Part shown: one piece after another, positions 1 to 64,000 of the stretch | Position numbering within the stretch: the stretch's first letter is position 1 | Layout: each line of letters opens with the position of its first letter | Assembly (NCBI RefSeq): GCF_014925385.1 | Contig: NZ_JACSDK010000001.1 | Coordinates: 682,001 to 746,000, forward strand | Reading direction: 5' to 3' | From: Pelagibius marinus | Lineage (GTDB): Bacteria > Pseudomonadota > Alphaproteobacteria > Kiloniellales > Kiloniellaceae | DNA: 64,000 nucleotides | The notes under the pieces: model-generated | Seen by the model: the letters and a program-made list of their open reading frames with translations, nothing else | Databases searched by the model: none | Told to the model about the DNA's origin: nothing | Translations under genes and position numbers: made by a program

Positions 1-324
1 GGCTTCACGACCTTCCACCATCTGAAGGCCCTGACGGTCGACGTGGTGAAGATCGACGGCTCTTTCGTGCGCGACATCACGACGGACACGGAAAACCAGA
101 TCTTCATTCACAACCTGATGGCGCTGGCGCAGGCGCTGGGCGTCTCCACCGTCGCCGAGTGCGTGGAAACGCGCGAGGACGCCGACTATCTCTCCAAGGC
201 CGGCATCGACCTGCTGCAGGGCTACTACTTCGGGCGTCCGGAAATCGATGGCCACCTGCGCGACGCCCAGCAGCCGGCCGCGCTGCTGGCCGCCGCGACC
301 TTGGGCGCCGCCGGGGGCGACTGA
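1..324 (+). CDS. EAL-domain cyclic-di-GMP phosphodiesterase, C-terminal part
   Basis: The reading frame is open from the first base, so this is the 3' end of a gene that begins outside the window. The 107 visible residues are the second half of an EAL domain. They contain the late KIDGSFVRDI segment, an AECVET segment (usually AEGVET) and LQGYYFGRP near the end. EAL domains hydrolyse cyclic-di-GMP. In this late part the usual catalytic residues (K in KIDGSF, E in AExVET) are kept, which argues for an active enzyme. Any N-terminal sensor or GGDEF domain lies outside the window. The gene is convergent with phaR, separated by about 40 bp that hold a short GC hairpin at 337-351 without a clear T-run. 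Confidence 0.9.
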   Translation, partial: GFTTFHHLKALTVDVVKIDGSFVRDITTDTENQIFIHNLMALAQALGVSTVAECVETREDADYLSKAGIDLLQGYYFGRPEIDGHLRDAQQPAALLAAATLGAAGGD

Positions 325-366
325 GCCGCCGCCGGACCGGCCGTCGGCCGGACTATCTTCCGCCGA

Positions 367-1017
367 TCAGGGCTTGTCTTTGTTGAGGGTGTCGATCTGC
401 TTCTGCAGCAGGTCGATCTGCGCCTTCAGGGCGTCGAGGGATTCCTTGGCCTGGCCGCCCGCGGGCGTCTCGCCGCCGGCCTGGGGCGCGGCGCTGCCTT
501 CGCCCGCCGGGCCTTCGTCCCCCTTGCCCTCGGCGCCGCCGAAGGGCGAGAACATGCGCATCGCGCTTTCGAAGAGCGCCATGTTCTGCTTGCTCATTTC
601 CTCCAGGTTGCTGAAGGGGAACATGCCGCCGAAGGTTTCCTGCATCGACTGGCGCATGCGGTCCTGGTTCTGGGAGAAGGCGCCCATCATGTGCTCCAGG
701 TACTGCGGCACCATCCATTGCATGGAATCGCCGTAGAAGGAGATCAACTGCCGCAGGAAGTTGATGGGCAGCAGGTTCTGCCCCTTCGATTCCTCTTCGA
801 CGATGATCTGCGTCAGCACCGAGCGCGTGATGTCGTCGCCGGACTTGGCGTCGTAGACGACGAAGTCGACGTTGTCCTGGACCATCTGACAGAGGTGGTC
901 CAGCGTCACGTAGCTGCTGGTCGCTGTGTTGTAGAGGCGGCGGTTCGCGTATTTCTTGATGGTGATCGGCCCGCTGCCGTCACCCTGCTTCTTGCCGTTC
1001 TTTTCGGTGCCAGCCAA
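367..1017 (-). CDS. phaR: Polyhydroxyalkanoate synthesis repressor PhaR
   Basis: This is a PHB-responsive DNA-binding regulator that represses phasin and other PHB genes and is released by binding nascent PHB. The N-terminal signature IKKYANRRLYNTATSSYVTL (about residues 17-36) is the PHB_acc_N DNA-binding domain. It is followed by the PHB_acc accumulation-regulator region (IIVEEESKGQNLLPINFLRQ) and a Gly/Glu-rich linker, then a C-terminal coiled-coil-like helix (SLDALKAQIDLLQKQIDTLN). I place the start at a TTG at 1017, preceded by GGGAAAGG about 9 nt upstream. An in-frame ATG at 1146 would add 43 residues that do not resemble the family. The gene diverges from the PhaE-like/phaC genes, the usual arrangement in alphaproteobacteria. 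Confidence 0.93.
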   Translation of the reverse strand: MAGTEKNGKKQGDGSGPITIKKYANRRLYNTATSSYVTLDHLCQMVQDNVDFVVYDAKSGDDITRSVLTQIIVEEESKGQNLLPINFLRQLISFYGDSMQWMVPQYLEHMMGAFSQNQDRMRQSMQETFGGMFPFSNLEEMSKQNMALFESAMRMFSPFGGAEGKGDEGPAGEGSAAPQAGGETPAGGQAKESLDALKAQIDLLQKQIDTLNKDKP

Positions 1018-1256
1018 GTTCCAATGCCTTTCCCGTCGTTCGCATTTTCGTTCCGCCTTCCGGTTATCCGGCGCGGCGCCCTGCAGCGAGCTCTGCGAAT
1101 GCGTGTTCCCTTGCGGTACCGGCCTCCGGCATTCTCCGGGAGGCACTTCCCTGATCGGTTCTTCCCGCTCCCGGCAGAAGGGGGCTGAGATCGTCGCCTT
1201 GCCGGCCCGCCAGAGGCCCGGAAATGCCGGAATTGATTACCGCATGTGCTAAGGGG

Positions 1257-1286
1257 ATATTGCTGCGCCGCGTCACACACTGTCAA
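1257..1286 (-). promoter_or_regulatory. Candidate sigma-70 promoter for phaR
   Basis: A perfect -35 (TTGACA, read on the minus strand from 1286 to 1281) is followed after 18 nt by CAATAT, a 3/6 match to the -10. The distance to the proposed TTG start is about 240 nt, so a long leader would be implied. It is called on sequence match only. Confidence 0.3.
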
Positions 1287-1301
1287 CGTCTAGTCTCTCA
1301 G

Positions 1302-1321
1302 CGCGCCAAGGGGCGCGTTTT
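1302..1321 (+). terminator. Terminator-like hairpin upstream of the PhaE-like gene
   Basis: The arms CGCGCC (1302-1307) and GGCGCG (1312-1317) with a 4-nt loop are followed by TTTT (1318-1321). It lies between divergent genes, so as a plus-strand terminator it would act on a leader or a small transcript rather than a known gene. The stem is short, so it may be incidental. Confidence 0.3.
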
Positions 1322-1450
1322 GGGCCGATTTCTGGACCATTTTCGCCCGCCGCCCGCGCCGCCCGCTGGCCAGGGCGCGGCGCGGGCCGCTATACTCCGC
1401 CCCGAAAACGGGAACAAGGCAGCCGGGAAGCGGGCGGCCGGGAAGGGCGC

Positions 1451-1942
1451 ATGGCCAAGGACAAGCAGGCGGAACCACCCGAGGAGCTGGAAGAACTGGC
1501 GCGGCGCTACGTCGACCTCTGGCAGGACCAGATGACCGCTCTGGCCGCCGACCCGGAGTTCGCGGAATCCTTGCAAAAGGTCATGGCCGCCATGGGGGTG
1601 GCCGCCAGCGGCCTGCCGGCCATGTGGTCGGCCTGGCCCGCCGCCATGTCGACGCTGATGAGCGCCGCCCAGCCCGGCACCCAAATGGGGATGACGAATC
1701 CGCAGGGACAAGAGACAGATGACAAGCCAACAGGCGGAAAGCAGAACGGAAGTGGGCAGGCCGCCGGGCCGGGGGGCGCCGAGGCTGGGGCCGAGGCCGC
1801 TGCCGCTGCACCTCATGGCGGCGGGGCTGACCTGGGCGTCCTCGAGGAGCGCCTTGCCGCTCTGGAGCAACGGATCCGTAGCCTGGAAGGGGGATCTGGG
1901 CGCGCGCGCGGAGGCGCTAAGGCAAAGTCTAAACGGGACTGA
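1451..1942 (+). CDS. Small PhaE-like PHB synthase partner (phasin-like, coiled-coil)
   Basis: This 163-residue protein immediately precedes and overlaps phaC. Its N-terminal half is helical and reads like a phasin or PhaE segment (LARRYVDLWQDQMTALAADP, then a Met/Ala-rich stretch). The middle is Gly/Ala/Gln-rich and low in complexity. The C-terminus is a heptad-like coiled coil (LEERLAALEQRIRSLE) followed by a basic tail. In class III PHA synthases a PhaE subunit accompanies a short PhaC, and position plus C-terminal coiled coil suggest that role here. It is much shorter than classical PhaE (about 350 residues). The start ATG has GGAAGGG just upstream. Its last 75 codons overlap phaC in another frame. 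Function is inferred from context; a phasin is the alternative. Confidence 0.7.
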   Translation: MAKDKQAEPPEELEELARRYVDLWQDQMTALAADPEFAESLQKVMAAMGVAASGLPAMWSAWPAAMSTLMSAAQPGTQMGMTNPQGQETDDKPTGGKQNGSGQAAGPGGAEAGAEAAAAAPHGGGADLGVLEERLAALEQRIRSLEGGSGRARGGAKAKSKRD

Positions 1943-3023
1943 GCCCGCCGCTTTCGCGGCGGCGGTGGAGCGCGAGGTGACCGGCCGCATGGCGGCGCTG
2001 GCCGCCGGGCTGGAGGCCTACCGCCACCATCCCTATCACCGTGACCTGCCGGACCCGCCGGTGCTGTGGCAGGAGGGCTCCTGCCGCCTGCTCGACTACG
2101 GCGCCCTGCCGGAGCTGGAAGGGGCGGCCGCCGAGGCAGGCGGTCCCAGCGTCCTGGTGGTGCCCTCGCTGATCAACCGGGCCTACGTGCTGGACCTCAC
2201 CGCCGAGCGCTCGTTCCTGCGCTGGCTGGCCCGCCAGGGGCTGCGGCCGCTGCTGATGGATTGGGGGCGTCCCGGCGCCGAGGAGCGCGGCTTCACCCTG
2301 ACCGACTACATCGCCGGGCGTCTGGAGCGCGCGCTCGACGCCCTGCGCGCCGAGGAGAAGGGCCGGGCGCCGCTGGTCATGGGCTACTGCATGGGCGGCC
2401 TGCTGGCATTGGGACTGGCGCTGCGCCGCCAGCACGATCTCGCCGGTCTGGTCCTGCTGGCGACGCCCTGGGACTTCCATGCCGAGAACGCGCCGCACAG
2501 CCGCATGGCCGCCGCCACCCTGCCGCTGGCGGCGCCGCTGCTGGAGCTCTCGGGGGAGATGCCGGTCGATTTGCTGCAGGCCCTCTTCGCCAGCCTGGAT
2601 CCGCATCTGGTCGTGCGAAAATTTCTCGCCTTCGGGCGTCTCGACCCCGACAGCCCCAAGGCGCGCGACTTCGTTGCGCTGGAGGATTGGCTGAACGACG
2701 GCGTGCCGCTGGCCGCGCCGGTGGCGCGCGAGTGCCTGGGTCAGTGGTACGGCGAGAACGCGACCGCCGCCGGCCGCTGGCGGCTCGCCGGGTCCGTGGT
2801 CGACCCCGGCCGGCTCAGCTTGCCGACGCTCTGCGTCGTTCCCGCCCAGGACCGCATCGTGCCGCCTGCCTCCGCCATGGCGCTGGCCGAGGCCATTCCG
2901 GGCGCCGAGTGTCTGTGCCCGGAAGCGGGCCACATCGGCATGGTGGTCGGCGCGCGGGCGGAGAAGGCGGTGTGGCAGCCGCTGCTGACCTGGATCAAGG
3001 CGCGGGCCGCGCGGGCCGGCTAA
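1719..3023 (+). CDS. phaC: Poly(3-hydroxyalkanoate) synthase PhaC (short, class III-like)
   Basis: This enzyme polymerises (R)-3-hydroxyacyl-CoA into PHB on granules. The 434-residue protein has an alpha/beta-hydrolase fold with the synthase lipase-like box GYCMGG holding nucleophile C224. The likely catalytic aspartate is D378 (AQDRIVPP) and the histidine H405 (GHIGMVVG). A conserved-looking N-terminal block RPLPLHL begins at about residue 26, so the coding frame is real well before the upstream gene ends at 1942. At 434 residues it is shorter than class I synthases (about 560-600) and nearer class III PhaC (about 355). Together with the small upstream partner this suggests a PhaEC-like enzyme. 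The exact start within 1719-1794 is uncertain. phaA follows after 191 bp. Confidence 0.9.
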   Translation: MTSQQAESRTEVGRPPGRGAPRLGPRPLPLHLMAAGLTWASSRSALPLWSNGSVAWKGDLGARAEALRQSLNGTEPAAFAAAVEREVTGRMAALAAGLEAYRHHPYHRDLPDPPVLWQEGSCRLLDYGALPELEGAAAEAGGPSVLVVPSLINRAYVLDLTAERSFLRWLARQGLRPLLMDWGRPGAEERGFTLTDYIAGRLERALDALRAEEKGRAPLVMGYCMGGLLALGLALRRQHDLAGLVLLATPWDFHAENAPHSRMAAATLPLAAPLLELSGEMPVDLLQALFASLDPHLVVRKFLAFGRLDPDSPKARDFVALEDWLNDGVPLAAPVARECLGQWYGENATAAGRWRLAGSVVDPGRLSLPTLCVVPAQDRIVPPASAMALAEAIPGAECLCPEAGHIGMVVGARAEKAVWQPLLTWIKARAARAG

Positions 3024-3214
3024 ACCGCCGATGAAATCATTGTCATCGTAGAGTCCCCAGGCGCGGCTTGCACCGGCGGGTCGTCTGTTCTTATATCGGG
3101 GCTGAGATCGATAAATCAGCGCGCAGGGCCGCCACCGGGCGTTCGTCTGTGCTAATGCGGCCCGCCGCGTCCAGATGCGGCGGTTCCTGTCCGCCACAAG
3201 GGAGATATCCGAAG

Positions 3215-4390
<1,176 letters not shown>

Positions 4391-4719
4391 GGGGAGCGTG
4401 ATTAAGCGGGAGCGCGACTGGGGACGGGTGAAGAAACCGTCACCCGCGACGACGTGACGCTGGGCGGCCTTGCCGTGTTGCGGTATTTATGACGCGCAGA
4501 GCGGCCCGCCTTCAAGAGGGGCGGGCCGTTTTGCTGTTTGCCGGAAGCGGCCGCGGCCCCGAAGGGCGCATTGGCGGTAGCGGTGAGCAAAATGTTGGTT
4601 TTTTGCACTTGGGCAGCGGTGCAGCAGTTGGCGGTGTGGTTGTTCCGTGATTTGATTAGGTATGGCAACCAGACCGTCGTTCTAGACGGCTACGAACAGT
4701 CAAACGGGGAGGCTAGAAT
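4391..4719. other. Intergenic region phaA-phaB
   Basis: These 329 bp contain the intrinsic terminator of phaA (4502-4532) and then an AT-richer stretch that presumably holds the phaB promoter. A TGCAC/GTGCA inverted repeat (4604-4608 and 4619-4623) sits in that stretch and could be an operator, possibly for PhaR. No gene is visible. Confidence 0.5.
4502..4532 (+). terminator. Intrinsic terminator after phaA
   Basis: A perfect 9-bp GC stem is formed by CGGCCCGCC at 4502-4510 and GGCGGGCCG at 4520-4528, with a 9-nt loop. It is followed at once by TTTTGCTGTTT. It lies 112 bp past the phaA stop and is a good rho-independent terminator. Confidence 0.8.
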
Positions 4720-5445
4720 ATGGCGCGCGTGGCTCTGGTGACAGGGGGAACCCGAGGGATCGGCGAGGCGATTTCCAGGGGATTGAAAGAGGCCGGCTTC
4801 ACGGTCGCCGCCACCTACGGCGGCAACGACGAGGCGGCGAACAAGTTCAAGGAAGAGACCGGCATCCACGTCTTCAAGTGGGATGTCGGCGATTTCGATG
4901 CCTGCAAGGCGGGCATCGCCAAGGTCGAGGCGGACCTGGGCCCCGTCGACGTGCTGGTCAACAACGCCGGCATTACCCGCGACGGCACCCTGCACCGCAT
5001 GACCCCGGAGAATTGGCGCGCGGTCATCTCCACCAATCTCGACTCGCTGTTCAACATGACGCGTAACGTCATCGAGGGCATGCGTGATCGCAACTACGGG
5101 CGCATCATCTCGATTTCCTCGATCAACGGCCAGAAGGGCCAGTTCGGCCAGGCGAACTATTCCGCCGCCAAGGCCGGCGTCTTCGGCTTCACCAAGGCGG
5201 TGGCCCAGGAAAGCGCCGCCAAGGGCATCACGGTCAACGCCATCGCGCCGGGCTACATCGGCACCGAGATGGTCCGCGCGGTGCCTGAAGAGGTGCTGAA
5301 CACCAAGATCCTGCCCCTCATCCCGGTCGGCCGCCTGGGCGAGCCGGAGGAGATCGCGCGCTGCGTGGTCTTCCTGGCCGGCGAGGACGCGGGCTTCATC
5401 ACCGGCGCCACGCTGACCGCCAACGGCGGCCAATACATGGCCTGA
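4720..5445 (+). CDS. phaB: Acetoacetyl-CoA reductase PhaB
   Basis: PhaB reduces acetoacetyl-CoA to (R)-3-hydroxybutyryl-CoA with NADPH, the monomer for PhaC. This 241-residue short-chain dehydrogenase has the TGGTRGIG nucleotide-binding motif at residues 8-15, NNAG in the middle, and the catalytic serine about S134 with Y147 and K151 (NYSAAKAG). The QKGQFGQ stretch before the tyrosine is characteristic of PhaB. The ATG is preceded by GGGGAGG. The next gene starts 8 bp after the stop, so phaB probably leads the run of small genes to 7475. Confidence 0.96.
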   Translation: MARVALVTGGTRGIGEAISRGLKEAGFTVAATYGGNDEAANKFKEETGIHVFKWDVGDFDACKAGIAKVEADLGPVDVLVNNAGITRDGTLHRMTPENWRAVISTNLDSLFNMTRNVIEGMRDRNYGRIISISSINGQKGQFGQANYSAAKAGVFGFTKAVAQESAAKGITVNAIAPGYIGTEMVRAVPEEVLNTKILPLIPVGRLGEPEEIARCVVFLAGEDAGFITGATLTANGGQYMA

Positions 5446-5453
5446 GGCGGGAG

Positions 5454-6200
5454 ATGAGCGGCGATAGGCAGACCACCTATCCGCCGCTCAACACCCCGAA
5501 GCCGCTGGCCGAGAACGTCTGGGTCGTCGACGGCCCGGCCATTCGCTTCGGCCTCGGCTGGCTGAAGCTCAGCTTTCCCACCCGCATGACGCTGCTCCGC
5601 CTGGCGGACGGCGGGCTCTTCCTCCATTCGCCGACGGCGCTGTCCGACACCTTGCGCGCCGAGATCGGGAAGCTGGGCCCACCGCGCTGGATCGTCGCGC
5701 CGAACCGCATCCACTACTGGTGGGTGCCGGACTGGCACGCCGCCTTTCCGGAGGCTGAGGTCTACCTGGCCCCGCGCGTGCGCGAGCAGGCCGGCGGGCG
5801 CATCGACTTTCCGGCGCGCGAGCTCGAGGCCGCCCAGGGCTATCCCTGGGACGGCGAGATCGCCACCTTGCCGATACCCGGCAGCTACATGACCGAGGTT
5901 GTCTTCTTCCACCGCCCCAGCCGCAGCCTGGTCCTGACCGACCTGATCGAGAACTTCGAGCCGCGGAAACTCGGCTTCGTCATGCGCCGGCTGACGCGCT
6001 GGGCCGCCATCCAGGACCCCGACGGCCAGATGCCCCGCGACATGCGGCTGACCTTCAAGGGGCGGCGGGCGGAGTTGCGCCGGGCCGTCGAGACCATGAT
6101 CGCCTGGGACCCGCAGCGCATTATCCTGGCGCATGGGCGCTGCTACGATCGCGACGGCGCGGGCGAATTGCGCCGCGCGTTTCGTTGGCTGCTGGACTGA
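5454..6200 (+). CDS. DUF4336 domain protein (metallo-beta-lactamase-like)
   Basis: This 248-residue protein matches the DUF4336 family, related to the metallo-beta-lactamase fold. Visible features are NVWVVDGPAIRFGLGWLKLS near the N-terminus, an IVAPNRIHYWWVPDW segment and LILTDLIE-like and ILAHGRCY segments that occupy the positions of metal ligands in the fold. Substrate and reaction are unknown. It starts 8 bp downstream of phaB and is probably co-transcribed with it, but nothing in the sequence ties it to PHB metabolism. Confidence 0.85.
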   Translation: MSGDRQTTYPPLNTPKPLAENVWVVDGPAIRFGLGWLKLSFPTRMTLLRLADGGLFLHSPTALSDTLRAEIGKLGPPRWIVAPNRIHYWWVPDWHAAFPEAEVYLAPRVREQAGGRIDFPARELEAAQGYPWDGEIATLPIPGSYMTEVVFFHRPSRSLVLTDLIENFEPRKLGFVMRRLTRWAAIQDPDGQMPRDMRLTFKGRRAELRRAVETMIAWDPQRIILAHGRCYDRDGAGELRRAFRWLLD

Positions 6201-6217
6201 TATGAGGGAGAAAACCC

Positions 6218-6577
6218 ATGCTTCGAGGATCCTGCCACTGCGGCGCCGTCACCTTCGAACTGGTCCGTCCGCCGGAGTGGCGCAACGAATGCAATTGCTC
6301 GATCTGCCGCCGCCTCGGCACCCTGTGGGGCTATTACCGCGAGGAAGAGGTGACCTTCACCAGCGGGGCCGATGCGACTGAGACCTATGTCTGGGGCGAT
6401 CGCTCGCTGGCCTTCCACCGCTGCCGCACCTGCGGCTGCACCACCTATTGGCGCCGCCTGGGCTCGACGCCTGAGAGCCGCATGGGCGTCAACACCCGCC
6501 TGCTGGAGCCGGAGGATGTCGCGGGCATCCGCATCCGCCACTTCGACGGCGCGGACAGCTTCCGCTATCTGGACTAA
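6218..6577 (+). CDS. GFA-family (CENP-V/glutathione-dependent formaldehyde-activating) zinc protein
   Basis: This small 119-residue protein has the GFA zinc-binding pattern: CHCGAVTFE at the N-terminus, CNCSICRR about 30 residues later, and CRTCGCTTYW in the C-terminal half. The family includes the glutathione-dependent formaldehyde-activating enzyme Gfa, but most short members have no known substrate. A GGGAG ribosome-binding site lies just before the ATG. It sits in a same-strand run with the DUF4336 and AhpD-like genes. Confidence 0.88.
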   Translation: MLRGSCHCGAVTFELVRPPEWRNECNCSICRRLGTLWGYYREEEVTFTSGADATETYVWGDRSLAFHRCRTCGCTTYWRRLGSTPESRMGVNTRLLEPEDVAGIRIRHFDGADSFRYLD

Positions 6578-6610
6578 AATGGCCGCGGAAAAGAACCGGG
6601 AGAAAAGCTC

Positions 6611-7027
6611 ATGCCCCTGGGGCAGCTCATCGAATACGAGGACGCGAGCGACGAGGTGCGCGCCGTCTACGACGACATCATGGCGACCCGCAAGTCCGAC
6701 TGGGTGAACAACTTCTGGAAGGCCCTGGCCCAGGACCCGCAGACCCTGAGGCGCACCTGGGAAAGCGTGAAGCAGGTCATGGCGCCGGGCGCGCTCGACC
6801 CGCTGACCAAGGAGATGCTCTACATCGCCGTCAGCGTCACCAACAACTGCGAGTACTGCATCACCTCCCACACCGCCGGCGCCATCCAGAAGGGCATGAC
6901 CGACGAGATGCTGAACGAGCTGCTGGCCGTGGTCGGCATGGCCAACGAGACCAACAGCCTGGTCAACGGCTACCGGGTGCCGCTCGACGAACGCCTGCGC
7001 GCCCTGGCCCACGGCGAAGCGGACTAG
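6611..7027 (+). CDS. Carboxymuconolactone decarboxylase/AhpD-like protein
   Basis: This 138-residue helical protein of the AhpD-like fold carries the redox motif CEYCITSH, in which the CxxC and following histidine match the peroxidase-associated AhpD type rather than the decarboxylase type. AhpD proteins supply electrons for peroxide reduction. A role in oxidative defence is inferred from the motif only. ATG is preceded by GGGAGAAAAGC. The stop is 7 bp before the GTG start of the NUDIX gene. Confidence 0.85.
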   Translation: MPLGQLIEYEDASDEVRAVYDDIMATRKSDWVNNFWKALAQDPQTLRRTWESVKQVMAPGALDPLTKEMLYIAVSVTNNCEYCITSHTAGAIQKGMTDEMLNELLAVVGMANETNSLVNGYRVPLDERLRALAHGEAD

Positions 7028-7034
7028 GCTTCAC

Positions 7035-7475
7035 GTGAACGACTATCCCAACCGTCCGCTCATCGGAGTCGGCGTCGTGGTCTTCAAGGACGGCCGCGTG
7101 CTGCTGATCCGCCGCGGCAAGCCGCCGCGCGAGGGCCAGTGGTCGCTGCCCGGCGGCCGCCAGCGCCTGGGCGAGCGCGTCGAGGAAACCGCGCGCCGCG
7201 AGGTGGCCGAGGAGGCGGGCATCGAGGTCGAGGTCGGCCCTCTGGTCGACGTGGTGGACTCCATCACCCGCGACGGCCAGGGCGCGGTGCAGTACCACTA
7301 CACCCTGGTCGATCTGCTGGCCGAGTGGCGTGCGGGCGAGGCCGCGGCGGGCCACGACGCCGCGGAGGTCGCCTGGGCCGACCCGGCGGACCTCGCGCCC
7401 TACGATCTCTGGGACGAGACCCGGCGCATCATCGCGCTGGCGATGGAGAAACGGACGGCTGCCGGCTCAGAATGA
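7035..7475 (+). CDS. NUDIX hydrolase
   Basis: This 146-residue protein has a complete Nudix box, from GGRQRLGERVEE to REVAEEAGIE, with the REx2EE core that binds metal and hydrolyses nucleoside diphosphate-X substrates. The start is GTG at 7035 (NDYPNRPLIGVGVVVF follows). The substrate cannot be told from the sequence; ADP-ribose or a nucleotide is typical of related short proteins. The 3' end overlaps the convergent GFA gene by 9 bp. Confidence 0.92.
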   Translation: MNDYPNRPLIGVGVVVFKDGRVLLIRRGKPPREGQWSLPGGRQRLGERVEETARREVAEEAGIEVEVGPLVDVVDSITRDGQGAVQYHYTLVDLLAEWRAGEAAAGHDAAEVAWADPADLAPYDLWDETRRIIALAMEKRTAAGSE

Positions 7476-7844
7476 GATCTTCGCCCAGGGATGGGCGCGC
7501 TGCTCGAAGACCGCCTTTTCGGGTTTCGGGAAGGTCGGATCGCCGAAGGTGCCGACCGCCACGGCGAACCAGTCCGGACGGAGCTCCGGCTCCCAATAGA
7601 CTGTTCCGCCGCAGTCCGGGCAGAAGTGGAAGGTGAGCCCACGCCCGCTGTCGCCGAGGCGCCGCGTGGTCTTCTCGCTGCCCTCCGGCCTGGCCGCTTC
7701 ACGCTTGAAGAACGCGCTGAGGCCGAAGGCGCTGCCGGTGCGCCGCTGGCAGTCGAGGCAATGACAGAGCGCGACCAGCTCCGGGTCGCCCTCGCAGACG
7801 ATCCGAAGCTGGCCGCAGGCGCAGGAGGCGGTGCGTGTGTTCAT
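7467..7844 (-). CDS. GFA-family zinc protein (second copy type)
   Basis: This 125-residue GFA/CENP-V-fold protein has the same cysteine layout as the family: CACGQLRI, CHCLDCQRRTGS and CPDCGGTVYW. It is only distantly like the GFA gene at 6218, so it is not a recent duplicate. The AGGAGA ribosome-binding site upstream of the ATG at 7844 is strong. It diverges from the DMT transporter across 88 bp and converges on the NUDIX gene. Confidence 0.88.
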   Translation of the reverse strand: MNTRTASCACGQLRIVCEGDPELVALCHCLDCQRRTGSAFGLSAFFKREAARPEGSEKTTRRLGDSGRGLTFHFCPDCGGTVYWEPELRPDWFAVAVGTFGDPTFPKPEKAVFEQRAHPWAKISF

Positions 7845-7932
7845 CGGCTTCTTCTCTCCTCGGAGATCGGGGAAACACTAGCGAAACATCTGGCCGCTTG
7901 CCATCGTCGCGGCCGGCGGCTATCAGCGCCCC

Positions 7933-8847
7933 ATGACTAGCGTGGCTCCAGATCCAGCGCTCGCGGCGCGGCGGTTTAAGGCGACGGCGATCGGCGGTAT
8001 CGCCGTGCTGCTGTGGGCGCTGCTGGCGCTTTTCACCACCGGGGCGGCGGGCATTCCGCCGTTCCAGCTGCTGGCCATGACCTTCGCCGTGGCCTTCGCC
8101 GTCAGCCTTGCCGTGCTGGCGACGCGGGGGCGGCGCGCCTTCGCCGCCTGGCGCCAGCGGCCGGCGGTCTGGGCCCTGGGAGTCGGCGGGCTCTTCGGCT
8201 ACCACTTTTTCTACTTCGTCGCCCTGGGCAACGCGCCGGCGGTGGACGCCAGCCTCATCGCCTATCTCTGGCCGCTGCTCATCGTGGTCTTCTCGGCGCT
8301 GCTGCCCGGCGAGCGGCTGCGCTGGTTCCACCTGGCGGGCGCGGCCATGGGCCTCATCGGCGCCGGGCTGCTGGTGACCAAGGGCGGCTCGCTGGCCTTC
8401 GATGCGCGCTACAGCCTGGGCTACCTGGCCGCGGTGGCCTGCGCGCTCACCTGGTCCAGCTACTCCGTCACCAACCGCCGCTTCGGCGCGGTGCCGACCG
8501 AGGTGGTGGGCGGCTTCTGCGGCGCCGTGGCGCTGCTCGCTCTGCTCTGCCACCTGGCGCTGGAGACCACGGTGACGCCCCAGGGCCTGCAGTGGCTGGC
8601 GGTGCTGGGCCTCGGTCTCGGACCCGTCGGCGCCGCCTTCTTCGTCTGGGACTACGGCACCAAGCACGGCAACATCCAGGTGCTGGGCGCGCTTGCCTAC
8701 GCCGCGCCGCTGCTCTCCACGCTGATCCTCATTGGCTTCGGCCAGGCCGAGGCGACCTGGCAGGTGGGCCTCGCCTGCCTGCTGATCGTCTTCGGCGCCG
8801 TCCTGGCGTCCAAGGAAATGCTGCTGCGCCGCCGGCGCGCGGGCTAG
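7933..8847 (+). CDS. DMT-superfamily (EamA) inner-membrane transporter
   Basis: This 304-residue hydrophobic protein has about ten transmembrane helices arranged as two EamA repeats. Typical EamA features are visible: YHFFYFVALGNAPAVDASLIAYLWPLLIVVFSALL in the first half and a GxxGPVGAAFFVWDYG-type segment in the second. Members export amino acids or other small metabolites; the substrate here is unknown. Its TAG stop at 8845-8847 lies in the end of a palindromic repeat element shared with the convergent cupin gene. Confidence 0.9.
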   Translation: MTSVAPDPALAARRFKATAIGGIAVLLWALLALFTTGAAGIPPFQLLAMTFAVAFAVSLAVLATRGRRAFAAWRQRPAVWALGVGGLFGYHFFYFVALGNAPAVDASLIAYLWPLLIVVFSALLPGERLRWFHLAGAAMGLIGAGLLVTKGGSLAFDARYSLGYLAAVACALTWSSYSVTNRRFGAVPTEVVGGFCGAVALLALLCHLALETTVTPQGLQWLAVLGLGLGPVGAAFFVWDYGTKHGNIQVLGALAYAAPLLSTLILIGFGQAEATWQVGLACLLIVFGAVLASKEMLLRRRRAG

Positions 8848-8950
8848 ATCAATCCTCGATCAGGAGTTTTCACCTGAGCGGGGATAGATTGATCTAGCTT
8901 GAAAGGGTAGAGCGACTTGTCCGCGTCCGCCCGGACGCGGGTTGCTCTAG
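8844..8950 (+). repeat. Palindromic dispersed element, copy 1 (~107 bp)
   Basis: The element begins with CTAGATCAATC (8844-8854), which pairs with GATTGATCTAG (8887-8897). A second hairpin follows, whose core is CGCGTCCG/CGGACGCG flanked by TAGAGC and GCTCTAG, ending at 8950. A close copy lies at 51966-52072 in the opposite orientation; I aligned it by eye and the terminal 20 bp and the second hairpin are almost identical. Its CTAG ends provide the TAG stop of the DMT gene (8845-8847) and of the cupin gene (8947-8949). It probably also acts as a two-way terminator. Confidence 0.85.
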
Positions 8951-9417
8951 CGCCTGCCCCGTAGGCTCATCGGCTGCCAGTCCGGCGGCGCCATCTCGAA
9001 ACCCTCGAACTGGAAGGCCGGGGCCACGGTGCAGCCGCAGAGCGTCCAGGCGCCCAGGCTGCGCGCGCCCTGCCAGGCCTGGGCCGGGACCACCACCTGC
9101 GGGCGCTGGCCGACGGTCACCTCGGGACCCAGGCGGTGGGTCGCGGCCTCGCGCCCGTCCTCGGAGATCGTCAGCTCCAGCGGCGCGCCGGCATACCAGT
9201 GCCAGACCTCCGCCGCGTCGACCCGGTGCCAGTGCGAGACCTCGCCGGCCTGCAGCAGGTAATAGATCGCCGTCGAGGCGCCGCGCGCCGCCTCGTCCTC
9301 TCCCAAGGTGACGGGGTCGCGGAAGGTCTCGCGGAAGTGGCCGCCTTCCGGGTGCGGCTGCAGGGCCAGCTCGCGGATGATGTCGGCGGCGGAGAGGGCG
9401 TCCGTGGCGTCCGGCAT
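8947..9417 (-). CDS. DUF985-family cupin protein
   Basis: This 156-residue single-domain cupin is of the DUF985 type: IIRELALQPHPEGGHFRETF at the N-terminus, then AIYYLLQAGEVSHWHRVDAAEVWHWY-like strands with the HWH and histidine metal ligands, and a conserved VVPAQAWQGA strand. Members are sugar- or small-molecule-binding beta-barrels of unknown reaction. Its start is 19 bp from a CtrA box at 9436-9451 in the divergent promoter region shared with the methyltransferase gene. The stop codon is supplied by the palindromic element. Confidence 0.87.
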   Translation of the reverse strand: MPDATDALSAADIIRELALQPHPEGGHFRETFRDPVTLGEDEAARGASTAIYYLLQAGEVSHWHRVDAAEVWHWYAGAPLELTISEDGREAATHRLGPEVTVGQRPQVVVPAQAWQGARSLGAWTLCGCTVAPAFQFEGFEMAPPDWQPMSLRGRR

Positions 9418-9435
9418 GGGGCGGATCCTTGCTTG

Positions 9436-9451
9436 TTAACCCACGGTTAAC
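9436..9451 (+). promoter_or_regulatory. CtrA binding box (TTAA-N7-TTAAC)
   Basis: TTAA at 9436-9439, seven bases, then TTAAC at 9447-9451 exactly match the alphaproteobacterial CtrA consensus. With the flanking G it forms the palindrome GTTAACCCACGGTTAAC. It lies 18 bp upstream of the cupin start and 55 bp upstream of the methyltransferase start, so either gene may be cell-cycle controlled. Confidence 0.7.
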
Positions 9452-9495
9452 CATAGCAGATCGCCCATTCCCGCACGCCAGCGCCCTGTGCTAAG

Positions 9496-9504
9496 TTATC
9501 CACA
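9496..9504 (+). promoter_or_regulatory. DnaA box TTATCCACA
   Basis: A perfect consensus DnaA box lies 2 bp before the ATG of the methyltransferase gene and 45 bp from the CtrA box. A single 9-mer can arise by chance, but the combination in one 89-bp gap is striking. Binding here would overlap the ribosome-binding region and transcription start. Confidence 0.5.
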
Positions 9505-9506
9505 CC

Positions 9507-10262
9507 ATGTGGCATGACGTTGTCGATCTGCGGGAATTCTACGAGACCCGCCGCGGCCAGGTGGCGCGCCATATGGTGCGCCGCGCGGTGCGCTCGGTCT
9601 GGCCGGACGTGACCGGCCAGAGCGTGCTCGGCCTGGGCTTCGCCACACCCTACCTGCGCCAGTTCAAGAGCGAGGCCGAGCGGACCATCGCCTTCATGCC
9701 GGCTTCCCAGGGGGTCATGCACTGGCCGCCGGAGGGCCCGGGGCTGGTCAGCCTGGTGGAGGAGACCGAGCTGCCGCTGCCCGACTACTCGGTCGACCGG
9801 GTGCTGCTGGTGCACGGCCTGGAGAACAGCGAATCCCTGCGCGGCCTGCTGCGCGAGATCTGGCGCGTGCTGACCGGCGACGGTCGGCTGCTGGTGGTGG
9901 TGCCCAACCGCCGCGGCATCTGGGCGCGCTCCGACCGCACGCCGCTGGGCTGGGGCCATCCCTACAGCGGGGCCCAGCTCTCCCGCGTGCTGCGCGAGAA
10001 CATGTTCATTCCGGCGCGCACCGAGCGGGCGCTCTACGTGCCGCCGATCGCCAACTTCACCTTCCTGCGCTCCGCCCCGGCCTGGGAGCGCATGGGCGCG
10101 CGCTTCTTCCCCACCTTCGCCGGCGTGGTGATGATCGAGTCCGGCAAGCAGCTCTATGCCGGCACCATGGCCCCCGCCAAGCAGCGCAAGTTCCGCCGCC
10201 CGGTGGTGGTGTCTTTCCCGCAGGCCGCCGGTCGGCTGCACCGCGAAAAGTCACCGAACTGA
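9507..10262 (+). CDS. SAM-dependent methyltransferase (class I)
   Basis: This 251-residue protein reads as the Methyltransf_11-like protein common in alphaproteobacteria, often next to hydroxyacylglutathione hydrolase. The region SVLGLGFATPYLRQF takes the place of the SAM-binding motif I, and ELPLPDYSVDRVLLVHGLEN and VLTGDGRLLVVVPNR are motifs typical of the fold. The substrate is unknown. The start has no clear ribosome-binding site; a DnaA box ends 2 bp upstream. Its last ~55 codons have a degenerate second copy at 10772-10936. Confidence 0.85.
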   Translation: MWHDVVDLREFYETRRGQVARHMVRRAVRSVWPDVTGQSVLGLGFATPYLRQFKSEAERTIAFMPASQGVMHWPPEGPGLVSLVEETELPLPDYSVDRVLLVHGLENSESLRGLLREIWRVLTGDGRLLVVVPNRRGIWARSDRTPLGWGHPYSGAQLSRVLRENMFIPARTERALYVPPIANFTFLRSAPAWERMGARFFPTFAGVVMIESGKQLYAGTMAPAKQRKFRRPVVVSFPQAAGRLHREKSPN

Positions 10263-10403
10263 ATCAGCGGGACGATTGAACCTTACTTCCGGCCCTGCGA
10301 CGCGCTGCAATGTCCGGAAAAATTCACCCCGCGGCTTGGATCGGTTTTCAGAACCGGGATCGGCCGGTTACGGGCGCACACGCCATCGTGCGCAGGCATA
10401 ACT

Positions 10404-10700
10404 TCAACCGAATAGATGCGGTTGATGCTTGCTCGCCTTGAATTCAGTGATTTCGTACTTGGCCACCCCGTTCTGTTGGAAGGGGTCCTCCGCCAAATGA
10501 TCCTCCAACTCCGACTTGGTAGGGGACATCGCGATGATCACTCCGCCGGTACGAGGAACCTTTGCTCCAGATGCCAGAAACAGGCCAGATGCATAGCTTT
10601 TGTCGAGGAAGTCGATGTGTGCGGGTACATGTTGGTCGACTTCGCTTAACGGGACGATATAGGTGAGATCCACCACATAAAGGGATCTGACTTCAGACAC
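10404..10700 (-). CDS. YciI-family protein
   Basis: This 98-residue protein has the YciI/YCII fold pattern: LYVVDLTYIVPLSEVDQHVP, then HIDFLDKSYASGLFLASG and DPFQQNGVAKYEITEF at the C-terminus. YciI-like proteins are small, often stress-associated, with no settled reaction. The gene is noticeably less GC-rich and uses more A/T-ending codons than its neighbours. It is sandwiched between the intact and the broken copy of the methyltransferase 3' end. Both points suggest recent acquisition. Confidence 0.88.
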   Translation of the reverse strand: MSEVRSLYVVDLTYIVPLSEVDQHVPAHIDFLDKSYASGLFLASGAKVPRTGGVIIAMSPTKSELEDHLAEDPFQQNGVAKYEITEFKASKHQPHLFG

Positions 10701-10771
10701 TTCTGTCTCCTGTTTTGGCTTGAACTATGACGCAGCAGGTTTCATTGCCGAGGCTTGATAAAGCGGGAGAG

Positions 10772-10936
10772 CGCCTCTTCGCCATCTTCGCCGGCATGGT
10801 GATGATCGAGCCGGGCAAACAGCTCTACGCCGCTACCTTGAAGTCGGTCAAGCAGCACAGGTAACGCCGACCGGTGTTGGTCTCCTTCCCGCGGGCCGCC
10901 GGTCGGATGCATCGCGACCTGTCCGAGGAGTCCTGA
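10772..10936 (+). pseudogene. Degenerate duplicate of the methyltransferase 3' end
   Basis: Read in one frame this stretch gives FAGMVMIEPGKQLYA, then a TAA at 10862-10864, then RRPVLVSFPRAAGRMHRD and a TGA at 10934-10936. The intact gene has FAGVVMIESGKQLYA and RRPVVVSFPQAAGRLHRE in its last 55 codons. The match is clear at DNA level too, though diverged. The in-frame stop and the absence of the remaining domain make it non-functional. The two copies are direct repeats about 510 bp apart that flank the YciI gene. Confidence 0.85.
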
Positions 10937-10971
10937 CCCTCAACCTGCCTGACCTGCATTGACGGAGCGAC

Positions 10972-12834
10972 CTACTGCCGCTGCGGTGCCCTGCGCTGCG
11001 GCTGGGGGTCGCGTTGCGGCGTCGTGCGCCTGGCGGCGCCGCCGCAGTCCAGCTTCACGTTCACGCGGATCGCGAAGGTGTTGTCCTCGTCGCTCTCGTC
11101 GACCTGTTTGTCGGCGTCCATGACCACGCGGATGACGCTGAGGCCGCTGGGCAGGTCCAGCGTGAAGCTGCGCCAGCCGTCGGTCTGCTTGGGCGCCAGG
11201 TTGTGGGCCGACTGGTCGATCGTCGCCGAGCCGCGGTAGACCCTGTTCTTGAAGGGCCCGCTCTGGACGTCGCCCTTGTTGAAGGGACGGTAGCCGGCCT
11301 GGGTGAAGCGGCAGAGGTTGCGGTCCGGCCCCACGCCGGTGGCCGCGGCGAGCTGCGGCTTGTCGATCACCACGGTCGAGCCCCAGGGGTTGGGGCCGCC
11401 GGCCAGCACGAAGCCCAGGGTCGTGCCCATGATGTCGGCCTTGAGGCCGCTGGTGAGGCCGGCGCGCGGCAGCGCCGGGATCTGCGCCTGCTGGCGCGGC
11501 GGCGCCGGATCGCGGGCCGCGGCCAGGCCGCCGGGCTGGATCGCGGCGGTGCCGGGCTGGGGCGGTTTGGGCTGCATCTGCAGCGCCTTGGGCCCGCCCA
11601 GGGCGACCTGCGGCTGGCAGGTGACGTTATAGCTGTCGAAGGCGGAGACCACCTGGTTGGAGCCATCGGGCTTGGAGACCACTAGGCGCGCCGCGCCCTT
11701 GTGGACGTTATCCGGGTCCTGCTGGCCGGCCACCTGGCCCGGCGTCGCGGGCCCGCCGCTGCCGGGGAAGACCGGCTCCTCGGGCTGCTGCTGGATGGCG
11801 AGGCCGCCGCCGGGCTGGGTCATCACCACACCGCCGCCGCCGCTGCCGCCGCCGGAGGGCGCGGCGGGCAGGGGGATCGGAATGGGCAACTGCAGCACCT
11901 TGGAATAGGTGCCGCCCGCGGCAACGAGGCTGCTCTGGGACCAGTGCGAGGCCGTGCCGTTGTCGAACTCCAGGCGGTAGCGGAAGGCGCCGGGGCCGTT
12001 GCCCTCGACGATGGCCTGGCCGGTGAGCTGCAGGGGGCAGCTGCCGGTCAGGGTGCCGGGCACGATGTTGAAGGCCGCCTCGCTCAGCTGATAGCCGCTC
12101 GAATAGGCGCCCTGGTAGTTGGTTTCCGGCGCCACCGCCTCGGCGATCTGCGGATCGCCCTTGCAGCGCACTTTGAAGGGGATGGGGATCTCGTGCAGCG
12201 CGCCGCCGCCGGTAAAGCCCACGGCCAGCCTGGCAATCATCGGCGTGCCGTTGGTGGTGAAGCCTTCGGCCAGCAGGTCGTGCAGGGAGGCGCCGCCGTT
12301 CAACAGGCTCTGGCGCGTAGTGTGGCAGACGCCGGTGACGTTCTGGTAGATGCCGGGCGCGACGTCGATCTCGCCCAGCGGCGGGGTCAGGGTCGCGTAC
12401 TTGGGGCCGCTGCTGAGCAGCTCCGGCACCACGTTGGAAGCCACGTAGCCGGCGGTGATGCCGACCACCGCCTCGCAGAGGTTGCCGTCGCAGTTGTCCT
12501 GGGCCGGCGGCTCGGGCAGCGAGGCCGGCTTGATCTGGACGAGGATGTAGTTGAAGGCCGCCGGCGGCTCGTTCCACGTCGCTTCCATGGAAAAGCGCCA
12601 GGGCACCACCGCCGTGTCCACCTGGCTCCAGTTGCCGGCGTTGTCCAGGCTGACGTTCACCCAGCCTTCGACGCCGGGCACGTTGGGCGCGTGCTGGAAG
12701 GTGAGGGAGGCCAGGTCCCCCGCCTGTGCGGGCGGCGCGGCGAGCCCGAAGCCGCCGAGCAGCAGGCCCAATGAGAGGGCGGATGAAAGCGCGGTGCCGC
12801 AGCCTTGCCTGCGGGAAAGGACAACCTTCTGCAT
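10972..12834 (-). CDS. Large secreted protein with CARDB-like C-terminus, function unknown
   Basis: This 620-residue protein starts with a signal peptide (basic start, hydrophobic stretch, then APPAQAG cleavage region about residue 38). Two N-terminal modules (about 45-330) contain paired cysteines such as DNCDGNLC and are followed by a Gly/Pro/Gln-rich linker (about 335-470). The C-terminal module ends with VVMDADKQVDESDEDNTFAIRVNV. This acidic DExN-type strand is characteristic of CARDB adhesion-like domains. The tail is Arg/Gln/Pro-rich. It stands alone on its strand. A surface or periplasmic binding or adhesion role is a guess; no enzyme motif is visible. Confidence 0.8.
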   Translation of the reverse strand: MQKVVLSRRQGCGTALSSALSLGLLLGGFGLAAPPAQAGDLASLTFQHAPNVPGVEGWVNVSLDNAGNWSQVDTAVVPWRFSMEATWNEPPAAFNYILVQIKPASLPEPPAQDNCDGNLCEAVVGITAGYVASNVVPELLSSGPKYATLTPPLGEIDVAPGIYQNVTGVCHTTRQSLLNGGASLHDLLAEGFTTNGTPMIARLAVGFTGGGALHEIPIPFKVRCKGDPQIAEAVAPETNYQGAYSSGYQLSEAAFNIVPGTLTGSCPLQLTGQAIVEGNGPGAFRYRLEFDNGTASHWSQSSLVAAGGTYSKVLQLPIPIPLPAAPSGGGSGGGGVVMTQPGGGLAIQQQPEEPVFPGSGGPATPGQVAGQQDPDNVHKGAARLVVSKPDGSNQVVSAFDSYNVTCQPQVALGGPKALQMQPKPPQPGTAAIQPGGLAAARDPAPPRQQAQIPALPRAGLTSGLKADIMGTTLGFVLAGGPNPWGSTVVIDKPQLAAATGVGPDRNLCRFTQAGYRPFNKGDVQSGPFKNRVYRGSATIDQSAHNLAPKQTDGWRSFTLDLPSGLSVIRVVMDADKQVDESDEDNTFAIRVNVKLDCGGAARRTTPQRDPQPQRRAPQRQ

Positions 12835-12981
12835 CGTTGGCCTCCTTCGCCTGGGACGGACCGCCGGATAGACGGTCGGCTCCTTCTTTGTCGGCGCCAG
12901 CGCCGCAAAGGTTCAATCCACAGGTGTGTTCTGGCCGCAGGTCTAGAGCAGTAGTCTAGCAGGATCGGGGCGATCGCGCCG

Positions 12982-13653
12982 CTAGTCCTTGCGCAGGCGG
13001 AAAATCGCCTTTTCGCCGAAGAGGTTGGCGAGATGGGGGGTGTTCAGGCTGGCGCGGTGGGCGCGGCCGTTCAGGACCAGGGCCTCCTCGATCTCGATGC
13101 CGCAGTCGCCGCAGAGGGCGATGAAATCGCGGACCGTGCAGAGGTGGATGTTGGGCGTCTCGTACCACGGCTCGCTCAGCGCCTCGGTGACCGGCATGCG
13201 CCCCTTGAGGAGAAGCTGCAGGCGCACCCGCCAGTGGCCGAAGTTGGGGAAGGAGACGATGGCGTGGCGCCCGATGCGCACCATCTGCTCGACCACCTCG
13301 CGCGGGTTGCGCGTCGCCTGCAGGGTGAGGGAGAGGATGGCGTAGTCGAAGGCGCCCGCCGGGTACTCCACCAGGTCGCTGTCGGCGTCGCCCTGGATCA
13401 CCGAGAGGCCGCGGGCGACGCTGGCGTTCACGTTCTTCTGCGACAGCTCCATGCCGCGGGCGGCGACGCTGCGCTCGCGCGCCAGGTATTCCAGCAGCGC
13501 GCCCTCGCCGCAGCCGATGTCCAGCACCCGGCTGCCCGGCGCGACCATGTCGGCGATGAGCTGCAGGTCGGCGCGCAGCGGGGTTTTGGCCAGCGCCGCC
13601 GGGGCCAGTGCGGTGGGGGCCGTTGCGGGGCGGGGCGCGTCGAGCGGGTTCAT
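12982..13653 (-). CDS. metW: Methionine biosynthesis protein MetW
   Basis: MetW is a methyltransferase-fold protein that works with MetX in homoserine acylation for methionine synthesis. This 223-residue protein has motif I VLDIGCGEGALLEYLA, the family signature VNASVARGLSVIQGDADSDL and FPNFGHWRVRLQLLLKGRMP. It begins 10 bp after the metX stop and is surely in the same transcript. The sequence is full-length for the family (about 200-225 residues). Confidence 0.95.
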   Translation of the reverse strand: MNPLDAPRPATAPTALAPAALAKTPLRADLQLIADMVAPGSRVLDIGCGEGALLEYLARERSVAARGMELSQKNVNASVARGLSVIQGDADSDLVEYPAGAFDYAILSLTLQATRNPREVVEQMVRIGRHAIVSFPNFGHWRVRLQLLLKGRMPVTEALSEPWYETPNIHLCTVRDFIALCGDCGIEIEEALVLNGRAHRASLNTPHLANLFGEKAIFRLRKD

Positions 13654-13663
13654 CGGCTGGTCG

Positions 13664-14860
13664 TCACCCGTTCAGTCCGCGGTGCTCGGCGCAGCCGGCG
13701 ATGAAGCCCGCCAGGGTGTCGCGGAACTCCGGCTCGTCCAGCAGGAAGGCGTCGTGGCCGGCGTCGCTTTCGATCTCGACGAAGCTCACGTCGGCGGCCA
13801 CGGCGTTGAGGGCGTGGACGATGTCGCGATTTTCCGAGGTCGGGAACAGCCAGTCGCTGGTGAAGGAGACGACGCAGAAGCGCACCGGCGTCTCGCGGAA
13901 GGCGTTGGCCAGCTTGCCGCCGTGCTCCTGGGCCAGGTCGAAGTAGTCCATGGCCCGGGTGATGTAGAGATAGGAGTTGGCGTCGAAGCGCTGCACGAAG
14001 GCGGCGCCCTGGTGGCGCAGGTAGCTCTCGACCTGGAAGTCGGCCTCGAAGCCGAAGGTCAGGGAGTTGCGGTCCTGCAGGCGGCGGCCGAACTTGCGGT
14101 GCAGCGCGGGCTCCGACAGGTAGGTGATGTGCGCGGTCATGCGCGCCACCGCCAGCCCGCGGTCGGGGTTCCTGCCCTCGGCGATGTAGCGTCCGCCGCA
14201 CCAGTCCAGGTCGGCCATGATGGCCTGGCGGCCGACCTCGTGGAAGGCGATGTTCTGCGCCGTGTGGCGCGCCGCCGTGGCGATGGGCACGGCGGCGAAG
14301 ACCTTTTCCGGGTACCTGGCCGCCCACTCCAGCACCTGCATGCCGCCCATGGAGCCGCCGATCACGCAGAACAGCTTGTCGATGCCCAGGTGGTCGATCA
14401 GCAGCTTCTGGGCGCGCACCATGTCGGCGACGGTGATGACCGGAAAGTCCAGCGCCCAGGGCTCGCCCGTCGCCGGGTTGATCGACTTCGGCCCGGTCGA
14501 GCCCATGCAGCCGCCCAGCACGTTGACGCAGATGACGAAGTAGCGCCGGGTGTCGAGCGGCAGGCCGGGGCCGACGATCTGGCTCCACCAGCCTTCCTTG
14601 CCGGTCACCGGGTGGCGGCTGGCCATGAACTGGTCGCCGGTCAGGGCGTGGCAGACCAGGATCGCGTTGGACTTCTCGGCGTTCAGCTCCCCGTAGGCCT
14701 GGTAGGCCAGGGTGAAGGGACCCAGGGCGACGCCGCAGTCCAGCATCAGGGGCGCGTCGCGGCCGAACTCCATGCTGAGCCCGGCCTTCAAGGCGGGGTC
14801 CGCCGCCATCCTCGGGGTCTGCATTTGGGCCCCCTCCCTGCGGGGGTGGTCCATCGCCAT
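13664..14860 (-). CDS. metX: Homoserine O-acyltransferase MetX
   Basis: This enzyme acylates homoserine (acetyl- or succinyl-CoA) to start methionine synthesis. The 398-residue alpha/beta-hydrolase has nucleophile S170 in GGSMGGMQ, aspartate in [10 protein letters not shown] and histidine in DAGHDAFLL. The N-terminal [13 protein letters not shown] strand is typical. The ATG at 14860 gives [10 protein letters not shown]; an internal Met at residue 13 is an alternative start. metX-metW is the usual gene pair. A minus-strand TTGACA promoter lies about 180 bp upstream. Confidence 0.96.
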
Positions 14861-15016
14861 GGGTCAAATCCTTAAAGCCGCGGCCCTGAAGCAGCCTCGC
14901 CAGGCGGGGGCGCTTTCAGGGGGGCCGGGCCAGAGCCTGGACCCAACCCTAAATTGTTCGCCGGCCGCCGCCACGCCTGCCGTCGCAGGGCCGCTGCGGG
15001 GGCGTCCGGAGCCTCT

Positions 15017-15046
15017 TAGCTAGGGAGCCGGGCGTCCGCCTGTCAA
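15017..15046 (-). promoter_or_regulatory. Candidate sigma-70 promoter of metX-metW
   Basis: A perfect TTGACA (minus strand, 15046-15041) is followed after 18 nt by TAGCTA (15022-15017), a weak -10. The leader to metX would be about 150 nt. Confidence 0.35.
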
Positions 15047-15103
15047 CGCTTTCTTGGCCATGGCAGGCTCCCGCCCCGGGCGGGGCCGAACCTCAGGTTT
15101 TCT

Positions 15104-15132
15104 TTGATTTTCCCGGGTTCAACGACTATCAG
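15104..15132 (+). promoter_or_regulatory. Candidate sigma-70 promoter of the chorismate mutase-hisC-tyrA operon
   Basis: TTGATT (15104-15109), a 17-nt spacer and TATCAG (15127-15132) each match 4/6 of the consensus. They are placed about 34 nt ahead of the start codon at 15166. Confidence 0.45.
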
Positions 15133-15165
15133 TAGCTCCGCCTTGGCTGCAGGTATCGGGCCCAG

Positions 15166-16044
15166 ATGACTAACCAGACGCCATCCCTGGACGACTTGCG
15201 TCGCCAGATCGACGAGATCGATGATTCGATCCACGACTTGCTCATGCGCCGCACTGAGCTCGCGCGTCAGATCGGCGTGGCCAAGGGGCAGGGCGCCGTC
15301 TTCATGCGCCCGGGCCGCGAGGCGCGGGTGCTGCGCCGCCTAGTGGCGCGCCACGAGGGCGCCTTCCCGAAACCGGTGATTGCGCGCATCTGGCGGGAGA
15401 TCGTCTCCGTCTTCACCCGTTTGCAGGGGCCCTTCGCCGCGGCAGCCTTTTCACCGCAGGAAGGGCCCGATCTTTTCGGCCTCGCCCGCGACCACTTCGG
15501 TTCGCTGACCCCGATCACCCGTTTCGAGTCCGAGATGGGCGTGCTGCGCGCCGTCTCGGGCGGCAAGGCCAACATCGGCGTGCTGCCGCTGCCGGAGGCC
15601 GACCGCGGCACCCCCTGGTGGCCCAAGCTGGCGCGCCACGGCAAGGCGACGCCGAAGATCATCGCCCGCCTGCCCTTCGCGCCGCTGGACGGCGGCCGCG
15701 GCGACTCCCCGCAGGGCGTGGTGGTTTCCCTGGCCGAGCCGGAGGAAAGCGGCGACGACCACGGCTACATGATCGTTGAGCTGGACGAGGCGGTTTCCCG
15801 CGGGGCGCTGAAGACCCTGCTGTCGGAGGCCGGTTTCCGGGTCTGCGGCATCCAGGCCTGGGTGGAATCGCCGGACCGCACCCTGCACCTGGTGGAGGTC
15901 GAGGGCTTCCTCGCCGCCGACGACGCGCGCATCGAGGCGCTGCTCGCCGAGGCCGAGAGCGTGAAGCACGCCTGGTCGGTGGGCAGCTTCGCGGTGCCGC
16001 TGAGCGCCGCCGACCTGGCCAGCACGCCGCGGAGCGCGTCATGA
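15166..16044 (+). CDS. Chorismate mutase (AroQ type) with degenerate prephenate dehydratase-like region
   Basis: The enzyme rearranges chorismate to prephenate, feeding the TyrA encoded two genes downstream. Residues about 7-90 are an AroQ helical domain (LDDLRRQIDEIDDSIHDLLM, RRTELARQIG and the R/K active-site spacing). The remaining 200 residues resemble a prephenate dehydratase-type periplasmic-binding fold followed by an ACT-like end. The TxRF-type dehydratase signature is not seen (TPITRFESEM is the nearest remnant), so dehydratase activity is unlikely. The TGA overlaps the ATG of hisC, so translation is coupled. Confidence 0.88.
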   Translation: MTNQTPSLDDLRRQIDEIDDSIHDLLMRRTELARQIGVAKGQGAVFMRPGREARVLRRLVARHEGAFPKPVIARIWREIVSVFTRLQGPFAAAAFSPQEGPDLFGLARDHFGSLTPITRFESEMGVLRAVSGGKANIGVLPLPEADRGTPWWPKLARHGKATPKIIARLPFAPLDGGRGDSPQGVVVSLAEPEESGDDHGYMIVELDEAVSRGALKTLLSEAGFRVCGIQAWVESPDRTLHLVEVEGFLAADDARIEALLAEAESVKHAWSVGSFAVPLSAADLASTPRSAS

Positions 16045-17123
16045 GCCTGAAGCCCCGCCCCGGCATCCTGGACGTCGCGCCCTACGTCGGCGGCGAGTCC
16101 AAGGCGGCCGGCGTCAACCGCGTCATCCGCCTGGCCTCCAACGAGAACCCCCTGGGCCCCAGCGCCCAGGCCATCGCCGCCTACGAGGCGGAGAAATCGC
16201 AGCTGCACCGCTATCCCGACGGCGGCGCCAGGGAACTGCGCCAGGCCATCGCCGAGGCTCAGTCCCTGCAGGTGGACCGCATCGTCTGCGGCGCCGGCTC
16301 CGACGAGTTGATCAGCCTGCTGGTGCGCGCCTACGCCGGGCAGGGCGACGAGGTGCTGTACAGCGAGCACGGCTTCCTGATGTACGCGATCTCCGCCAAG
16401 ACCGCCGGGGCGACCCCGGTGGCGGCGCCTGAGGCCGACCTGACCACCGACGTCGACGGACTGCTGGCGCGGGTCACCGAGCGTACGCGCCTGGTCTTCA
16501 TCGCCAACCCCAACAACCCGACCGGCAGCTACATCTCCGAGGCGGCGCTGCGGCGCCTGCACAAGGGCCTGCCGGACCGGGTGCTGCTGGTCGTCGACAT
16601 GGCCTATGCCGAATACGTCTCGGCGCCCGACTACCCGCAGGTGGCGGACCTGGTGGAGAGCGCCGACAACGTCGTCATGCTGCGCACCTTCTCCAAGATC
16701 CATGGCCTCGCGGCCCTGCGCCTGGGCTGGGCCTACTGCCCGCCGGCGGTGGTCGACGTGCTGAACCGCGTGCGCGGGCCCTTCAATGTCAGCCAGGCGG
16801 CGCAGGCCGCCGGCACGGCGGCGGTGCGCGACCGCGATCACGTGGCGACGTCGGTCGCCCATAACCAGAAGTGGCTCGCCTGGTTCAGCGAGCAGGCGGC
16901 CAAGGCCGGCATCGAGCCGCTGCCCAGCGTCGGCAACTTCGTGCTGCTGCGCTTCCCCGGCGGCAGCGCCCAGGCCGAGGCCGTGCTGGCCGAGATGAAG
17001 CGCCGGGGCATCCTGCTGCGCACCATGGTCGGCTACGGCCTGCCCGACTGCCTGCGCGTGACCATCGGCACCGAAGAGGAGATGCGCGCCACCGCCGAGG
17101 CCCTGGCCGAGGTGATGTCATGA
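16041..17123 (+). CDS. hisC: Histidinol-phosphate/aromatic aminotransferase HisC
   Basis: This 360-residue fold-type I PLP aminotransferase has the SNENPLGPS substrate segment, the NPNNPTG motif and the PLP lysine in TFSKIHGLAALRLGWAY. It converts imidazole-acetol phosphate to histidinol phosphate. Its place between chorismate mutase and tyrA suggests it also transaminates aromatic 2-oxo acids or prephenate, as in other alphaproteobacteria with this operon. It is joined to both neighbours by ATGA overlaps. Confidence 0.93.
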   Translation: MSLKPRPGILDVAPYVGGESKAAGVNRVIRLASNENPLGPSAQAIAAYEAEKSQLHRYPDGGARELRQAIAEAQSLQVDRIVCGAGSDELISLLVRAYAGQGDEVLYSEHGFLMYAISAKTAGATPVAAPEADLTTDVDGLLARVTERTRLVFIANPNNPTGSYISEAALRRLHKGLPDRVLLVVDMAYAEYVSAPDYPQVADLVESADNVVMLRTFSKIHGLAALRLGWAYCPPAVVDVLNRVRGPFNVSQAAQAAGTAAVRDRDHVATSVAHNQKWLAWFSEQAAKAGIEPLPSVGNFVLLRFPGGSAQAEAVLAEMKRRGILLRTMVGYGLPDCLRVTIGTEEEMRATAEALAEVMS

Positions 17124-18109
17124 GCGCGTCCGCCCCCAGCAAGCGGAGCGGGGGCCCGCTGTTCAACAAGGTGGCGCTGCTCGGCGCCGGCCTCATCGGT
17201 TCTTCCCTGGCCTGGGCGGTGCGCGCCCGCGGGATCGTCGGCCACGTCGCCGCCTATTCACGCCGCGAGGAGACGCGCGCCACCATCGAGAAGCTGGGCT
17301 TCGCCGATTCCGTGCACGGCGACCCCGCGGCGGCGGTGAAGGACGCCGACCTGGTGATCTTCTGCCTGCCGGTCGGCGCCAACGAGGCGGTGGCCAAGGT
17401 CGTGGGTCCGCATCTGGCCGCCGGCGCCATCGTCACCGACGTCGGCTCGGTGAAGCAGGCGGTTATCCGCGACATCGGGCCCTATCTGCCCGAAGGCGTC
17501 GAGTTCGTGCCCGGCCACCCCATCGCCGGCACCGAGCATTCCGGTCCGGAGGCCGGTTTCGGCGACCTCTTCGAGCAGCGCTGGTGCATCCTGACGCCGG
17601 TGCCCGGCACGCCGGAGCCGGTGGTCGAGAAGCTGAAGACCTTCTGGGAGCGCTGCGGCTCCACCGTCGCCCTGATGGACGCCGGCCACCACGACAAGGT
17701 GCTGGCCATCACCTCCCACCTGCCGCACCTCATCGCCTACACCATCGTCGGCACCGCCGTCGACCTGGAGGAGAGCGAGCGCGCCGAGGTGGTGAAGTTC
17801 TCCGCCGGCGGCTTCCGCGACTTCACCCGCATCGCCGGCTCCGACCCGGTGATGTGGCGCGACGTCTTCCTCAACAACCGCGAGGCGGTGCTGGAAATGC
17901 TGCAGCGCTTCTCGGAGGACCTGACCGCCCTGCAGCGGGCGATCCGCTGGGGCGAGGGGGAGACGCTGGAGGGGCTGTTCCGCCGGACCCGCGAGATCCG
18001 CAGCGGCGTCATCGACGCCCACCAGGCCGGCACTTTCGACGCTAGAGAACCGGAGCAACTGGGAATAGCGGGATCGGCCCCAGATAAAGCAGGCCCTGGC
18101 GAAGACTGA
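17120..18109 (+). CDS. tyrA: Prephenate/arogenate dehydrogenase TyrA
   Basis: TyrA oxidatively decarboxylates prephenate (or arogenate) toward tyrosine. The 329-residue protein has the Rossmann motif GAGLIGSSLA at about residues 24-33, and the family signatures DVGSVKQAV and HPIAGTEHSGP. The ATG at 17120 overlaps the hisC stop. An open frame upstream of it runs through hisC and is not coding. The last ~20 codons overlap the convergent DUF2125 gene by 68 bp. Confidence 0.94.
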   Translation: MSASAPSKRSGGPLFNKVALLGAGLIGSSLAWAVRARGIVGHVAAYSRREETRATIEKLGFADSVHGDPAAAVKDADLVIFCLPVGANEAVAKVVGPHLAAGAIVTDVGSVKQAVIRDIGPYLPEGVEFVPGHPIAGTEHSGPEAGFGDLFEQRWCILTPVPGTPEPVVEKLKTFWERCGSTVALMDAGHHDKVLAITSHLPHLIAYTIVGTAVDLEESERAEVVKFSAGGFRDFTRIAGSDPVMWRDVFLNNREAVLEMLQRFSEDLTALQRAIRWGEGETLEGLFRRTREIRSGVIDAHQAGTFDAREPEQLGIAGSAPDKAGPGED

Positions 18110-19109
18110 TCGGCGCCGCCAGCACCGTTTCCCCCGTTTCCCCGTCCGGCCGGCCCATGGCCGCCACCGCGATCTGCGCGGCCAGCGCCGCTTCCGGCTT
18201 GATCTCGCCGCTGTCGATCAGCCGGCTGATGATCTTGTTGGCGCCCTTCAGTTCCGCTTCGAAGAGCCCGGCCGGGCGCAGCGCCTCGTCCAGGCCCAGG
18301 CGGCCCTCGGCCCGCAGGTCGAGCGGCCCCCAGAGCGCCACCAGGTGGTGAAAGCGCCAGCGCCCGCCGCCGTCACGCCAGGCCGGCAGGGCCTCTTCGG
18401 GCTTGCCCGGCGGGATGCCGCCGACCAGCGTCGAGTCGAAGGAGAGGCGCGCTACCGCGTCGCCCAGCGGGCCGCCGCGGCCCGGCGGCAGCTCGACGAA
18501 GAGGGCCTCGCCCACCAGGTCGACCTCATCCAGGGCGTCACCCCCATTCCCCTTGTCGCCCTCGCGCAGCGGGCCGAGCCGCGCGGTGAGCCGCTGCAGG
18601 GTGACGGTCTCGATGTCGGCGCCGCTGACCTGCAGCACGCCCAGGTCGACCATGGCCATCTCCACCTTGCCGTCGCTCTTCAATACGACGCGGCCGCTGG
18701 CCTCCTCGGCGGAGACGTCGGCTTGCTTGCGCTCCGGCGTGCTGCCCAGCTCCTCGGCCAGCCCGGCGGGCAGGACGAGGCGGTGCAGGCCGGGAAAGCG
18801 CAGGTCGATGGTGAAGGGGTCCCACAGCTTGGCCTCGCCGTTGACCGGCGGCCCCTGCCAGACGAGGCCCTGGGGCGTAACCACCCGCGGCTCGCGGAAG
18901 GTGACGGAAAGCGCGAAGGGAAAGCCGGCGAACTCGGGCCCCTGGTAGGCGATGTCGTAGCCGCGCTCGACCTGCTCGGCGCGCCACTTGGCGATGCCGC
19001 TGTCCAGCGCCTGGCGGGCCCAGAGCCAATAGCCGGTGAGCGCGCCGGCGATCAGCAGCAGCGCGAAGGTGGTGGCGACGGCAAGGCGATAGCGGGACAT
19101 GGCCGGCAT
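18042..19109 (-). CDS. DUF2125 domain protein, membrane-anchored
   Basis: This is a protein of about 355 residues of the alphaproteobacterial DUF2125 family. A single N-terminal membrane helix (LAVATTFALLLIAGALTGYWLW) is followed by a periplasmic region rich in beta strands, with AFRWRAEQVERGYDI-like and GFPFALSVTFREPRV segments typical of the family, which is related to AsmA-like lipid-transfer folds. Function is unknown. The start is either 19109 or the second ATG at 19100; an upstream open extension to 19184 looks non-coding. It overlaps the tyrA 3' end by 68 bp. Confidence 0.82.
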   Translation of the reverse strand: MPAMSRYRLAVATTFALLLIAGALTGYWLWARQALDSGIAKWRAEQVERGYDIAYQGPEFAGFPFALSVTFREPRVVTPQGLVWQGPPVNGEAKLWDPFTIDLRFPGLHRLVLPAGLAEELGSTPERKQADVSAEEASGRVVLKSDGKVEMAMVDLGVLQVSGADIETVTLQRLTARLGPLREGDKGNGGDALDEVDLVGEALFVELPPGRGGPLGDAVARLSFDSTLVGGIPPGKPEEALPAWRDGGGRWRFHHLVALWGPLDLRAEGRLGLDEALRPAGLFEAELKGANKIISRLIDSGEIKPEAALAAQIAVAAMGRPDGETGETVLAAPISLRQGLLYLGPIPLFPVAPVL

Positions 19110-19192
19110 GATAGGAGCCCGGAAGGCCGCTTGCAGCCCCCAATTCGCCCCCCGTTTCAACGCCGGGCGGAGGGTGGCTTGCATCGCCGGGC

Positions 19193-19858
19193 ATGGGCCC
19201 TAACATGCCGAGTGATCAATCATTGCAGCCGGTCCCGATGACGCCCCCCAAGCTGCCGACACTCGACGACCTCCAGAACCTCTCGGCCGAGGAACTGGCG
19301 GCGCGCCGCCTCAGCCTGCCGCCGGGCGAGGATTTCTGGGTCTTCGGCTACGGCTCGCTGATGTGGCATCCCGGCTTCCCGCATCTGGAGGTGCGCCTCG
19401 CCCGCCTGCGCGGCTTTCACCGCAGCTTCTGCGTCTACTCGCACCGCTATCGCGGCACCCCTGAGGTGCCCGGGCTGGTGCTGGGCCTCGACCGCGGCGG
19501 CTCCTGCCACGGCATGGTCTACCGGGTGCCGGCGGCCGAGGGCGAAGAGGTGCTGGACTATCTCTACGAGCGCGAGATGGTCACCGGCGTCTACCGCCCC
19601 TCCTGGCGCCGGGCGGAGACCGAGCACGGCCAGGTCAGCGCCATCACCTTCGTGGTCGACCGCGACCACCGTCAGTACGCCGGGCGCCTCGGCCACGACG
19701 ACATGGTGGAACTGATCCTGCAGGGCTGCGGCAACCGGGGGCCCTGCATGGAGTACCTGGAGAACACCGTGCACCACCTGCGCAACCTGGGCGTCAAGGA
19801 CCGCGGCCTGGAGCGCCTGCTGAAGGAAGTCGCCCGCCGGCGCGAGGAGAAGCCATGA
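19193..19858 (+). CDS. Glutathione-specific gamma-glutamylcyclotransferase, ChaC family
   Basis: ChaC-type enzymes cleave glutathione to 5-oxoproline and Cys-Gly. The protein shows WVFGYGSLMWHPGF, the conserved substrate-binding YGSL loop, RGFHRSFCVYSHRYRGTPEVPGLVLGLDRGGSCHG in outline, and the catalytic glutamate in the DYLYEREM region. The length (221) is normal for bacterial members. Three Met codons are possible starts (19193, 19205, 19238), none with a good ribosome-binding site. Its stop overlaps the ATG of the dehydratase gene. Confidence 0.9.
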   Translation: MGPNMPSDQSLQPVPMTPPKLPTLDDLQNLSAEELAARRLSLPPGEDFWVFGYGSLMWHPGFPHLEVRLARLRGFHRSFCVYSHRYRGTPEVPGLVLGLDRGGSCHGMVYRVPAAEGEEVLDYLYEREMVTGVYRPSWRRAETEHGQVSAITFVVDRDHRQYAGRLGHDDMVELILQGCGNRGPCMEYLENTVHHLRNLGVKDRGLERLLKEVARRREEKP

Positions 19859-20790
19859 AACCCATCACCCGCGAGGCCGTCGCCGAAACCGAAAGGCTGA
19901 TCCGGCCCTACGTCCGGCGCACCCCGGTGCTGGCGGTCGACCTGGAGGATTTCGGTCTCGCTCCGCGTCCGTTGGATCTGAAGCTGGAGTTCCTGCAGCA
20001 CTCCGGCTCCTTCAAGGCGCGCGGCGCCTTCGCCAACCTGCTGACCCGCAAGGTGCCCGAAGCCGGCGTGGTGGCGGCCTCCGGCGGCAACCACGGCGCC
20101 GCCGTGGCCTATGCGGCCAGGAAGCTGGGCATTCCCGCGACCATCTTCCTGCCCTCGGTCACCTCGCCGGCCAAGGCCGAGCGTATCGAGCGCTACGGCG
20201 CCAAGCTGGTGGTCGGCGGCGAACGCTACGCCGACGCCCTGGCGGCCAGCGAGGCCTTCGTGGCCGAGAGCGGCGCCCTGCCGGTGCACGCCTTCGACCA
20301 GCCGGAGACCCTGCTGGGCCAGGGCAGCGTCGGCCTGGAGATCGAGGCGCAGCTGCCGGAGATCGACAGCCTGCTGGTGGCCACCGGCGGCGGCGGCCTG
20401 ATCGGCGGCATCGCCGCCTGGTTCGCCGGGCGCATCAAGGTGGTGGCGGTGGAGCCCGAGGGCGCGCCGACCCTCTACAAGGCGCTGGCCGCGGGCCACC
20501 CGGTGGACGCCGAGGCCGAGGGCATCGCCGCCGACTCCCTGGCGCCGCGCCAGGTCGGCCAGTTGATGTTCCCCCTGGCCAAGGCCCACGTGGCGCGCTC
20601 GGTCCTGGTCAGCGACGACGACATCCGCGCCGCCCAGCAGGCCCTCTGGGACACGCTAAGGGTGGTGACGGAGCCGGGCGGGGCGGCGGCCATGGCGGCG
20701 CTGCTCACCGGCAAATACCGCCCGGCGGCGGACGAGCGGGTGGCCGTGCTGCTCTGCGGGGCCAATACCACCGCCGTTGACTTCGGCTGA
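19855..20790 (+). CDS. Threonine/serine dehydratase, PLP-dependent
   Basis: This 311-residue fold-type II PLP enzyme has the cofactor lysine in SGSFKARGAFANL (about residue 52), the SGGNHGAAVAYAA phosphate/substrate loop and the glycine-rich PLP-phosphate loop ATGGGGLIGG. It lacks a C-terminal regulatory domain, so it resembles catabolic threonine dehydratase or serine racemase-like enzymes rather than biosynthetic IlvA. It is translationally coupled to the ChaC gene by an ATGA overlap. Confidence 0.88.
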   Translation: MKPITREAVAETERLIRPYVRRTPVLAVDLEDFGLAPRPLDLKLEFLQHSGSFKARGAFANLLTRKVPEAGVVAASGGNHGAAVAYAARKLGIPATIFLPSVTSPAKAERIERYGAKLVVGGERYADALAASEAFVAESGALPVHAFDQPETLLGQGSVGLEIEAQLPEIDSLLVATGGGGLIGGIAAWFAGRIKVVAVEPEGAPTLYKALAAGHPVDAEAEGIAADSLAPRQVGQLMFPLAKAHVARSVLVSDDDIRAAQQALWDTLRVVTEPGGAAAMAALLTGKYRPAADERVAVLLCGANTTAVDFG

Positions 20791-20846
20791 ATCCCCCGGG
20801 AAACCCGCGGAAATCCTGGACTTTCCGGCCTCGCGCAGCCGTGAGG

Positions 20847-20876
20847 GTGACGTCACATTTTAGTGTAGTGACGTGA
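20847..20876 (+). promoter_or_regulatory. Paired GTGACGT direct repeats upstream of the YHS/bufferin operon
   Basis: GTGACGTCAC (20847-20856, itself a palindrome) and GTGACGTGA (20868-20876) start 21 bp apart, two helical turns. They lie about 100 bp upstream of the YHS gene. The spacing fits a dimeric regulator binding on one face of the DNA. The regulator is unknown. Confidence 0.4.
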
Positions 20877-20976
20877 TTTGATCGTCCCGGGGGAGGCCAA
20901 ATATCTCTAAGCCAGCAGGCAGAGGCCTGCGCCCCGCTAAGGGGATTGGAATAACAGGAGATGTGAGGTTTCCCCC

Positions 20977-21534
20977 ATGATGCGCAAACTCCTTCTGGCC
21001 TCGGCCCTGTCAGTCATGACGCTGGGCGCGGCCCAGGCCGGTGAGCAGTACGTCGATGAGACCGGCTATGCGGTAAGCGGCTACGACCCCGTCGCCTTCT
21101 TCGACCTGAAGCAGAACCCGGTCGGCAAGAAGCAGCCGGAAGCGGTCCCCGGCAAGGCAAGTATCACCGCCGAGTACAACGGCGCGAAGTGGGCCTTCGC
21201 CTCGGAGGCCAACCGCGACAAGTTCCTGGCCGATCCGGAAAAGTACGCCCCGGCCTATGACGGCCACTGCGCCTATGGCGTTGCCAAGGACGGCAAGGTG
21301 CCGGGCAACCCCAATCTGTGGCGTATTCTCGACGGCAAGCTCTACCTGAACATCACTCCGACGGTGGTGGGCTTCTGGGAGAAGGACATCGACGGCTTCC
21401 TGAAAACTTCCGAGAGCAATTGGGAATCGCAGGAATCCAAGCCGGCTTCGACCCAAAGCTGGAAGAAGATCAAAGACAACGACGGCACCTACTCGGTCAA
21501 CGCGCCGCTGATGCCGGAAGCGCTGACCAACTGA
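20977..21534 (+). CDS. Exported YHS-domain protein
   Basis: This 185-residue protein has a signal peptide (MMRKLLLASALSVMTLGAAQA, cleavage after AQA) followed by a YHS-type domain with YAVSGYDPVAFF, a KWAFASEANRDKFLADPEKYAP core and HCAYGVA. YHS domains are small, cysteine/histidine-bearing modules often linked to metal handling. Here the family is the periplasmic YHS group with GYDPVAYF. It lies 69 bp upstream of the bufferin precursor on the same strand and probably shares its transcript. A role in copper or heavy-metal stress is inferred from that context. Confidence 0.88.
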   Translation: MMRKLLLASALSVMTLGAAQAGEQYVDETGYAVSGYDPVAFFDLKQNPVGKKQPEAVPGKASITAEYNGAKWAFASEANRDKFLADPEKYAPAYDGHCAYGVAKDGKVPGNPNLWRILDGKLYLNITPTVVGFWEKDIDGFLKTSESNWESQESKPASTQSWKKIKDNDGTYSVNAPLMPEALTN

Positions 21535-21603
21535 TTTGCGTTTCGGGCGGCCAAGGCCCGGAAACAGCCGACAGCATTGAGAGTTGATAAGGAGAGTCCT
21601 CGA

Positions 21604-21933
21604 ATGGCTGAAAAGACGAAAATGATGAGCGCCGCGATGATTGCCGGCGCGGTGGCCCTGGCGGTTTCGGCGACGGCGGAAGTGAACTCGGCTTCGGCCC
21701 AGGCCAAGGAGAAGTGCTACGGCATTTCGATGGCCGGCCAGAACGACTGCGCCGCCGGTCCCGGCACCACCTGCGCCGGTACCTCGACCGTCGACTACCA
21801 GGGCAACGCCTGGAAGCTGGTGCCCGCCGGCGACTGCGCGAAGTACGGCGTCGAGGAGTCCGAGGCCAAGTACGAGCTGCCCGGCGACCGCAAGGGCTCG
21901 CTCGAGGCGCTGGAGCGCGACCGGCCGGCCTGA
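21604..21933 (+). CDS. Bufferin-type RiPP precursor (DUF2282, BufA1-like)
   Basis: This 109-residue DUF2282 protein has a Sec-type signal region (residues 1-34, hydrophobic core [16 protein letters not shown]) and a mature part with four cysteines at 38, 49, 57 and 78 in KCYG, NDC, TTC and GDC contexts. This is the BufA1/GigP pattern, in which the DUF692 oxidase converts cysteines to copper-binding thiooxazoles. The 3' tail is charged. AAGGAGAG lies 9 nt before the ATG. It is separated from the MNIO gene by a strong hairpin at 21958-21991. Modification and metal binding are known for the family and inferred here. Confidence 0.88.
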
Positions 21934-21957
21934 GGCTGGTTCTGAAGGAGTTCCGCA

Positions 21958-21991
21958 GCCCGGCCGTGATGCCACGGCCGGGCGCGGTTTT
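21958..21991 (+). terminator. Intergenic attenuator-like hairpin between bufferin precursor and MNIO genes
   Basis: GCCCGGCCGTG (21958-21968) and CACGGCCGGGC (21973-21983) form a perfect 11-bp stem with a 4-nt loop, followed by GCGGTTTT. It lies 25 bp past the precursor stop and ahead of the MNIO ribosome-binding site. It could partly terminate transcripts or protect the precursor mRNA 3' end, raising precursor over enzymes. Confidence 0.75.
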
Positions 21992-22021
21992 CCCGGCAGC
22001 GTGAACTGGAGGATGGCTGGC

Positions 22022-22918
22022 ATGGCGGTTTCGGCGGAGATTCCGGCACGCGCCGGGGTGGGGCTGAAGGCTCAGCACTACGATGCCATCCTGGGCAGCC
22101 GCCCCGACGTCGGCTGGTTCGAGGTGCATGCCGAGAACTACATGGGCGCCGGCGGTCCGCCGCATCACTACCTGGAAGCCATCCGTCGCGACTATCCGAT
22201 TTCGCTGCACGGCGTCGGCCTGTCCATCGGCGCCGAGCGTCCCCTGGACGAGGATCACCTGGCGCGCCTCAAGGCGTTGAACGCGCGCTATCAGCCGGGT
22301 CTGGTCAGTGAGCATCTCGCCTGGTCGACCCACAACGACGTCTTCTTCAACGACCTGCTGCCGCTGCCCTACACCGGTGAAGCCGTGGAGCGGGTCAGCG
22401 ACCACATCGACCGCCTGCAGGAGGTGCTGGACCGGCGCATCCTGCTGGAGAACCCATCCACCTACGTCGCCTTCGAGAGCAGCGAGATGAGCGAGCTGGA
22501 CTTCCTGCAGGCCGTCTCTCTGCGCAGCGGCTGTGGCCTGCTGCTGGACGTGAACAACGTGCTGGTCTCCGCCACCAACCAGGGCTACAGCGCTGAGGCC
22601 TACATCGACGCCTTTCCCATGGCGCTGGTCGGCGAGATCCACCTGGGCGGCCACGCCCGCGACCGCGACGACGCCGGGCAGCCGCTGCTGATCGACGCCC
22701 ACGACCGCCGGATCGACGACAAGGTCTGGACGCTCTATGCGCGCGCCATCGCGCGGGCCGGCGTGAAGCCGACGCTGATCGAATGGGACAACAACCTGCC
22801 GGGCTGGCGCGAACTCTTCGCCGAGGCGCGCACCGCCGACCGCCTGATGTCGGCTCAGGACGCCCTGCGCCGCGACCGCCGAAAGGGGCTGGAGGCCGGA
22901 CATGCGACGGTTGGCTGA
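22022..22918 (+). CDS. MNIO-family RiPP maturase (DUF692, BufB-like)
   Basis: DUF692 proteins are multinuclear non-haem iron oxidases that modify cysteine residues of RiPP precursors. This 298-residue protein shows the full family pattern on a TIM-barrel: VHAENYMGAGG, HGVGLSIG, SEHLAWSTH, LLPLPYT, LENPSTYVAF, LLLDVNNVLVSATN, EIHLGGH and LIEWDNNLPG. The His/Asp/Glu iron ligands sit in these motifs. I chose ATG 22022 because GGAGG lies 9 nt upstream; 22013 or GTG 22001 are alternatives. Its end overlaps the DUF2063 start by 17 bp. Confidence 0.93.
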   Translation: MAVSAEIPARAGVGLKAQHYDAILGSRPDVGWFEVHAENYMGAGGPPHHYLEAIRRDYPISLHGVGLSIGAERPLDEDHLARLKALNARYQPGLVSEHLAWSTHNDVFFNDLLPLPYTGEAVERVSDHIDRLQEVLDRRILLENPSTYVAFESSEMSELDFLQAVSLRSGCGLLLDVNNVLVSATNQGYSAEAYIDAFPMALVGEIHLGGHARDRDDAGQPLLIDAHDRRIDDKVWTLYARAIARAGVKPTLIEWDNNLPGWRELFAEARTADRLMSAQDALRRDRRKGLEAGHATVG

Positions 22919-23690
22919 CCTGCAGGCGGACTTCGCCGCGGCGCTCAACGACCCGGCGCTGCCGGCGCCGGCGGACGTGCGCCGCCAGGTGAAGCTGCCG
23001 CAGAGCCGCCGCTTCGACGTTTACCGCAACAACATGATGGTGAGCCTCATCGAGGTACTGGAGGCCACCTTTCCGGTGGTCCAGCGCCTGGTCGGCAGCG
23101 ACTTCTTCAAGGCCGCGGCCAAGGTCTACATCCGCCAGGCGCCGCCGCGTTCCCCGGTGCTGCTGCTCTACGGCGAGACCTTCGGCGACTTCCTCGACGG
23201 CTTCGAGCCGGCGGCGGGGGTGCCTTACCTGGGCGACGTGGCGCGCCTGGAGTGGGCGCGTGTCAATGCCTATCACGCCGCCGACGCGGAGCCGCTGACC
23301 ATCGAGCACCTGGCGGCGGTGCCGCAGGCGCAGCTGGCGCAGACGCACTTTACGCTGCATCCCTCGCTGCGGCTTGTCAGTTCACGTTTTCCCGTGGCCT
23401 CCCTCTGGGCGGCGACCAGCGGGGCGGACCCGCAGGCCGAGGTCGATATGAAGCGCGGCGAGGACGCCGCGGTGCTGCGCCCCATGCTGGCGGTCGACCT
23501 GCGCCTGCTGCCGCCGGGCGGCCATGCCTTCATGGCCGCGCTGGCCGGGGGGCACCCCCTGGGAGAGGCGGCGGACCTTGCCGCGCGGGCGGTCGAAGAC
23601 TTCGATCTCGCCTGCCACCTGCAGGGGCTGTTTCAGCTCGGCGCCGTCGCTGCCCTTCAGCCGCCCGAACCGATTCAAGAACAGGCATAG
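22902..23690 (+). CDS. DUF2063 RiPP partner protein (BufC/HvfC-like)
   Basis: DUF2063 proteins accompany DUF692 enzymes and help recruit the precursor peptide. This 262-residue protein has LADLQADFAAALND and RRFDVYRNNMMVSLIEVLEATFPVVQRLVG near the N-terminus, the usual DUF2063 start, then FGDFLDGFEPAAGVPYLGDVARLEWARVNAYHA in outline. The second half is beta-rich. It overlaps the MNIO gene and is 10 bp from the DoxX gene, so the four genes form one operon. Confidence 0.9.
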   Translation: MRRLADLQADFAAALNDPALPAPADVRRQVKLPQSRRFDVYRNNMMVSLIEVLEATFPVVQRLVGSDFFKAAAKVYIRQAPPRSPVLLLYGETFGDFLDGFEPAAGVPYLGDVARLEWARVNAYHAADAEPLTIEHLAAVPQAQLAQTHFTLHPSLRLVSSRFPVASLWAATSGADPQAEVDMKRGEDAAVLRPMLAVDLRLLPPGGHAFMAALAGGHPLGEAADLAARAVEDFDLACHLQGLFQLGAVAALQPPEPIQEQA

Positions 23691-23700
23691 AGTTCGAACG

Positions 23701-24297
23701 ATGACTCAAGCAATCTCCCGCGCGCTGCGCCTCTACCGTCGCGCCGTCGGCCTGACCGAGGCTCGCCTCGACGGCTGGTTCCTCGGTCTGCTGGCGCGCT
23801 TCCTCTTCGCCGCCGTGCTGCTGGTCTATTACCTCAACTCGGCCAGCACCAAGGTGGGCGAAGGCATCGCCGGCTTCTTCTCGGTCGGCGACAACGCCTA
23901 TTTCCAGATCCTGCCGAGCGTGGTGGAGGCCTACAACTACGACGCCTCGCAGGTACCCTTCTTCCCTTACGACCTGATCGTCATCGCCGGCACCTACGCC
24001 GAGTTCATCCTGCCGATCCTCATCGTGCTGGGCCTCTTCACGCGCCTGGCGGCGCTGGGCATGATCGGCTTCACCCTGGTGCAGAGCTACGTCGACATCG
24101 TCTTCCACGGCGTTGACGCCAAGACCATCGGCGCCTGGTTCGACCGCTTCTCCGATGCCGCCATCCTGGACCAGCGCGCTCTCTGGGTCTTCCTGCTGGT
24201 CACCCTGGTGGTCAAAGGCGCCGGCGCGGTCTCGCTGGACTGGGTGTTGGGGAAGAGGCTGCTGGCGAAACCGGCGGGGCAGCAGGTCGCGGCCTAG
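23701..24297 (+). CDS. DoxX-family membrane protein of the bufferin operon (GigT-like)
   Basis: This 198-residue DoxX-type inner-membrane protein has four hydrophobic helices (about 30-50, 95-115, 120-145 and 170-190). It is the usual last gene of DUF2282-DUF692-DUF2063-DoxX operons. It may feed electrons or take part in metal stress, but the role is not settled. The chosen ATG at 23701 starts 10 bp after the DUF2063 stop; the frame is open further upstream inside that gene but is not coding there. Confidence 0.88.
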   Translation: MTQAISRALRLYRRAVGLTEARLDGWFLGLLARFLFAAVLLVYYLNSASTKVGEGIAGFFSVGDNAYFQILPSVVEAYNYDASQVPFFPYDLIVIAGTYAEFILPILIVLGLFTRLAALGMIGFTLVQSYVDIVFHGVDAKTIGAWFDRFSDAAILDQRALWVFLLVTLVVKGAGAVSLDWVLGKRLLAKPAGQQVAA

Positions 24298-24311
24298 CTA
24301 CTTTCTCGGTC

Positions 24312-24393
24312 GTCACCCTCGGATTTATTCCGAGGGTCCAGGGGCAACACCTCGGCGCCCGCCCTGGATGCTCGGGACAAGCCCGAGCATGAC
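24312..24393. repeat. REP-like double hairpin (CCCTCGG/CTCGGG type)
   Basis: GTCACCCTCGG pairs with CCGAGGGT to form one hairpin and GATGCTCGGG pairs with CCCGAGCATGAC for a second. The ends GTCA and TGAC are inverted. The same layout recurs at 25205-25287, 32821-32911 and 61216-61297. It lies between convergent genes and probably terminates both. Confidence 0.8.
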
Positions 24394-24403
24394 GGCAAGT
24401 AAC

Positions 24404-25168
24404 CTAAGCCACCAGGCCGACCTTGCGGCGGCCTTCCTCGGTCTTCAGCGAGAAGTCGTCGCCGTCGTACTCCGAAGCTTCCTTGGTGCAGAGCCAGGCG
24501 ATGGCCTTGGCCGGCCACTCCGGCGAGATGTGCGCCGAGGGGTCGAGCTGGCTCACCGGGTTGATGCCGGAGCTCTTGATGGCGACCTGCATGCCGGTGG
24601 CGACCGTGCCGGGGCTCATGCCGACGACACGGATGCCCTTATCGGCATACTCCTTGTGGACGCAGCGGGTGAGCATCAGCACCGCCGCCTTCGACGAGCA
24701 ATAGTGGCTCCAGCCTTCCAGCGCCGAGGTCGCGGCGCCGGAGCTGACGTTGACGATGACGCCGGAGCCCTGCGCCTCCATGAGCGGCAGCACCGCGCGC
24801 AGGCCGTGGTAGACGCCCTTCACGTTGATGTCGATGGCCTCGTCCCAGCCGGCGGGATCGGACTCGGCCAGCCGCGCGATGGGTTCGATGACGCCGGCGT
24901 TGTTCACCAGGATGTCGACGCTGCCGAAGCTCGTCTTGCAGAGCGCTACCGCCGCGGCGACGTCGTCGTAGCTGGCGACGTTGCAGGCGATGGCCTTGGC
25001 CTTGCCGCCGGCTGCGGTGATCTTCGCCGCGACCTCCTCGATGGCGCCGCTGCTGCGCGCGGCCAGCACCACGGCCACGCCCTGGCGCGCCAGTTCCTCG
25101 GCGGTGGCAGCGCCGATGCCCTTGCTGGCCCCGGTCACGATGGCGGCTTTGCCCTGAAGCTCCTGCAT
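24404..25168 (-). CDS. Short-chain dehydrogenase/reductase
   Basis: This 254-residue SDR has the cofactor motif TGASKGIG, NNAG, and the catalytic pattern serine-13 residues-YCSSK (Y and K in HYCSSKAAV). An unusual C-terminal extension ends with EYDGDDFSLKTEEGRRKVGL. The start at 25168 is supported by AGGAGG 9 nt upstream. Substrate unknown. The 5' end of the open frame upstream overlaps a REP element and is not coding. Confidence 0.9.
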   Translation of the reverse strand: MQELQGKAAIVTGASKGIGAATAEELARQGVAVVLAARSSGAIEEVAAKITAAGGKAKAIACNVASYDDVAAAVALCKTSFGSVDILVNNAGVIEPIARLAESDPAGWDEAIDINVKGVYHGLRAVLPLMEAQGSGVIVNVSSGAATSALEGWSHYCSSKAAVLMLTRCVHKEYADKGIRVVGMSPGTVATGMQVAIKSSGINPVSQLDPSAHISPEWPAKAIAWLCTKEASEYDGDDFSLKTEEGRRKVGLVA

Positions 25169-25204
25169 TGTGAATCCTCCTGAAATTACCCGCACACCCA
25201 GCCT

Positions 25205-25287
25205 GTCACCCTCGGGCTTGACCCGAGGGTCCATGGGGGTGCAGCGAAGCGCTTGGTCTGGATGCTCGGGACAAGCACGAGTATGAC
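25205..25287. repeat. REP-like double hairpin
   Basis: This has the same layout as 24312-24393: GTCACCCTCGGGCTTGACCC at the left end and GATGCTCGGGACAAGCACGA then GTATGAC at the right. The second hairpin has a few mismatches. It lies between the SDR start and the 3' end of the small unknown gene. Confidence 0.75.
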
Positions 25288-25327
25288 GAACATCTTGCTG
25301 AGAGATAGTGATCAGCCAGGAATATTT

Positions 25328-25705
25328 CTAGAACTGTTCTTCGTCTTCGGAAAAGCGGCCGCGTTGCTCGAACAGCTTGAGGGTCGATTCGGCCGCCATA
25401 CGGAAGGTGCGCCATTGTTCGAGCTCACTCAACGCTTGGGCGTCGAAGATGTCCTCGTTCGTCTGTTCGGCGCAGTGGTCCCAGATGGCATGAAAGCGGC
25501 GAATGGCGGCCTGCTCAAGCTCCGAGAAAACCGGTTCGGCGAAGAAGTCTTCCTTGGGTTCCGTGACCCAATCCTCCCACCTATTGATGACCTCAAAGGC
25601 ACCGGAGCGTGCAATGCCTTCGAACGAAGAGGCTTGTTCGAGAACATCGGCGATGCGATTCCTCACCCGCTGTTGCAGCAGGGTCTTGCTGATGTCTTCA
25701 GACAC
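25328..25705 (-). CDS. Small acidic protein of unknown function, next to nrdJ
   Basis: I do not recognise this 125-residue protein. It is acidic, lacks cysteine-rich or membrane features, and looks helical (ALSELEQWRTFRMAAESTLKLFEQRG near the end). Its ATG lies 10 bp after the nrdJ stop, so it is co-transcribed with the ribonucleotide reductase. A role in reductase regulation is possible but only guilt by association. It is less G/C-biased at third positions than nrdJ. Confidence 0.75.
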   Translation of the reverse strand: MSEDISKTLLQQRVRNRIADVLEQASSFEGIARSGAFEVINRWEDWVTEPKEDFFAEPVFSELEQAAIRRFHAIWDHCAEQTNEDIFDAQALSELEQWRTFRMAAESTLKLFEQRGRFSEDEEQF

Positions 25706-25714
25706 CTGCGTGCC

Positions 25715-28081
25715 TCATCCGCACTTGGAATAGCCGCAGGCGGTGCAGAGGTCGCAGCCTTCCTGGCGGATCAGGCTGGCGCCGGCGCACTTGGGGCACT
25801 GGGCGAAGCGGGTGCCGCTTTCGGGGCCGCCCAGGTTTACCACCGCCTTCTGCTCCTCGCCTTGCGGCGTCTCCTTGGCCTGCAGGAAGCCGATGTCGAT
25901 CATGTGGCGCTCGATGACGCCGCCGATGGCGGCCAGCAGCGAGGGCACGTAGCGCCCTTCCATCCAGGCGCCGCCGCGCGGGTCGAAGACGGCCTTCAGC
26001 TCCTCGACCACGAAGGAGACGTCGCCGCCGCGCCGGAACACCGCCGAGATCATGCGCGTCAGCGCCAGGGTCCAGGCGTAGTGCTCCATGTTCTTGGAGT
26101 TGATGAAGATCTCGAAGGGCCGGCGGCGCGGCTCCTTGCCGGAACCTTCCTGCACGATGTCGTTGAGGGTGATGTAGATGGCGTGGTCGCTCTCCGGCCA
26201 GCGCAGCTTGTAGGAGCGTCCGGGCAGCACCTCGGGGCGCCCCAGGGGTTCGGTCATGTAGACCACGTCGCCGCCTTGCGGCGCAGGGCCCAGGGCCGGC
26301 GCCGCCGCGGCGGCGGCTTCGGCGGGCACCAGCTCGCTGCTCGCGGTGTCGGGATGCGCCTCGCCGGCGCCGGTGGAGAGCACCGCGCCGGTGATCTCGT
26401 TGGGCCGGTAGGTGGTGCAGCCCTTGCAGCCCAGGTCGTAGGCCTGCTGGTAGACGTCCTTGAAGGCCTCGAAGGAGATGCTGGCCGGCAGGTTGATGGT
26501 CTTGGAGACCGAGCTGTCGATATAGCGCTGCACGGCGGCCTGCATGACCACGTGGGCCGCCGGCTCCAGGGTCTGGGCGTTGACGAAGGCCGGGGGCAGG
26601 GGGGCGTCTTCGCCCTTCAGGCGGCGGAACAGGCGGTAGGCGTAGTCGCTGACCTCCTCCTCGCGGCGGCTGCCGTCGGCCTGCAGGATGCGGCGCTTGT
26701 AGACGAAGCTGAAGACCGGCTCCAGGCCCGAGGAGATGTTGTCGGCCAGCAGCGAGATGGTGCCGGTGGGCGCGACCGAGGTCACCAGGGCGTTGCGGAT
26801 GCCGTGCCGGGTGATGGCTTCGCGCACGTCCTTGTCCAGTTCTTGGATCGACTCGCCGGCCAGGTAGGGCTCGCTGTCGTAGAGCGGGAAGGGGCCCTTC
26901 TCCTTGGCGAGTTCCACGGAGGCGAGGTAGGCGTGGCGGCGCAGGGCGGCCAGCCAGCGCTCGGTCGTCTTCACCGCCTCGGCGCTGCCGTAGCGCAGGC
27001 CGCAGCAGATCAGGGCGTCGGCCAGGCCGGTGATGCCCAGGCCGATGCGGCGCTTGGCCATGGCCTCCTGGCGCTGCGCCTCCAAAGGAAAGCGCGAGAC
27101 GTCGATGGCGTTGTCCAGCATGCGCACCGCCGTCGGCACCAGCTCGGCCAGGGCCTCCATGTCCAGCGCCGCGTTCTTCTCGAAGGGGTTCTTGACCAGG
27201 GCCGCCAGGTTGATCGAGCCCAGCAGGCAGGCGCCGTAGGGCGGCAGCGGCTGCTCGCCGCAGGGGTTGGTGGCGCGGATGGTCTCGCAGTAGTGCAGGT
27301 TGTTGCGCTGGTTGATGCGGTCGATGAAGATCACGCCCGGCTCGGCGGCGGCGTAGGTCGCCTGCATGATCTTGTTCCACAGATCGCGCGCCTGCACGGT
27401 GCGGTAGACGGTGCCGCCGAAGACCAGCTCCCAGGGCTGGTCCTCGCGCACCGCCTGCATGAAGGCGTCGCTGACCAGCACCGAGAGATTGAACATGGAG
27501 AGCCGCCCGGGCTCCTGCTTGGCGGTGATGAAGGCCTCGATGTCCGGATGGTCGCAGGCGAGCGTCGCCATCATGGCGCCGCGCCGGGAGCCGGCCGACA
27601 TGATGGTGCGGCACATGGCGTCCCAGACGTCCATGAAGCTCAAGGGCCCGGAGGCGTCGGCGCCGATGCCGTGGACCACGGCGCCCTTGGGGCGCAGGGT
27701 CGAGAAGTCGTAGCCGATCCCGCCGCCCTGCTGCATGGTCAGGGCGGCCTCCTTCAGGTTCTCGAAGATGCCGCCCATGTCGTCGGGGATGGTCCCCATG
27801 ACGAAGCAGTTGAACAGCGTGACCTTGCGCTCGGTCCCCGCCCCGGCCTGGATGCGCCCGGCGGGCAGGAAGCGGAAATCCTCCAGCGCCTCGAAGAACT
27901 TTGATTCAATTGAGCTTCTGGCCGCCGACTCGGCCTCGCCCTGGGCCTCTGCCGCGGCCAGCGCCCGGGCGATCCGCCGCCAGGAATCGGCGATGGTTTT
28001 GTCCACAGGCTCGCCGGGAGCCGTCTTCAGGCGGTATTTCATGTCCCAGATTTCCTGGGAGAGGGCCGGCAACTTGGTCAT
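25715..28081 (-). CDS. nrdJ: Adenosylcobalamin-dependent ribonucleotide reductase (class II)
   Basis: This enzyme makes deoxyribonucleotides without oxygen, using B12. The 788-residue protein has LFNCFVMG (an active-site cysteine), NPCGEQPLPPYGACLLGS (the catalytic Cys-x-Glu loop), GLGITGLADALI and, at the C-terminus, a TSCPD-like region plus a zinc-ribbon/redox tail CPKC...CDLCTACGYSKCG. It is the shorter class II type, about 790 residues. The start MTKLPALSQEIWDMKYRL is well conserved. I saw no cobalamin riboswitch upstream. A B12 adenosyltransferase at 43564 could supply its cofactor. Confidence 0.96.
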   Translation of the reverse strand: MTKLPALSQEIWDMKYRLKTAPGEPVDKTIADSWRRIARALAAAEAQGEAESAARSSIESKFFEALEDFRFLPAGRIQAGAGTERKVTLFNCFVMGTIPDDMGGIFENLKEAALTMQQGGGIGYDFSTLRPKGAVVHGIGADASGPLSFMDVWDAMCRTIMSAGSRRGAMMATLACDHPDIEAFITAKQEPGRLSMFNLSVLVSDAFMQAVREDQPWELVFGGTVYRTVQARDLWNKIMQATYAAAEPGVIFIDRINQRNNLHYCETIRATNPCGEQPLPPYGACLLGSINLAALVKNPFEKNAALDMEALAELVPTAVRMLDNAIDVSRFPLEAQRQEAMAKRRIGLGITGLADALICCGLRYGSAEAVKTTERWLAALRRHAYLASVELAKEKGPFPLYDSEPYLAGESIQELDKDVREAITRHGIRNALVTSVAPTGTISLLADNISSGLEPVFSFVYKRRILQADGSRREEEVSDYAYRLFRRLKGEDAPLPPAFVNAQTLEPAAHVVMQAAVQRYIDSSVSKTINLPASISFEAFKDVYQQAYDLGCKGCTTYRPNEITGAVLSTGAGEAHPDTASSELVPAEAAAAAAPALGPAPQGGDVVYMTEPLGRPEVLPGRSYKLRWPESDHAIYITLNDIVQEGSGKEPRRRPFEIFINSKNMEHYAWTLALTRMISAVFRRGGDVSFVVEELKAVFDPRGGAWMEGRYVPSLLAAIGGVIERHMIDIGFLQAKETPQGEEQKAVVNLGGPESGTRFAQCPKCAGASLIRQEGCDLCTACGYSKCG

Positions 28082-28291
28082 TTCGGCGCCTTTCGCCCGC
28101 TGTTAAGGGCAGTCCAGGCCACGATATTTGGCGGAAATAGGAGCCTGACGATAGGTCCGGGTCGGGCCCCGGTCAAGCCGCTGTTCCCCCTTCGTTTCGT
28201 CTGCCGGAGTCGGATAGGAATTCATCCTTCGCAAGAGAGTCTCCGGGAAATTCGCGTCAGCGGCGTGATCTGTCCACAACTTTGCACACAG

Positions 28292-29077
28292 CTATTTTTG
28301 CGCGGGGGACTTGCTTTCGATTCCGCTTTGGGCAGCCGACTCGGGCGCCGGCCCGGTGAGGGGGGCGGAGGAGGCTCCCGCGAGGGCCCGGCTGCGTCCC
28401 TCGATGGCCTGCTCCAGGCGGGCCAGGAAGTCCTTGCGCTGCAGCCCCGGGGGGATCTGCGGCAGGAACTCCAGGGTGATGGTGCCCGGCAGCTTCCAGA
28501 AGCTGTTGCGGCGCCAGAAGAGGCCGGAATTGAGCGCCACCGGGACCACCGGCACCTGCAGCTGGCCGTAGAGCGCGGCCACGCCGGGCTGATAGGGGCG
28601 CTGCTGCTCCGGGGCGACGCGGGTGCCCTCGGGAAATATCACCATGGGCCGGCCCTGCGCGGCGACCCGTTTGGCCGCGGCCACCATCTTGCGCAGCGCC
28701 TTGGCGCCGCCGCGGCGGTCGACGGGAATGAGGCCGGCGCGCCAGAGGTAGAGGCCGAAGAGCGGGATGCGCATCAGCTCCTGCTTCAGGACGAAGCTGT
28801 GGTCCCACAGCAGGATGGAAAAGATGATCGTGTCCCAGGCCGACTGGTGCTTGGCGGCGATCAGCACCGGTCCCTCGGGCAGGTTCTCCCGCCCGCGCAC
28901 CTGGTGCTTCAGGCCGCAGATCAGCCTGAGGGCGGCCAGGATGGGATGCGACCAGACGCGCCCCAGGACGTAGATGCCCTTGCGCGGGCCCAGCAGCAGC
29001 GGCAGGCCGACGATGACGCAGAGCGCGGTCCAGCCGTAGAAGAAGACGTTGAACAGGAAGGAGCGCAGCGCGGTCAT
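28292..29077 (-). CDS. plsC: 1-acyl-sn-glycerol-3-phosphate acyltransferase PlsC
   Basis: This 261-residue membrane-associated acyltransferase makes phosphatidic acid. The catalytic block KHQSAWDTIIF is the HxxxxD motif with the histidine kept. The second motif VIFPEGTRVAP matches FPEGTR, and VPVVPVALNSGLFW follows. There is an N-terminal hydrophobic segment (about 5-30). It starts 20 bp after the YdcF gene ends, same strand, so they are probably co-transcribed. Confidence 0.92.
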   Translation of the reverse strand: MTALRSFLFNVFFYGWTALCVIVGLPLLLGPRKGIYVLGRVWSHPILAALRLICGLKHQVRGRENLPEGPVLIAAKHQSAWDTIIFSILLWDHSFVLKQELMRIPLFGLYLWRAGLIPVDRRGGAKALRKMVAAAKRVAAQGRPMVIFPEGTRVAPEQQRPYQPGVAALYGQLQVPVVPVALNSGLFWRRNSFWKLPGTITLEFLPQIPPGLQRKDFLARLEQAIEGRSRALAGASSAPLTGPAPESAAQSGIESKSPAQK

Positions 29078-29096
29078 GCCGGAACCCTGCCCCCGG

Positions 29097-29747
29097 TCAC
29101 GCGAGGACCGCGAAGAGCGGGTCGAAGAGGCCGCGCACCAGGGCCACCAGATACTTGCTGTACTCGGTGATCAACAGGCTGCTGCTGCCCGGCCACAGCC
29201 ACCAGTCGTCGCTCCTGAAGTGTTCGGGGAAGACCGGATGGGGCACGACTTCGATGTCCGGCATGAAGCGGCGGAATTCCAGCAGCGAGCGCGGCATGTG
29301 GTAGGTGGCGGTCACCAGGCGCAGCGAGGTGAAGCCCTGTTCCTTCATCCAGGCGGCGGTCTCCACGGCGTTGCCGCGGGTGTTGTCGGCCTCGTAGCCC
29401 AGGACCACGCAGCAGGAAAGGTCCTCGGGCGAGTGCTGCGAGAGGTCGAGAAGCTGGCGCACGTCGACCCCGTGGTAGACGCCGGAGACGAAAAGCTTGC
29501 GGCCCATCTTGGCGCTCAGGAGGTCGAGGGCGACGCCCAGGCGATCGCTGCCGCCGGTCAGCACCACGATGGCGTCGGTCTGGCGCCGGCCGTCATCGAC
29601 CTGGGTCGGCATCAGTGTGGTGAACCACAGGAACCCGATACCGTAGGCAAGCGTCAGCAGCAGCGTCACCACGACCAGTCGCCTCAGGCGACGCCAGCCG
29701 TGGCCCGACGCCTTGGCCCTGTCCTGTCTGAGGCTTCGCATGCGCAT
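29097..29747 (-). CDS. YdcF-family (DUF218) membrane-anchored protein
   Basis: This 216-residue protein has one N-terminal transmembrane helix (about 24-46) and a DUF218/YdcF domain with DAIVVLTGGSDRLGVALDLL and the family motif TRGNAVETAAWMKEQGF, where the acidic/asparagine residues bind ligand. These proteins are linked to cell-envelope or vancomycin-sensitivity phenotypes (ElyC/SanA relatives). In alphaproteobacteria it commonly lies next to ftsEX and plsC, as here. Confidence 0.88.
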   Translation of the reverse strand: MRMRSLRQDRAKASGHGWRRLRRLVVVTLLLTLAYGIGFLWFTTLMPTQVDDGRRQTDAIVVLTGGSDRLGVALDLLSAKMGRKLFVSGVYHGVDVRQLLDLSQHSPEDLSCCVVLGYEADNTRGNAVETAAWMKEQGFTSLRLVTATYHMPRSLLEFRRFMPDIEVVPHPVFPEHFRSDDWWLWPGSSSLLITEYSKYLVALVRGLFDPLFAVLA

Positions 29748-29771
29748 GGCTCGGATCTATCGTACGTTTCT

Positions 29772-30674
29772 CTAGGGCATGCGCGCCAGGGTGCGCAACA
29801 CCGTGATGCGGGCGGTCAGCATGGCGACCAGGGCCGCGGCGACCGGCAGCAGGACCAGTAGAGACCATTCGTGGGGCTCCAGCCGCAGTTCCGGCAGCAG
29901 GCCGGTATCGATTCGCTGCAGCAGGAAGCGCGCCAGATAGAGCGTCGGCAGGGCGCAGAGAAAGCCCAGCAGCCCGCCGCGCAGGCCCAGACTGAGGGCG
30001 TGGTTCTGGAACTGCCGGGCGACGTAGGAATCCTGCGCGCCGATCAGGTGCAGCAGCTCGATGGCCCGGTTGTGGGCGGCCAGGCCCATGCGGGTCACGA
30101 AGGCGACCATGATGCAGGCCGCCGCAACCACCAGCAGCACCACCACCGCGGCCATGATCTCCACCGCCCGGGCGAGGTCCAGCAGGCGCGCCAGCCAGCG
30201 CTGGTGGTCGTCCAGCAGGCTGCCGGGGGCCAGTTCCTGTGCCGTGGCGCGCAGCGCCTCCATGTCGGGCGGGCCGCCCGTGTCGATGGTGACGGCAACC
30301 AGGCGCGGCAGCGGCAGGTCGCCGGCCACCACCGCATCGCCCAGCCAGGGCTCCAGCAGCGCCGTCATCTCCTGCGCGTCCATGGGCTCGACCGCCAGCA
30401 CGCCGGGCGTCGCGGCCAGCGCCTGGGTGAGCGCGTCCAGCGCCGGGCCGTCCGTGGCCGCCGCGGCCTCGGCGGGGATCTGCAGGGTCAGGGCGCCGGC
30501 CAGGCCGCTGTCCCAGCGGGCGGCCAGCTTGTTCACCGACAGCGCGCCGGCCAGGGCCAGCGCGGCCAGGTAGACCATGATGGCCACCAGCAGCGGCAGG
30601 TAGCGCCCGGAGACGTCGCGGTCCAGGGGAACGGGCTTGCGCAGGCGCCCTCTGGCTTTGGATGCGGCGGCCAT
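29772..30674 (-). CDS. ftsX: Cell-division ABC-type protein FtsX
   Basis: FtsX is the membrane partner of FtsE and controls peptidoglycan hydrolases at the septum. The protein of about 300 residues has a first membrane helix at about 27-47, a large periplasmic loop (about 48-170), then three more helices, the FtsX layout. The late FLCALPTLYLARFLL and RAIELLHLIGAQDSYVARQF segments are typical. I chose the ATG at 30674, 4 bp after the ftsE stop. An in-frame ATG at 30740 lies inside ftsE. Confidence 0.92.
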   Translation of the reverse strand: MAAASKARGRLRKPVPLDRDVSGRYLPLLVAIMVYLAALALAGALSVNKLAARWDSGLAGALTLQIPAEAAAATDGPALDALTQALAATPGVLAVEPMDAQEMTALLEPWLGDAVVAGDLPLPRLVAVTIDTGGPPDMEALRATAQELAPGSLLDDHQRWLARLLDLARAVEIMAAVVVLLVVAAACIMVAFVTRMGLAAHNRAIELLHLIGAQDSYVARQFQNHALSLGLRGGLLGFLCALPTLYLARFLLQRIDTGLLPELRLEPHEWSLLVLLPVAAALVAMLTARITVLRTLARMP

Positions 30675-30678
30675 GACG

Positions 30679-31374
30679 TCAGGCGGTTCCGGCCTGCGGC
30701 CGGGGCGCCGGGCCGGCATCGAATTCCACCGCCTCGCCATCGCGCAGGCGGGTCACCGGATGGCGGAAGCGCTCGACCAGCGATTCGTTGTGGGTGGCGA
30801 TGACCACGGTGGTGCCGATCTTGTTCAGCTCCTCGAAAAGATACAGCAGGCGTACCGCCATGCGGTCGTCCAGGTTGCCGGTCGGCTCGTCGGCCAGCAG
30901 CAGGCTGGGCCGCGCGATCACGGCGCGGGCGATGGCGACGCGCTGTTTCTGGCCGCCGGAGAGCGTCGGCGGCAGGGCGTCCATGTGGTCGGCCAGGCCG
31001 ACCCAGGCCAGCAGTTCCTCGACGTCCTTGGCGCTGCGCCCGCCTGCCTGGCCGCTGATGTGCAGCGGCAGGGCGACGTTTTCACGCGCCGTCAGGTGGT
31101 CGAGCAGGCGGAAATCCTGGAACACCACCCCGATTCGCCGCCGCAGCAGCGCCGTTTCCCGGCGCGAGAGCCCGGCCACGTCTCGCCCGAAAAGAGCGAC
31201 TCGGCCGGCCGTGGGATGCTGGGCGAGATACATCATGCGTAAGAGCGAAGACTTGCCCGCGCCGCTGGGACCGACCAGGAAATGGTAGGATCCCGGGTCG
31301 AACTGCAGGGAGATTCGCTTCAGGATTTCCGGCCCGTTTCCATAGCGCAGCACGACGTCCTCGAAGCGAACCAA
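30679..31374 (-). CDS. ftsE: Cell-division ATP-binding protein FtsE
   Basis: FtsE is the ATPase that powers FtsX at the division site. The 231-residue ABC domain has Walker [10 protein letters not shown], the signature [14 protein letters not shown], Walker [13 protein letters not shown] and the switch histidine in VIATHNES. The start is a TTG at 31374, with AAGGGAAA just upstream and [11 protein letters not shown] following, which matches the family N-terminus. The open frame upstream of it is not conserved. It diverges from the zinc-ribbon gene. Confidence 0.94.
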
Positions 31375-31453
31375 GGTGCATTTTCCCTTTTCCGGAAGCT
31401 CGAATCGAAAATGGCATAGGCAAGTCAGTCCCGTAAAGGGTTCTGCTCCTGCC

Positions 31454-31482
31454 TTGCTTTGCCCATACCTCACTCATATAAG
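31454..31482 (+). promoter_or_regulatory. Promoter of the zinc-ribbon gene
   Basis: TTGCTT (31454-31459), a 17-nt spacer and TATAAG (31477-31482) form a good -10 with a weak -35, 38 nt from the ATG at 31520. Confidence 0.5.
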
Positions 31483-31519
31483 GTTAGCGTGACATCTCCC
31501 CGGAGGGCAGAAGTCGTCC

Positions 31520-32161
31520 ATGATAGTTTCTTGTCCTGCCTGTGAAAGCCGCTTCGAGGTCGATCAGGAACAGCTCGGCTTCAAGGGCCGAATCGTCCGC
31601 TGCGGCAAATGCGGGAACTGCTGGCACCAGATGCCGGACAACGACCCGCGTGCGGCTGTGGCCGAAGAGCCGGGGCCGCCGCCGCGCCGCCGTCCACCAC
31701 CGCCGCCGCCCAAGAAGAAGGGCCGCGGGGTTGCCGTCGGCTGGCTGCTGCTGCTGCTGCTCATCGCCGGCATCGCCGCCGGCGGCTGGTACGAGCGGGA
31801 GCGAATCGTCGCCCAGTTCCCGCAGCTCGCCGATGCCTATGCGCTGCTGGGTATTCCCGTCACGCGGCCCGGCCCGGTGCTGGACCTGAAGGTCCTGACC
31901 CCCAGCAGCGACGTGGTCGAGGGCGATACGGTCATCACCGTGCGCGGGACGGTGACCAACATCTCCGACCGCAAGCAGGAGGTGCCGCAGCTGCGCGCGC
32001 AGTTGACCGGCAAGTCCGGCGACGTGCTGTCGGAGTGGGTTTTCGACACGCCCCAGGTCGAACTCGATGCCGGCGGCAGCGTCGACTTCGAAACCCAGAC
32101 CAGGAATCCGCCCGCCGGGGCGCAGAACGTCAGCGTCTTCTTCGTCGAAGGCTCTCGCTAG
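31520..32161 (+). CDS. Membrane-anchored MJ0042-type zinc-ribbon protein
   Basis: This 213-residue protein starts with the MJ0042 zinc finger CPACESRFEVDQEQL...RCGKCGNCW. A proline/lysine-rich spacer (about 55-68) is followed by one transmembrane helix (WLLLLLLIAGIAAGG) and a periplasmic DUF3426-like beta domain containing VRGTVTNISDRKQEVPQL and the late WVFDTP segment. Alphaproteobacteria commonly have it divergent from ftsE, as here. The function is not known. Confidence 0.88.
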   Translation: MIVSCPACESRFEVDQEQLGFKGRIVRCGKCGNCWHQMPDNDPRAAVAEEPGPPPRRRPPPPPPKKKGRGVAVGWLLLLLLIAGIAAGGWYERERIVAQFPQLADAYALLGIPVTRPGPVLDLKVLTPSSDVVEGDTVITVRGTVTNISDRKQEVPQLRAQLTGKSGDVLSEWVFDTPQVELDAGGSVDFETQTRNPPAGAQNVSVFFVEGSR

Positions 32162-32248
32162 GCCGCCCGGCCGCCGTGCCCCTTTTGGGGCGAGGTACGC
32201 GCCGGGGCCGGGCCGCGGGCCCTTATGCACAGCCCCGTTAAGCCAAAT

Positions 32249-32264
32249 TAAGCGTTGTTTAACC
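32249..32264 (+). promoter_or_regulatory. CtrA binding box upstream of cpdR
   Basis: TTAA (32249-32252), seven bases, then TTAAC (32260-32264) match the CtrA consensus fully. A further TTAA lies 6 bp upstream (32239-32242). It is 123 bp before the cpdR start. Confidence 0.75.
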
Positions 32265-32386
32265 ACGCCGGTGGCAGTTTGAACGGCGAGGGACGGGCTG
32301 CTTTGCGGCTGCGACTCCGCGGCGCGAAAGCGGCGGTTTCCGGTCGGTTCGTCCCGAAATTCAGGTCCGCAGGAGACGAAGACACC

Positions 32387-32764
32387 ATGGCGCGCATTCT
32401 GGTCGCAGAAGACGACACCGCCGTTCAGAGTTTTGTCAGCCGTGCCCTCGTGCACCGGGGCCACAAGGTCACCTCGGTGGAGGACGGCGTGCAGGCGCTG
32501 GAGGCGCTCGACCGCGACAGCTTCGACCTGCTGATCACCGACATCGTCATGCCCAGCCTGGACGGCATCGGCCTGGCGCTGAAGGTGGCCAAGGATTTCC
32601 CGGCCCTGCCGGTGCTGCTGATGACCGGCTACTCCGCCGAGCGCCAGCGCGCCCACAACCTCGAGGAGCTGATCTGCGAGGTCATCACCAAGCCCTTCAC
32701 GCTGCAGGAAATCTGCGAGGCCGCCGAGGCGGCGCTGAGCGCGGAGGAGATGACCTGCCACTGA
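32387..32764 (+). CDS. cpdR: CpdR-type single-domain response regulator
   Basis: CpdR directs ClpXP to degrade CtrA and other cell-cycle factors when unphosphorylated. This 125-residue receiver-only protein has the acidic pocket D9/D10, phosphoacceptor D52 in ITDIVMPSLDG, T80 in LLMTGY and K102 in ITKPFTL. The segment SAERQRAHNLEELI is the feature that separates CpdR from other single-domain receivers. It is the right length and lies behind a perfect CtrA box, as expected for the CpdR-CtrA feedback. ATG preceded by AGGAGACGA. Confidence 0.92.
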   Translation: MARILVAEDDTAVQSFVSRALVHRGHKVTSVEDGVQALEALDRDSFDLLITDIVMPSLDGIGLALKVAKDFPALPVLLMTGYSAERQRAHNLEELICEVITKPFTLQEICEAAEAALSAEEMTCH

Positions 32765-32820
32765 CTGCGGCAGGTTCCCCGGGTTCTCGTTAGGCCCGGT
32801 TCTCTCAACTTTCTCAAATC

Positions 32821-32911
32821 GTCACCCTCGGGCTCGACCCGAGGGTCCATCTCTCAGCGGCACTAGCCGGCGGGCGGCACCATGGATGCTCGGGTCAAGC
32901 CCGAGCATGAC
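32821..32911. repeat. REP-like double hairpin
   Basis: GTCACCCTCGGGCTCGACCC starts the first hairpin and GATGCTCGGGTCAAGCCCGA, then GCATGAC, the second. It sits between convergent cpdR and the TIGR02302 gene. Confidence 0.8.
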
Positions 32912-32940
32912 AATGGTGGGATGGTGCCAAGACGCAAAGG

Positions 32941-32968
32941 GGCGACTCCGGAACAGAGTCGCCTTTCT
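32941..32968. terminator. Bidirectional terminator between cpdR and the TIGR02302 gene
   Basis: GGCGACTC (32941-32948) and GAGTCGCC (32956-32963) form an 8-bp stem with a 7-nt loop. TTTCT follows on the plus strand, and GGGG-CCTTTGCG lies on the other side, so it can act in both directions. Confidence 0.75.
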
Positions 32969-32973
32969 CGTTC

Positions 32974-35556
32974 TCAGAACTGGTCGAGCAGGCGGTCGAG
33001 GTAGTCCAGCTCGATGGTTGGGCGGCTGCGTTCGCCGCGGCGCCGGCGCAGTTCGTCGACGATCTCTCGGGTGCGGCGCAGCTCCATCTGGTCGGGGATC
33101 TGCACGCCCTCGCGGTTGACCTGGCCCTGGCCCGGGCCCTGGGACTCGCGGCCCAGGGGATCACGCTGGTTGCCGTTCGGGCGGGCGCCGACCTGGCCCT
33201 CGCCCTGGCCCTCGCCGGGGGCGAACATCTCCATGAACTGGTCGAGGGCGGACTGCATGCCCTGCTGCAGCTGGTCGAGCGAGCGGGTCTGCGAGGGGAC
33301 CGCCTGGCCCGGCTGATCGTTGCCCAGCGCGTCGCGGGCATCGCGCATCTCGCGCTCGGCCCGGCCCAAGGGGCGCGGGATCTCGCCCAGGGCGTCGCCG
33401 AGCTGGCGCATCAGCTCGCCGAGCTGGCGGCGCAGCTGTTCCTGGCGCTGGGCGTCGGCCTGGTTCTGGCCGCCCTGGCGCGGCTGGCCCTGCTCACCCT
33501 GCTGGCCTTGCTGATTCTGCTGCGAACGCTCGAAGCTGCGGTCCAGCAGCTCCTGCTGCTCGCGCATCATCCGCTCCAGGTCGCGCATCATCTTCGAGGC
33601 TTCCTGCATGTCCTGGTTCATCTGCTGGGCGTAGGGGTTGGCGCGCAGGTTCTCCAGCATGTCGCGCAGCTGCGAGAGCAGGTCACGCGCGGCGTCCTTG
33701 GCGCCGGAGCGCGCCAGCTCGCGCGCCCGCTCCAGCATCTCCTGCAGGTCCTGGCGGTTCAGCAGCTGGCTGTTCGGCGGCATCTCCTGGTTCATCATCT
33801 CCTGGCCGTCCTGCTCGGCCAGCTGGTCGCGCATCTGCTCGATCATCTCGTCGAGGAAGTCGTTCAGCGCCTGCTGCAGCTCGTCGATCAGGCGCTCGAT
33901 CTCCTCGTCGGAGGCATCGCGCTCCAGGGCCTCCATCAGGGCCTCCTGCGCCTCGCGCAGGCGCCGCTCGGCGATGGCCAGCTCGCCGTCCTCGATGCGC
34001 AGGGCGGCGTTCCACAGCAGCTCCTGCACCTCGGCGATCGCCTCGCTGGCGCCGTCGTAGATCAGCCGCCGCTCGGCCGAGCGCAGGGTCAGGGCGACGA
34101 CGATGTCGTGGTAGAAGTGTTCGGGATGCTCTGAGATCCCGCTGAGCGCCTGCACCACCGGCAGGCGGCGGTCGGGATTGATCGTCAGCTCCTTGCGCAG
34201 TTCCACCAGGGCGCGGGCAATGGGGTGGTTGAAGATGCGCTCGGGGATCACGGTGCGCAGCTTCTCGCTGCGTCCTTCCTGGCCCGGCTGATCCTTGGCC
34301 ACCAGTTCGATCTCCACCGGCAGACCGGCCCAGGGGTGCGGGGTCAGGTCATGATAGGTTGTGGCCTCGCTGGTCTTGGGGCTGGCGCCGGCCAGCACCA
34401 GGTCCAGCTCCATGGGCGGCGCCTCGGGCTGGTCGAGCCGGCGCACCACGGCCGTGACGTCGGCCAGGCCGTAGTCGTCGCTGGCCTGATAGGTGATGCG
34501 CAGGGCCGAACGCTCGGTGCGCGCCGGCGGCGCCTGGAAGGCGACCTCCGGGGCGTTGTCCGGCACCAGCTCCAGCGGCCAGGCGGCGAGGGTGCGGCCG
34601 TCCTGCTCGATGGCGAGCTGGTCGCCCTCGGTCAGGGCGTGCTCCAGGCGGTAGGCCTCATGGGCGAAGTTCTCGAAGGGCTCGGCGGCGCCGGCGATCT
34701 GCAGGCTGGGCGCGCCGCTGCCGCCCTGCACCTGGGCCAGCAGCACGCTGCCCGCCGGCACCCGCAGAGCCTCCCGCGGCGGTCCGGCGGCCTGCGCTTC
34801 GGCTTCGGTCTCGCCGGCGCCGATCTGCGCTTCCAGATAGATCGGCGCGAGGCCGGTGTAAGCCGGCGGGTTGATCCAGGCGTCCAGGCTGGGCGGCAGG
34901 CGTGTTTCGCGGGTGAAGCTGGGGGTCACGGCGCCGGCCAGGCGGGTGCCGACGTTGCCTTCGGAAGCGGCGAAGCCGACCAGCACCAGCAGCACCACCA
35001 GGCCGCGCAGGGCCCAGGGGTCGAAGGCCGCCATGCCGGGGCGCGGCAGGCCGACGCGCAGCTGGCCCAGGCGGGCGATGACCCGGCGCTGGTGGGCGCG
35101 CCACAGGGCCCGGGCCTCGACGTCGGCGGTGCCGGCGGCCATGCGGTCTTCCAGGGCGGTCAGCGGGCGGTGGTCCAGGCCGCTGTCACGCTCCAGGCGG
35201 CGCTTGCCGGCCTGTTCGTCGGGCAGGGCGATGCGGCGCAGGGCATGTCCCAGGGCGCCCAGTGCGGCGAGGGCGAAGGTCGCCAGCAAGACGCTGTGCA
35301 GCCAGCCGGGCAGGCCCGGCAGGATGCCGGAGAGGGCAAGGGCGAGGAAAATTCCGAGGACGCCGAGCAAGGGCCAGACGGCGGGCCAGATGATCTCCCA
35401 GGCGACGGCGCCGCGCGCCAGCGTCAGCAGCAGGCCGAAACGGGCCAGGGTGCGTTTGGGGTCGACCTGCCTGGGATCGGTGCCCCCAGCGGCGTCGCCC
35501 TGGGGGCTTTCCGCGCGGGGGGCGGAAGGGGAACGGTCGGGCCCTCTATCGGTCAT
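32974..35556 (-). CDS. TIGR02302-family membrane protein (DUF4175)
   Basis: This 860-residue protein has two N-terminal membrane helices (about 48-110), another near 170-185 (GLVVLLVLVGFAA), a large beta-rich periplasmic domain, and a long C-terminal coiled region rich in Gln/Met/Glu (about 560-800) with a Gln/Gly-rich linker. This is the TIGR02302 layout. No function is established. It is the last gene of the argH-lptM-lysA run, a position conserved in alphaproteobacteria. The start ATG at 35556 follows a short leader. Confidence 0.9.
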   Translation of the reverse strand: MTDRGPDRSPSAPRAESPQGDAAGGTDPRQVDPKRTLARFGLLLTLARGAVAWEIIWPAVWPLLGVLGIFLALALSGILPGLPGWLHSVLLATFALAALGALGHALRRIALPDEQAGKRRLERDSGLDHRPLTALEDRMAAGTADVEARALWRAHQRRVIARLGQLRVGLPRPGMAAFDPWALRGLVVLLVLVGFAASEGNVGTRLAGAVTPSFTRETRLPPSLDAWINPPAYTGLAPIYLEAQIGAGETEAEAQAAGPPREALRVPAGSVLLAQVQGGSGAPSLQIAGAAEPFENFAHEAYRLEHALTEGDQLAIEQDGRTLAAWPLELVPDNAPEVAFQAPPARTERSALRITYQASDDYGLADVTAVVRRLDQPEAPPMELDLVLAGASPKTSEATTYHDLTPHPWAGLPVEIELVAKDQPGQEGRSEKLRTVIPERIFNHPIARALVELRKELTINPDRRLPVVQALSGISEHPEHFYHDIVVALTLRSAERRLIYDGASEAIAEVQELLWNAALRIEDGELAIAERRLREAQEALMEALERDASDEEIERLIDELQQALNDFLDEMIEQMRDQLAEQDGQEMMNQEMPPNSQLLNRQDLQEMLERARELARSGAKDAARDLLSQLRDMLENLRANPYAQQMNQDMQEASKMMRDLERMMREQQELLDRSFERSQQNQQGQQGEQGQPRQGGQNQADAQRQEQLRRQLGELMRQLGDALGEIPRPLGRAEREMRDARDALGNDQPGQAVPSQTRSLDQLQQGMQSALDQFMEMFAPGEGQGEGQVGARPNGNQRDPLGRESQGPGQGQVNREGVQIPDQMELRRTREIVDELRRRRGERSRPTIELDYLDRLLDQF

Positions 35557-35697
35557 GCGCGTTTCCTGTCCTTCGTCCAGGCACCAGCGGCCCCTTGCCC
35601 CTCAGCGAGGCCGCGAGCAGTCCAAAAAACGTCCCCCTCTGTGCGAAACTAGGCCGTTACGACCGTAAACCCAGTTCCGAAAAAAACTCTAAAGGAC

Positions 35698-37107
35698 TCA
35701 AGCCGCACCGCGCCTTTCCCGGGAAAGGCCGGCTGTGGGATTTGATCCCTCGGGGCTCTCCCCCTCCAGCCAGTCCGGCAGGCGGTCCTGTCCGATCATT
35801 GTGTCATAGTCCATGCGCGCGCGCACTAGCGCGTGACGATCGCCGCGCACCAGGATTTCCGGGGATAACGGCCGGGAATTGTAGGTGGACGCCATCACAA
35901 AGCTGTAAGCGCCGGCCGAGGAGAAGGCCAGAAGGTCGCCCTCGGCCAGCGGCGGCAGGGGCCGCTGCTTGGCGAAGGTGTCGGTCGATTCGCAGACCGG
36001 CCCGACCACGTCGACGGGCCTCAGCTCGGCATCGGCGGCCGGCGCGCGCAGCGGAATGATCTCGTGCCAGGCCTCGTAGAGCGAGGGGCGGATCAGGTCG
36101 TTCATCGCCGCGTCGATGATGACGAAGCGCCGCGGGCCGTTGTCCTTCACGTAGATCACGCGGGTGACCAGCATGCCGGCGTTGCCGACCAGCAGGCGTC
36201 CCGGCTCGAAGACCAGCTCGGCATCCAGGTTGGAAACCAGGCCGCGCACCATCTCGGCATAGGCGCTGACCCGCGCGTCGGCCTGGCTGACGGCGTGGTC
36301 GGCCAGGTCGGCGGCGTCCAGGTCGGCGGCGTCCAGGGCGGCGGGGTCCAGCCCCGGCACCCGGTGCTGGTAGTCGATGCCGATGCCGCCGCCGAAGTCG
36401 AGGCGCTTCAGCGGCAGGCCCGCGCCGCGCAGGTCGTGATACAGCGCGATCAGCCGCTCGAAGGCCAGGCGGTAGGGCGCCACGTCGGTCAGCTGCGAGC
36501 CGATGTGCACGGCCAGGCCCTCGACGCGGATGCCCGGGATGTCCCGGTTGGCGAGCAGGAAGTCGCGCGCGTCGGCGGCGTTGATGCCGAACTTGGTGTC
36601 GGCGCGCCCGGTGGTGATCTTGTCCAGGGTGCCGGCGTCGACGTCGGGATTGACGCGCAGGGCGACCGGGGCGGTGACGCCGCGCGCCGTGGCGACCTCC
36701 GACAGCTGCTTCAGCTCCGAAAGCGATTCCACGTTGAACTGCATGATCCCGGCGTCCAGCCCGGCGGCCAGCTCGCGGCCGGTCTTGCCGACCCCGGCGA
36801 AGACGATCTTCTGCGCCGGCACGCCGGCGGCCAGCGCGCGGCGCAGTTCGCCCTCCGAGACCACGTCGGCGCCGGCGCCCAGCGCCGCGAAGGTGCGGAT
36901 CACCGCCTGGTTGGAGTTGGCCTTCAGCGCGTAGCAGATGGTGGCCGGCAGGCCGGAAAGCGCCTCGGCGAAGAAGCGGTAGCCGTGTTCAAGGGCATCG
37001 GCGGAGTAGCAGTAGAAGGGCGTGCCGAACTCCGCCGCCAGCGCTTCCAGCGCCACGTCGGAGGCGTGCAGCCGCCCCTCACGGTAAGAAAAGAAATGAC
37101 TGGTCAT
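35698..37107 (-). CDS. lysA: Diaminopimelate decarboxylase LysA
   Basis: LysA removes CO2 from meso-diaminopimelate to give lysine. It is a fold-type III PLP enzyme of about 469 residues with the cofactor lysine in CYALKANSN, HIGSQL, GGGIGIDY and the late CESTDTFAKQR with active-site cysteine. A 15-bp unit is repeated in the middle and gives LDAADLDAADL, an oddity of this copy that lies in a surface region. The C-terminal ~25 residues are charged and extra. The start is at 37107; the frame extends to 37152 without similarity. Confidence 0.95.
   Translation of the reverse strand: MTSHFFSYREGRLHASDVALEALAAEFGTPFYCYSADALEHGYRFFAEALSGLPATICYALKANSNQAVIRTFAALGAGADVVSEGELRRALAAGVPAQKIVFAGVGKTGRELAAGLDAGIMQFNVESLSELKQLSEVATARGVTAPVALRVNPDVDAGTLDKITTGRADTKFGINAADARDFLLANRDIPGIRVEGLAVHIGSQLTDVAPYRLAFERLIALYHDLRGAGLPLKRLDFGGGIGIDYQHRVPGLDPAALDAADLDAADLADHAVSQADARVSAYAEMVRGLVSNLDAELVFEPGRLLVGNAGMLVTRVIYVKDNGPRRFVIIDAAMNDLIRPSLYEAWHEIIPLRAPAADAELRPVDVVGPVCESTDTFAKQRPLPPLAEGDLLAFSSAGAYSFVMASTYNSRPLSPEILVRGDRHALVRARMDYDTMIGQDRLPDWLEGESPEGSNPTAGLSRERRGAA
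36307..36338. repeat. 15-bp tandem duplication inside lysA
   Basis: The unit GTCCAGGTCGGCGGC is present twice in a row and then runs into GTCCAGGGCGGCGGG, a third degenerate copy. It keeps the reading frame and encodes LDAAD repeats. Confidence 0.8.
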
Positions 37108-37182
37108 CTGGTCGGCTTTCCTGGCGCCACACGCGGCGGCGCGCTCATTCAATAGATCCTGGCATTCAGCAGGTCTTGGAGT

Positions 37183-37455
37183 TCAGTAGGTCTTGGTCCG
37201 CGTGCGTTTCTCGTCGCCGGTGGTGAAGATCCAGAAGGGGTCATTGCGCTCGCCGGACTCTTCTTCGCTGTCGGCGCCGGGCGTCACCGTGCTGGGGGCC
37301 GGATAGGCGTGCGGATAGGTATAGGCCTCTTCCTCTCCGGCCACCGGTTTGGGCGGGCCCTTCTTGCCGCAGGCGGCAAGGCCGAGCACCAGGCCGGCCG
37401 AGAGGGCGGCGGTCAGCAGGACACGCGGAAGGCTGGCCGGAATGCGGGGGGTCAT
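37183..37455 (-). CDS. lptM: LPS translocon maturation chaperone LptM-like lipoprotein
   Basis: This 90-residue lipoprotein has a signal peptide and lipobox [12 protein letters not shown] with the lipidated cysteine at residue 29. The CGxKGP start of the mature part is the LptM/YifL signature; LptM helps the LptD/E translocon mature. The acidic C-terminal region ends with basic residues. The ATG at 37455 overlaps the argH TGA (ATGA). Similar tiny genes between argH and lysA occur in many alphaproteobacteria. Confidence 0.88.
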
Positions 37456-38924
37456 AGGAAACGCTCCTTGGCGGCGGCGACGGCCTCGCGCACCCGATCG
37501 GGCGCGGTGCCGCCGGTGCTGATCCGGCTGGCCACCGCGTTCTCGACGGAGAGCACGGAGAAGATGTCCTCGGTGATGCGCGGCTCGACGGCCTGCATTT
37601 CGGCCAGCGGCAGTTCCTCCAGGCCGCAGCCGCGTTCCTCGGCCAGCTTCACGATGCTGCCGGTGACGTGGTGGGCCTGGCGGAAGGGCATGCCCAGCAC
37701 CCGCACCAGCCAGTCGGCCAGGTCGGTGGCGGTGAGGAAGCCGTGCGCCGTGGCGGCCTTCAGCGCGGCGCGGTCGGCCTTCATGTCGGCGACCATGCCG
37801 GTCATGGCGGTGACGCAGAGCTGCAGCGTGTCGGCGGCGTCGAACAGGGGCTCCTTGTCTTCCTGCATGTCCTTGCCGTAGGTCATCGGCAGCCCCTTCA
37901 TGACCACCAGCAGGCTGTTCAGGGCGCCGATCACGCGGCCCGCCTTGCCGCGGATCAGCTCGGCGGCGTCGGGGTTGCGCTTCTGCGGCATGATCGAGCT
38001 GCCGGTAGTGAAGGCGTCGGACAGCTGGACGAAGCGGAAGCCGGCCGAGCACCACAGGACGATCTCCTCCGACAGGCGCGAGAGGTGCAGGGCCAGGATG
38101 GCCCCGGCGGCCATGAACTCCAGCACGTAGTCGCGGTCGGAGACGGCGTCCATGGAGTTGGCCATGGGGCGGTCGAACTCCAGGGCGCTGGCCGTGGCCT
38201 GGCGGTCGATGTCGAAGGAGGTGCCGGCCAGGGCGGCGGCGCCCAGGGGCGACTCGTTCATTCGCCGGCGGCAGTCCTGCAGCCGCCCGCGGTCGCGGCC
38301 CAGCATTTCCACGTAGGCCAGCATGTGGTGCCCGAAGGTCACCGGCTGGGCGGCCTGCAGATGGGTATAGCCCGGCATCACCGTGTCGGCTTCGGCCTCG
38401 GCCTGGTCGATCAGCACCGCCTGCAGCTCGCGCAGGGAAGCTTCCAGGCGGTCGACCGCCTCGCGGGTCCACAGGCGCACGTCGGTGGCCACCTGGTCGT
38501 TGCGCGAGCGCGCGGTGTGCAGGCGCCCGGCGGGCTCGCCGATCAGCTCGGCCAGGCGCGCCTCCACGTTCATGTGGATGTCTTCCAGGCTGGCCTTGAA
38601 TTCGAACTGCCCCGCCTCGATTTCAGAGAGAATGGCGTCCAGGCCGGCCAGGATGGCCGCGCCGTCCTCCTGGCTGATGATGCGCTGGTGGACCAGCATG
38701 GCGCAGTGCGCCTTGGAGCCGGCGATGTCCTGGGCGTAGAGTCGCTTGTCGAAGCCGATCGAGGCGTTGATCTGCTCCATGACCTCGGCAGGGCCGCCCG
38801 CGAAGCGCCCGCCCCACATGGTGTTGGCACCGGGGGTGTTCGCACCGGGGGTGTTCGCACCGGGGGTGTCGGCGTTCTGGTCGGCTCCGCTGTCGGCGGC
38901 CAGCTTTTTGATTTCTGCGTTCAT
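37452..38924 (-). CDS. argH: Argininosuccinate lyase ArgH
   Basis: ArgH splits argininosuccinate into arginine and fumarate. It is a 490-residue member of the fumarase/aspartase superfamily with [19 protein letters not shown] and the signature [11 protein letters not shown]. The N-terminus is unusual: three copies of a 15-bp unit give [16 protein letters not shown] just before the conserved MWGGRF. The stated start lacks a visible ribosome-binding site because the AGGAGG nearby serves the divergent tlpA gene; a start nearer MWGGRF is possible. Confidence 0.95.
38820..38874. repeat. 15-bp tandem repeat in the argH 5' end
   Basis: The unit CACCGGGGGTGTTCG is present about three times, in frame. 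It encodes PGANT repeats just ahead of the conserved argininosuccinate lyase domain. Confidence 0.85.
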
Positions 38925-38949
38925 CTGCTTTTAGGAGGCTTTCGCGTCC

Positions 38950-39645
38950 ATGATCGTTCAGCTCGGGGTCATAAGAAAAACCCTCGCGGCCGTCGGGCTC
39001 GCCGCGCTGGCCTTCGCCCTCTGTGTCCCGGTGGCTTCGGCCCCCGATGCGTCGGAACAAGAGCGGCTGGCGGAGTCCGGCGGCGCGCCTGCGGCCCCAG
39101 AGGGCCCCTTCGCCGAGGACTTTACCTTCTCCGATCCGCCGGTGCCAGCGCCGAGCGCGGTTTTCCAGGCCCTTGAGGGGGGCGAGACGAGCTTCGCCGA
39201 CTTCCGCGGCAAGGTGGTGCTGGTGAACTTCTGGGCCACCTGGTGCGCGCCCTGCGTGCGGGAAATGCCGAGCCTGGAGCGCCTGCACACGGCGCTGGCG
39301 GGCGAGGGCTTCACCGTGCTGGCGATCTCCCAGGACCGCGGCGGCGCCAGCGTGGTCGCGCCCTTCCTGGCCCGCCTCGACCTGCAGCGCCTGCCGGTCT
39401 ACCTGGATCCCAAGGGCAAGCTGGCCCGCGCCTTCGCCCTCAAGGGCCTGCCGACCAGCTTCATCATCGACCGCCGGGGCCGGGTGGTCGCCGGCCTGGT
39501 CGGCCCGGCGGAGTGGGATTCCCCGGAATCCCTCGCCTTCATGCGCCACTACCTGCGGCTGGGACAACCGGGGGCGGAGGAGGCCCCGGCCGAGGCCCCC
39601 CAGGACACCCGGCGTCCCCTGCCGGCGACGAACACTCCCGGTTGA
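38950..39645 (+). CDS. tlpA: Thioredoxin-like thiol:disulfide interchange protein TlpA
   Basis: This 231-residue periplasmic thioredoxin-fold protein has a signal anchor (about 8-30) and redox motif C99-A-P-C102 in FWATWCAPC. The cis-proline loop is GLPTSFIIDRRG. TlpA proteins reduce metal-site cysteines, for example for cytochrome oxidase assembly. The ATG has AGGAGG 11 nt upstream, in the 25-bp gap to divergent argH; this tlpA/argH divergence is widespread in alphaproteobacteria. Confidence 0.92.
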   Translation: MIVQLGVIRKTLAAVGLAALAFALCVPVASAPDASEQERLAESGGAPAAPEGPFAEDFTFSDPPVPAPSAVFQALEGGETSFADFRGKVVLVNFWATWCAPCVREMPSLERLHTALAGEGFTVLAISQDRGGASVVAPFLARLDLQRLPVYLDPKGKLARAFALKGLPTSFIIDRRGRVVAGLVGPAEWDSPESLAFMRHYLRLGQPGAEEAPAEAPQDTRRPLPATNTPG

Positions 39646-39787
39646 AAAAGTAGAAATATAACACTCAATTGCACGGCAGGCTTGTAGTCGGCGCCGGCTC
39701 TGGCGAATATAGGGGGCCTGCGAACAGTCCGGCCCGCCGCCTGCCATAGCATGTGGGGCGGGCCGCTTGGGGAAGGAGGTGTTGGCC

Positions 39788-40549
39788 ATGGGGTATCGAC
39801 CTGCCCGCCCGCTTCTTCGGCCGTTCCGACTGCCGACGTCCGTGCTCCCGCTGCTGCTGACGGCCTCCCTGGGGCTCGCCGCGCCGCTGACCGCCCCGGA
39901 GGTGGCGGCCCAGGCGGTGGCCCAGGAGGCGATCCGTAATACCACCACAGGGGCCACCCCGGAGGCCATCGGGGGGGAGGCCGCGCAGGACGCCATGGTT
40001 TTCGACGTGCTGCGTGACGGCGATAAGATCGGCGAGCACCGCCTGGACTTCGAACGGCTGGACGGCACCCTCAAGGTCTCCGTCGAAACCGAGATGAAGG
40101 TGAGCTTCGCCTTCGTCACCCTGTTCCGCTACGAGCACAAGCGCGTCGAGCGCTGGCGCGATGGCGAACTGGAATCGCTGGCCGGCATGACCCATGACGA
40201 CGGCGAGGAGTTCGAGGTCTCCATCGTGCGCAAGGAAGGCTTCTACAGCCGCACCGTCAACGGCACCGAGGAGGAGATCCGGGAGCCGCTCTCGGTCGAC
40301 AGCCTGTGGAGCAAGGATCGCCTCAGCGCCGGCAAGCTGTTCTCGGTGGCCAGCGGCGAGAGCTACCGCGTGCGCTCCAACATGCTGGGCTGGGAGACCA
40401 TCGAGGCGAAGGGCGGATCCATGGAGGCCGAGCACGTGAAGCTCTCCGGCGAGGTCGAGCGCGATCTCTGGTACGGCCCCTCGGGCGAGCTCCTGAAGGT
40501 GCAATACGAAGGCGCCGAAGGCGAGACGTTTGAGTATGTGCGCCGCTAG
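39788..40549 (+). CDS. DUF6134 family exported protein
   Basis: This 253-residue protein has a signal peptide (LPTSVLPLLLTASLGLAAPL) and a beta-rich mature domain of the DUF6134 type: FDVLRDGDKIGEHRLDF, FRYEHKRVERWRDGELESL and WYGPSGELLKVQYE. Function is unknown. I chose the ATG at 39788 because GGAAGGAGG lies 9 nt upstream; the frame opens at 39767. Confidence 0.85.
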   Translation: MGYRPARPLLRPFRLPTSVLPLLLTASLGLAAPLTAPEVAAQAVAQEAIRNTTTGATPEAIGGEAAQDAMVFDVLRDGDKIGEHRLDFERLDGTLKVSVETEMKVSFAFVTLFRYEHKRVERWRDGELESLAGMTHDDGEEFEVSIVRKEGFYSRTVNGTEEEIREPLSVDSLWSKDRLSAGKLFSVASGESYRVRSNMLGWETIEAKGGSMEAEHVKLSGEVERDLWYGPSGELLKVQYEGAEGETFEYVRR

Positions 40550-40580
40550 AGTGGCTGACCTTTGTCTGCCGCACATGCCT

Positions 40581-40692
40581 CTGTCGTCCCGGGGCTGGTC
40601 CCCGGGACCCATTGGCGTCAACGCGCGACGCTACCCAAGATCAATGTAACGGAAAGGTCTTTGGGTCCCGGCAACAGGTGCCGGGACGACAG
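40581..40692. repeat. REP-like double hairpin (GTCCCGG type), copy 1
   Basis: The 112-bp element is bounded by CTGTCGTCCCGG and its complement CCGGGACGACAG, with two internal hairpins and CCATTGG/TTGGGTCC inner ends. A like-built element is at 59760-59874. It lies between convergent genes. Confidence 0.8.
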
Positions 40693-40722
40693 CCGGTTCT
40701 ACGGGGCTGGACCAGGCGCGCC

Positions 40723-41631
40723 CTAGCGCGTCGGGACGGGCTCGTCGCTGGAGTAGTCGTAGAAGCCGCGGCCCGCCTTCTTGCCGATCCAGCCGGCCTC
40801 CACGTACTTCACCAGCAGCGGGCAGGGCCGGTACTTGCTGTCGGCCAGGCCGTCGTAGAGCACGTGCATGATCGACAGGCAGGTGTCCAGGCCGATGAAG
40901 TCGGCCAGCTCCAGCGGGCCCATGGGATGGTTGGCGCCCAGCTTCATCGCCGTATCGATGGAGCTCACCGAGCCGACGCCCTCGTAGAGGGTGTAGACCG
41001 CCTCGTTGATCATCGGCAGCAGGATGCGGTTCACGATGAAGGCCGGGAAGTCCTCGGCCGGGGCGGTGGTCTTGCCCAGCTTCTCGGAGAGCTGGCGCAC
41101 CGTCTCGAAGGTCGGCTCGTCGGTGGCGATGCCGCGGATCAGCTCGACCAGCTGCATCAGCGGCACCGGGTTCATGAAGTGCATCCCCATGAACTTGGCC
41201 GGGCGGTCGGTGACCGAGGCGAGGCGGGTGATGGAGATCGAGGAGGTGTTGGAGCAGATCAGCGCCGTCGGCTTCAGCACCGGGCAGAGCGCCTTGAAGA
41301 TCTCGCGCTTGATTTCCTCGTTCTCGCTGGCGGCCTCGATGACGATGTCGGAGTCGGCGAACATCTCCAGGCCGCTGCCGGTGGCGATGCGGGCCAGCGC
41401 GGCGGTCTTGTCGGCTTCGGAGATTATGTCGCGCCGCACCTGGCGGTCCATGTTCTTGGCGATGATGTCCGTCGCCTTGGCCGCTGCTTCCGCGGAGACG
41501 TCGGAGAGCTTCACGTCGTAGCCGGCCAGGGCACAGACATGCGCGATGCCGGTGCCCATCTGGCCGGCGCCGATGACGCCGATGGACTTGATGTCGCTGA
41601 AGCCCGCCGCGGGCGCGTCCTGATCTGCCAT
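40723..41631 (-). CDS. 3-hydroxybutyryl-CoA dehydrogenase
   Basis: The enzyme oxidises (S)-3-hydroxybutyryl-CoA to acetoacetyl-CoA with NAD(P). The protein of about 302 residues has the Rossmann motif GVIGAGQMGTGIAHVCALAGYDV in part, the catalytic histidine and glutamate region MGMHFMNPVPLMQLVE and the C-terminal DFIGLDTCLSIMHVLYDGLAD segment. It lies 70 bp downstream of etfA on the same strand, the usual mmAB-etfBA-hbd cluster. It could feed the ethylmalonyl-CoA pathway or butyrate oxidation. Confidence 0.95.
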   Translation of the reverse strand: MADQDAPAAGFSDIKSIGVIGAGQMGTGIAHVCALAGYDVKLSDVSAEAAAKATDIIAKNMDRQVRRDIISEADKTAALARIATGSGLEMFADSDIVIEAASENEEIKREIFKALCPVLKPTALICSNTSSISITRLASVTDRPAKFMGMHFMNPVPLMQLVELIRGIATDEPTFETVRQLSEKLGKTTAPAEDFPAFIVNRILLPMINEAVYTLYEGVGSVSSIDTAMKLGANHPMGPLELADFIGLDTCLSIMHVLYDGLADSKYRPCPLLVKYVEAGWIGKKAGRGFYDYSSDEPVPTR

Positions 41632-41701
41632 GAGGTTCAAGATACCTTTGTTCTTATGAACCGGGTCGGGCCGCCGTCCCCACGACGCGAGGCCCCAAAG
41701 C

Positions 41702-42634
41702 TCACCCCAGTTCTTTTTCCAATTCGGGGACCGCCTCGAAAAGGTCCGCCACCAGGCCGTAGTCGGCGACCTGGAAGATCGGCGCCTCCTCGTCCTTGTT
41801 GATGGCGACGATGACCTTGGAGTCCTTCATGCCCGCCAGGTGCTGGATGGCGCCGGAAATGCCGACGGCCACGTAGAGGTCCGGGGCCACCACCTTGCCG
41901 GTCTGGCCGACCTGGTAGTCGTTGGGCACGTAGCCGGCGTCGACGGCGGCGCGCGAGGCGCCGACCGCGGCGCCCAGCTTGTCGGCGACGCGCTCCAGCA
42001 TGGCGAAGTTCTCGCCGCTCTGCATGCCGCGGCCGCCGGAGATGACGATGCCGGCGGTGGTCAGTTCCGGGCGCTCGGACTTGGTCAGTTCCTGGCCCTT
42101 GAAGGCGGCCAGTCCGGTGTCGCCGGTGCTCTCCACCGCCTCGACGGCGGCGGAGCCGCCCTCGGCCGGCGCCGCGTCGAAGGCGGTGGCGCGGATGGTC
42201 AGCACCTTGACGGCGTCGCTCGACTTCACCGTGGCCAGCGCGTTGCCGGCGTAGATCGGCCGCACGAAGGTGTCCTCGCCCTCGATGGCCGAGATGTCGG
42301 AGACCTGCTGCACGTCCAAGAGGGCGGCCGCGCGCGGCATGACGTTCTTGCCGGAGGTGGTGGCGGCGGCGATGACGTGGCTGTAGTCGGCGGCCAGCTT
42401 GGCCACCAGCGGCGCCAGGTTCTCGGCCAGGTGATGGTCGTAGGCCGCGTCGTCGGCCTTCAGGACCTTGTCGACCCCGGCCACCTTGGCGGCCGCTTCG
42501 GCGGCGGCGCCGCAGCCGGAGCCGGCGATCAGGACGTGCGTCTCGCCGGGCAGCTGGCCGGCGGCGGTGACGGCGTTGAGCGTGGCGGGCTTCAGCTCCG
42601 CGTTGTCGTGCTCGGCGACGATCAGCGTGGACAT
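41702..42634 (-). CDS. etfA: Electron transfer flavoprotein alpha subunit
   Basis: EtfA holds FAD and passes electrons from acyl-CoA dehydrogenases to ETF:quinone oxidoreductase. This 310-residue protein has the C-terminal FAD-binding signature [20 protein letters not shown] plus [14 protein letters not shown] and [16 protein letters not shown]. It overlaps etfB by one base. Its partner dehydrogenases in this window include the methylsuccinyl-CoA dehydrogenase at 53480. Confidence 0.97.
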
Positions 42635-43383
42635 CAGATCACCTTCGCTTCGTTACGCAGTTTATCGACCAGTTCGGCGACGGAGGCGACCTTGACGCCG
42701 GCCTTGCGTGCCGGCGGCTCGGTGACCGAGACCACGGTGAGGCGCGGGCTCACGTCCACGCCAAGGTCCGCCGGGGTCATGGTGTCGATCGGCTTCTTCT
42801 TCGCCTTCATGATGTTGGGCAGCGAGGCGTAGCGCGGCTCGTTGAGGCGCAGGTCGGTGGTGACCACCGCCGGCGCCTTGATCTCCAGCTTCTCCAGGCC
42901 GCCGTCGACCTCGCGGGTGATGGCGAAGCTGCCGTCGGTCTTCTCGACCTTGGAGATGAAGGTGCCCTGCGGCCAGCCCAGTAGCGCGGCCAGCATCTGG
43001 CCGGTCTGGTTGTTGTCGTTGTCGACGGCCTGCTTGCCGAGGATGACCAGCTCCGGGCCTTCCTTCTCGACCACCGCCTTCAGCAGCTTGGCCACGGCCA
43101 GCGGCTCCGGGTCGCTGTCGCACTGGATCAGGATGCCGCGGTCGGCGCCCATGGCCAGGCCCGTGCGCAGGGTCTCCTGGGCCTGGGCGGCGCCGGCGGA
43201 GACGACGATGACCTCGCTGGCGGTGCCGGCCTCTTTCAGGCGCACGGCCTCTTCGACGGCGATTTCGCAGAAGGGATTCATGGCCATCTTCACGTTGGCC
43301 GTTTCCACCCCGGTGTTGTCCGCCTTCACGCGGACTTTCACGTTGGCGTCGATGACGCGCTTGATCGGAACGAGAACCTTCAT
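42634..43383 (-). CDS. etfB: Electron transfer flavoprotein beta subunit
   Basis: EtfB is the AMP-binding partner of EtfA. The 249-residue protein starts [19 protein letters not shown] and has the signature [20 protein letters not shown]. It is the first gene of the etfB-etfA-hbd operon, with its own promoter at 43513-43541. The stop/start with etfA overlaps by one base. Confidence 0.97.
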
Positions 43384-43512
43384 CGCAACCCTGCGACCAC
43401 CTTTTGTCTTGAAGCTGTCAAAGAGCCCGCCGAGTGGTCCCGCGCAAGAATGTTGCGCGAGGCCCTTGGACGACGGACATACGGAAACGTTTGCTGCCTA
43501 TCTCGCAGCCGC

Positions 43513-43541
43513 ACAATAGGAGCATGGTAGTACACTGTCAA
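43513..43541 (-). promoter_or_regulatory. Sigma-70 promoter of etfB-etfA-hbd
   Basis: A perfect TTGACA (minus strand, 43541-43536), a 17-nt spacer and TATTGT (43518-43513) form one of the best promoter matches in the window. The leader to etfB would be about 120 nt. Confidence 0.6.
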
Positions 43542-43563
43542 CGCCACCAGACCCGCCCTCAGC

Positions 43564-44172
43564 CTAGGATTTCTGCCGATTCGCGCCCTGCTTTCCGCCC
43601 CGGGTCGCCCCCGGTTCCCAGAGCACGTCACCGGCGCCCTTGTCGTTCAGGTAGCGGCTCATGACGAAGAACAGATCGGACAGTCGGTTGATGTAGCGCA
43701 CGGCCTCGGGATTGATGGCCTCGCTCTCGGCCAGCGCGGTGATCTCGCGCTCGGCCCGGCGCGCCAGGGTGCGGGCCAGGTGCAGGTAGGCCGCGGCGGG
43801 GCTGCCGCCGGGCAGCACGAAGGAATTGAGCGGCGCCAGCTCGGCGTTCAGACGGTCGATCTCCGCCTCCAGGCGCCCGGTCTGCTCGGCCACGATGCGC
43901 AGCGGCGGAAATTCGGGGTTGTCGGCCTCCGGGGTCGCCAGGTCGGCGCCCAGGTCGAAGAGGTCGTTCTGAATGCGGCCCAGGATGGCGTCAGCCTCCG
44001 GGTCGGCCAGGGAAGCGGTGTGCAGGCGGGCCAGGCCGGCCGCGGCGTTGGTTTCGTCGACGGTGCCGTAGGCGGCGACGCGCGGGTGGTGCTTGACCAC
44101 GCGCTGGCCGCTGCCCAGCGCGGTCTTTCCCTTGTCGCCGCCCTTGGTATAGATGCGGGTGAGCTTGACCAT
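43564..44172 (-). CDS. Cob(I)alamin adenosyltransferase, PduO type
   Basis: This enzyme transfers the adenosyl group from ATP to cob(I)alamin, giving adenosylcobalamin. The 202-residue helical protein starts TRIYTKGGDKGKTALG (ATP-binding) and has YGTVDETNAAAG and YINRLSDLFFVMSRY. It supplies the cofactor for ethylmalonyl-CoA mutase and NrdJ, both in this window. It follows the HIG1-like gene by 25 bp and precedes etfB in the usual order. Confidence 0.94.
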   Translation of the reverse strand: MVKLTRIYTKGGDKGKTALGSGQRVVKHHPRVAAYGTVDETNAAAGLARLHTASLADPEADAILGRIQNDLFDLGADLATPEADNPEFPPLRIVAEQTGRLEAEIDRLNAELAPLNSFVLPGGSPAAAYLHLARTLARRAEREITALAESEAINPEAVRYINRLSDLFFVMSRYLNDKGAGDVLWEPGATRGGKQGANRQKS

Positions 44173-44197
44173 GCGCCCCCAGCTGCCCTTTTCGGGC

Positions 44198-44398
44198 TCA
44201 GTCCTGGCTGCCGACCAGCACGGCGAGCGCGAAGAGCACCAGGGCGCAGCCCTGGGCGATGACGCGGGCGCGCATCAGCTTGTTGCCGTACTTGGCGTTG
44301 AACTCGCCGCCGCGGGCCATGCCGATGATGCCGGTCGCCAGCACACCCAGGGTGACGACCATGGCGATCAGCATCAGGATGAAAAAGAAGGTCTTCAT
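44198..44398 (-). CDS. Twin-transmembrane HIG1-like small protein
   Basis: This 66-residue protein has two membrane helices (FFFILMLIAMVVTLGVLATGI and CALVLFALAVLVG) joined by GGEFNAKYGNKLMRARVIAQG. That loop and layout match HIG1-domain or twin-transmembrane proteins, some of which associate with respiratory complexes. It starts the run to the adenosyltransferase gene. The start is at 44398. Confidence 0.85.
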   Translation of the reverse strand: MKTFFFILMLIAMVVTLGVLATGIIGMARGGEFNAKYGNKLMRARVIAQGCALVLFALAVLVGSQD

Positions 44399-44478
44399 GG
44401 CCGCGACCTTAAACCCGCGTCCCCCCGTGGGGCCAGCAAATTTCCGACGGTTTCCTGTGTCGTAGCGTCGCGGAGGCT

Positions 44479-45108
44479 CTAGCGGCGCGCCAGGGCCAGG
44501 CCCAGGCCGGTGCCGAGCAGCAGGGTCCCGGTGACGCCGTGGCGCACCCGGTTGGCCCGGGCCGAGGCGAAGAGGCCGCGTACCCGCCCGGCCAGCAGGG
44601 CGTAGCAGCTGTCCAGCGAAGTGGCGATGACGATCATGGCGATCGACATGGCCAGCAGCTGCGGGGCGACCGCCAGCTGCGGGTCGACGAACTGCGGGAA
44701 GAAGGCGGCGTAGAAGAACAGGGTCTTGGGGTTGGTGATGGCCACCAGCACGCCCTGCCAGAACACGCCCTTCCTGGACTTCATCGGCGGCAGGGCCGGC
44801 ATCCGCCCGGCCGTGAAGACCTCGCGCCACTGCTTCAGCCCTAGGTAGACCAGGTAGGCGACGCCGGCCCAGCGCAGCACCTCGAAGAGGTCGGCGGCCA
44901 GCGCCAGCAGGGTGGTGAGGCCCGCGGCCCCGGCGACCACCAGCACCGCGTTGCCGCTGCTCGCCCCGGCCACGGTGGCCAGGCCCGTGCGCTGTCCGTA
45001 GGCCAGGGAGTTGGCGATCACCAGGGTGACGATCGGCCCCGGCATGAGGATCAGCACGACGACGGCGAGGACAAAGCCTGCGAAGAGTTCCGGGTTCACG
45101 GCCAGCAT
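44479..45108 (-). CDS. LysE-family amino-acid exporter
   Basis: This 209-residue inner-membrane protein has about six helices and the LysE/RhtB signature GPIVTLVIANSLAYGQRTGLATVAGA in part, with GVLVAITNPKTLFFYAAFFPQFV mid-protein. LysE-type carriers export basic or other amino acids; the substrate cannot be told. The gene stands alone on its strand. Confidence 0.9.
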   Translation of the reverse strand: MLAVNPELFAGFVLAVVVLILMPGPIVTLVIANSLAYGQRTGLATVAGASSGNAVLVVAGAAGLTTLLALAADLFEVLRWAGVAYLVYLGLKQWREVFTAGRMPALPPMKSRKGVFWQGVLVAITNPKTLFFYAAFFPQFVDPQLAVAPQLLAMSIAMIVIATSLDSCYALLAGRVRGLFASARANRVRHGVTGTLLLGTGLGLALARR

Positions 45109-45193
45109 GGTTTCGGATCCTGAAGTTCGGTTGTCTCCGGCCCAGGAAAGACAGCTTCCGCGGCGAAAGTACAGCCCCTTTAGGGAAGGGGGG

Positions 45194-45580
45194 CTACTCG
45201 GGACAGGGGCCGGCGGCGGCGAGGAAGGCGATGAGGTCGGCGCGTTCCTGCGGGTCCTTCACGCCGGCATAGCCCATGCGCGTGCCGGGCACGGCCTTGA
45301 AGGGGTTGGCCAGGAAGCGGTCGAGGCTGGCTGCGGTCCAGACGATGCCGGACTCGCGCAGCGCCCGGGAGTAGCTGAAGCCCGCCACGCTGGCGGCCTC
45401 GCGGCCCAGCAGGCCGCAGTGCCTGGGGCCGCTGCGGTTGCGCGCGAGGGAGTGGCAGGCCTGGCAGCGCTCGTAGATCGCCTGCCCGCGCTGCGCGTCA
45501 CCGGGCGGCAGGGCCGCGGCGGGTACTGCCGGCAGGGCCAGCAGCACCGCCGCGGCAAGACAGGTCCTTCGCAAGGCCAT
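45194..45580 (-). CDS. Class I cytochrome c
   Basis: This 128-residue exported protein has a signal peptide cleaved after AAALP, a haem site C39-x-x-C42-H43 (ERCQACHSL) and the axial-Met candidate M102 in GTRMGYAG. It has an unusual extra pair of cysteines (RHCGLLG and GPCPE). Most likely a soluble periplasmic electron carrier. It starts 20 bp after the ferritin-like lipoprotein, in the same transcript. Confidence 0.9.
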   Translation of the reverse strand: MALRRTCLAAAVLLALPAVPAAALPPGDAQRGQAIYERCQACHSLARNRSGPRHCGLLGREAASVAGFSYSRALRESGIVWTAASLDRFLANPFKAVPGTRMGYAGVKDPQERADLIAFLAAAGPCPE

Positions 45581-45600
45581 ACCCCGGGGTCTCGGGGGGC

Positions 45601-46164
45601 TCAGGACACGAAGGCGACGGGCACCGGGTTCTCGCCCAGGGCGCCGCGCAGCACCGCCCAGTGCATGGCCTCGTCGCCCAGGATGCTGGCCGCCGCCTTG
45701 GCGAGCTCGCGCTCGGCGAACAGCGGCACGGCGCCCAGGTAGGCGCTGACCGCGCCCTTCTCCAGCCCCGCGGCGAAGCGCAGCACGTCGGCTTCCGATT
45801 TCAGGTCGCCGCTGGGAAAGTCGTAGCGCGCCAGCGGCTCCACCGCCGCGCCGCCCAGGTCGCGCACGGTCTTGGCCAGCACCTCGGCATGCTCCTTGTG
45901 GTGGCCCTGGAACTGCACGGCGAGATCCAGCACCGGCTTGGTCAGCAGCCCGCTCTCGGCACCGAGCTGGTAGGCGGCGATGGCCTCCTGCTCGGCCCCC
46001 AGGGCGGCGTTCAGGATGTTGATGTCGTCTTCGGGCGCCGCGGCCATGGCCGCCTTGTTGCCGCCGCAGCCGGCCAGCAGCAGGACGGCGCCGGCCGAGA
46101 GCGTGGACCTGGCGCCGGCGGTGAGGAAGGAACGGCGGGGCAGGCTGGTGATGGTGTCGCGCAT
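45601..46164 (-). CDS. Tat-type ferritin-like lipoprotein
   Basis: This 187-residue protein has a twin-arginine leader (R10R11 in LPRRSFLTAGA) that ends in a lipobox LLLAGC with C33, so it is probably exported folded and lipidated. The mature part is a ferritin-like helical bundle: ALGAEQEAIAAYQLG, FQGHHKEHAEVL and GDEAMHW supply the Glu/His metal ligands. Function unknown; di-iron chemistry or iron stress is suggested. It lies between the sigma factor and the cytochrome gene. Confidence 0.88.
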   Translation of the reverse strand: MRDTITSLPRRSFLTAGARSTLSAGAVLLLAGCGGNKAAMAAAPEDDINILNAALGAEQEAIAAYQLGAESGLLTKPVLDLAVQFQGHHKEHAEVLAKTVRDLGGAAVEPLARYDFPSGDLKSEADVLRFAAGLEKGAVSAYLGAVPLFAERELAKAAASILGDEAMHWAVLRGALGENPVPVAFVS

Positions 46165-46286
46165 GGGTCTCTCCTGCAGTTGTCGGGTTGGAAGGTGGAT
46201 GCGAAGGCAAAGAGCCTCCCCGGCGCCGGGCGTGGGGCGCGGCGGTGTTACCTTTGGAGTGCTGAGTTAGGGGGCGGGGGCGGCGC

Positions 46287-47009
46287 TCAGCCGTCCGGCG
46301 GGGCCTGGGCGAGCCGCGCCAGCACGCGGGCGACGATGCGGTCGCAGCGCGCGCCGGCGAAGGGGAAGGTGTCGGCCAGGGCGCCGGCGACGCCGCGCTG
46401 CAGGCGACGGCGCAGCTGGCGCCTGGCGCGGTGCAGTCGCGTCTTCACGGTGTCCGCCGGGATGCCCAGGCAGGCCGCCGTATCCTCGGTGCTGAACTCC
46501 TCGACGGCGCGCAGCACGAAGACGGCGCGCTGGGCCTGGGGCAGGTCGTCGATGGCAGCCTCCAGAAGGCGGCGGATCTCACCCTGGGCGGCTTTGGCTT
46601 CCGGACTGTCGGCCATGGTCGGGTCCATGATCGTGCTGGCCTCCGTCGCGGGTTCGGCGCCGCTTTCCAAGGGGGTCGCGGGCATGCGGCGGCGCAGGCG
46701 GGCCAGCGCTTCGTTGACCGTGATCTTCACCAGCCAGGTGGAAAGCCGCGCGGACCCGGCGAAGCCCGCGAGATTTAGAAAGGCCTTCAGGTAGGCCTCC
46801 TGCACCGCCTCTTCGGCGTCGGCGTCGTTCTGCAGGATGGCGCGCGCGGTGCGGAACAGCAGCCTGTTGTGGCGCCGCATGATCGCCTCGAAGGCGCCGG
46901 CGTCGCCCTGGCGCGCGGCGGCGAGCAGGATGGCGTCCGCGTCGCCGCGTCCGGCCTGGGCGGCGGGCTTGGCCGGCGCGGCGGCAGATCTCTCGCTTGC
47001 TGGCTCCAT
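46287..47009 (-). CDS. RNA polymerase sigma factor, ECF type
   Basis: This 240-residue ECF sigma has region 2 (GAFEAIMRRHNRLLFRTARAIL then ADAEEAVQEAYLKAF) and region 4 (AVFVLRAVEEFSTEDTAACL then TVKTRLHRARRQLRRRL). I chose the ATG at 47009, with AAGGGAAC 8 nt upstream. An Ala/Pro-rich N-terminal extension precedes region 2. The two genes downstream on the same strand are an exported ferritin-like lipoprotein and a cytochrome c. No obvious anti-sigma gene is adjacent. Confidence 0.92.
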   Translation of the reverse strand: MEPASERSAAAPAKPAAQAGRGDADAILLAAARQGDAGAFEAIMRRHNRLLFRTARAILQNDADAEEAVQEAYLKAFLNLAGFAGSARLSTWLVKITVNEALARLRRRMPATPLESGAEPATEASTIMDPTMADSPEAKAAQGEIRRLLEAAIDDLPQAQRAVFVLRAVEEFSTEDTAACLGIPADTVKTRLHRARRQLRRRLQRGVAGALADTFPFAGARCDRIVARVLARLAQAPPDG

Positions 47010-47203
47010 CAGGTGTTCCCTTGGCTCCCGGGTGACTGTCGGTTGTCTGACCATTGGATGCCGGCCGCCGCCAAAAGGTTCCCTCTTTTTGCGGTCTCCC
47101 GCCAATTCTTTCGCCAGGGGGGTACCGGGCGAGGGGGCGGCGGAGCGCCTCTCGCGCCCGGCGCGTTGCTTTGAGCCGCGCTTTGGGGCAGTTTCTTCGC
47201 CGC

Positions 47204-48037
47204 ATGATCGACGGCCGGACCACTCTCATCGCGCATCTCGGCTTTCCGACGGAAAGCTTCAAAGCGCCGATGATCTATAACCCCTACTTCGAGAAGATCG
47301 GCCTCAACGCCGTGGTGATGCCCCTGGGCGTCGAGGCGCCGGCCTATCCCGAGGTGCTGCGGGCGCTGGCCCGGCTCACCAACTTCCACGGCGCCCTCGT
47401 CACCATGCCGCATAAGGGCACCACGCTGGCGCTGGTCGACGCCGTCTCGCCCACCGCCGAGATCGCCGGGGCCTGCAACGCCGTGCTCAAGCGGCCGGAC
47501 GGCTCCCTGCTGGGCGACATGTTCGACGGCGCGGGCTTCCTGCGCGGCCTGCAGCGCCGCGGCCGCACGGCCCGGGGCGCAAGGGCCCTGGTGGTCGGCT
47601 GCGGCGGCGTCGGCTCGGCCATCGCCGCTTCCCTGGCCGCCGCCGGGCTGGCGCGGCTCAGCCTCTTCGATGTCGACGGCCCCGCCGCCGAAGGCCTGTC
47701 GGCGCGCCTCAAGCGGCACTATCCGGCGCTGGAAATAACACTCGGGTGCAAGGACCCGGCGGGGCACGACATCGTCGTCAACGCCTCGCCGCTGGGCATG
47801 GAGGAAGACGACCCCCTGCCGCTCGACGCCGCGCGCCTGGAGCCCGCCGCCTTCGTCGGCGAAGTGGTGCTGAGCCGCGAGGTGACGCCCTTCCTGGCCG
47901 CGGCGCGGGTGAGGGGCTGCGAAACCCAGGTCGGCACCGACATGCTGTTCGAGATGATCCCGGCCTACCTGGAGTTCTTCGGCTTTCCCGCCACGACCGC
48001 CGAGGAACTGCGCCGGGTGGCGAAGATCAGCTACTGA
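47204..48037 (+). CDS. Shikimate dehydrogenase-like protein (AroE family)
   Basis: This 277-residue protein has the AroE layout: N-terminal substrate domain with GFPTESFKAPMIYNPYFEK, catalytic-type lysine in VTMPHKGTTLALVD, and a C-terminal NADP domain with VVGCGGVGSAIAASLA. FPTESFKAP replaces the usual PVxHSxSP substrate loop, so it may use a substrate other than shikimate, such as quinate or an aminoshikimate. The ATG at 47204 lacks a strong ribosome-binding site. Confidence 0.88.
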   Translation: MIDGRTTLIAHLGFPTESFKAPMIYNPYFEKIGLNAVVMPLGVEAPAYPEVLRALARLTNFHGALVTMPHKGTTLALVDAVSPTAEIAGACNAVLKRPDGSLLGDMFDGAGFLRGLQRRGRTARGARALVVGCGGVGSAIAASLAAAGLARLSLFDVDGPAAEGLSARLKRHYPALEITLGCKDPAGHDIVVNASPLGMEEDDPLPLDAARLEPAAFVGEVVLSREVTPFLAAARVRGCETQVGTDMLFEMIPAYLEFFGFPATTAEELRRVAKISY

Positions 48038-48043
48038 ACCGCC

Positions 48044-48625
48044 TCACTTCACCAGCAGCACCCAGTTCTCGCCGGGGTTCTCCCAGTCGTCCTTCACCAT
48101 GGGGCGCTGGTCGACGAAGCGGTAGCCCCTGCGCTCGTAGAGCCGCCGCGCGCCGGTGTTGGCGTCGGAGACGATGATGCTCTCGCCGCGGCTGGCGTTC
48201 TCGCGCGCCTGCTCGGCGGCGATCTCCAGCAGCTTGCCGCCCAGGCCTTGCCCGCGGTGCTGGGGGAAGACGGCCAGGACGTTCACGTACCAGCTTCCGG
48301 GCACCATGTTCTCCAGCTCGATCAGCGGCACGAACATGCCCGGCGTCTCGGCGTCGATGGGCTCCGGCTCGTCCGCCACGCGGTAGGCGACCAGGCCGGC
48401 GATCACGCTGCCGCCGCGCTCGGCCACCACGGCATTGCGGTAGGAGAAGGCGCCGGTCTCGCGCTGGGCGCGGCGGCGCCCCACATCCCAGGCGCTCTCG
48501 CCCGGCTCGGCCATGCGCTCCCAGAGGTAGAGCGGCAGGCCCTCGCCGGCGAAGTTGATCAACTCGGCCAGGGCCTCGGCGTCGGCCGGGGTGGCGGGGC
48601 GGTAGCGGATGTCGGTGTCGTTCAT
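48044..48625 (-). CDS. GNAT-family N-acetyltransferase
   Basis: This 193-residue GNAT protein has the acetyl-CoA motif VFPQHRGQGLGGKLLEIA and a C-terminal SDANTGARRLYERRGYRFVDQRPM segment typical of the family. Substrate unknown. The ATG at 48625 is chosen over an in-frame upstream Met at 48691, which has no similarity. It converges with the AroE-like gene, 6 bp apart. Confidence 0.9.
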   Translation of the reverse strand: MNDTDIRYRPATPADAEALAELINFAGEGLPLYLWERMAEPGESAWDVGRRRAQRETGAFSYRNAVVAERGGSVIAGLVAYRVADEPEPIDAETPGMFVPLIELENMVPGSWYVNVLAVFPQHRGQGLGGKLLEIAAEQARENASRGESIIVSDANTGARRLYERRGYRFVDQRPMVKDDWENPGENWVLLVK

Positions 48626-48729
48626 GGCGGTCGTTTCCCTTCCGGGTGACGCGGCGCCAGAGGTGGTAATGCGATACGGCGGGCGCTGCAAGCCCCGGAC
48701 GCTTCAAGCCCCGGACGATGCAGATGCCG

Positions 48730-49071
48730 CTAAGCCGCGGTCCCCAGAATGTCGGTGGCGCGATGGTCCGCCGTCACGCCGTCGACCAGGATGACGTCGC
48801 CGACGCTGTTGGCGGTGCGCAGGGCAATGATCGCACGGTAGGCGGGGGAGTTGTACCAGGCCTCGGCGCTTTCGCGGTCGGGAAAGCCGATCACCACCAG
48901 GTCGCCCGGCCAGTCGCCTTCCAGCACCGTGGCCCTTGCGCCGTGGACGACGTAGCGGCCGCCGTAAGGCGCCAGGGTGGCGTCGATGCGCTTCAGGTAC
49001 TCGATGATGTCGGCGCCGAAGTCGACCTGGCGCAGGTGGGCGACGGCGTAGGCTCCAAGAGGGGCGGTCAT
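48730..49071 (-). CDS. DUF1330 domain protein
   Basis: This 113-residue alpha/beta ferredoxin-like protein has YGGRYVVHGARATVLEGDWPGDLVVIGFPDRESAEAWYNSPAY in outline, the DUF1330 core. Families of this type act as small oxidoreductase-like or binding proteins without known reaction. It follows the small membrane gene on the same strand by 18 bp. Confidence 0.9.
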   Translation of the reverse strand: MTAPLGAYAVAHLRQVDFGADIIEYLKRIDATLAPYGGRYVVHGARATVLEGDWPGDLVVIGFPDRESAEAWYNSPAYRAIIALRTANSVGDVILVDGVTADHRATDILGTAA

Positions 49072-49089
49072 GGCAGAACTCCTTCTCGC

Positions 49090-49476
49090 TCAGGCGGCCT
49101 GCGGCCGCGCGGTCTTCAAAGCGGCGTGCTCCAGCATCGCCAGGCCGGCCACGGCCAGGGCCTGCGCCACGACGAAGGCGACGCCGAGGGTGGTGGGGGC
49201 GACCCAGCCGGAGACGAGCAGGACGAGGCTGGCGGCGGCCCAGGCGGCGTTGCCGGTGACGGCCAGGCGCACCGCCGCCGGGTGCGGGCGCCAGGCAACC
49301 AGGGCCATGAAGAGGGCGATGGGCAGCAGGCCGAGCCCGGCGTAGAGCAGCAGGGGCGCGGGCAGCCCGGTCAGCGCCGCCAGGGGTGCGGCGCCGAGAT
49401 CCAGCGCCAGGCCCATGACGGCGCAGGTGGCGGCATCGATCAGCAGCAGGGGGCGCAGGGACAACAGCTTTGGCAT
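49090..49476 (-). CDS. Small four-helix membrane protein, unknown
   Basis: This 128-residue protein is almost entirely hydrophobic with about four membrane helices and an N-terminal LLSLRPLLLIDAATCAVMG. I do not recognise the family. It is the first gene of a two-gene operon with the DUF1330 gene and diverges from the MmyB-type regulator, so it is a likely target of that regulator. Confidence 0.8.
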   Translation of the reverse strand: MPKLLSLRPLLLIDAATCAVMGLALDLGAAPLAALTGLPAPLLLYAGLGLLPIALFMALVAWRPHPAAVRLAVTGNAAWAAASLVLLVSGWVAPTTLGVAFVVAQALAVAGLAMLEHAALKTARPQAA

Positions 49477-49554
49477 GTGAGGGTCCTCCTAATCATGGGC
49501 GCCGCGGGCTGCGGCGCTTGACCCCAAGGATTGGCCAAAGGCCGCCGCCGGTCG

Positions 49555-49571
49555 ATTACCTGAGAGGTAAT
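49555..49571. promoter_or_regulatory. Operator ATTACCTGAGAGGTAAT
   Basis: A perfect 7-bp inverted repeat, ATTACCT and AGGTAAT around GAG, lies 35 bp before the regulator start and 78 bp before the divergent membrane gene. Sites of this form are typical for XRE/MmyB-type regulators placed next to short-chain or DUF1330-like genes. It is probably bound by the product of 49607-50431. Confidence 0.7.
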
Positions 49572-49606
49572 TGGTGGCCGGAATTTTGTGCTGCTAACCT
49601 GCCGCC

Positions 49607-50431
49607 ATGAACACGACCACATCCCCCGTTGCCTCTTCCCCTGTCGGCGAGCTGCTGCGCGGCTGGCGCCGCCGGCGCCGGCTCAGCCAGCTCGATCTCG
49701 CCCTGGCGGCGGAGGTCTCCCAGCGCCACCTCAGTTTCCTCGAGTCCGGCCGTGCCGCGCCCAGCCGCGAGATGGTGCTGCGCCTGGCCGAGCCGCTGGC
49801 GATCCCCTTGCGCGAGCGCAATGCCCTGCTGGCCGCCGCCGGCTTCGCCCCGGTCTACCCGGAACGAGCCTTGGACGACCCGGACCTGGCGGCGGCGCGG
49901 CGGGCGGTGGAACAGATCCTGGAGGGTCACCTGCCGCACCCGGCGCTCGCGGTCGACCGGCGCTGGCATCTGGTCTTCGCCAACAAGGCGGTGGCCCCCT
50001 TGATGGCCGGCGCCGACGAGAAGCTGCTGGCGCCGCCGGTCAACGTGCTGCGCCTCAGTCTGCACCCCGACGGCCTGGCCCCGCGCATCGGCAATTTCCG
50101 CCAGTGGCGCGCGCACATCCTGGAGCGGCTGGGACAGCAGATCGACGCTTCGGGAGACGCGGGACTGGTCGAGCTATTGGAGGAACTGAAGGGCTATCCC
50201 GTGCCGCCGGGCGCGCGGCCTTACCGCCCCGCTGCGGAAGAGTCCCTGGGCGGCATCGCCGTGCCCCTGGAGTACGTGACGGACAAGGGCACCTTGCGCT
50301 TTCTCAGCACCACCACGGTTTTCGGCACGGCCCTCGACATCAGCCTGTCGGAGCTAGCCATCGAGACCTTCTTTCCGGCGGACGCCGGGACGGCGCAAGC
50401 CATGCGGGCCCTGGCGGAGGGGGCGGACTGA
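49607..50431 (+). CDS. XRE-family regulator with MmyB-like ligand-binding domain
   Basis: This 274-residue regulator has an N-terminal helix-turn-helix (LGELLRGWRRRRRLSQLDLALAAEVSQRHLSFLESG in outline) and a C-terminal MmyB-type PAS-like domain with HPALAVDRRWHLVFANKAV and LRLSLHPDGLAPRIGNF. Ligand unknown. It diverges from the membrane/DUF1330 operon across a perfect operator at 49555-49571 and likely controls both sides. Confidence 0.92.
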   Translation: MNTTTSPVASSPVGELLRGWRRRRRLSQLDLALAAEVSQRHLSFLESGRAAPSREMVLRLAEPLAIPLRERNALLAAAGFAPVYPERALDDPDLAAARRAVEQILEGHLPHPALAVDRRWHLVFANKAVAPLMAGADEKLLAPPVNVLRLSLHPDGLAPRIGNFRQWRAHILERLGQQIDASGDAGLVELLEELKGYPVPPGARPYRPAAEESLGGIAVPLEYVTDKGTLRFLSTTTVFGTALDISLSELAIETFFPADAGTAQAMRALAEGAD

Positions 50432-50446
50432 GACCGAAGGGTCCCC

Positions 50447-51469
50447 CTACTTGTAGGCAACGGCGGCGCTGGACGGGCCGGTCAGCGGGAGGATCTCGAA
50501 GCGGCGGAAGCCGGCGGCCGCGCACCAGTCGCGGAAGTCCGCGCCGGTGAAATCGAAAGCGTCGCCGAACTCGATCAGCATGTTGAGCGACATCAGCAGG
50601 CCGAAGGCGTTCTCGCGGCGCGCGTCGTCGATCAGCGCCTCGATGGCCACCAGCGCGCCGCCTTCGGGCAGCGCCTCGTAGGCCTTGCGGATGAGGTGCT
50701 GTTTCTTCTCCAGGTTCCAGTCGTGCAGGATCATGCCCATGGTGATGACGTCGGCGGCCGGCAGCGGATCGTCGAAGAAATCGCCGGCCACGGCGCAGAC
50801 ACGGTCGCCAAGCCCGGCCCCGGCGATGTGGCGCTCGGCGATACGCGTCACCTCCGGCAGGTCGAAGGAGGTGCAGCGGAGGTGCGGGTTGGCGCCCGCC
50901 ACCAGCAGCGAAAGCTGGCCCGAGGCGCCGCCGACGTCGCAGAGGGTCTTGAAGCCGGAGAAGTCGAAGCGCTCGGCGAAGGCCCGGAAGTTGGCCAGCG
51001 AGGCGCCGGACATGGCGTCGATGAACTGCTCCAGGCGCTGGGGGTCGGCGTAGAGCGTGGCGAATACGCTCTCTCCTCCTTCCTTGGTCTCGTTCTGCGG
51101 CCGGCCGGTCCTGAGGGCCTCGGTGAGGTCGCCCCAGAAGCCGTAGATCCGGTCGTTGAACATCTCGAGCAGGCCGCCGATGTAGTCCGGGCTCGCCTTC
51201 ACCAGGAAGGCCGCGGTCTCCGGGGTGTTGGCATAGCGCGCCGCGGGACCGTCGCCGTCGCGCCGCAGCAGGCCCAGGGCGACCAGGCTGTCGGGGAAGT
51301 CCGGCACCGCGCGCGGGTGCAGCCCGCAGCGCCGGGCCATCTCTTCGCCGGTCATCGGCCCTTCGGCCAGGATCGAGAAGAGGTCGAGTTCCACCGCCGA
51401 CAGCAGGGCCTTGGCGGCGAAGAACCCGGTGCCGATCTGCATGATATGGGCGGGATCTGGTTGCGGCAT
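50447..51469 (-). CDS. O-methyltransferase (family 2, SAM-dependent)
   Basis: This 340-residue protein has an N-terminal winged-helix dimerisation domain (LSAVELDLFSILAEGPMTGEEMARRCGL in outline) and a Rossmann methyltransferase domain with DVGGASGQLSLLVAG and HDWNLEKKQHLIRKAYEAL, the acetylserotonin-O-methyltransferase-like family. Its substrate is unknown; relatives act on small aromatic or pigment molecules. The start is at 51469; the frame upstream to 51595 is low in similarity. It converges with the regulator gene. Confidence 0.9.
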   Translation of the reverse strand: MPQPDPAHIMQIGTGFFAAKALLSAVELDLFSILAEGPMTGEEMARRCGLHPRAVPDFPDSLVALGLLRRDGDGPAARYANTPETAAFLVKASPDYIGGLLEMFNDRIYGFWGDLTEALRTGRPQNETKEGGESVFATLYADPQRLEQFIDAMSGASLANFRAFAERFDFSGFKTLCDVGGASGQLSLLVAGANPHLRCTSFDLPEVTRIAERHIAGAGLGDRVCAVAGDFFDDPLPAADVITMGMILHDWNLEKKQHLIRKAYEALPEGGALVAIEALIDDARRENAFGLLMSLNMLIEFGDAFDFTGADFRDWCAAAGFRRFEILPLTGPSSAAVAYK

Positions 51470-51792
51470 GCGCGGCTCCCGGGGAGCGTCTGGTTGCGGG
51501 CTGACGCGGCAATCTACAGCGCGCGCCGTCCGGCGGTCGAGGCCGGTGCCGGGCCGGGGGCGTTCCCGGCGCCGCCTGGCCAAGTTGCGGCACAACTTTT
51601 GAGAGTACAGCGGCGGTGTTTTTCGTGCGGCAGCTCTATGGCGTCCCGCGGCCTAAACCGCTGAAGCTTTTTGCCTTCCGGCGACGCTGGGCCGTCGCCG
51701 AAAATACTAGCTAAATGGTTGCAATTGTTCATGGATTTGCAAGATTCCCGGGCCAAGCTGGACGCCTGCGGAAGTAACGGGTGGATCAGGAC
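51470..51792. other. Intergenic region between the O-methyltransferase gene and the first Flp pilin gene
   Basis: These 323 bp hold an AAGTTG-N5-CAACTT palindrome at 51582-51598 upstream of the O-methyltransferase (possible operator), an 8-bp GC hairpin (CGGCGACG/CGTCGCCG) near 51684 without a T-run, and an AT-richer stretch just before the pilin. The last ~60 bp are homologous to the leader of the second pilin gene at 53265. No gene is visible. Confidence 0.5.
51582..51598. promoter_or_regulatory. AAGTTG-N5-CAACTT palindrome upstream of the O-methyltransferase gene
   Basis: A 6-bp inverted repeat with a 5-bp spacer lies 113 bp upstream of the O-methyltransferase start. It has the form of a transcription-factor operator; the regulator is unknown. 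Confidence 0.3.
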
Positions 51793-51969
51793 ATGCTGGA
51801 AGCTCTGACCTGGTTTGTCAGCGACGAAGAAGGTGCGTCGGCGATCGAATACGGCCTCATCGGGGCCCTGGCCTCGGTCGCCGGGCTCGCTGCCTTGGGC
51901 CTTGCCGGTTCCTCTCTCGATGCGCTGCTCACGGAAGTGGCCAACGCGATGGCGCCGCCGTCGCCCTAG
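51793..51969 (+). CDS. Flp-type (class IVb) pilin
   Basis: This 58-residue prepilin has the Flp motif DEEGASAIEYGLIGALASV. The Gly before ASAIEY is the prepilin peptidase site, with Glu at +5 and Tyr at +6, then a hydrophobic helix. No tad/cpa assembly genes are in the window. I chose ATG 51793 rather than GTG 51781 by aligning its leader with that of the paralogue at 53265. The TAG stop lies in the end of the palindromic element. Confidence 0.88.
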   Translation: MLEALTWFVSDEEGASAIEYGLIGALASVAGLAALGLAGSSLDALLTEVANAMAPPSP

Positions 51970-52072
51970 AGCAACCCGCGTCCGTGCGGACGCGGACAAG
52001 CTGCTCTCACCTTCCAAGATAGAGCACTTCATCCTCGGTCGGGGGAGCCCGCCTGATCGAGGATTGATCTGT
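51966..52072 (-). repeat. Palindromic dispersed element, copy 2 (~107 bp)
   Basis: Read on the minus strand this is homologous to 8844-8950: the GATCAATCCTCGATCAG end, then a more diverged middle, then the CGCGTCCG/CGGACGCG hairpin and GGGTTGCTCTAG. The middle hairpin differs in sequence but keeps an inverted repeat (ATCCTCG/CGAGGAT), suggesting conserved structure. Its CTAG end supplies the stop codon of the Flp pilin gene. Confidence 0.85.
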
Positions 52073-52187
52073 GCGGGTGTCCCGGCCGCCGGCGGGCGCG
52101 GCGGGCTGCTTTGCCGGCCTTTCTTTCGCCCTCTCCCGGACTCTATAAGAAGGCGTCGCCCGCCGTAATCAGGGGAAACCCCTAGCT

Positions 52188-53057
52188 GTGTCCGATTCTG
52201 CCGCTCCGCTTTCGGGGCTCAACTGGCTGCATGCCGATGTCTTCTGTGACGCGCCGCTGACCGGCAATGGTCTCTGTGTCTTCCTGCCGCAGCAGGAACT
52301 CTCCGCGGCGGCCATGTTGGCCCTGACGCAGGAGATGCGCCAGTTCGAGTCGATCTTCCTCTCTGAGGTCGCAGAGGGCGCCGCGCGTGCCCGCATCTTC
52401 ACCCTGGAAGAGGAACTGGATTTCGCCGGCCACCCGCTGCTGGGCGCGGCCGCGGTGCTGCATCACGCGGCCGGGGCGGGCGAGCGCCACCACGTCACCT
52501 TCCGGCTGACCGCGCGGGAGGTCGCCGTCGCGACCCGGCGCCGGGCGGAGCGTTTCTTCGATGCGGAGATGGCGCAGGGGCCGGCCGTCTGGGGCGGCGA
52601 GGCCGAAGGCGCGCCCCGTGCCGCCGTGATTTCCGCATTGGGCCTGCAGGAAGGCGATCTGGTGCCGGGCCTGCCCCTGGCGGCGGTCTCCACCGGGCTC
52701 GACTACCTCATCGTGCCGGTGACCAGCGCGGGGCTCGCCCGCGCCGCGATCCGGGTCGACGACTTCGAGGCGCGCCTGGCCGCCCTCGGCGCGAAGTTCG
52801 TCTACGTCCTGGATCCGGAGGCCCGCGAAGGCCGCACCTGGGACAATCTCGGTGCGGTGGAGGACGTGGCCACCGGCAGCGCCGCCGGCCCGGCCGGCGC
52901 CTACCTGCACCGCTACTGCAACGCCCCGGCAGCGATGACGCTGCACCAGGGCCGCTTTGCCGGCCGCCCCAGCCGGCTGTCCGTCACCCTGGATAAAGGG
53001 GGGAACGTGACGGTCGGCGGCGGTGTCTCCGTGCTGGCCGAGGGCCGCTTCTTCTAG
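52188..53057 (+). CDS. PhzF-family isomerase-like protein
   Basis: This 289-residue protein has the PhzF double hot-dog-like fold markers: HADVFCDAPLTGNGLCVF, the catalytic-glutamate region MRQFESIFLSE, HPLLGAAAVLHH and late GSAAGPAGAYL. The family includes PhzF (phenazine synthesis), but no other phenazine gene is nearby, so the reaction is unknown. The start is GTG at 52188 with AGGGGA 11 nt upstream. It lies between two Flp-pilin genes. Confidence 0.9.
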   Translation: MSDSAAPLSGLNWLHADVFCDAPLTGNGLCVFLPQQELSAAAMLALTQEMRQFESIFLSEVAEGAARARIFTLEEELDFAGHPLLGAAAVLHHAAGAGERHHVTFRLTAREVAVATRRRAERFFDAEMAQGPAVWGGEAEGAPRAAVISALGLQEGDLVPGLPLAAVSTGLDYLIVPVTSAGLARAAIRVDDFEARLAALGAKFVYVLDPEAREGRTWDNLGAVEDVATGSAAGPAGAYLHRYCNAPAAMTLHQGRFAGRPSRLSVTLDKGGNVTVGGGVSVLAEGRFF

Positions 53058-53264
53058 TCCCGGTCCCGCCGCCGGCCGCGCTCCTGAAGGGGCAAGTGAA
53101 GAGGCAAGGACTGTTTCCCTCTACCGGCAACCTCTCCGTGTCTTTCGTCGCAACCCAGGGTGTTCCCCGGCGCACGGTGCCACAGATATTCCACACCGGT
53201 TTCATCGAAACCTAAGGCCCGGAGCGCAAGCTGACGGTCTGCGGAAGAAAGGAGGGATCAGCTT

Positions 53265-53462
53265 ATGCGAGACACACTGACCCTTGGAATGCTGAAGCTG
53301 GAGACCGTGAAGCGGTTCGCCCTCGATAACGAGGGCGCGCTGGTGCTCGACTTCGCGTTCATCGGCGCTCTGGTGGCGGTGGCCGGGATCGTTGCCCTGG
53401 TCCTCGCCGACGATGCGATGGACTGGGTGCTGATCGGGGTCTCCGAAATCCTCGGCGACTAA
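53265..53462 (+). CDS. Flp-type pilin paralogue with divergent signature
   Basis: This 65-residue protein has NEGALVLDFAFIGALVAVAG in the Flp position. Compared with the neighbouring pilin, the +5 Glu and +6 Tyr are replaced by Asp and Phe, conservative but unusual changes. The 5' leader (53201-53264) is homologous to that of the first pilin, so the two arose by duplication. It may be a minor pilin or pseudopilin. ATG has AAAGGAGG about 9 nt upstream. Confidence 0.75.
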   Translation: MRDTLTLGMLKLETVKRFALDNEGALVLDFAFIGALVAVAGIVALVLADDAMDWVLIGVSEILGD

Positions 53463-53479
53463 CGAACGCCCCCCGTATT

Positions 53480-55159
53480 TCAGTTCCGCCCGGAGAGCAG
53501 GCCGCGGGCGATGACCTGCGCCTGGATCTCGGCGGCGCCTTCGAAAATGTTGAGGATGCGTGCGTCGCAGAGCACGCGGGAGATCTTGTACTCCTCGGCG
53601 TAGCCGTTGCCGCCGTGCACCTGCAGCGCGTTGTCGGCGTTGGCCCAGGCGACGCGGGCGCCCAGCAGCTTGGCCATGCCGGCCTCGATGTCGCAGCGCC
53701 GCTCCGAATCCTTCTCGCGCGCGGCGAAGTAGGTGAGCTGGCGGGCGACCATGGTCTCCACCGCCATCCAGGCCAGCTTGCCGGCGACGCGCGGGAAGGC
53801 GACGATCGCCTTGCCGAACTGCTTCCTGTCCTGTGCATATTCCAGGCCCAGCTCCAGGGCGCACTGCGCGACGCCCACGGCGCGGGCGGCGGTCTGGATG
53901 CGCGCCGACTCGAAGGTCGCCATGAGCTGCTTGAAGCCCTGGCCCTCGACGCCGCCCAGCAGGTTCTCGGCCTTCACCTCGAAACCGTCGAAGCCCAGCT
54001 CGTATTCCTTCATGCCGCGATAGCCCAGCACCTTGATCTCGCCGCCGGTCATGCCGGGGGCGGGGAAGGGGTCGTCCTCCGTGCCGCGCGGCTTCTCGGC
54101 CAGGAACATGGAAAGTCCGCGGTAGCCGGCTTCGTCGGGATCGGTGCGCGCCAGCAGTGTCATGAGGTCGCTGCGCGCGGCGTGGGTGATCCAGGTCTTG
54201 TTGCCGGTGACCTTGTAGCTGTCGCCGTCCCGCAGCGCGCGGGTGCGCAGGGAGCCGAGGTCGGAGCCGGTGTTGGGCTCGGTGAAGACGGCGGTCGGCA
54301 GGATCTCGCCGGAGGCGATGAGCGGCAGCCACTTTTCCTGCTGCGCCGGGGTGCCGCCCAGGCGGATCAGTTCGGCGGCGATCTCCGAGCGGGTGCCCAG
54401 CGAGCCCAAGCCGATATAGCCGCGCGACAGTTCCTCCGTCACCACGCACATGGCCAGCTTGCCGAGGCCGGAGCCGCCGAAGTCCTCCGGCACCGTCAGG
54501 CCGAAGACGCCGAGCCCGGCCAGCTGCTGGACCACCTCCAGGGGGATCAGCTCGTCCTTCAGGTGCCACTCGTGGGCGTCTTCCTTGTGATCCTCGGCGA
54601 CCTTGTGGAACTGGTCGCGGATCATCTCCAGCATCTCGTCGGCCAGGCCCGCCTCGCCGAACTTGCCCTCGGCCAGGTGGCGGGCGATGGCCATGCGCAG
54701 GGCGTTGCCGTTGCCCGCGGTCATCAGCTTCTTCACCGCCGGGGTCTGCAGCGCCGTGACGTCGTCGTCGCCGAGGCCCAGGTCGGCCGGGCGCAGCACC
54801 TCCACCTGGCTGAGCGCGATGCCGCCGACAAGCTGGTTCAGGTACTCGCCGTAGGCGGCCTGCAGCATCATCTGCTCCAGTTCGCCGAGCTGGCCCGCGG
54901 CCTCCAGGCGCTCGGCCCAGTGCAGCATCTCGCGCAGCGCGGCGACGTAGGTGGCCAGCCAGGCGTAGCCATGGGCGGCGAACTGCTCGCGCTCCAGCAG
55001 CTTGGCGTCGATCCTGCCGCCGGGGGCGACCAGCGCGGCCACGGCAGAGCGCGCGGCGGCGCCGAAGCTCTCGGCGGCGGCCAGCGCCTCGGCGCAGGTG
55101 GCCAGCAGCTCGGGCAGGATCAGGCTTTCGGTCCGGGCTTCGGCTTGCACGGCGGTCAT
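53480..55159 (-). CDS. mcd: (2S)-methylsuccinyl-CoA dehydrogenase (ethylmalonyl-CoA pathway)
   Basis: Mcd oxidises (2S)-methylsuccinyl-CoA to mesaconyl-CoA in the ethylmalonyl-CoA pathway. The 559-residue acyl-CoA dehydrogenase has an N-terminal extension (about 1-150) typical of Mcd and a standard dehydrogenase core with FTEPNTGSDLGSLRTRA, GNKTWITHA and the C-terminal QVHGGNGYAEEYKISRV. The FAD electrons would go to EtfAB (41702-43383). It is downstream of ccr on the same strand, separated by the phytanoyl-CoA dioxygenase-like gene. Confidence 0.94.
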   Translation of the reverse strand: MTAVQAEARTESLILPELLATCAEALAAAESFGAAARSAVAALVAPGGRIDAKLLEREQFAAHGYAWLATYVAALREMLHWAERLEAAGQLGELEQMMLQAAYGEYLNQLVGGIALSQVEVLRPADLGLGDDDVTALQTPAVKKLMTAGNGNALRMAIARHLAEGKFGEAGLADEMLEMIRDQFHKVAEDHKEDAHEWHLKDELIPLEVVQQLAGLGVFGLTVPEDFGGSGLGKLAMCVVTEELSRGYIGLGSLGTRSEIAAELIRLGGTPAQQEKWLPLIASGEILPTAVFTEPNTGSDLGSLRTRALRDGDSYKVTGNKTWITHAARSDLMTLLARTDPDEAGYRGLSMFLAEKPRGTEDDPFPAPGMTGGEIKVLGYRGMKEYELGFDGFEVKAENLLGGVEGQGFKQLMATFESARIQTAARAVGVAQCALELGLEYAQDRKQFGKAIVAFPRVAGKLAWMAVETMVARQLTYFAAREKDSERRCDIEAGMAKLLGARVAWANADNALQVHGGNGYAEEYKISRVLCDARILNIFEGAAEIQAQVIARGLLSGRN

Positions 55160-55205
55160 CTCTCTAACCTTCTACCTTCTTCGACTTTATCACTTGGGGG
55201 GTGGA

Positions 55206-55916
55206 TCAGGCCCAGGCCCATTCGAGCGGCGGCGGCGGGTCGCCGGCGGCCAGTTCGACATGGAGGATGCGGCGGTGGCCCCGCGTGGTGCGGCGGCGCG
55301 AGCCGTGCACCAGCAGCGGGCGCAGGACCAGCACGGTGCCGGCGGAAACCGCGAGCTCGACCGCCGGCGTCTCGCTGGCCAGCACCGCAATTTCTTCCGT
55401 GGTCAGGCGGCCCTTCGTATGGCTGCCGGGCAGCACGCGCAGGCCGCCGTCGGCGGGGCCGATGAGGTCCAGGTGCCAGCGCAGGGTCAGCATCCGCTCC
55501 AGCAGGTCGACCGGGGCCTCGCAATGGGGTACGCCCGCCTTGACCGTCCAGTTGCCGACCGGCGCCGATGCGTCGCGCCGCTTCACCGCGATGGTGCGGT
55601 CCTGGTGCCAGGGCACGAACCAGTTGCGGTGCCCGGTCTTGTCGAAGGCGATGGCCCGCACCGGCCTGGCGGAGGGGCCGAGCGCCTCGCGAACGATGTC
55701 GCGCACGGCGGGCTGCGCCAGCAAGGTGCCGATCAGGGGAACGTCGGGCGCAATGCGCGCCGAGCCTTCGTCCTCGGCGGCGGCGGCGCGCAGGGCGTCG
55801 AAGGCCGCCACGGCCGCCGTCCGGTCAACGGCGGAGCCGTCGACCAGGGCATAGCCTTGAGCGGCGAGCCTGTCGCCCGCCCGCTCGGCCTCCGCTGCCA
55901 GACAGGCCAGCGCCAT
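55206..55916 (-). CDS. Phytanoyl-CoA dioxygenase-family protein
   Basis: This 236-residue 2-oxoglutarate/iron-dependent oxygenase-like protein has the metal motif H104-x-D106 (PWHQDRT) and a second histidine plus arginine late (VHGSRRRTTRGHRRILHVEL in outline). The substrate is unknown. It is placed in the ccr-mcd run, 23 bp after ccr and 47 bp before mcd, yet is not a known step of the ethylmalonyl-CoA pathway. Confidence 0.88.
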   Translation of the reverse strand: MALACLAAEAERAGDRLAAQGYALVDGSAVDRTAAVAAFDALRAAAAEDEGSARIAPDVPLIGTLLAQPAVRDIVREALGPSARPVRAIAFDKTGHRNWFVPWHQDRTIAVKRRDASAPVGNWTVKAGVPHCEAPVDLLERMLTLRWHLDLIGPADGGLRVLPGSHTKGRLTTEEIAVLASETPAVELAVSAGTVLVLRPLLVHGSRRRTTRGHRRILHVELAAGDPPPPLEWAWA

Positions 55917-55938
55917 GGTTGTGCTCCCTCCGGCCGCC

Positions 55939-57237
55939 TCAGTCTTCCGCTTCGGCGTCTTCCAGGGTGCGCAGGCCCGGGCGCTTCGCCTGGACCAGCA
56001 CGGCCATGTTTCCGGGACGGTGCTGGTTCTTCATCATCTTGGTGTGGGCGCGCGGGATGTCGCGCCAGGCGAAGACCTCCGACATGCAGGGGTCGATGCG
56101 GCGCTCGACCATCAGGTTGTTGGCCTGGCTGGCCTGCATGAGGTTGGCGAAGTGGCTGCCCTGGATACGCTTCTGGCGCATCCACACGAAGCGCGCGTCG
56201 AAGGTCAGGTTGTAGCCGGTGGTGCCGGCGCAGAACACGACCATGCCGCCGCGCTTCACCACCATGCAGCTGACCGGGAAGGTCTGCTCGCCGGGATGCT
56301 CGAAGACGAAGTCGACGTCGTTGCCCTTGCCGGTGTACTGCCAGATCGCCTTGCCGAACTCGCGCACCCGGCGCATGTAGTCGCCGAAGCCCTCGCCGTT
56401 GACCGGGGGCAGCTGGCCCCAGCAGTCGAAGTCCTTGCGGTTGATGACGCCCTTGGCGCCCAGTGACATGACGAAGTCGCGCTTGTCCTCGTCGGAGATC
56501 ACGCCGATGGCGTTGGCGCCGGCGGTCGAGATCAGCTGGATCGCCATGGAGCCCAGGCCGCCGGAGGCGCCCCAGACCAGCACGTTGTGGCCCGGCCGCA
56601 GGATGTGCGGGCGGTGGCCGAAGAGCATGCGGTAGGCGGTGGCGAGCGTCAGGGTGTAGCAGCCGCTCTCCTCCCAGGTCAGGTGGCGCGGGCGCGTCAT
56701 CAGCTGGCGGTCCTGCACGCGGGCGAACTGGGCGAAGGAGCCGTCGGGCGTCTCGTAGCCCCAGATGCGCTGCGAGGTGGAGAACATCGGGTCGCCGCCG
56801 TTGCACTCCTCGTCGTCGCCGTCGTCCTGGTTACAGTGGACCACGACCTCGTCGCCGACCTTCCAGCGCTTCACCTTGGAGCCGACGGCCCAGACGATGC
56901 CCGTCGCGTCGGAGCCGGCAATGTGATAGGGCGCCTTGTGGACGTCGAAGGGCGAGATCGGTACGCCCAGGCCGGCCCAGACGCCGTTGTAGTTCACGCC
57001 GGCGGCCATCACCATGACCAGGACGTCGTGGCTGTCCAGCGTGGGGGTGTCGACCACCTCCAACTGCATGGCCTGTTCCGGTTCGCCGTGGCGCTCGCGC
57101 CGGATGACCCAGGCGTGCATCTTCTCCGGCACGTGGCCCAGCGGCGGAATCTCACCGACCTCGTAGAGGTCCTTCACCGGCCGTTCCGGTGTCTGCGCCT
57201 CGGTGCTTTCAGCTGACCCTTCGAGCGTCTCGGCCAT
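55939..57237 (-). CDS. ccr: Crotonyl-CoA carboxylase/reductase
   Basis: Ccr reductively carboxylates crotonyl-CoA to (2S)-ethylmalonyl-CoA with NADPH and CO2, the key step of the pathway. It is a 432-residue medium-chain dehydrogenase/reductase. Visible family features are ILRPGHNVLVWGASGGLGSMAIQL (cofactor loop), GVINRKDFDCWGQLPPV and FDVHKAPYHIAGSDATGIVWAVG. The length is normal. It diverges from ecm across 447 bp of AT-rich DNA, so both may be controlled together. Confidence 0.96.
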   Translation of the reverse strand: MAETLEGSAESTEAQTPERPVKDLYEVGEIPPLGHVPEKMHAWVIRRERHGEPEQAMQLEVVDTPTLDSHDVLVMVMAAGVNYNGVWAGLGVPISPFDVHKAPYHIAGSDATGIVWAVGSKVKRWKVGDEVVVHCNQDDGDDEECNGGDPMFSTSQRIWGYETPDGSFAQFARVQDRQLMTRPRHLTWEESGCYTLTLATAYRMLFGHRPHILRPGHNVLVWGASGGLGSMAIQLISTAGANAIGVISDEDKRDFVMSLGAKGVINRKDFDCWGQLPPVNGEGFGDYMRRVREFGKAIWQYTGKGNDVDFVFEHPGEQTFPVSCMVVKRGGMVVFCAGTTGYNLTFDARFVWMRQKRIQGSHFANLMQASQANNLMVERRIDPCMSEVFAWRDIPRAHTKMMKNQHRPGNMAVLVQAKRPGLRTLEDAEAED

Positions 57238-57684
57238 GTCTCAAACTCCTCCAGTCTTCTCTCGGCGCCCGGTCCCGGCCGGGGCCCCTCTGCCTATCCC
57301 TTCGCAGCTGCTCATTGTTCTGGAGGCAAATCCGCGGAAAACTGCGATCCTCCGCCGGAAATCCCCTTTGGCAGTGCGGTATTTTTCTTGACTCATAGAC
57401 GCTCAGACGCTTTTTTGCAATGCACAATGACATTGTTTTTTACGTCCAGAGGGATTTTTTCGTAATTATCTGTCGGTTTTGGCGGGTGGACGAAATATGA
57501 TAACCTGGAATCGGTTGCTTTCAGGGGGTTCCGGAGGATTAGAGTGCATTGCAGCACGTTCTTTCCGACCCTGCCCCAGGGGTGTCCCGGGGGGCGTCCG
57601 GGGGGCATCCGAGGGACCGGCGGCGGCCTTGGGTTTGATCCCGCTCGGGCCGCCGGGTATCAGAGAGTGGTTGGTTAGAGTGAG
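57238..57684. other. Divergent control region ccr / ecm
   Basis: This 447-bp region is markedly AT-rich between about 57340 and 57510 in an otherwise GC-rich window. It holds a palindrome ACAATGACATTGT (57424-57436), an overlapping CAATG/CATTG pair, several T-runs, and TATGAT at 57496-57501 as a possible -10 toward ecm. No gene is visible; short open frames here lack coding character. Confidence 0.6.
57424..57436. promoter_or_regulatory. Palindrome ACAATGACATTGT between ccr and ecm
   Basis: A perfect ACAAT-N3-ATTGT inverted repeat, part of a wider CAATG...CATTG pattern, lies in the AT-rich middle of the divergent region. It could be the operator of a TetR- or MarR-type regulator of the ethylmalonyl-CoA genes; none is encoded nearby. 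Confidence 0.45.
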
Positions 57685-59715
57685 ATGAGCGACATGACGG
57701 ACAGCAAGACCGCCGGAGCTTCTGGGACGCGCGCGAAGGACAAGCCCTGGCTGATCCGCACCTACGCGGGCCATTCCACCGCCGAGGCCTCCAACGCGCT
57801 CTACCGCAAGAACCTGGCGCGCGGGCAGACCGGCCTCTCGGTGGCCTTCGACCTGCCGACCCAGACCGGCTACGATTCCGACCATGCCCTGGCCAAGGGC
57901 GAGGTCGGCAAGGTCGGCGTGCCCATCAGCCACCTGGGCGACATGGAGAAGCTCTTCGCGGAGATCCCGCTGGAGCGCATGAACACCTCCATGACCATCA
58001 ACGCCACGGCGCCCTGGTTGCTGGCGCTCTACATCGCCTGCGCGGAAAAGCAGGGCGCCCCGCGCGACCAGCTGACCGGCACGGTGCAGAACGACATCAT
58101 CAAGGAATATCTCTCGCGCGGGACCTACATCTTCCCGCCGCAGCCCTCGCTGCGCCTCATCACCGACGTGATCGCCTTCACCTACCGCGAAGTGCCGAAG
58201 TGGAACCCGACCAACGTCTGCTCCTACCACCTGCAGGAGGCCGGCGCGACGCCGGTGCAGGAGCTGGCCTACGCCCTGGCGACGGCGGTCGCGGTGCTGG
58301 ATGCGGTCCGCGATTCGGGCCAGGTGCCGCCGGAGGACTTCCCCCGCGTGGTCGGGCGCATCTCCTTCTTCGTCAACGCCGGCCTGCGCTTCATCACCGA
58401 GCTTTGCAAGATGCGCGCCTTCACCGAGCTGTGGGACGAGATCTGCCGCGAGCGCTACGGCATCGAGGAAGAGAAGTACCGCCGCTTCCGCTACGGCGTG
58501 CAGGTGAACTCCCTGGGCCTCACCGAGCAGCAGCCGGAGAACAACGTCTACCGCATCCTGCTGGAGGCCCTGGCCGTCACCCTGTCGAAGGACGCCCGCG
58601 CCCGCGCCGTGCAGCTGCCGGCCTGGAACGAGGCGCTGGGCCTGCCGCGCCCCTGGGACCAGCAGTGGTCCCTGCGCCTGCAGCAGATCCTCGCCTTCGA
58701 GACCGACCTGCTGGACTACGACGACATCTTCAACGGCTCGACCGTGATCGACGCCAAGGTCGCGGAGCTGAAGGCCGAGGCGCGCGCGGAGCTGGCCCGC
58801 ATCGAGGATCTCGGCGGGGCCATCGCCGCGGTGGAGAACGCCTACATGAAGGAGCGCCTGGTGGAGAGCGCCGCCAAGCGCCTGGAGGCCATCGAGACCG
58901 GTGCCCAGACCGTGGTCGGCGTCAACGCCTACCAGGACAGCGAGCCCTCGCCGCTGACCCGGGGCGGCGATGGCGGTTTCCTGGCCCCCGACCCGGCGGC
59001 CGAGGCCGGGCAGCTCGAGAACCTCAAGGCCTGGCGCGCCGCCCGCGACCAGGGCGCCGTCGACAGGGCCCTGGCCGAACTGGAGGCCGCGGCCAAGGAA
59101 GGCGCCAACATCATGGAGCCTTCCATCGCCTGCGCCCATGCCGGCGTGACCACCGGGGAGTGGGGCGAGGTGCTGCGCCGGGTCTTCGGCGAATACCGCG
59201 CGCCCACCGGCGTCGGCGGCTCGGCCGCGGCGCACTCCCAGGAGGAAGAGGACGCCCTGGCCCCGGTGCGCGAGCGCGTCGAGAAGGTCTCCCGCCGGCT
59301 CGGCCGCCGCCTCAAGATCCTGGTCGGCAAGCCGGGCCTGGACGGTCATTCCAACGGGGCCGAGCAGATCGCCGTGCGCGCTCGCGACGCCGGCTTCGAG
59401 GTGGTCTACGAGGGGATCAGGCTGACCCCGGCGCAGATCGTCGGCGCGGCGCTGGAGGAAGGTGTCCACGTCATCGGCCTCTCCATCCTCTCCGGCTCCC
59501 ACGTCGCCCTGGTCGGCGAGGTGCTGGAGCGCATGGACAAGGCCGGGCTCTCCCGCGTGCCCCTGGTCGCCGGCGGCATCATCCCGCCGGAGGACGAGGC
59601 GGCGCTCAAGAAGGCCGGCGTCGCCGCGGTCTACACCCCCAAGGACTACGACCTGACGGCGATCCTGGCCGACATCGTCGACATCGTCGACCGCGCCACC
59701 CAGGAAGCGGCCTAG
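57685..59715 (+). CDS. ecm: (2R)-ethylmalonyl-CoA mutase
   Basis: Ecm rearranges (2R)-ethylmalonyl-CoA to (2S)-methylsuccinyl-CoA with adenosylcobalamin. The 676-residue protein has the mutase barrel (GLSVAFDLPTQTGYDSDHA and NATAPWLLALYIA) and a C-terminal B12 domain with D553-G-H555-S-N-G in GLDGHSNGAEQIA. Fusion of both domains on one chain and the length fit the Ecm group of the methylmalonyl-CoA mutase superfamily. The ATG is preceded by GAGTGAG only. ccr and mcd lie just across the divergent region. Confidence 0.95.
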   Translation: MSDMTDSKTAGASGTRAKDKPWLIRTYAGHSTAEASNALYRKNLARGQTGLSVAFDLPTQTGYDSDHALAKGEVGKVGVPISHLGDMEKLFAEIPLERMNTSMTINATAPWLLALYIACAEKQGAPRDQLTGTVQNDIIKEYLSRGTYIFPPQPSLRLITDVIAFTYREVPKWNPTNVCSYHLQEAGATPVQELAYALATAVAVLDAVRDSGQVPPEDFPRVVGRISFFVNAGLRFITELCKMRAFTELWDEICRERYGIEEEKYRRFRYGVQVNSLGLTEQQPENNVYRILLEALAVTLSKDARARAVQLPAWNEALGLPRPWDQQWSLRLQQILAFETDLLDYDDIFNGSTVIDAKVAELKAEARAELARIEDLGGAIAAVENAYMKERLVESAAKRLEAIETGAQTVVGVNAYQDSEPSPLTRGGDGGFLAPDPAAEAGQLENLKAWRAARDQGAVDRALAELEAAAKEGANIMEPSIACAHAGVTTGEWGEVLRRVFGEYRAPTGVGGSAAAHSQEEEDALAPVRERVEKVSRRLGRRLKILVGKPGLDGHSNGAEQIAVRARDAGFEVVYEGIRLTPAQIVGAALEEGVHVIGLSILSGSHVALVGEVLERMDKAGLSRVPLVAGGIIPPEDEAALKKAGVAAVYTPKDYDLTAILADIVDIVDRATQEAA

Positions 59716-59759
59716 GGGAAGCGGCTTTAGGGGGCGATTGTCCTGGCCACCTTATAGCC

Positions 59760-59874
59760 GTCGTCCCGGCACTTGATGCCGGGACCCATTGCCAGTTCCG
59801 CCACCTCGACCTTCCTGGAGAGGCTCACCGCTTGCCGGCGGCATTGGGTCCCGGGGTCAAGCCCCGGGACGACA
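59760..59874. repeat. REP-like double hairpin (GTCCCGG type), copy 2
   Basis: The 115-bp element is bounded by GTCGTCCCGG and CCGGGACGAC, with hairpins CCCGGCACTTGATGCCGGG and CCCGGGGTCAAGCCCCGGG. It lies 45 bp after the ecm stop. Same structure as 40581-40692. Confidence 0.8.
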
Positions 59875-60006
59875 GCGAGTATGGATCCCTGCCCTGCGGT
59901 TTGCCCCCGTAGCTTTCTCCCGCCAAGCCCGCTAATCTCCCGGCCAATTCAGTCAGGCAGGACGCCCGGGAAGAGGCGGCCTGCGCGCATTTCGGGAGGA
60001 GTTCTT

Positions 60007-61101
60007 ATGAAACGCCGTGACTTCGTGAAGGGCGCGGGAAGCGTTGCCTTGGCAGGGGGCGCCGCGGCCAGCCTGGCCGCGCCGGCCGTCGCGCAGGAGC
60101 GCATCGAGTGGAACATGGTGATGCCCTGGCCCAAGGGCGCGCCGGGTGTGGGCGTCAACGCCGAGCGCTTCGTCCAGCGGGTCAACGAGATGAGCGGCGG
60201 GCGCCTGACCATCAAGCTCTTCGCCGCCGGCGAACTGGTGCCGCCCTTCGACAGCTTCGACGCGGTGCAGAGCGGCACCGCCGATGTGGTGCACGGCACG
60301 CCCTACTACTGGGTCGGCAAGTCCAAGGCTTTCAACTACTTCACCACGCTGCCCTTCGGCCTCAACGCCGTCGAGCTGCCGGCCTGGCTGACCTACGGCG
60401 GCGGCCAGGAGCTGTGGGAGGAGGCCTACGCCGACTTCGGCATCCAGCCCTTCTATGCCGGCTCCAGCGGCGTGCAGGCCGGCGGCTGGTTCAAGAACGA
60501 GATCAACACCTGGGAGGACCTGCAGGGCCTGAAGATCCGCATGGCCGGCCTGGGCGGCGAGGTCATGCGCCGCGCCGGCTCCGTCGTCGTGCTGCTGCCG
60601 CCGGGCGAGATCCTGCCGGCCATGCAGTCGGGCGCCATCGACGCGGCGGAGTGGATCGGCCCCTGGAACGACGTCGCCTTCGGCCTGCAGAAGGTGGTGA
60701 AGTATTACTACGTGCCCGCCTTCCACGAGCCGGGCCCGGGCCTGGAGATCTCGGTCAACAAGGCGAAGTTCCAGGCCCTGCCCGCCGACCTGCAGGCCAT
60801 CGTGCGCTACGCGGCCGCGGCCACGGCCCAGGACACCACCACCGACTTCACCTACCACAACATCCAGGCCTTCCGTCCGCTGATCGACGACTACGACGTG
60901 GAGCTGCGCAGCTTCCCCGACGAGATCATCAAACGCCTGGGCGAGATCACCATGGAAGTGGTGGCGGAGATCGGCGAGACCGACGACCTGACCCGGAAGA
61001 TCCACGCCTCCTTCATGGATTTCGCCAAGAAGGCCGCCGATTACGAGGGCGCCTTCGAGGAGACCATGCTGCGCCAGCGCCGGCTGGTCTGGGAGGGCTG
61101 A
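60007..61101 (+). CDS. TRAP-transporter substrate-binding protein (DctP type)
   Basis: This 364-residue periplasmic binding protein has a Tat leader (KRRDFVKGAGSVALAGG, cleavage near AVAQE) and a DctP domain: IEWNMVMPWPKGAP, SFDAVQSGTADVVHGTPYYWVG, and the ligand-arginine segment LKIRMAGLGGEVM. The family includes binders of 2-oxo acids. No dctQ or dctM membrane genes are adjacent. The ATG has GGGAGGAG 9 nt upstream. Confidence 0.93.
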   Translation: MKRRDFVKGAGSVALAGGAAASLAAPAVAQERIEWNMVMPWPKGAPGVGVNAERFVQRVNEMSGGRLTIKLFAAGELVPPFDSFDAVQSGTADVVHGTPYYWVGKSKAFNYFTTLPFGLNAVELPAWLTYGGGQELWEEAYADFGIQPFYAGSSGVQAGGWFKNEINTWEDLQGLKIRMAGLGGEVMRRAGSVVVLLPPGEILPAMQSGAIDAAEWIGPWNDVAFGLQKVVKYYYVPAFHEPGPGLEISVNKAKFQALPADLQAIVRYAAAATAQDTTTDFTYHNIQAFRPLIDDYDVELRSFPDEIIKRLGEITMEVVAEIGETDDLTRKIHASFMDFAKKAADYEGAFEETMLRQRRLVWEG

Positions 61102-61203
61102 CCCCCACCCTAACGCTCGCCCACAACGGGGGAGGGGACGGTTTGCGTCCGCCGAAACAGAATCCCCTCCCCCTCGATGGGGGCGGGCTGGGGAGGGGGT
61201 GGA
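61102..61203. repeat. C/G-rich palindromic intergenic element
   Basis: The sequence starts ACCCCCACCCTAACGCTCGC and ends GGGGAGGGGGTGGAG, with internal CCCCTCCCC/GGGGCGGG-type arms, so both ends pair. It starts at the stop of the TRAP gene and probably acts as a terminator. I see only one copy in this window. Confidence 0.6.
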
Positions 61204-61215
61204 GCCCCAAATTCT

Positions 61216-61297
61216 GTCATGCTCGGACTTGATCCGAGCATCCAGGGCAGACAGCGGGGCGTCGCCCCTGGGCCCTCGGGACAAGCCCGAGGGTGAC
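61216..61297. repeat. REP-like double hairpin, inverted orientation
   Basis: It begins GTCATGCTCGGAC and ends GCCCGAGGGTGAC, the reverse order of the copies at 24312, 25205 and 32821. Confidence 0.8.
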
Positions 61298-61338
61298 GAC
61301 AAATGCAGGGGCTTCCTTTGGTTAACGCCCCGCCCCGC

Positions 61339-61367
61339 TTGACAATTCCAGCGCCAGGGCGTTTCAT
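61339..61367 (+). promoter_or_regulatory. Candidate sigma-70 promoter
   Basis: A perfect TTGACA (61339-61344), a 17-nt spacer and a weak TTTCAT (61362-61367) lie about 124 nt ahead of the ACT-protein start. Confidence 0.35.
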
Positions 61368-61490
61368 CGGCCCGTTATGAGCAGAAACCTTCTGTCCGCC
61401 ATCATCATTCGAATTACGGACCCGGCGCCCAAGGGGTAGTCGGGAGTTAGTGATTCGTCTTAGGTGATGTCCGTACAGGAGGGCCAAGTG

Positions 61491-61829
61491 ATGGCCGCTC
61501 ATCCTTCTCTTTCCGATCTTTCTGACCGAAGTCCTTTCGTCTCCGCCGCGGCCGAGACCGTCTACTGCTTTTCCATCCTCGCCGAGGCCGAGCCCGGGGT
61601 CATGCCCCGCGTGCTGGAGCTCTTCGCCAAGCGCGGCCTGGTGCCGACCCGCTGGCACAGCGACGTGACGGGCCCCAAACACCCCGGGGGAGGCCGCGAC
61701 CTGGCCATCGACGTGCAGGTCGACGGCCTGGACGTGGACACGGGCGACTACATCGCCCGCTGCCTGCGCCAGACCTTCCAGGTCGAGGCGGTGCTGACCT
61801 CGCAGAAGCACATTTCTCCACGGCAATAG
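61491..61829 (+). CDS. Stand-alone ACT-domain protein
   Basis: This 112-residue protein is a single ACT-type domain: VYCFSILAEAEPGVMPRVLELFAKRGLVPTRW in outline, then DLAIDVQVDGLDVDTGDYIARCLRQTF and VEAVLTSQK. The layout resembles the small acetolactate synthase subunit, but no ilvB is adjacent. Ligand and partner unknown. The ATG at 61491 is chosen because GGAGGG lies 7 nt upstream. Confidence 0.82.
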   Translation: MAAHPSLSDLSDRSPFVSAAAETVYCFSILAEAEPGVMPRVLELFAKRGLVPTRWHSDVTGPKHPGGGRDLAIDVQVDGLDVDTGDYIARCLRQTFQVEAVLTSQKHISPRQ

Positions 61830-61840
61830 GCCTCTTGACC

Positions 61841-62350
61841 ATGGAAGCGGAATCCGCTTCCCGGCCCGCGCCGACCCTGCACCTGCTGTGCGGCAAGATC
61901 GCCACCGGCAAGTCGACGCTGGCGCGCCGTCTGGCGGAGAGCCCGAAAACCGTGCTGATCAGCGAGGACGACTGGCTGGCGCGGCTCTATCCGGGCGAGA
62001 TCGCAACGCTGGACGACTACCGGCGTTGCAGCGCGCGCCTGCGTGGCGCCTTGGACGGCCATGTCGTCGCGCTGCTGTGCGCGGGCGTCAGTGTGGTCAT
62101 GGATTTCCCGGCCAATACCGTCGAGATCCGCGGCTGGTTGCGGCGTCTCTTTGAACGGGCAGGGGCGGCGCATCGCCTGTATTGGCTGGACGTCGCCGAC
62201 GATGTCTGCAAGCTGCGCCTCGGGCAGAGAAACGCGGCGGGCGGCCATGCCTTTACCCCCAGCGAAGCTGATTTTGATCTCTTCTCCCGTCATTTCCAGC
62301 CGCCGACACCGGAGGAAGGCTTTCAGATTGAAACCCTCTACGTGCCGTAG
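61841..62350 (+). CDS. P-loop kinase-like ATPase (AAA_33/zeta-toxin type)
   Basis: This 169-residue protein has Walker A in LCGKIATGKSTLARRL, an ISEDDW motif and DFPANTVEIRGWL, the layout of small zeta/Cmk-like ATP-dependent kinases that modify a small molecule or RNA. No antitoxin gene is next to it. The ATG at 61841 follows a TTG in frame at 61835. Function unknown. Confidence 0.85.
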   Translation: MEAESASRPAPTLHLLCGKIATGKSTLARRLAESPKTVLISEDDWLARLYPGEIATLDDYRRCSARLRGALDGHVVALLCAGVSVVMDFPANTVEIRGWLRRLFERAGAAHRLYWLDVADDVCKLRLGQRNAAGGHAFTPSEADFDLFSRHFQPPTPEEGFQIETLYVP

Positions 62351-62449
62351 GATGGCGCGCTTTCGTCTTTTCCGTGAGGCCCCATACTCGCGCGCATCTT
62401 CGCCAAGCGGAACAGGACGCTCGTTGTGACCGGCACCGGGGGAGTTACC

Positions 62450-62749
62450 ATGCAGTGGCTGATGGAAGACGCCATCACGCCTGACGCCGGGCTCAGCCTT
62501 GCGCGCATGACCGTCGCGCCGGGCGTGACCTCCCAGGCGCACCGCCACTCGGATTGCTCCGAGGCGGTGCACCTGCTGGAAGGCAGCGTCGCGCAGCGCC
62601 GCGGTGACGACTGGGTGCCCCTGGCGGCGGGCGAGACGCTTCTGATCCCGCCGGGCGCCGTACACCAGACCCGCAACACCGGGCCGGAGACGGCGGTGCT
62701 CATGGTCGCCTACTCCAGCGGCGCCAGGATCTACGATCCGGTCGAATAG
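62450..62749 (+). CDS. Cupin-domain protein
   Basis: This 99-residue single cupin has TSQAHRHSDCSEAVHLLEGSVAQRR with the HxH-x-E metal set, and LIPPGAVHQTRNTG with the second histidine motif. It is probably a small metal-binding sensor or enzyme. ATG 62450 follows GGGGGAG by 5 nt; a GTG at 62426 is possible. Confidence 0.85.
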   Translation: MQWLMEDAITPDAGLSLARMTVAPGVTSQAHRHSDCSEAVHLLEGSVAQRRGDDWVPLAAGETLLIPPGAVHQTRNTGPETAVLMVAYSSGARIYDPVE

Positions 62750-62838
62750 CGCCTGTCATCAGCTTTTACGGCGCGGGGTTTTCGGCTGCGTTACGACCTT
62801 CTATCCTGGCGGCGCACCTTGCTTGAAGGGGGCCTGCG

Positions 62839-63666
62839 ATGCCTCTCAGCCGACCGCCGATCCCCGCCCTGCGGCCCTTTGTCGAACTGATCTGGGCCTC
62901 GGAGGGAGCCTCCGCGCCGCCGTCCGTCTCCGATAGCGGACCCCGGCGCGAGCTGGTCCTGCCCACCGGTGCGCTGCACCTCGTGGTCCGCCTCAGCGCG
63001 CAGCCGCTGCGGGTCTTTCGCGATTCCGGCGACAGGCAGGGACACAGCGTCAGCACGGCGGTGATCGGTGGCGCTCGCGCGGCGCCCTACCTGCGCGATA
63101 TTTCCAACCCGGTGCCGAGCCTCGGGGCCCTGTTGCGTCCCGGCGCCGCCGGGCTGCTGGTCGGCGCCCCGGCCAACGCCTTTTCCGGTGCCCACACGCC
63201 GCTGGAGGATATCTGGGGCCACGGCGCAGTCGAGGACCTGCGCGACCGCCTGGCCGGGACGGGCTCGGCGGAGCGCCGCCTCGATCTCTTCGAAGCCGCG
63301 CTTTTGCAGCGCCTGCCGTCTCTTACCCGCATCGATCCCCGTGTCGCCCTGGCGCTCAGTGGCTTCGCGGCGGCCCGGCCGGTGGCGGCCATGGCCAGCG
63401 ACCTGGAGATCAGCCATCGGCACTTCACCGCTCTGTTCCGCGAGAGCGTGGGTTTGGCGCCGAAGACCTGGTGCCGTCTCCAGCGCTTCGGGCGGGCCTT
63501 GGACCGTCTGGCGGCCGAACCGCAGATCGCCTGGGCCGAACTGGCGGCGGCGGAAGGCTATGCGGACCAGGCGCACTTCGCGCGCGAGTTCCGCGATTTC
63601 GCCGGACTTACGCCCGGCGCCTATCGCCGCCGTGCGCCGGCCGCGCCACGGCATGTGCCTCTCTAG
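62839..63666 (+). CDS. AraC-family transcriptional regulator
   Basis: This 275-residue regulator has a C-terminal AraC helix-turn-helix pair: VAAMASDLEISHRHFTALFRESVGLAPKTW and LAAAEGYADQAHFAREFRDFAGLTPGAYRRR in outline. The N-terminal domain starts PPIPALRPFVELIWAS, as in DUF6597-type AraC regulators. The target is probably the VOC gene 76 bp downstream, or itself. Confidence 0.92.
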   Translation: MPLSRPPIPALRPFVELIWASEGASAPPSVSDSGPRRELVLPTGALHLVVRLSAQPLRVFRDSGDRQGHSVSTAVIGGARAAPYLRDISNPVPSLGALLRPGAAGLLVGAPANAFSGAHTPLEDIWGHGAVEDLRDRLAGTGSAERRLDLFEAALLQRLPSLTRIDPRVALALSGFAAARPVAAMASDLEISHRHFTALFRESVGLAPKTWCRLQRFGRALDRLAAEPQIAWAELAAAEGYADQAHFAREFRDFAGLTPGAYRRRAPAAPRHVPL

Positions 63667-63742
63667 GTCGATTTCCTTCAAGACGGCGCGCCGGCCCGCC
63701 GCCACAATGCTGCCGACACGTTGTTCAGTCAGGAGGTTTCCC

Positions 63743-64000
63743 ATGGCCGTGCACGAGCTCTTCGTCTATCTGCGCGCCAGGTCGGCGCAGCAGGCGGTCG
63801 AATTCTACAAGCAGGTCTTCGGCGCGACGGAGAAGTTCCGCCTGGTCGAGCCCAGCGGGCGCATCGGCCATGTCGAGCTGGAGCTCGGCGGCACCACCCT
63901 GATGCTGTCGGACGAGTTTCCCGAGTTCGATATCCATGCGCCCGACCCGGAGGCGCCGGGCAGTTTCTGCATCCACCTGCACGTGGACGACGCCGATGCC
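63743..64000 (+). CDS. VOC-family (glyoxalase-like) protein, truncated by window end
   Basis: The 86 visible residues are the start of a vicinal-oxygen-chelate domain of the PhnB-like type: YLRARSAQQAVEFYKQVFGA then MLSDEFPEFDIHAPDPEAPG. The ATG has AGGAGG 7 nt upstream. It is the last gene in the window and its end is not seen. It follows the AraC regulator on the same strand. Confidence 0.88.
   Translation, partial: MAVHELFVYLRARSAQQAVEFYKQVFGATEKFRLVEPSGRIGHVELELGGTTLMLSDEFPEFDIHAPDPEAPGSFCIHLHVDDADA

Follow-up and report, generated by a model that had tools for sequence, protein, structure and literature searches.

An exported YHS-domain protein as a recurrent member and candidate partner of copper-bufferin operons

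In Pelagibius marinus, a gene for an exported YHS-domain protein lies directly upstream of a bufferin-type RiPP operon, which raises the question of whether this gene belongs to the bufferin system and, if so, what its product may do there. We address this question within a stretch of 64,000 nucleotides (hereafter, the window) and by comparison with related genomes. In the passages cited here, Buf1 (DUF2282) operons consist of bufABC and doxX, are under SigF/NrsF control in Caulobacter and include the gig operon of Cupriavidus (PMC12452194, PMC3511200, PMC8224329). The doxX gene is described as frequent in Buf1 operons without being universal, and a nearby pair of ECF sigma factor and NrsF is described as an optional trait, present in part of the Buf1 family. 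Thiooxazole formation at the central cysteines and periplasmic copper binding are further described traits.

The operon and its products

The features of the locus are as follows.

20852..20882, plus strand: conserved 31-nt motif GTCACATTTTAGTGTAGTGACGTGATTTGAT, whose end lies 94 nt ahead of the YHS start (matrix comparison)
20977..24297, plus strand: five-gene operon YHS-bufA-bufB-bufC-doxX (family profile scores)
20977..21534, plus strand: exported 185-aa YHS-domain protein of the YHS_seleno_dom family, extended at its C terminus (profile scores, AlphaFold2 model)
20977..21039, plus strand: Sec-type signal peptide of the YHS protein, MMRKLLLASALSVMTLGAAQA, cleavage at AQA/GEQ (judged by eye)
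21268..21270, plus strand: Cys98 codon TGC in the motif DGHCAYG, the sole cysteine of the mature YHS protein (sequence)
21604..21933, plus strand: BufA, DUF2282 (Buf1) bufferin precursor, 109 aa, with Cys 38/49/57/78 and a C-terminal tail (DUF2282 profile)
21953..21987, plus strand: strong RNA hairpin CCGC.GCCCGGCCGUG AUGC CACGGCCGGGC GCGG in the BufA-BufB gap (RNA fold)
22022..22918, plus strand: BufB, MNIO (DUF692) bufferin maturase (MNIO_BufB NF050167, 388.5 bits, cut-off 310)
22902..23690, plus strand: BufC, DUF2063 (PF09836, PME type 1) MNIO partner (88.8 bits, cut-off 27.2)
23701..24297, plus strand: BufD, DoxX-family membrane protein (PF07681, 27.9 bits, cut-off 23.6)

The first-pass annotation had placed five plus-strand genes between positions 20977 and 24297 and assigned them to a bufferin operon, and both statements are borne out by the coordinates and by the family scores, with DUF2282, MNIO_BufB, DUF2063 and DoxX all above cut-off. 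BufA scores 84.7 bits against DUF2282 (cut-off 22.4); the DoxX protein falls below the NCBIfam HvfX cut-off (27.5 vs 80 bits). The spacing had been described as overlaps or short gaps, which is fair, but the two longest gaps flank the precursor: 69 nt from YHS to bufA and 88 nt from bufA to bufB, followed by a 17-nt overlap of bufB with bufC and 10 nt between bufC and doxX. Alternative in-frame upstream starts of bufB are possible at 22001 and 22013. The operon probably makes a copper-binding peptide. An Rfam search returned no match.

The four BufA cysteines lie exactly where they had been reported (38, 49, 57 and 78) and are invariant in 14 aligned YHS-linked precursors, which were picked from the long-tailed kind. 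Tail residues L92, P93, R96, G98, L100, E101, R105, D106 and P108 are likewise invariant in 14/14, a signal peptide is recognizable by eye, and no relative of BufA was found among solved structures at E ≤ 1. Among the BufB columns in which at least 97% of 122 sequences match the window residue, 20 hold H, D, E, N or C.

The locus thus resembles described Buf1 operons in having a four-cysteine precursor with a signal peptide, a BufB-family MNIO, a DUF2063 partner and DoxX in the same order. It differs from them in its exported YHS first cistron, in a precursor tail that ends in a GSLExLxRDLP-like sequence and in the hairpin after bufA. Unlike in Caulobacter, the window gave no match to a SigF/NrsF pair (phmmer with the Thalassobaculum plasmid sigma factor and NrsF as queries, E ≤ 1e-5). 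The captophorins fontiphorin, gonophorin and oxazolin, which are Cu-associated thiooxazole peptides, are similar in that an MNIO and a DUF2063 partner act on precursor cysteines, but they differ from the window in their EGKCG-repeat precursors; "YHS" is absent from the main text of the paper that describes them (PMC13097082).

The YHS protein scores 41.9 bits against Pfam YHS (cut-off 30.3) and 127.5 bits against NCBIfam YHS_seleno_dom NF041384 (cut-off 70). Like members of the latter family, it is exported and carries the invariant cysteine, which in these proteins sits mostly in a G-H/Y/F-C-A motif; unlike what the family name "(seleno)protein" suggests, the residue here is a cysteine, and the protein is further set apart by a roughly 30-residue extension at the C terminus, found in the bufferin-linked YHS clade, and by its linkage to a RiPP operon. 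Cys98 is invariant in the 69 YHS proteins compared, and 26/26 linked proteins of a 90%-identity set have exactly one cysteine after residue 28. YHS proteins encoded outside buf operons conserve this residue equally well, and it is thus not bufferin-specific. Selenocysteine at this position is absent from the window's protein, whose codon is TGC, and was rejected for three YHS paralogs, in which the in-frame TGA reads as a terminal stop. An AlphaFold2 model from a 69-sequence alignment, used in place of an earlier, useless 14-sequence model (pLDDT 38.5), has a mean pLDDT of 93.1, with high confidence also in the C-terminal extension. Fold searches gave weak matches only, some to ciliary proteins and some to toluene monooxygenase hydroxylases in their YHS-like part, and yielded no informative relative and no indication of function. 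We found no assigned role for the YHS_seleno_dom family in the portions of the literature consulted.

Linkage of YHS and bufferin genes across genomes

Co-occurrence in relatives, which had been named as a check on the first-pass reading, is observed: the two occur together in several lineages that lie apart from one another, and the genes are arranged in more than one way. Across 61 genomes of the order, a YHS gene lies directly 5' of 16/16 long-tailed precursors (one of these YHS genes is broken near a contig end) and of 0/14 other precursors, counts that cover 30 of the 37 BufA matches, the remaining 7 not having been fetched. Conversely, all 15 YHS matches in the order of at least 318 bits stand beside a long-tailed BufA, the next YHS match scoring 133 bits. 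When loci were retrieved by the YHS protein alone, 15/57 showed the order YHS-bufA-bufB-bufC-doxX. Cultured strains that carry this operon include Pelagibius litoralis DSM 21314 (L066) and Oceanibacterium hippocampi CECT 7691 (L016).

At the level of the class, YHS is directly 5' of BufA on the same strand in at least 14 of 130 BufA-bearing genomes, of which 12 come from 127 genomes searched and two (G000 and G039) from the order-level data; G004 was also compared from the order-level data, apart from the 127-genome search. The class loci read number 70 among the matches listed (the 30 best-scoring and 40 chosen further down). Among the matches listed, no YHS directly 5' of BufA was seen in 116/130 genomes, and 70/127 genomes searched had no YHS match at all, from which it follows that bufferins can work without YHS. 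Several of our counts retain near-identical operons, and their entries are not independent.

In a tree of 69 YHS proteins, the linked ones fall into several separated clades; 7 changes are needed, and well-supported branches make at least 5 of them unavoidable. The arrangements also vary: a plasmid of Thalassobaculum sp. OXR-137 carries YHS-bufABC-doxX-sigF-nrsF in one row, an Aminobacter plasmid carries bufABC-doxX-GDCCVxC-YHS, with YHS 3' of DoxX and two "(seleno)proteins" in the operon, and one further genome (G372) has a sigF-nrsF-YHS unit divergent from its buf genes. The tail-type YHS genes of two loci, L013 and L025, have no buf genes next to them. Elsewhere in the L013 genome there is a BufA with a shorter tail, whose 3.3-kb stretch contains no YHS; no BufA was found on searching the genomes of L025 and L049. 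In four genomes (G154, G134, G420 and G405), YHS and BufA lie about 3-7 kb apart, and these were excluded from the counts, the stretches read showing no shared operon. These genome comparisons show that the YHS gene belongs to bufferin systems recurrently and that chance does not account for its place there; the pairing of the YHS tail with the BufA tail is inseparable from common descent. A published MNIO survey, as its available text states, took in an unrelated gene only when no more than 10 bp separated it from a known one, and YHS genes like this one would fall outside its clusters.

Signals flanking the YHS and precursor genes

The 31-nt motif upstream of YHS probably serves the operon as its promoter or operator. 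Scored with a matrix built from 12 training sites, 9 from linked operons and 3 from precursors without YHS 5' of them, it reaches at least 15 bits upstream of 14/34 YHS-linked operons and of 7/73 precursors without YHS 5' of them and in about 0.3% of 1500 random 220-mers; at the same threshold it occurs in 0/34 YHS-precursor gaps and at 0/50 unlinked YHS genes. The P. marinus genome itself has one site at three or fewer mismatches. Because the motif is found upstream of YHS and in none of the YHS-precursor gaps, we infer that the genes are likely transcribed together, from one promoter upstream of YHS. The first-pass annotation had spoken of a YHS gene fused into the same transcript; the genes are separate, and co-transcribed is the wording that fits.

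We also compared upstream regions with the published SigF consensus GTAACC-N16-CGAA. When up to 2 mismatches are allowed, SigF-like sites precede 7/26 linked vs 4/44 unlinked YHS genes (Fisher p 0.09), and the Thalassobaculum operon with sigF-nrsF (L099) has one such site 5' of YHS and a second one immediately upstream of the sigma gene. In some relatives, SigF may control YHS-linked operons. For the window's own YHS gene, a SigF promoter is unsupported, the best site having 4 mismatches.

The hairpin after bufA is omitted by a terminator scan because too few T residues follow it. Folding z-scores are modest for the whole bufA-bufB gap (-2.0) and -0.05 for the YHS-bufA gap. Most YHS-linked operons have a comparable hairpin with different stem sequences: one of -20 kcal/mol or below follows bufA in 31/33 distinct YHS-linked operons vs 23/65 without YHS 5' of bufA. 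Here L026 and L185, and likewise L099 and L175, are the same stretches and each pair was counted once (33/35 with duplicates), 5 + 5 loci with gap lengths outside the scorable range were left out, L162 was masked, and L179 and L184 were entered as lacking YHS 5' of bufA, both carrying YHS elsewhere in the system. The hairpin is missing in linked L131 and L134 as well as in L179 and L184. As a YHS-specific mark it was rejected, being common also in operons without YHS 5' of bufA and missing in two linked ones, and we take it as support for precursor-side expression only.

Proposed role of the YHS protein and its alternatives

Related bacteria keep the YHS-bufferin pairing and other lineages show it separately, which makes the YHS protein a probable functional partner of the peptide that has been overlooked. 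With moderate confidence, we favour a reading of the locus as a Buf1 operon in which YHS acts as a periplasmic, stoichiometric partner of mature copper-bufferin, with Cys98 as the working residue. The operon would be transcribed from a promoter 5' of YHS, and the hairpin after bufA would protect the YHS-bufA message or separate it from the enzyme genes, such that the cell would make more of the two exported products, YHS and BufA, than of the enzymes. BufB and BufC are predicted to convert the two central BufA cysteines to thiooxazoles before Sec export. The YHS protein, exported on its own, may dock copper-bufferin, take copper from it or keep it reduced, with Cys98 the likely working residue and the C-terminal extension a possible docking surface. 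The first-pass annotation had proposed metal handling (loading, protecting or sensing the product); with a single cysteine in the mature part, the protein may just as well act in redox chemistry or as a scaffold.

A broader idea, which we regard as tentative and the less probable outcome, is that YHS proteins form a new periplasmic accessory class for MNIO-made RiPPs, docking the thiooxazole peptide via both tails and swapping Cu(I) through Cys98, and that lineages recruited this family repeatedly.

The YHS protein could instead be a general envelope thiol redox protein (in some relatives perhaps a selenol one) that is co-regulated with bufferins, both responding to copper or oxidative stress, and never contacts the peptide. 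Its single invariant cysteine and the family name YHS_seleno_dom would fit, as would the two "(seleno)proteins" of the Aminobacter operon and the listing of a YHS-domain protein in two selenoprotein surveys, whose accessible text does not establish the same family; the Caulobacter SigF regulon, which combines bufferin operons with methionine-sulfoxide repair, is a precedent for co-regulation without contact. However, in the order a single YHS clade goes with a single BufA form in 16/16 cases, which exceeds what shared regulation needs, as does the position of YHS between the promoter motif and the precursor, and the TGA codons of the three paralogs are terminal stops and not selenocysteine at the Cys98 position. 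We hold this explanation to be rather unlikely. Considerably less probable is a sensor of metal or bufferin state for the ECF sigma factor/NrsF switch by which bufferin operons are controlled: in the G372 unit YHS follows sigF and nrsF in third place, and it shares a row with sigF-nrsF in Thalassobaculum sp. OXR-137, NrsF is reported in the text available to require its conserved cysteines for signalling, and SigF-like sites are the more frequent upstream of linked YHS genes at the counts given above, but the window matches neither protein, and its conserved motif differs from its four-mismatch SigF-like site.

We give very little credence to YHS as a second MNIO substrate, modified at Cys98. 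It is exported, cysteine-bearing and encoded 5' of the MNIO, and the MNIO survey authors, in the text available, allow for protein substrates and for more than one substrate per MNIO; against this, Cys98 is just as conserved where no MNIO lies alongside, and structure prediction gives the protein a fold with high confidence. A hitchhiking neighbour with no functional tie is similarly improbable. The long-tailed lineage by itself could represent one ancestral neighbourhood kept by descent, but linkage in separated YHS clades, in several arrangements and on plasmids speaks against this, and by chance far fewer than one case would be expected if genomes have 4000 genes each and the cases are independent.

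Under the favoured reading of YHS as a partner of copper-bufferin, a conserved, exported protein encoded next to the precursor is a concrete candidate partner, and such a partnership would give the YHS_seleno_dom family a functional context. Relaxing the 10-bp rule of the survey may reveal further partners, such as the product of the GDCCVxC gene in the Aminobacter operon.

The operon and its YHS gene

The five plus-strand genes described in the first-pass annotation all lie where they had been placed, and their families were assigned by scores against curated cut-offs:

20852-20882: conserved 31-nt motif upstream of YHS, containing TCAC-N6-GTG and CGTGATTTG
20977-21534, plus strand: YHS, passing the cut-offs for YHS and YHS_seleno_dom
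21604-21933, plus strand: bufA, passing the DUF2282 cut-off
22022-22918, plus strand: bufB, passing the MNIO_BufB cut-off
22902-23690, plus strand: bufC, passing the DUF2063 cut-off
23701-24297, plus strand: doxX, passing the DoxX cut-off

The cysteines of the window BufA fall at positions 38, 49, 57 and 78, as had been claimed; for Buf1, modification of the two central cysteines and a disulphide between the outer two are described in the main MNIO cluster survey (PMC12452194). By eye, the N-terminus of YHS reads as a putative Sec signal peptide. A PLP-dependent dehydratase gene lies 186 nt upstream of the operon on the same strand, which is not conserved beside the operon among the linked loci (YHS sitting with buf genes) from the YHS genome scan, and an SDR gene lies downstream on the opposite strand.

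The operon belongs to a known kind, and its new part is the YHS gene. That survey (PMC12452194) admitted an unrelated gene to a cluster only when a known one lay no more than 10 bp away, and the term "YHS" is absent from its main text. The YHS-bufA gaps of our first hairpin set all exceed 10 bp, being at least 16 nt with the stop codon subtracted and bufA starts placed by homology. We found no paper combining YHS and DUF2282 in the literature covered, which did not include the original bufferin paper, and none joining YHS to NrsF, MNIO or DUF692 among the matches listed. Among the papers listed by a further search, the one with "YHS domain" had an apparent "bufferin" match that was rejected, as it came only from the word "buffering".

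Pairing of YHS with BufA in the order and the class

With the YHS protein as sole query, a genome scan yielded 57 loci, in 15 of which bufA-bufB-bufC come next on the same strand; doxX then follows in 14, the sequence of L019 stopping too soon. Among the 42 remaining loci, L013 and L025 carry the same YHS type without adjoining buf genes, and L049 is truncated by a contig end. The first-pass annotation had proposed a search for YHS genes 5' of DUF2282-DUF692 pairs, and this co-occurrence is indeed found. In 61 genomes of the order Kiloniellales, BufA gave 37 matches in 26 genomes, 16 matches being long-tailed (at least 152 bits) and 21 not (at most 95 bits). Among the 30 loci retrieved with 1.5 kb flanks, YHS is immediately upstream of all 16 long-tailed BufA, one copy (L094) being broken close to a contig end, whereas it precedes none of the 14 others. 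In the reverse search of these genomes, all 15 YHS matches of at least 318 bits adjoin a long-tailed BufA; the next-best match scores 133 bits, and below 318 bits the sole match at a BufA is the broken L094 copy.

The P. marinus genome has two additional bufferin operons on contig C16 (L008, L009), one with a tandem pair of precursor genes, and no YHS was found in the stretches read around them. Its other two YHS genes are on contigs C3 and C8, apart from the operons on C16. Around an MNIO gene on C8 (L010), neither BufA nor BufC was found.

Across Alphaproteobacteria, 130 of 385 sampled genomes have a BufA match. YHS is directly 5' of BufA on the same strand in 8/30 loci of the first set read, the best-scoring ones, and in 5/40 of the second. 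Any YHS match occurs in 57 of 127 BufA-bearing genomes, and hit coordinates place YHS directly 5' of BufA in 12; with P. marinus and G039, the total is at least 14/130. At about one YHS gene per genome, and assuming 4000 genes per genome, the chance expectation is far below one case.

On a tree built from 69 YHS proteins, linkage to buf genes (26 members) is scattered: it appears in the window's clade, in a Kordiimonadales pair, in L100 together with L145/L131/L134, in L119/L125, and in L109, which is sister to unlinked paralogs that include one of P. marinus. Seven linked/unlinked state changes are required, at least five forced by well-supported branches, with gains and losses indistinguishable. 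The operon of L015 (CP051228.1), titled Mesoflavibacter (Bacteroidota), groups with alphaproteobacterial ones in this tree, and it looks as if the label is wrong or the bin mixed.

Other arrangements also occur. A Thalassobaculum plasmid, typed mobilizable, carries YHS-bufABC-doxX-sigF-nrsF, and the Aminobacter plasmid pANY103b (L179) carries bufABC-doxX-GDCCVxC-YHS with transposase genes on both flanks; its GDCCVxC-domain "(seleno)protein" gene (NF041374), between doxX and YHS (L179:6484-7240), is a candidate second accessory gene. Of four further plasmid loci from the same BufA search, three have no YHS gene annotated within 8 kb and one is without annotation. In G372 (L184:792-2656), YHS is third in a sigF-nrsF-YHS unit that diverges from the buf genes. 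In 11 loci (L110, L116, L122, L132, L139, L143, L146, L148, L153, L158, L159), a YHS-less bufA has sigma-factor-like and NrsF-like genes as neighbours, divergent in 10 of them.

Upstream motif and hairpin

At 15 bits or more, the motif lies upstream of 14/34 linked operons and of 7/73 bufA genes without YHS 5' of them, both counts being inflated because the matrix was partly trained on those very sites; about 0.3% of 1500 random stretches score as high. It occurs in 0/34 YHS-bufA gaps and 0/50 upstream regions of unlinked YHS genes, zeros that training does not inflate. With up to three mismatches allowed, the P. marinus genome has a single site. The motif is common to some YHS-less bufA genes (L085, L086, L088, L128). 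It differs from the SigF/ECF16 consensus.

A GC-rich hairpin lies 3' of the window bufA. In the first set, a hairpin of -20 kcal/mol or stronger is found in 30/30 linked operons, in 13/18 scored operons that share the precursor motif but have no YHS 5' of bufA, and in 0/11 other scored operons. In the second set, linked operons L154, L175 and L185 have it, L131 and L134 do not, and L162 is masked; without YHS 5' of bufA, 10/36 have it. Over both sets, with two operons fetched twice taken out, this gives 31/33 linked operons versus 23/65 without YHS 5' of bufA. The stems differ in sequence among lineages, and therefore structure is kept rather than sequence. An intercistronic hairpin divides the puf operon of Rhodobacter in such a way, and here the hairpin may likewise act as a divider, so that YHS and bufA would stay within the more abundant portion of the transcript.

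The YHS protein and its proposed role

Ten residues, including Cys98, are invariant across the 69 YHS relatives, and exactly one Cys follows residue 28 in 26/26 linked proteins of the set. The structure model built from 69 sequences has a mean pLDDT of 93.1, the C-terminal extension also being confident; a sequence search of solved structures gave relatives for the short YHS core only, and fold-search matches are weak. The extension accompanies the long-tailed precursor in the window's clade, whereas linked YHS of other clades lack it and have shorter-tailed precursors. In L026/L154, YHS and precursor are paired with neither tail present, and in L099 a long precursor tail occurs with a different YHS end. 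Co-evolution of the two tails is indistinguishable from descent because long-tailed pairs share descent.

The best-supported reading is that YHS acts in the periplasm on the mature peptide, with whose precursor it is made. The two would be produced together, the precursor modified inside the cell by BufB and BufC, and both exported, after which YHS would work on the mature peptide. PMC13097082 reports ordered copper binding by DUF2282 products and copper-driven aggregation of a related peptide, and a partner docking the peptide or exchanging copper would therefore have an obvious use. Below this periplasmic partnership we rank a general redox role for YHS, its involvement in the SigF/NrsF switch, and YHS as a second substrate.

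By eye, twin-arginine-like signals start the YHS of the bufferin-linked L134 and of L006, L167, L168 and L170; if true, these would mean export in a folded state, perhaps carrying a cofactor.
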